Origin: Candidatus Aenigmatarchaeota archaeon
GTDB lineage: Archaea; Aenigmatarchaeota; Aenigmatarchaeia; QMZP01; QMZT01
Direction: 5' to 3'
DNA length: 5,427 bases
NCBI GenBank assembly: GCA_030634615.1
Contig: DAOWAL010000087.1
Coordinates: 1-5,427, forward strand
The notes beneath the pieces are model-generated. The model did no database searches, was not told where the DNA came from, and saw only the letters and a program-made list of their open reading frames with translations. The position numbers and the translations under genes are program-made. This document shows positions 1-5,427 of the stretch, piece after piece (the first letter of the stretch is position 1; every line of letters begins with the position of its first letter).

Positions 1-702
1 CTCGATAAATCCGGAGAATTCAGGGATGCGAATGAATTTGCAACAATGTTAAACGCATGCGGAAAAATGGGTCAGGCAAATATTGGAATTTCTATATGTT
101 TAAACGGTGAAAAAGCATTTGAAAAAGTAAAAATGCTTTTGGAAAAATACAGAAGAGAAATAGGAAAGGGCGTTGGCTGGGTACACTCAAAAGTAAATGA
201 TCCTGAAATTACCAAAAGAAAGAAAGGGATCTATATTCTTACAGGTTCAAAAATATCAGAACATCTCATTTCAAATGTGATTTCTATCATGAACCACTCA
301 GGTGTTTTCCAGGATAAACCACTTTTTGGTATAGCCGATTGTGATAGAGGGATAAAAATATCTGCGAGAGCAAGTGATGCATTAGTTGAAAATGGAGTGA
401 AATTAAACGAAATAATGAGCGAACTTGCAGAAAAGCTTGGTGGAGAAGGCGGAGGTCACACAGGAGCGGCCGCAGCCGTGATACCAAAGGAAAACGAGGA
501 AGCATTTATAAATATGACTGAACTAATACTAACAAATATTGGTGTTAACTATGGGAATGAAAAACAAACCGAGACTGAAGGAAGAGAAGAAAGAGGAAAC
601 TCCGGAGCAGAAATCAACTCCGGAAGCGGAAGAGAAGACCGAGAAGATAATGGTCAAGAAGTGGAAGGGAAAGGACTGGTTCAGTATTTTGGCTCCAAGT
701 GA
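1..702 (+). CDS. Archaeal RecJ-like DHH family phosphoesterase, C-terminal part (5' truncated by window)
   Basis: The frame is open from base 1, so only the C-terminal part is present. It begins in the conserved stretch RDANEFATMLNACGKMG, typical of archaeal DHH/DHHA1 phosphoesterases (RecJ-like nucleases, or nanoRNase-like). The DHHA1 signature GGGHTGAAAA is encoded from about 448 and marks the nucleic-acid-binding end of the family. The catalytic DHH motif lies upstream of the window. Family members normally end 20-30 residues after GGGH, which would be near 540. Here the frame runs on to TGA at 700-702 through a Glu/Gly/Asn/Ser-rich tail that overlaps the eS1 start out of frame. That tail has no family support and may be fortuitous coding. 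A RecJ-like gene next to eS1 is a familiar archaeal arrangement. Whether it is a replication-associated GAN/RecJ nuclease or another DHH enzyme cannot be decided from this half. Confidence 0.85.
   Translation, partial: LDKSGEFRDANEFATMLNACGKMGQANIGISICLNGEKAFEKVKMLLEKYRREIGKGVGWVHSKVNDPEITKRKKGIYILTGSKISEHLISNVISIMNHSGVFQDKPLFGIADCDRGIKISARASDALVENGVKLNEIMSELAEKLGGEGGGHTGAAAAVIPKENEEAFINMTELILTNIGVNYGNEKQTETEGREERGNSGAEINSGSGREDREDNGQEVEGKGLVQYFGSK
541..544 (+). promoter_or_regulatory. Shine-Dalgarno core GGTG for eS1
   Basis: GGTG lies six bases before the ATG at 551 and matches the core of the archaeal anti-SD complement GGAGGTGATC. A very similar AGGTG precedes get3. The spacing favours ATG 551 over the upstream TTG at 539 or the internal ATG at 650. 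Confidence 0.5.
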
Positions 703-1369
703 ACTTGGATCAAGAGTACTAGGACAAACACCTACTACAGACCCAAAGTCACTCATGGGAAGAAACATGACAGTTGGTATTCCTGATTTAGTGGGAGATA
801 GATCAAAGTACTACATGAGAATTCAGGTCAAAATAATCAAGATAGATGATAAAACATGTCTTACTTCATTTGCAGGTTTTGAATGTGCCAGAGAACACCT
901 TCTCAGAATGGTTAGAAAAGGAAACAAAAAAGTGGAAAATGTTTTTGATGTTGTTACAAAGGACGGATGGTTCCTTAGATTGAAACCATGGGCAGTACTT
1001 AACGGAACACCACCATCAACGGTTTCAACTGATATGAGAATATTCATGAAGAACTTTTTCAACGAGTTTGCAGGTAAAAACCCAATGTCCGAACTCGTCA
1101 GAAAAATCATTTCAACTGAGCTTCAGATGAGAGTTAAAAGAGAGGGGAGCAAAATATACCCTGTCAGGTTCTCAGAAGTTGCTAAGATAAAGGTTTTGAA
1201 ATCACCTGAGTTTAAGAGTGAACTTCCTAAAAAAGCTGAAGAACCGAAGCCAGTTAAAAAAGAAGAAAAACCCAAAACTGAAAAAAATGAAGAAATAAAG
1301 GTTGAAAAGAAAGTAGAAGTCAAACCAGTTAAAGAAACAAAAACAGACAAAAAAGAAGAAAAGAAATGA
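551..1369 (+). CDS. rps3ae: Small-subunit ribosomal protein eS1 (S3ae)
   Basis: This is the archaeal/eukaryotic 30S protein eS1, which sits on the platform near the mRNA exit. The conserved core starts with KWKGKDWFSILAPSELG (encoded from about 656). It continues through a DPKSLMGR-like block, the PDLVGD segment, SFAGFECAREHL and the MRIFMKNFF...ISTELQMRVK region, and ends near the KIKVLKSPEF stretch. The predicted 272 residues exceed the usual archaeal length because both ends carry Lys/Glu/Pro-rich disordered tails: about 30 residues before the core and about 50 after it. ATG 551 was chosen because GGTG lies six bases upstream; ATG 557 and ATG 650 are alternatives, the last removing the N-terminal tail. 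The gene starts about 150 nt inside the DHH frame (another phase), and its TGA overlaps the next ATG as ATGA, so translational coupling is likely. Confidence 0.9.
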   Translation: MGMKNKPRLKEEKKEETPEQKSTPEAEEKTEKIMVKKWKGKDWFSILAPSELGSRVLGQTPTTDPKSLMGRNMTVGIPDLVGDRSKYYMRIQVKIIKIDDKTCLTSFAGFECAREHLLRMVRKGNKKVENVFDVVTKDGWFLRLKPWAVLNGTPPSTVSTDMRIFMKNFFNEFAGKNPMSELVRKIISTELQMRVKREGSKIYPVRFSEVAKIKVLKSPEFKSELPKKAEEPKPVKKEEKPKTEKNEEIKVEKKVEVKPVKETKTDKKEEKK

Positions 1370-1962
1370 TTATGAAAAGACACGTTGTCTTTATTGATAA
1401 ACCAAAAGGACTTACTAGTTTTGATGTTGTCGAAAGAGTAGGACAAACTCTTGGTTTTCAAAAAGCTGGACATACAGGAACACTTGATCCTAATGTTACA
1501 GGTCTTATGTTAATAGCTCTTGGCGAATCAAGAAAAGCCATGCCGGTTCTTATAGGTCTTGACAAAGAATACGAAGGGACCATGCTTCTTCACAAAGATG
1601 TTGAAAAAAAGGACATAGAAAAGGCGTTTAAAAAATTCACAGGCGAAATAATCCAGCTTCCTCCGGTAAGATCAAGGGTTGCAAGAAAGGAGAGGAAAAG
1701 GACTGTTCATTTTCTTAAAATCAAAAAAATAGATAAAAGGGAAGTGCATTTTGTTGTCAATTGTCAGGCAGGGACATACATAAGAAAACTTGTGCACGAT
1801 ATAGGTGAATTTCTCAGTTGCGGCGCACATATGGCATGGCTTAGAAGAACAAAGATAGGACCATTCGATATAAAGCAGGCTGTTGAACTCAGCAAGGTTT
1901 CTGCCAAAGATATGGTTGAACTTGAAAAAATACTAAAGAAGATCGATCTTAAATCAGTATAA
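1366..1962 (+). CDS. cbf5: TruB/Cbf5-type tRNA/rRNA pseudouridine synthase, catalytic domain only
   Basis: In archaea Cbf5 is the catalytic subunit of H/ACA RNPs and can also make pseudouridine 55 in tRNA. The 198 residues hold the whole TruB catalytic fold: DKPKGLTS (11-18), GHTGTLDP (35-42) with catalytic Asp41, KEYEG (67-71), QLPPVRSRVARKER (97-110), CQAGTYIRKLVHDIG (133-147) and AHMAWLRRTKIGPF (154-167). The N-terminal extension usual in archaeal Cbf5 is missing, as is much of the linker before PUA. The frame stops at TAA 1960-1962 just where PUA begins, but PUA sequence continues in the same frame downstream. This is either a broken or unusually expressed full-length cbf5, or a working truncated enzyme. 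The start is ATG 1366 in the ATGA overlap with eS1; ATG 1372 is possible. A purine-rich stretch precedes it. Confidence 0.85.
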   Translation: MIMKRHVVFIDKPKGLTSFDVVERVGQTLGFQKAGHTGTLDPNVTGLMLIALGESRKAMPVLIGLDKEYEGTMLLHKDVEKKDIEKAFKKFTGEIIQLPPVRSRVARKERKRTVHFLKIKKIDKREVHFVVNCQAGTYIRKLVHDIGEFLSCGAHMAWLRRTKIGPFDIKQAVELSKVSAKDMVELEKILKKIDLKSV

Positions 1963-1974
1963 GCTACCTACTAA

Positions 1975-2142
1975 TCGATTCAAAAAATAAGAAACGGTTC
2001 ACCACTTTTTCCCGAGTACATGACTAAAAAAGCAGATGTATGGGACGATGAGGTTGTCGGAATTTTTGATAAATCGGGGAACATAATAGCTCTTGGCAGA
2101 GCATCCGGTAAAAAGATCAAAACGAGCAGGGTTTTCAATTGA
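1975..2142 (+). pseudogene. Separated PUA-domain remnant of Cbf5
   Basis: The phase matches the upstream cbf5 gene, and this stretch of 55 codons ends at TGA 2140-2142. It starts SIQKIRNGSPLFPEYM, which resembles the PUA opening (S)AVDAICNGAPL of archaeal Cbf5. It continues with VVGIFDKSGNIIALGRA and closes with KTSRVFN, the usual PUA strand and end motif. Two TAA codons (1960 and 1972) separate it from the catalytic domain. Deleting the five codons from the first TAA through the second would restore an alignment of normal length. PUA binds the H/ACA guide RNA or the tRNA acceptor region, so its separation matters for function. The only ATG inside is at 2020, which would drop the first PUA strand. 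No good ribosome site is seen. Conservation of both halves suggests a recent break, a splicing or recoding event, or a sequence error. Confidence 0.65.
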
Positions 2143-2991
2143 TCAAGCAAACAATGAAATTATTATCGAACCGATAATGATTAGAGAGGCTGCAAAAAGC
2201 CGAATCCATTTCTGGTCTTCTTTTAGAATCTGACCACCAATTATTACTGCAAATAACACGCTTAACTGTCTTAATGCAATGACATAACTTACATTTTCAA
2301 AAACAAAGACGATGAGTATCATACAATACGCTAAGAGATTGAGACTTCCTGTCAATAGTGCAATTTTCTTACTTATTTTCCATTCTTTTCGTATGGCTTT
2401 GGTCCCATTTGTTAACAGTATGTAAATTGCTATTGTGAGTATGAGGAAAAACGTAAACAAGAACAGAAATGCTACAGGATTTATAGAATCCACACCCTTT
2501 TTATCTAAAAGAGAATATATTACAATTGACATCATTGCAAACAATGCCATTACTGTTTCCCTGAGTTTTTTCCTGTAATTATTTTTTCTGTTTGAGATTA
2601 CCATAATCCCTAAAACTATAATTATAACTCCAATAGCTCCTTCTAATGATACATTTTCACCAAGAAACATGATGGCAAAAATAAGTATAAAACCCGGGGC
2701 TGCTTTTGTAATTGGGAAAACATACGACAAATCTCCTTTTTCATATGCTTTGGAAAGAAATATCCAGTATATAGCATGTACAAATCCGGATATCATGGCA
2801 AATAAAATAGTTGTCGTACTAACAGTTTCTATGAGTAGAAAGTAGAGAAACAATGGTAACAGAACAATTGTTCCAAGGATTTCATGCAACAGTACGAACA
2901 CAATTTTATTGCCTGATTTTTTCAGGCGGAATCCTACAAATGCGTTAATTGCAGCTGATAATACAACAAGTAGGATAGTGAACGGTAGCAT
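2143..2991 (-). CDS. DMT superfamily (EamA-like) membrane transporter
   Basis: The 282-residue protein is very hydrophobic, with about ten predicted membrane helices (roughly 1-21, 31-53, 60-80, 89-110, 116-133, 145-163, 170-193, 208-230, 234-253 and 262-281). It shows the two-fold repeat of the drug/metabolite transporter family. The first half ends in the EamA-type sequence AYEKGDLSYVFPITKAAPG, then FLGENVSLEGAIGV and a terminal helix followed by NRK. The second half repeats this as ALRQLSVLFAVIIGG, LKEDQKWIR and a final helix. The substrate cannot be read from the sequence; family members export amino acids, metabolites or nucleotide sugars. It is transcribed alone on the minus strand from a TATA-like box about 26 nt upstream of the ATG. 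Its stop directly abuts the stop of the PUA segment on the other strand. Confidence 0.85.
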   Translation of the reverse strand: MLPFTILLVVLSAAINAFVGFRLKKSGNKIVFVLLHEILGTIVLLPLFLYFLLIETVSTTTILFAMISGFVHAIYWIFLSKAYEKGDLSYVFPITKAAPGFILIFAIMFLGENVSLEGAIGVIIIVLGIMVISNRKNNYRKKLRETVMALFAMMSIVIYSLLDKKGVDSINPVAFLFLFTFFLILTIAIYILLTNGTKAIRKEWKISKKIALLTGSLNLLAYCMILIVFVFENVSYVIALRQLSVLFAVIIGGQILKEDQKWIRLFAASLIIIGSIIISLFA

Positions 2992-3012
2992 AGAAATACT
3001 ATATTTGCGATA

Positions 3013-3021
3013 TTTTATATA
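3013..3021 (-). promoter_or_regulatory. TATA box for the DMT transporter
   Basis: Read on the minus strand this is TATATAAAA, centred about 26 nt before the transporter ATG at 2991. At the usual archaeal spacing, transcription would start at or next to the ATG, giving a leaderless mRNA. Confidence 0.6.
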
Positions 3022-3091
3022 TTATGATTCTACTCAAGTTTTAGATAAAGATAAAAACCCAAAAACATATTGATATTATACACAATTGCAT

Positions 3092-3164
3092 GCCTCGGTA
3101 GCTCAGCTGGTAGAGCGCAGCGTTGGTAACGCTGAGGTCACGAGTTCAAATCTCGTCCGAGGCT
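3092..3164 (+). tRNA. tRNA-Thr (anticodon GGT)
   Basis: All four arms fold. The acceptor stem GCCTCGG (3092-3098) pairs with CCGAGGC (3157-3163). The D arm is GCTC...GAGC, the anticodon stem is CAGCG/CGCTG (3118-3122 with 3130-3134), and the T arm is ACGAG-TTCAAAT-CTCGT (3140-3156). The seven-base anticodon loop TTGGTAA puts GGT at 3125-3127, which reads threonine codons ACC and ACU. The discriminator base is U (3164), common for archaeal tRNA-Thr. CCA is not encoded, and there is no intron. A T-rich run follows at once. A clear TATA box could not be placed in the AT-rich upstream spacer (2992-3091), where nothing else is recognised. Confidence 0.97.
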
Positions 3165-3179
3165 TTATTTTTCATTTTT
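3165..3179 (+). terminator. T-rich terminator after tRNA-Thr
   Basis: The T runs TATTTTTC and TTTTTT directly follow the tRNA discriminator base. Archaeal RNA polymerase terminates at such oligo-T stretches without needing a hairpin. Confidence 0.6.
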
Positions 3180-3189
3180 TAGAAACTAA

Positions 3190-3197
3190 TTTAAATA
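3190..3197 (+). promoter_or_regulatory. TATA box for the small mS38-like gene
   Basis: TTTAAATA is centred about 25 nt before the ATG at 3219, with an A-rich BRE-like stretch (AGAAACTAA) just upstream. The spacing predicts a leaderless transcript and supports this very short ORF as a genuine gene. Confidence 0.6.
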
Positions 3198-3218
3198 ACA
3201 TTATCGTATATAGGTAAT

Positions 3219-3308
3219 ATGCCGTGTGGAAAGAAAAGAAAAAGAAAGAAGATGAAGAAACACAAACTCAAAAAGAGAAGAAAGAAGATGCGACACCGAA
3301 AGAAATAA
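3219..3308 (+). CDS. 29-residue basic protein, mS38/AURKAIP1 (COX24)-like ribosomal protein candidate
   Basis: The 29-codon ORF starts MPCGKKRKRKK and continues with the core KMKKHKLKKRRKKMR, ending RHRKK. More than half of the residues are Lys or Arg, with two His and one Cys. The core matches my recollection of the C-terminal motif of mitochondrial small-subunit protein mS38 (AURKAIP1/COX24, roughly KMKKHKxKKRRKR). The MPxGKKRKR start matches small COX24-domain proteins annotated in Bacteroidetes. mS38 lies in rRNA near the decoding site, so a ribosomal role is the likeliest guess. A TATA box about 25 nt upstream and a T run just downstream frame it as a single-gene unit. It could instead be another tiny ribosomal protein such as an eL41 relative. 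The existence of the gene is firmer than the family call. Confidence 0.65.
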   Translation: MPCGKKRKRKKMKKHKLKKRRKKMRHRKK

Positions 3309-3324
3309 TAAGTAAATTAACTAC

Positions 3325-3329
3325 TTTTT
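3325..3329 (+). terminator. Short oligo-T terminator candidate
   Basis: TTTTT sits 17 nt after the stop of the small basic gene and just ahead of the TATA box of the next gene, which suits termination of a one-gene transcript. Five T residues is the lower end for archaeal termination signals. Confidence 0.35.
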
Positions 3330-3343
3330 AGGAAATAAATTTA

Positions 3344-3351
3344 TTTAAATA
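3344..3351 (+). promoter_or_regulatory. TATA box for the CxxC-pair protein gene
   Basis: TTTAAATA, the same octamer as at 3190, is centred about 24 nt before the ATG at 3371. A-rich BRE-like sequence GGAAATAAA lies upstream. It predicts a leaderless mRNA and supports ATG 3371 as the start. Confidence 0.6.
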
Positions 3352-3370
3352 CTGAAAGTAAGTTTTATTC

Positions 3371-4051
3371 ATGGTATACATCTTCAAATTTGAGAAGGGG
3401 TACGGAAAAAATTTAGGTCTTGGTAATTTCGGTGTGGAAGAAGCTGCACTATCCGGTCTTGGTAAATACAGATCTGTAAGAAGGGCTCAAAAAAAATTTG
3501 ACATAAATTTCAATCCTGACACCATCGTACCTAAAAAAAACAAAGGTAATACACCATTGCTCTTAGGAATTCCTGTAAACCCAGACCCTTCACAAAAAAG
3601 ATTTTTATACGGTTTTGAAACTAGGCTTGCTAAAACTATCAAAACATTGAATAATTTCATTCCTGAAGGCGACGAATACAAATGTTCAAGTTGCAGTGAA
3701 CCTGCAAGAACTATAGTACCCGCGTTTGATGATAGCAATTACAATTACATTTTAAATAGTCCTGATTATTATTGTATACCTTGTGCAGACTCAGTAAAAA
3801 ATGATTCTAAATATCCAATTGCCATTTTTCCAATAGCGTTTGAATCAGTATTCAAATTTGGTCCTTTCATGAATCAGGCATATCAGGTTTTTCGGAAGGC
3901 GACAGGTATTGACTTAAAAATGTTCGAAGGTCTTCCCAAGAGGGAAAGAAGGGAATATGCCGAAGAATTCATAAGGGAACTTGCCGAAAAGAGAAAACAT
4001 CATATTCCAGGACAAAATCCTATGGAAAATAAACAAGGATCCCTTTTTTGA
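3371..4051 (+). CDS. Uncharacterised protein with two CxxC pairs (probable zinc-binding domain)
   Basis: I do not recognise this 226-residue protein. Its N-terminal third (1-60) is basic, with GLGNFGVEEAALSGLGKY and a run of Arg/Lys (RSVRRAQKK) that could contact nucleic acid. Two cysteine pairs, CSSC at 105-108 and CIPC at 135-138, are 26 residues apart and look like a structural zinc site of ribbon or treble-clef type. The C-terminal third holds aromatic segments (IAIFPIAFESVFKFGPF) and then a charged helix rich in Arg/Glu/Lys (about 187-210). There is no signal peptide or clear membrane helix, so it is probably cytoplasmic. It has its own TATA box and seems to start a new transcript. Its stop lies just before the promoter of the next gene. 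A lineage-specific family is likely; no function is assigned. Confidence 0.8.
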   Translation: MVYIFKFEKGYGKNLGLGNFGVEEAALSGLGKYRSVRRAQKKFDINFNPDTIVPKKNKGNTPLLLGIPVNPDPSQKRFLYGFETRLAKTIKTLNNFIPEGDEYKCSSCSEPARTIVPAFDDSNYNYILNSPDYYCIPCADSVKNDSKYPIAIFPIAFESVFKFGPFMNQAYQVFRKATGIDLKMFEGLPKRERREYAEEFIRELAEKRKHHIPGQNPMENKQGSLF

Positions 4052-4055
4052 AACC

Positions 4056-4065
4056 TTTAAAAATA
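4056..4065 (+). promoter_or_regulatory. TATA box for the membrane protein-get3 pair
   Basis: TTTAAAAATA begins four bases after the stop of the previous gene and is centred about 26 nt before ATG 4087. TGAAACC just upstream may be the BRE. It favours ATG 4087 over TTG 4048 as the start of the membrane protein. Confidence 0.6.
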
Positions 4066-4086
4066 CCGTCTGTTAAAGTGTATTAC

Positions 4087-4344
4087 ATGGACGAACAGAA
4101 CGAAACAAAGATTTCTCTCAGTATTCATATTGTAGTTGGAATCATAGCAGGATACATGTCTAGCATGTTTGGTGAAATGTTGTATTCACTTGGTATTGCC
4201 ATTGCTTTACTTGCAGTTACTGGCTATGCTGTTTCATTTGCTCTTAAGAAAAAGGGCATTAAATGGTGGTTGGCAAACGGTGGAATTGTTTACATTTTAG
4301 TTTGGGTGCTAGTGTGGGTTTTTGCGTTTAACTTGCCAGCTTAG
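4087..4344 (+). CDS. Small three-helix membrane protein, possible archaeal EMC6-like protein
   Basis: The 85-residue protein begins MDEQNETKIS, a short polar N-terminus. Three hydrophobic segments follow: LSIHIVVGIIAGYMSSMFG (about 11-29), YSLGIAIALLAVTGYAVSFA (about 33-52) and ANGGIVYILVWVLVWVFAF (about 63-81). A basic loop, LKKKGIKWW, lies before the third. No catalytic motif is visible. Size, three-helix layout and the G-rich first helix resemble archaeal EMC6-like proteins, relatives of a subunit of the eukaryotic ER membrane insertion complex. This is a judgement of shape, not a firm family match. It is followed after 11 nt by get3 in the same direction, so the two are probably cotranscribed and may share a role in membrane-protein biogenesis. 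A longer form starting at TTG 4048 is open but would place the promoter inside the gene. Confidence 0.75.
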   Translation: MDEQNETKISLSIHIVVGIIAGYMSSMFGEMLYSLGIAIALLAVTGYAVSFALKKKGIKWWLANGGIVYILVWVLVWVFAFNLPA

Positions 4345-4347
4345 GTG
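4343..4347 (+). promoter_or_regulatory. Shine-Dalgarno sequence AGGTG for get3
   Basis: AGGTG overlaps the stop codon (TAG) of the membrane protein gene and lies eight bases before the get3 ATG. It suggests SD-driven initiation and coupling inside a dicistronic mRNA. Confidence 0.55.
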
Positions 4348-4355
4348 TATTAATT

Positions 4356-5303
4356 ATGTTAGGTTTAGGTAAAAAACAGGCACAATTCTACCTTTTCGCT
4401 GGAAAGGGTGGTGTTGGTAAAACAAGTGTTTCAGCATCAACTGCACTTCATTTCTCAGAGAAAGGTAAAAAGACCCTTATAATTTCGACAGACCCGGCAC
4501 ATTCGCTGTCAGATTCATTCAAAACAGAAATTGGCGGGGATGTTAAAAAACTCAGGAAAAACTTGTTTGCTGTTGAAATTGATCCCAAAAAATCAATGGC
4601 TGAATACAAGGAAAAACTAGCACCGCAAATGGAAAAAATGGATTTTTTAAAAGGCCTTGGCCTTGAAGATACCCTTGACGTTGCAGGGAATACTCCTGGT
4701 GTTGATGAAATGGCAGCACTTGACAAATTCCTGCAGTACATGCAGTCAGACGAATACGATATGATCATATTCGATACAGCACCCACAGGCCATACGCTCA
4801 GGTTCCTTTCACTGCCTGATGTACTCGATTCATGGGTTGGAAAGATGATCAACCTGAGAATGAAATTTTCAGGAATGATGGGAATGTTTAAAAAATTCCT
4901 TCCGTTTGGTGACGGTGACGAAAGTCCTGAAAATTTTGGGACAGAGCAGCTTGATGCAATAAAGGAAAGGATAAAAAAAGCAAAGGAAGTCCTTGCCGAT
5001 AAGGAAAGAACACATTTCAATATAGTTCTCATACCAGAAGCAATGAGCATCTACGAATCTGAAAGATCCCTTAAATCACTTGCTGAATACAATATACCAG
5101 TAGGTAGTATCATAATCAATCAACTTATTCCGGAAAATCACAAATGTCCATTCTGTACTGAAAAAAGAAAAACACAACAGGAACGTGTCAAACAAATTGA
5201 AGAAAAATTCAAAGGCCACGAAATCCTCAAAGTGCAACTTTTCAAGGAGGAAGTTCGTGGTTTTGATATGATAGGAAAGGTCTCAAAGGAACTTTATAAT
5301 TAA
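4356..5303 (+). CDS. get3: Get3/TRC40/ArsA family ATPase (tail-anchored protein targeting)
   Basis: The 315-residue length is normal for single-domain archaeal Get3. Motifs in order: deviant Walker A GKGGVGKT (16-23), which carries the family's extra lysine; switch I STDPAHSLSD (44-53) with the catalytic Asp46; TPGVDEMAALDKF (113-125); switch II IFDTAPTGHTLR (138-149); the adenine-site segment IINQLIPE (253-260); the zinc-dimer motif CPFC (264-267); and the A-loop region LFKEEVRG (295-302). Residues 161-184 form a Met-rich hydrophobic segment (MINLRMKFSGMMGMFKKF) at the position of the TRC40 client-binding helices, which favours tail-anchored protein targeting over arsenite transport. ArsA-specific arsenite cysteines and a second ATPase half are absent. 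It follows the small membrane protein after 11 nt and uses an AGGTG ribosome site. Its TAA overlaps the stop of the convergent ahcY gene. Confidence 0.93.
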   Translation: MLGLGKKQAQFYLFAGKGGVGKTSVSASTALHFSEKGKKTLIISTDPAHSLSDSFKTEIGGDVKKLRKNLFAVEIDPKKSMAEYKEKLAPQMEKMDFLKGLGLEDTLDVAGNTPGVDEMAALDKFLQYMQSDEYDMIIFDTAPTGHTLRFLSLPDVLDSWVGKMINLRMKFSGMMGMFKKFLPFGDGDESPENFGTEQLDAIKERIKKAKEVLADKERTHFNIVLIPEAMSIYESERSLKSLAEYNIPVGSIIINQLIPENHKCPFCTEKRKTQQERVKQIEEKFKGHEILKVQLFKEEVRGFDMIGKVSKELYN

Positions 5304-5427
5304 GTCCCTTCGGTCCAGCCTGAAAGATACTTTTTCTGCTCTGGTGTAAGCTTATCGATTTTTACGTTCAATGATTTGAGTTTAAGCTCAGCAATCTTTA
5401 GGTCAAGCTTGTCAGGTACTTTGAAAA
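5300..5427 (-). CDS. ahcY: S-adenosylhomocysteine hydrolase, C-terminal end (truncated by window)
   Basis: The minus strand encodes the last 41 or so residues of a protein ending KIDKLTPEQKKYLSGWTEGT. The preceding part is VPDKLDLKIAELKLKSLNV. This is the characteristic C-terminus of adenosylhomocysteinase, which splits S-adenosylhomocysteine into homocysteine and adenosine to keep SAM-dependent methylation running. The C-terminal tail reaches the NAD site of the partner subunit in the tetramer and holds conserved Lys and Tyr residues, seen here as KKYL. The rest of the enzyme, including the Rossmann domain, lies beyond the window. Its TAA (complement of 5300-5302) overlaps the get3 stop, so the two genes converge without a spacer. 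Family identification rests on the short tail but is distinctive. Confidence 0.88.
   Translation of the reverse strand, partial: FKVPDKLDLKIAELKLKSLNVKIDKLTPEQKKYLSGWTEGT

Follow-up and report, generated by a model that had tools for sequence, protein, structure and literature searches.

Two in-frame stop codons in the cbf5 gene of a draft Aenigmatarchaeota genome: a probable local consensus error

The analyzed window, 5,427 bases long, is the complete contig C139 of draft genome G000 (1.1 Mb in 142 contigs, 83% complete). In addition to cbf5, it encodes the end of a DHHA1-domain protein, ribosomal protein S3Ae, an EamA transporter (on the strand opposite cbf5), tRNA-Thr, and an ArsA-family ATPase. 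The S3Ae gene terminates at TGA 1367-1369, which shares bases with ATG 1366, a candidate start of cbf5; the public protein P0001, described below, begins at ATG 1372. Positions 3219-3305 could encode a very basic peptide of 29 residues (MPCGKKRKRKK...), with two TAA codons after it. This peptide has no Pfam match and presumably resembles small basic ribosomal proteins. A contig scan of public genomes with Cbf5, which may omit records near the window's own genome, shows four Aenigmatarchaeota loci at 64-70% protein identity and two bacterial loci at 33-35%; the nearest named relatives are the Candidatus Aenigmatarchaeota metagenome-assembled genomes at 64-70%. A literature search of a limited library found no paper that treats Aenigmarchaeota and Cbf5 together.

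The Cbf5/TruB catalytic part is found at positions 1372-1959 of the forward strand. It belongs to the Cbf5/TruB family by its TruB catalytic domain, scoring 86.1 bits with Pfam TruB_N (cut-off, 27.3 bits) and 55.4 bits with TruB_C_2. All of its 196 residues are identical to residues 1 to 196 of P0001, and its identity to other relatives reaches 70%. Downstream, on the same strand, are a first in-frame TAA at 1960-1962 (residue 197; Glu in P0001), TAC (Tyr) at 1969-1971 in place of Asp200, a second in-frame TAA at 1972-1974 (residue 201; Glu in P0001), and TCG (Ser) at 1975-1977 in place of Ala202. The remainder of the PUA domain, at 1978-2142, is identical to residues 203 to 256 of P0001 and ends with TGA 2140-2142. 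The initial annotation had described the two TAA codons and a PUA-like segment that stays in the same phase up to this TGA, and the sequence confirms that description. With two TAA codons, the catalytic and C-terminal PUA domains do not share one open frame in the window contig, whereas in P0001 they do.

The Pfam PUA model matches the window segment with 18.9 bits (E value, 0.0015), under its 24.8-bit cut-off, and the score of intact P0001 (22.4 bits) is also under that cut-off. A C-terminal profile, made from the last 75 residues of 25 relatives, matches the window frame (with X at the stops) at 73.9 bits (E value, 2.1e-23). This match spans both stops, and the PUA half of the window is, by homology, real beyond chance. 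A separately started PUA protein was considered and rejected: downstream of the stops, no common start codon occurs before ATG 2020, which lies 15 codons in, inside the domain. The confidently predicted structure of P0001 (mean pLDDT, 95.4) places the region of the stops in strand 195-198 and at the beginning of helix 200-207.

The link between the two parts shows little variation in length. In P0001 numbering, the stretch from L194 to G209 comprises 16 residues in 42 of the 44 aligned proteins (44 of 120 listed homologues), 17 in one, and 18 in another; the window, as it stands, also has 16 codons over this stretch. In a codon-by-codon comparison of ten loci (the window and nine relatives), the IRNG motif is likewise preceded by equally many codons in all ten. 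Thus, nothing has been inserted, and the stops sit on ordinary gene positions. The proposal in the initial annotation that removal of the five codons at 1960-1974 would give a normal link is therefore wrong, and its option of a tiny in-frame insertion conflicts with the same comparison. Judging from the predicted structure, cutting residues 197 to 201 would halve strand 195-198 and strip helix 200-207 of its first two residues. Compared to the Aenigmatarchaeota form of the archaeal Cbf5/TruB with PUA (~260 residues), the window is alike in the catalytic part, the in-phase PUA, and the link length but differs by the two in-frame stops and two residue changes, located in the first PUA strand and helix.

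P0001 is the top match when the protein collection is searched with the catalytic half of the window. This protein of 256 residues is recorded with one contig, a longest contig of 20,084 bases, and three member sequences. The window frame read from 1372 is identical to it in 252 of 256 residues, and all four differences (Glu197/stop, Asp200/Tyr, Glu201/stop, and Ala202/Ser) are confined to six codons, with no residue change in the next 54 codons. For each of the four window codons, the sole single-base route from the P0001 residue is G>T at codon position 1, which implies four changes of one type within 16 bases (window positions 1960, 1969, 1972, and 1975). Two other window proteins have identical counterparts in the collection, the 315-residue ArsA in P0121 and the 282-residue EamA in P0241. 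Their longest contig is also 20,084 bases, and from this shared value we infer that all three records come from one contig. The sources of P0001, P0121, and P0241 are marked "-", which normally denotes the protein encoded by the window itself. Across the three window proteins, 4 of 853 residues differ and none of the other 849 does, in a comparison made at the protein level, where synonymous differences would go undetected. Four differences among 853 residues would fall within six codons by chance with a probability of ~1e-6 (2 million random draws).

The commonest residues among 43 relatives are Asp at position 200 (28 relatives), Glu at 201 (20 relatives), and Ala at 202 (29 relatives). Since P0001 has the same residues at all three positions, the window rather than P0001 is very likely the changed sequence, most clearly at 200-202. 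No second cbf5 copy was found in genome G000, the sole match being the window itself. The 18-base patch of the cbf5 cluster does not recur elsewhere in the window at up to 3 mismatches, and DNA of an intact cbf5 copy was not found among the viral contigs searched.

A second suspicious stop is found in a purF-like gene of the same genome (locus L052, contig C7), where a lone in-frame TGA at 7074-7076 is followed by a C-terminal part that continues in phase. The four relatives read have Leu (L087, L088, and L090) or Val (L089) at this position, and the only one-step route to TGA from a Leu codon is from TTA, by T>G. This gene came from a coding-potential scan, with set length and score limits, that detects same-frame splits only and covered 41 of the 142 contigs (333,384 bases, 30%). 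In 10 of its 12 same-frame neighbor pairs, a start codon lies no more than 8 codons from the beginning of the second frame, and these look like ordinary neighbors; the two pairs without one are cbf5 and purF. The purF stop is of another type than those in cbf5; its presence in the draft fits an uneven consensus quality without proving it.

The two stops in cbf5 probably represent a local consensus error, made in sequencing or assembly, in this draft contig, because four changes of the same type are packed into 16 bases and there are none in the 849 other residues. An otherwise identical intact copy whose differences form one short cluster is on record at the protein level. Packed same-type changes, a short contig, and 54 unchanged codons after the cluster make up a pattern that thinly covered or biased reads could give. 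The cell would then carry an intact cbf5 sequence, poorly supported or biased reads would have given the four wrong bases, and the intact enzyme would be an ordinary PUA-bearing pseudouridine synthase, probably acting without Nop10 and Gar1 in this order. The stops are present in this record but likely absent from the organism's usual sequence, and cbf5 itself is probably an ordinary gene. However, several observations speak against an error. The Glu at position 197 of P0001 is itself rare, being found in 1 of the 43 relatives, with Ile and Val in 11 each. The purF stop, if also an error, would be T>G and not G>T. The "-" that stands for the source of P0001 counts on this side as well. A truncated enzyme is biologically possible, given that 4 of 33 relatives are naturally PUA-less. 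Sequence-linked and read-end Illumina errors have been described (PMC3622629 and PMC4787001), but the available portions of these papers show no such G>T pattern.

Of the five options listed in the initial annotation, an assembly or sequencing error has the strongest support, and recent pseudogenization is the surviving rival; insertion is contradicted, and intron, recoding, and bypass are not supported. It is very improbable that the stops lie within a short archaeal intron removed from the mRNA by the splicing endonuclease. Such introns are known from the same gene, cbf5, in Crenarchaeota, and archaeal tRNA introns may be as short as 11 nt, but the crenarchaeal introns, in the part of the report available (PMC2738675), interrupt the codon of a catalytic residue, another place in the gene. 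The window has no extra sequence relative to its relatives and no fitting motif. A scan of positions 1920-2019 for bulge-helix-bulge structures yields two matches, of 87 and 77 nt, neither near 15 nt, against 1.13 expected by chance from shuffles that preserve letter content only. The 87-nt match is in frame and covers both stops, but its excision would cost 29 codons of conserved sequence, and an in-frame match covering both stops also arises in 16.8% of letter shuffles. Ribosomal readthrough or bypass of the two TAA codons, yielding the full protein, is just as improbable. The frame and the length are preserved across both stops, as such decoding would require, but recoding does not explain the accompanying changes of Asp200 to Tyr and Ala202 to Ser, and the 28 PUA-bearing relatives that were read are all free of stops at this place. 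General reassignment of TAA is out: of 228 long frames in the contigs sampled, 114 end with TAA, which is therefore an ordinary stop in this genome. The public protein, identical otherwise, has sense codons at both positions, which leaves no need for splicing, bypass, or recoding. What looks like a remarkable split gene in a draft genome from a metagenome, inviting stories of introns or recoding, can reduce to four bases, and such genes can be tested quickly by searching public proteins for an intact copy that is identical elsewhere.

Unlikely, though well ahead of splicing and recoding, is a genuine cluster of mutations that arose very recently in a single strain. It would truncate Cbf5 at the border of the catalytic and PUA domains and leave the PUA half as a fresh remnant, with the catalytic part sufficing and Pus10 covering tRNA position 55. 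A Cbf5-type match is found in 47 relatives, and the tails of 33 of these were read (29 loci and four stretches). Four of the 33 end near the first stop of the window, one (G011) is cut by the contig end, and 28 continue into a C-terminal part that is of PUA length by reading and was not individually scored. The four short forms, L037 in G009, L034 in G021, L029 in G025, and L028 in G033, represent natural PUA-less Cbf5/TruB proteins. They resemble the window in that their frames end at about its first stop, but no PUA was found beside them in six frames of the available DNA (only ~300 bases downstream in G021), whereas the window keeps an undecayed one. The 28 relatives that retain the C-terminal part include the five from the window's own family whose Cbf5 is most similar. 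The one-type changes, four in 16 bases, of which two are unneeded for truncation, in the absence of any other difference in 853 residues, also argue against truncation. Slightly more doubtful is the fuller version of this account, in which a single clustered G>T event has only just severed Cbf5 at the domain border in a living strain, so that the window would capture, under way, a loss of PUA already complete in several relatives, in an order where neither Nop10 nor Gar1 is detectable.

The distribution of the partner proteins counts in favor of a real truncation. Nop10 is found in 12 of the 61 genomes searched, all of them outside the order (12 of the 20 others in the wider class), and in none of the 41 genomes of the order, G000 included; all four archaeal controls were positive. 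Gar1 was found in none of the 61 genomes, which is weak evidence of absence, as its profile recognized three of the four archaeal controls, of which two passed the cut-off, and missed one. Neither H/ACA partner of Cbf5 was therefore found in G000, with the 83% completeness of this draft and the weak Gar1 profile to be kept in mind, and Cbf5 in this order may act without them. According to a review (PMC7991803), tRNA position 55 can be modified by archaeal Cbf5 in the absence of a guide RNA, with the PUA domain gripping the CCA end, and in Haloferax, Pus10 is the main enzyme for that position. Since these roles are known and a Pus10 frame is found on contig C80 of G000, loss of the PUA domain might be tolerated. 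The retention of Cbf5 in an order where neither Nop10 nor Gar1 is detectable, and where some members lack the PUA domain, may have a more lasting interest than the stops themselves. Cbf5 is kept in most of the 41 genomes of this order (G000 to G040), despite the lack of a Nop10 match in any of them.
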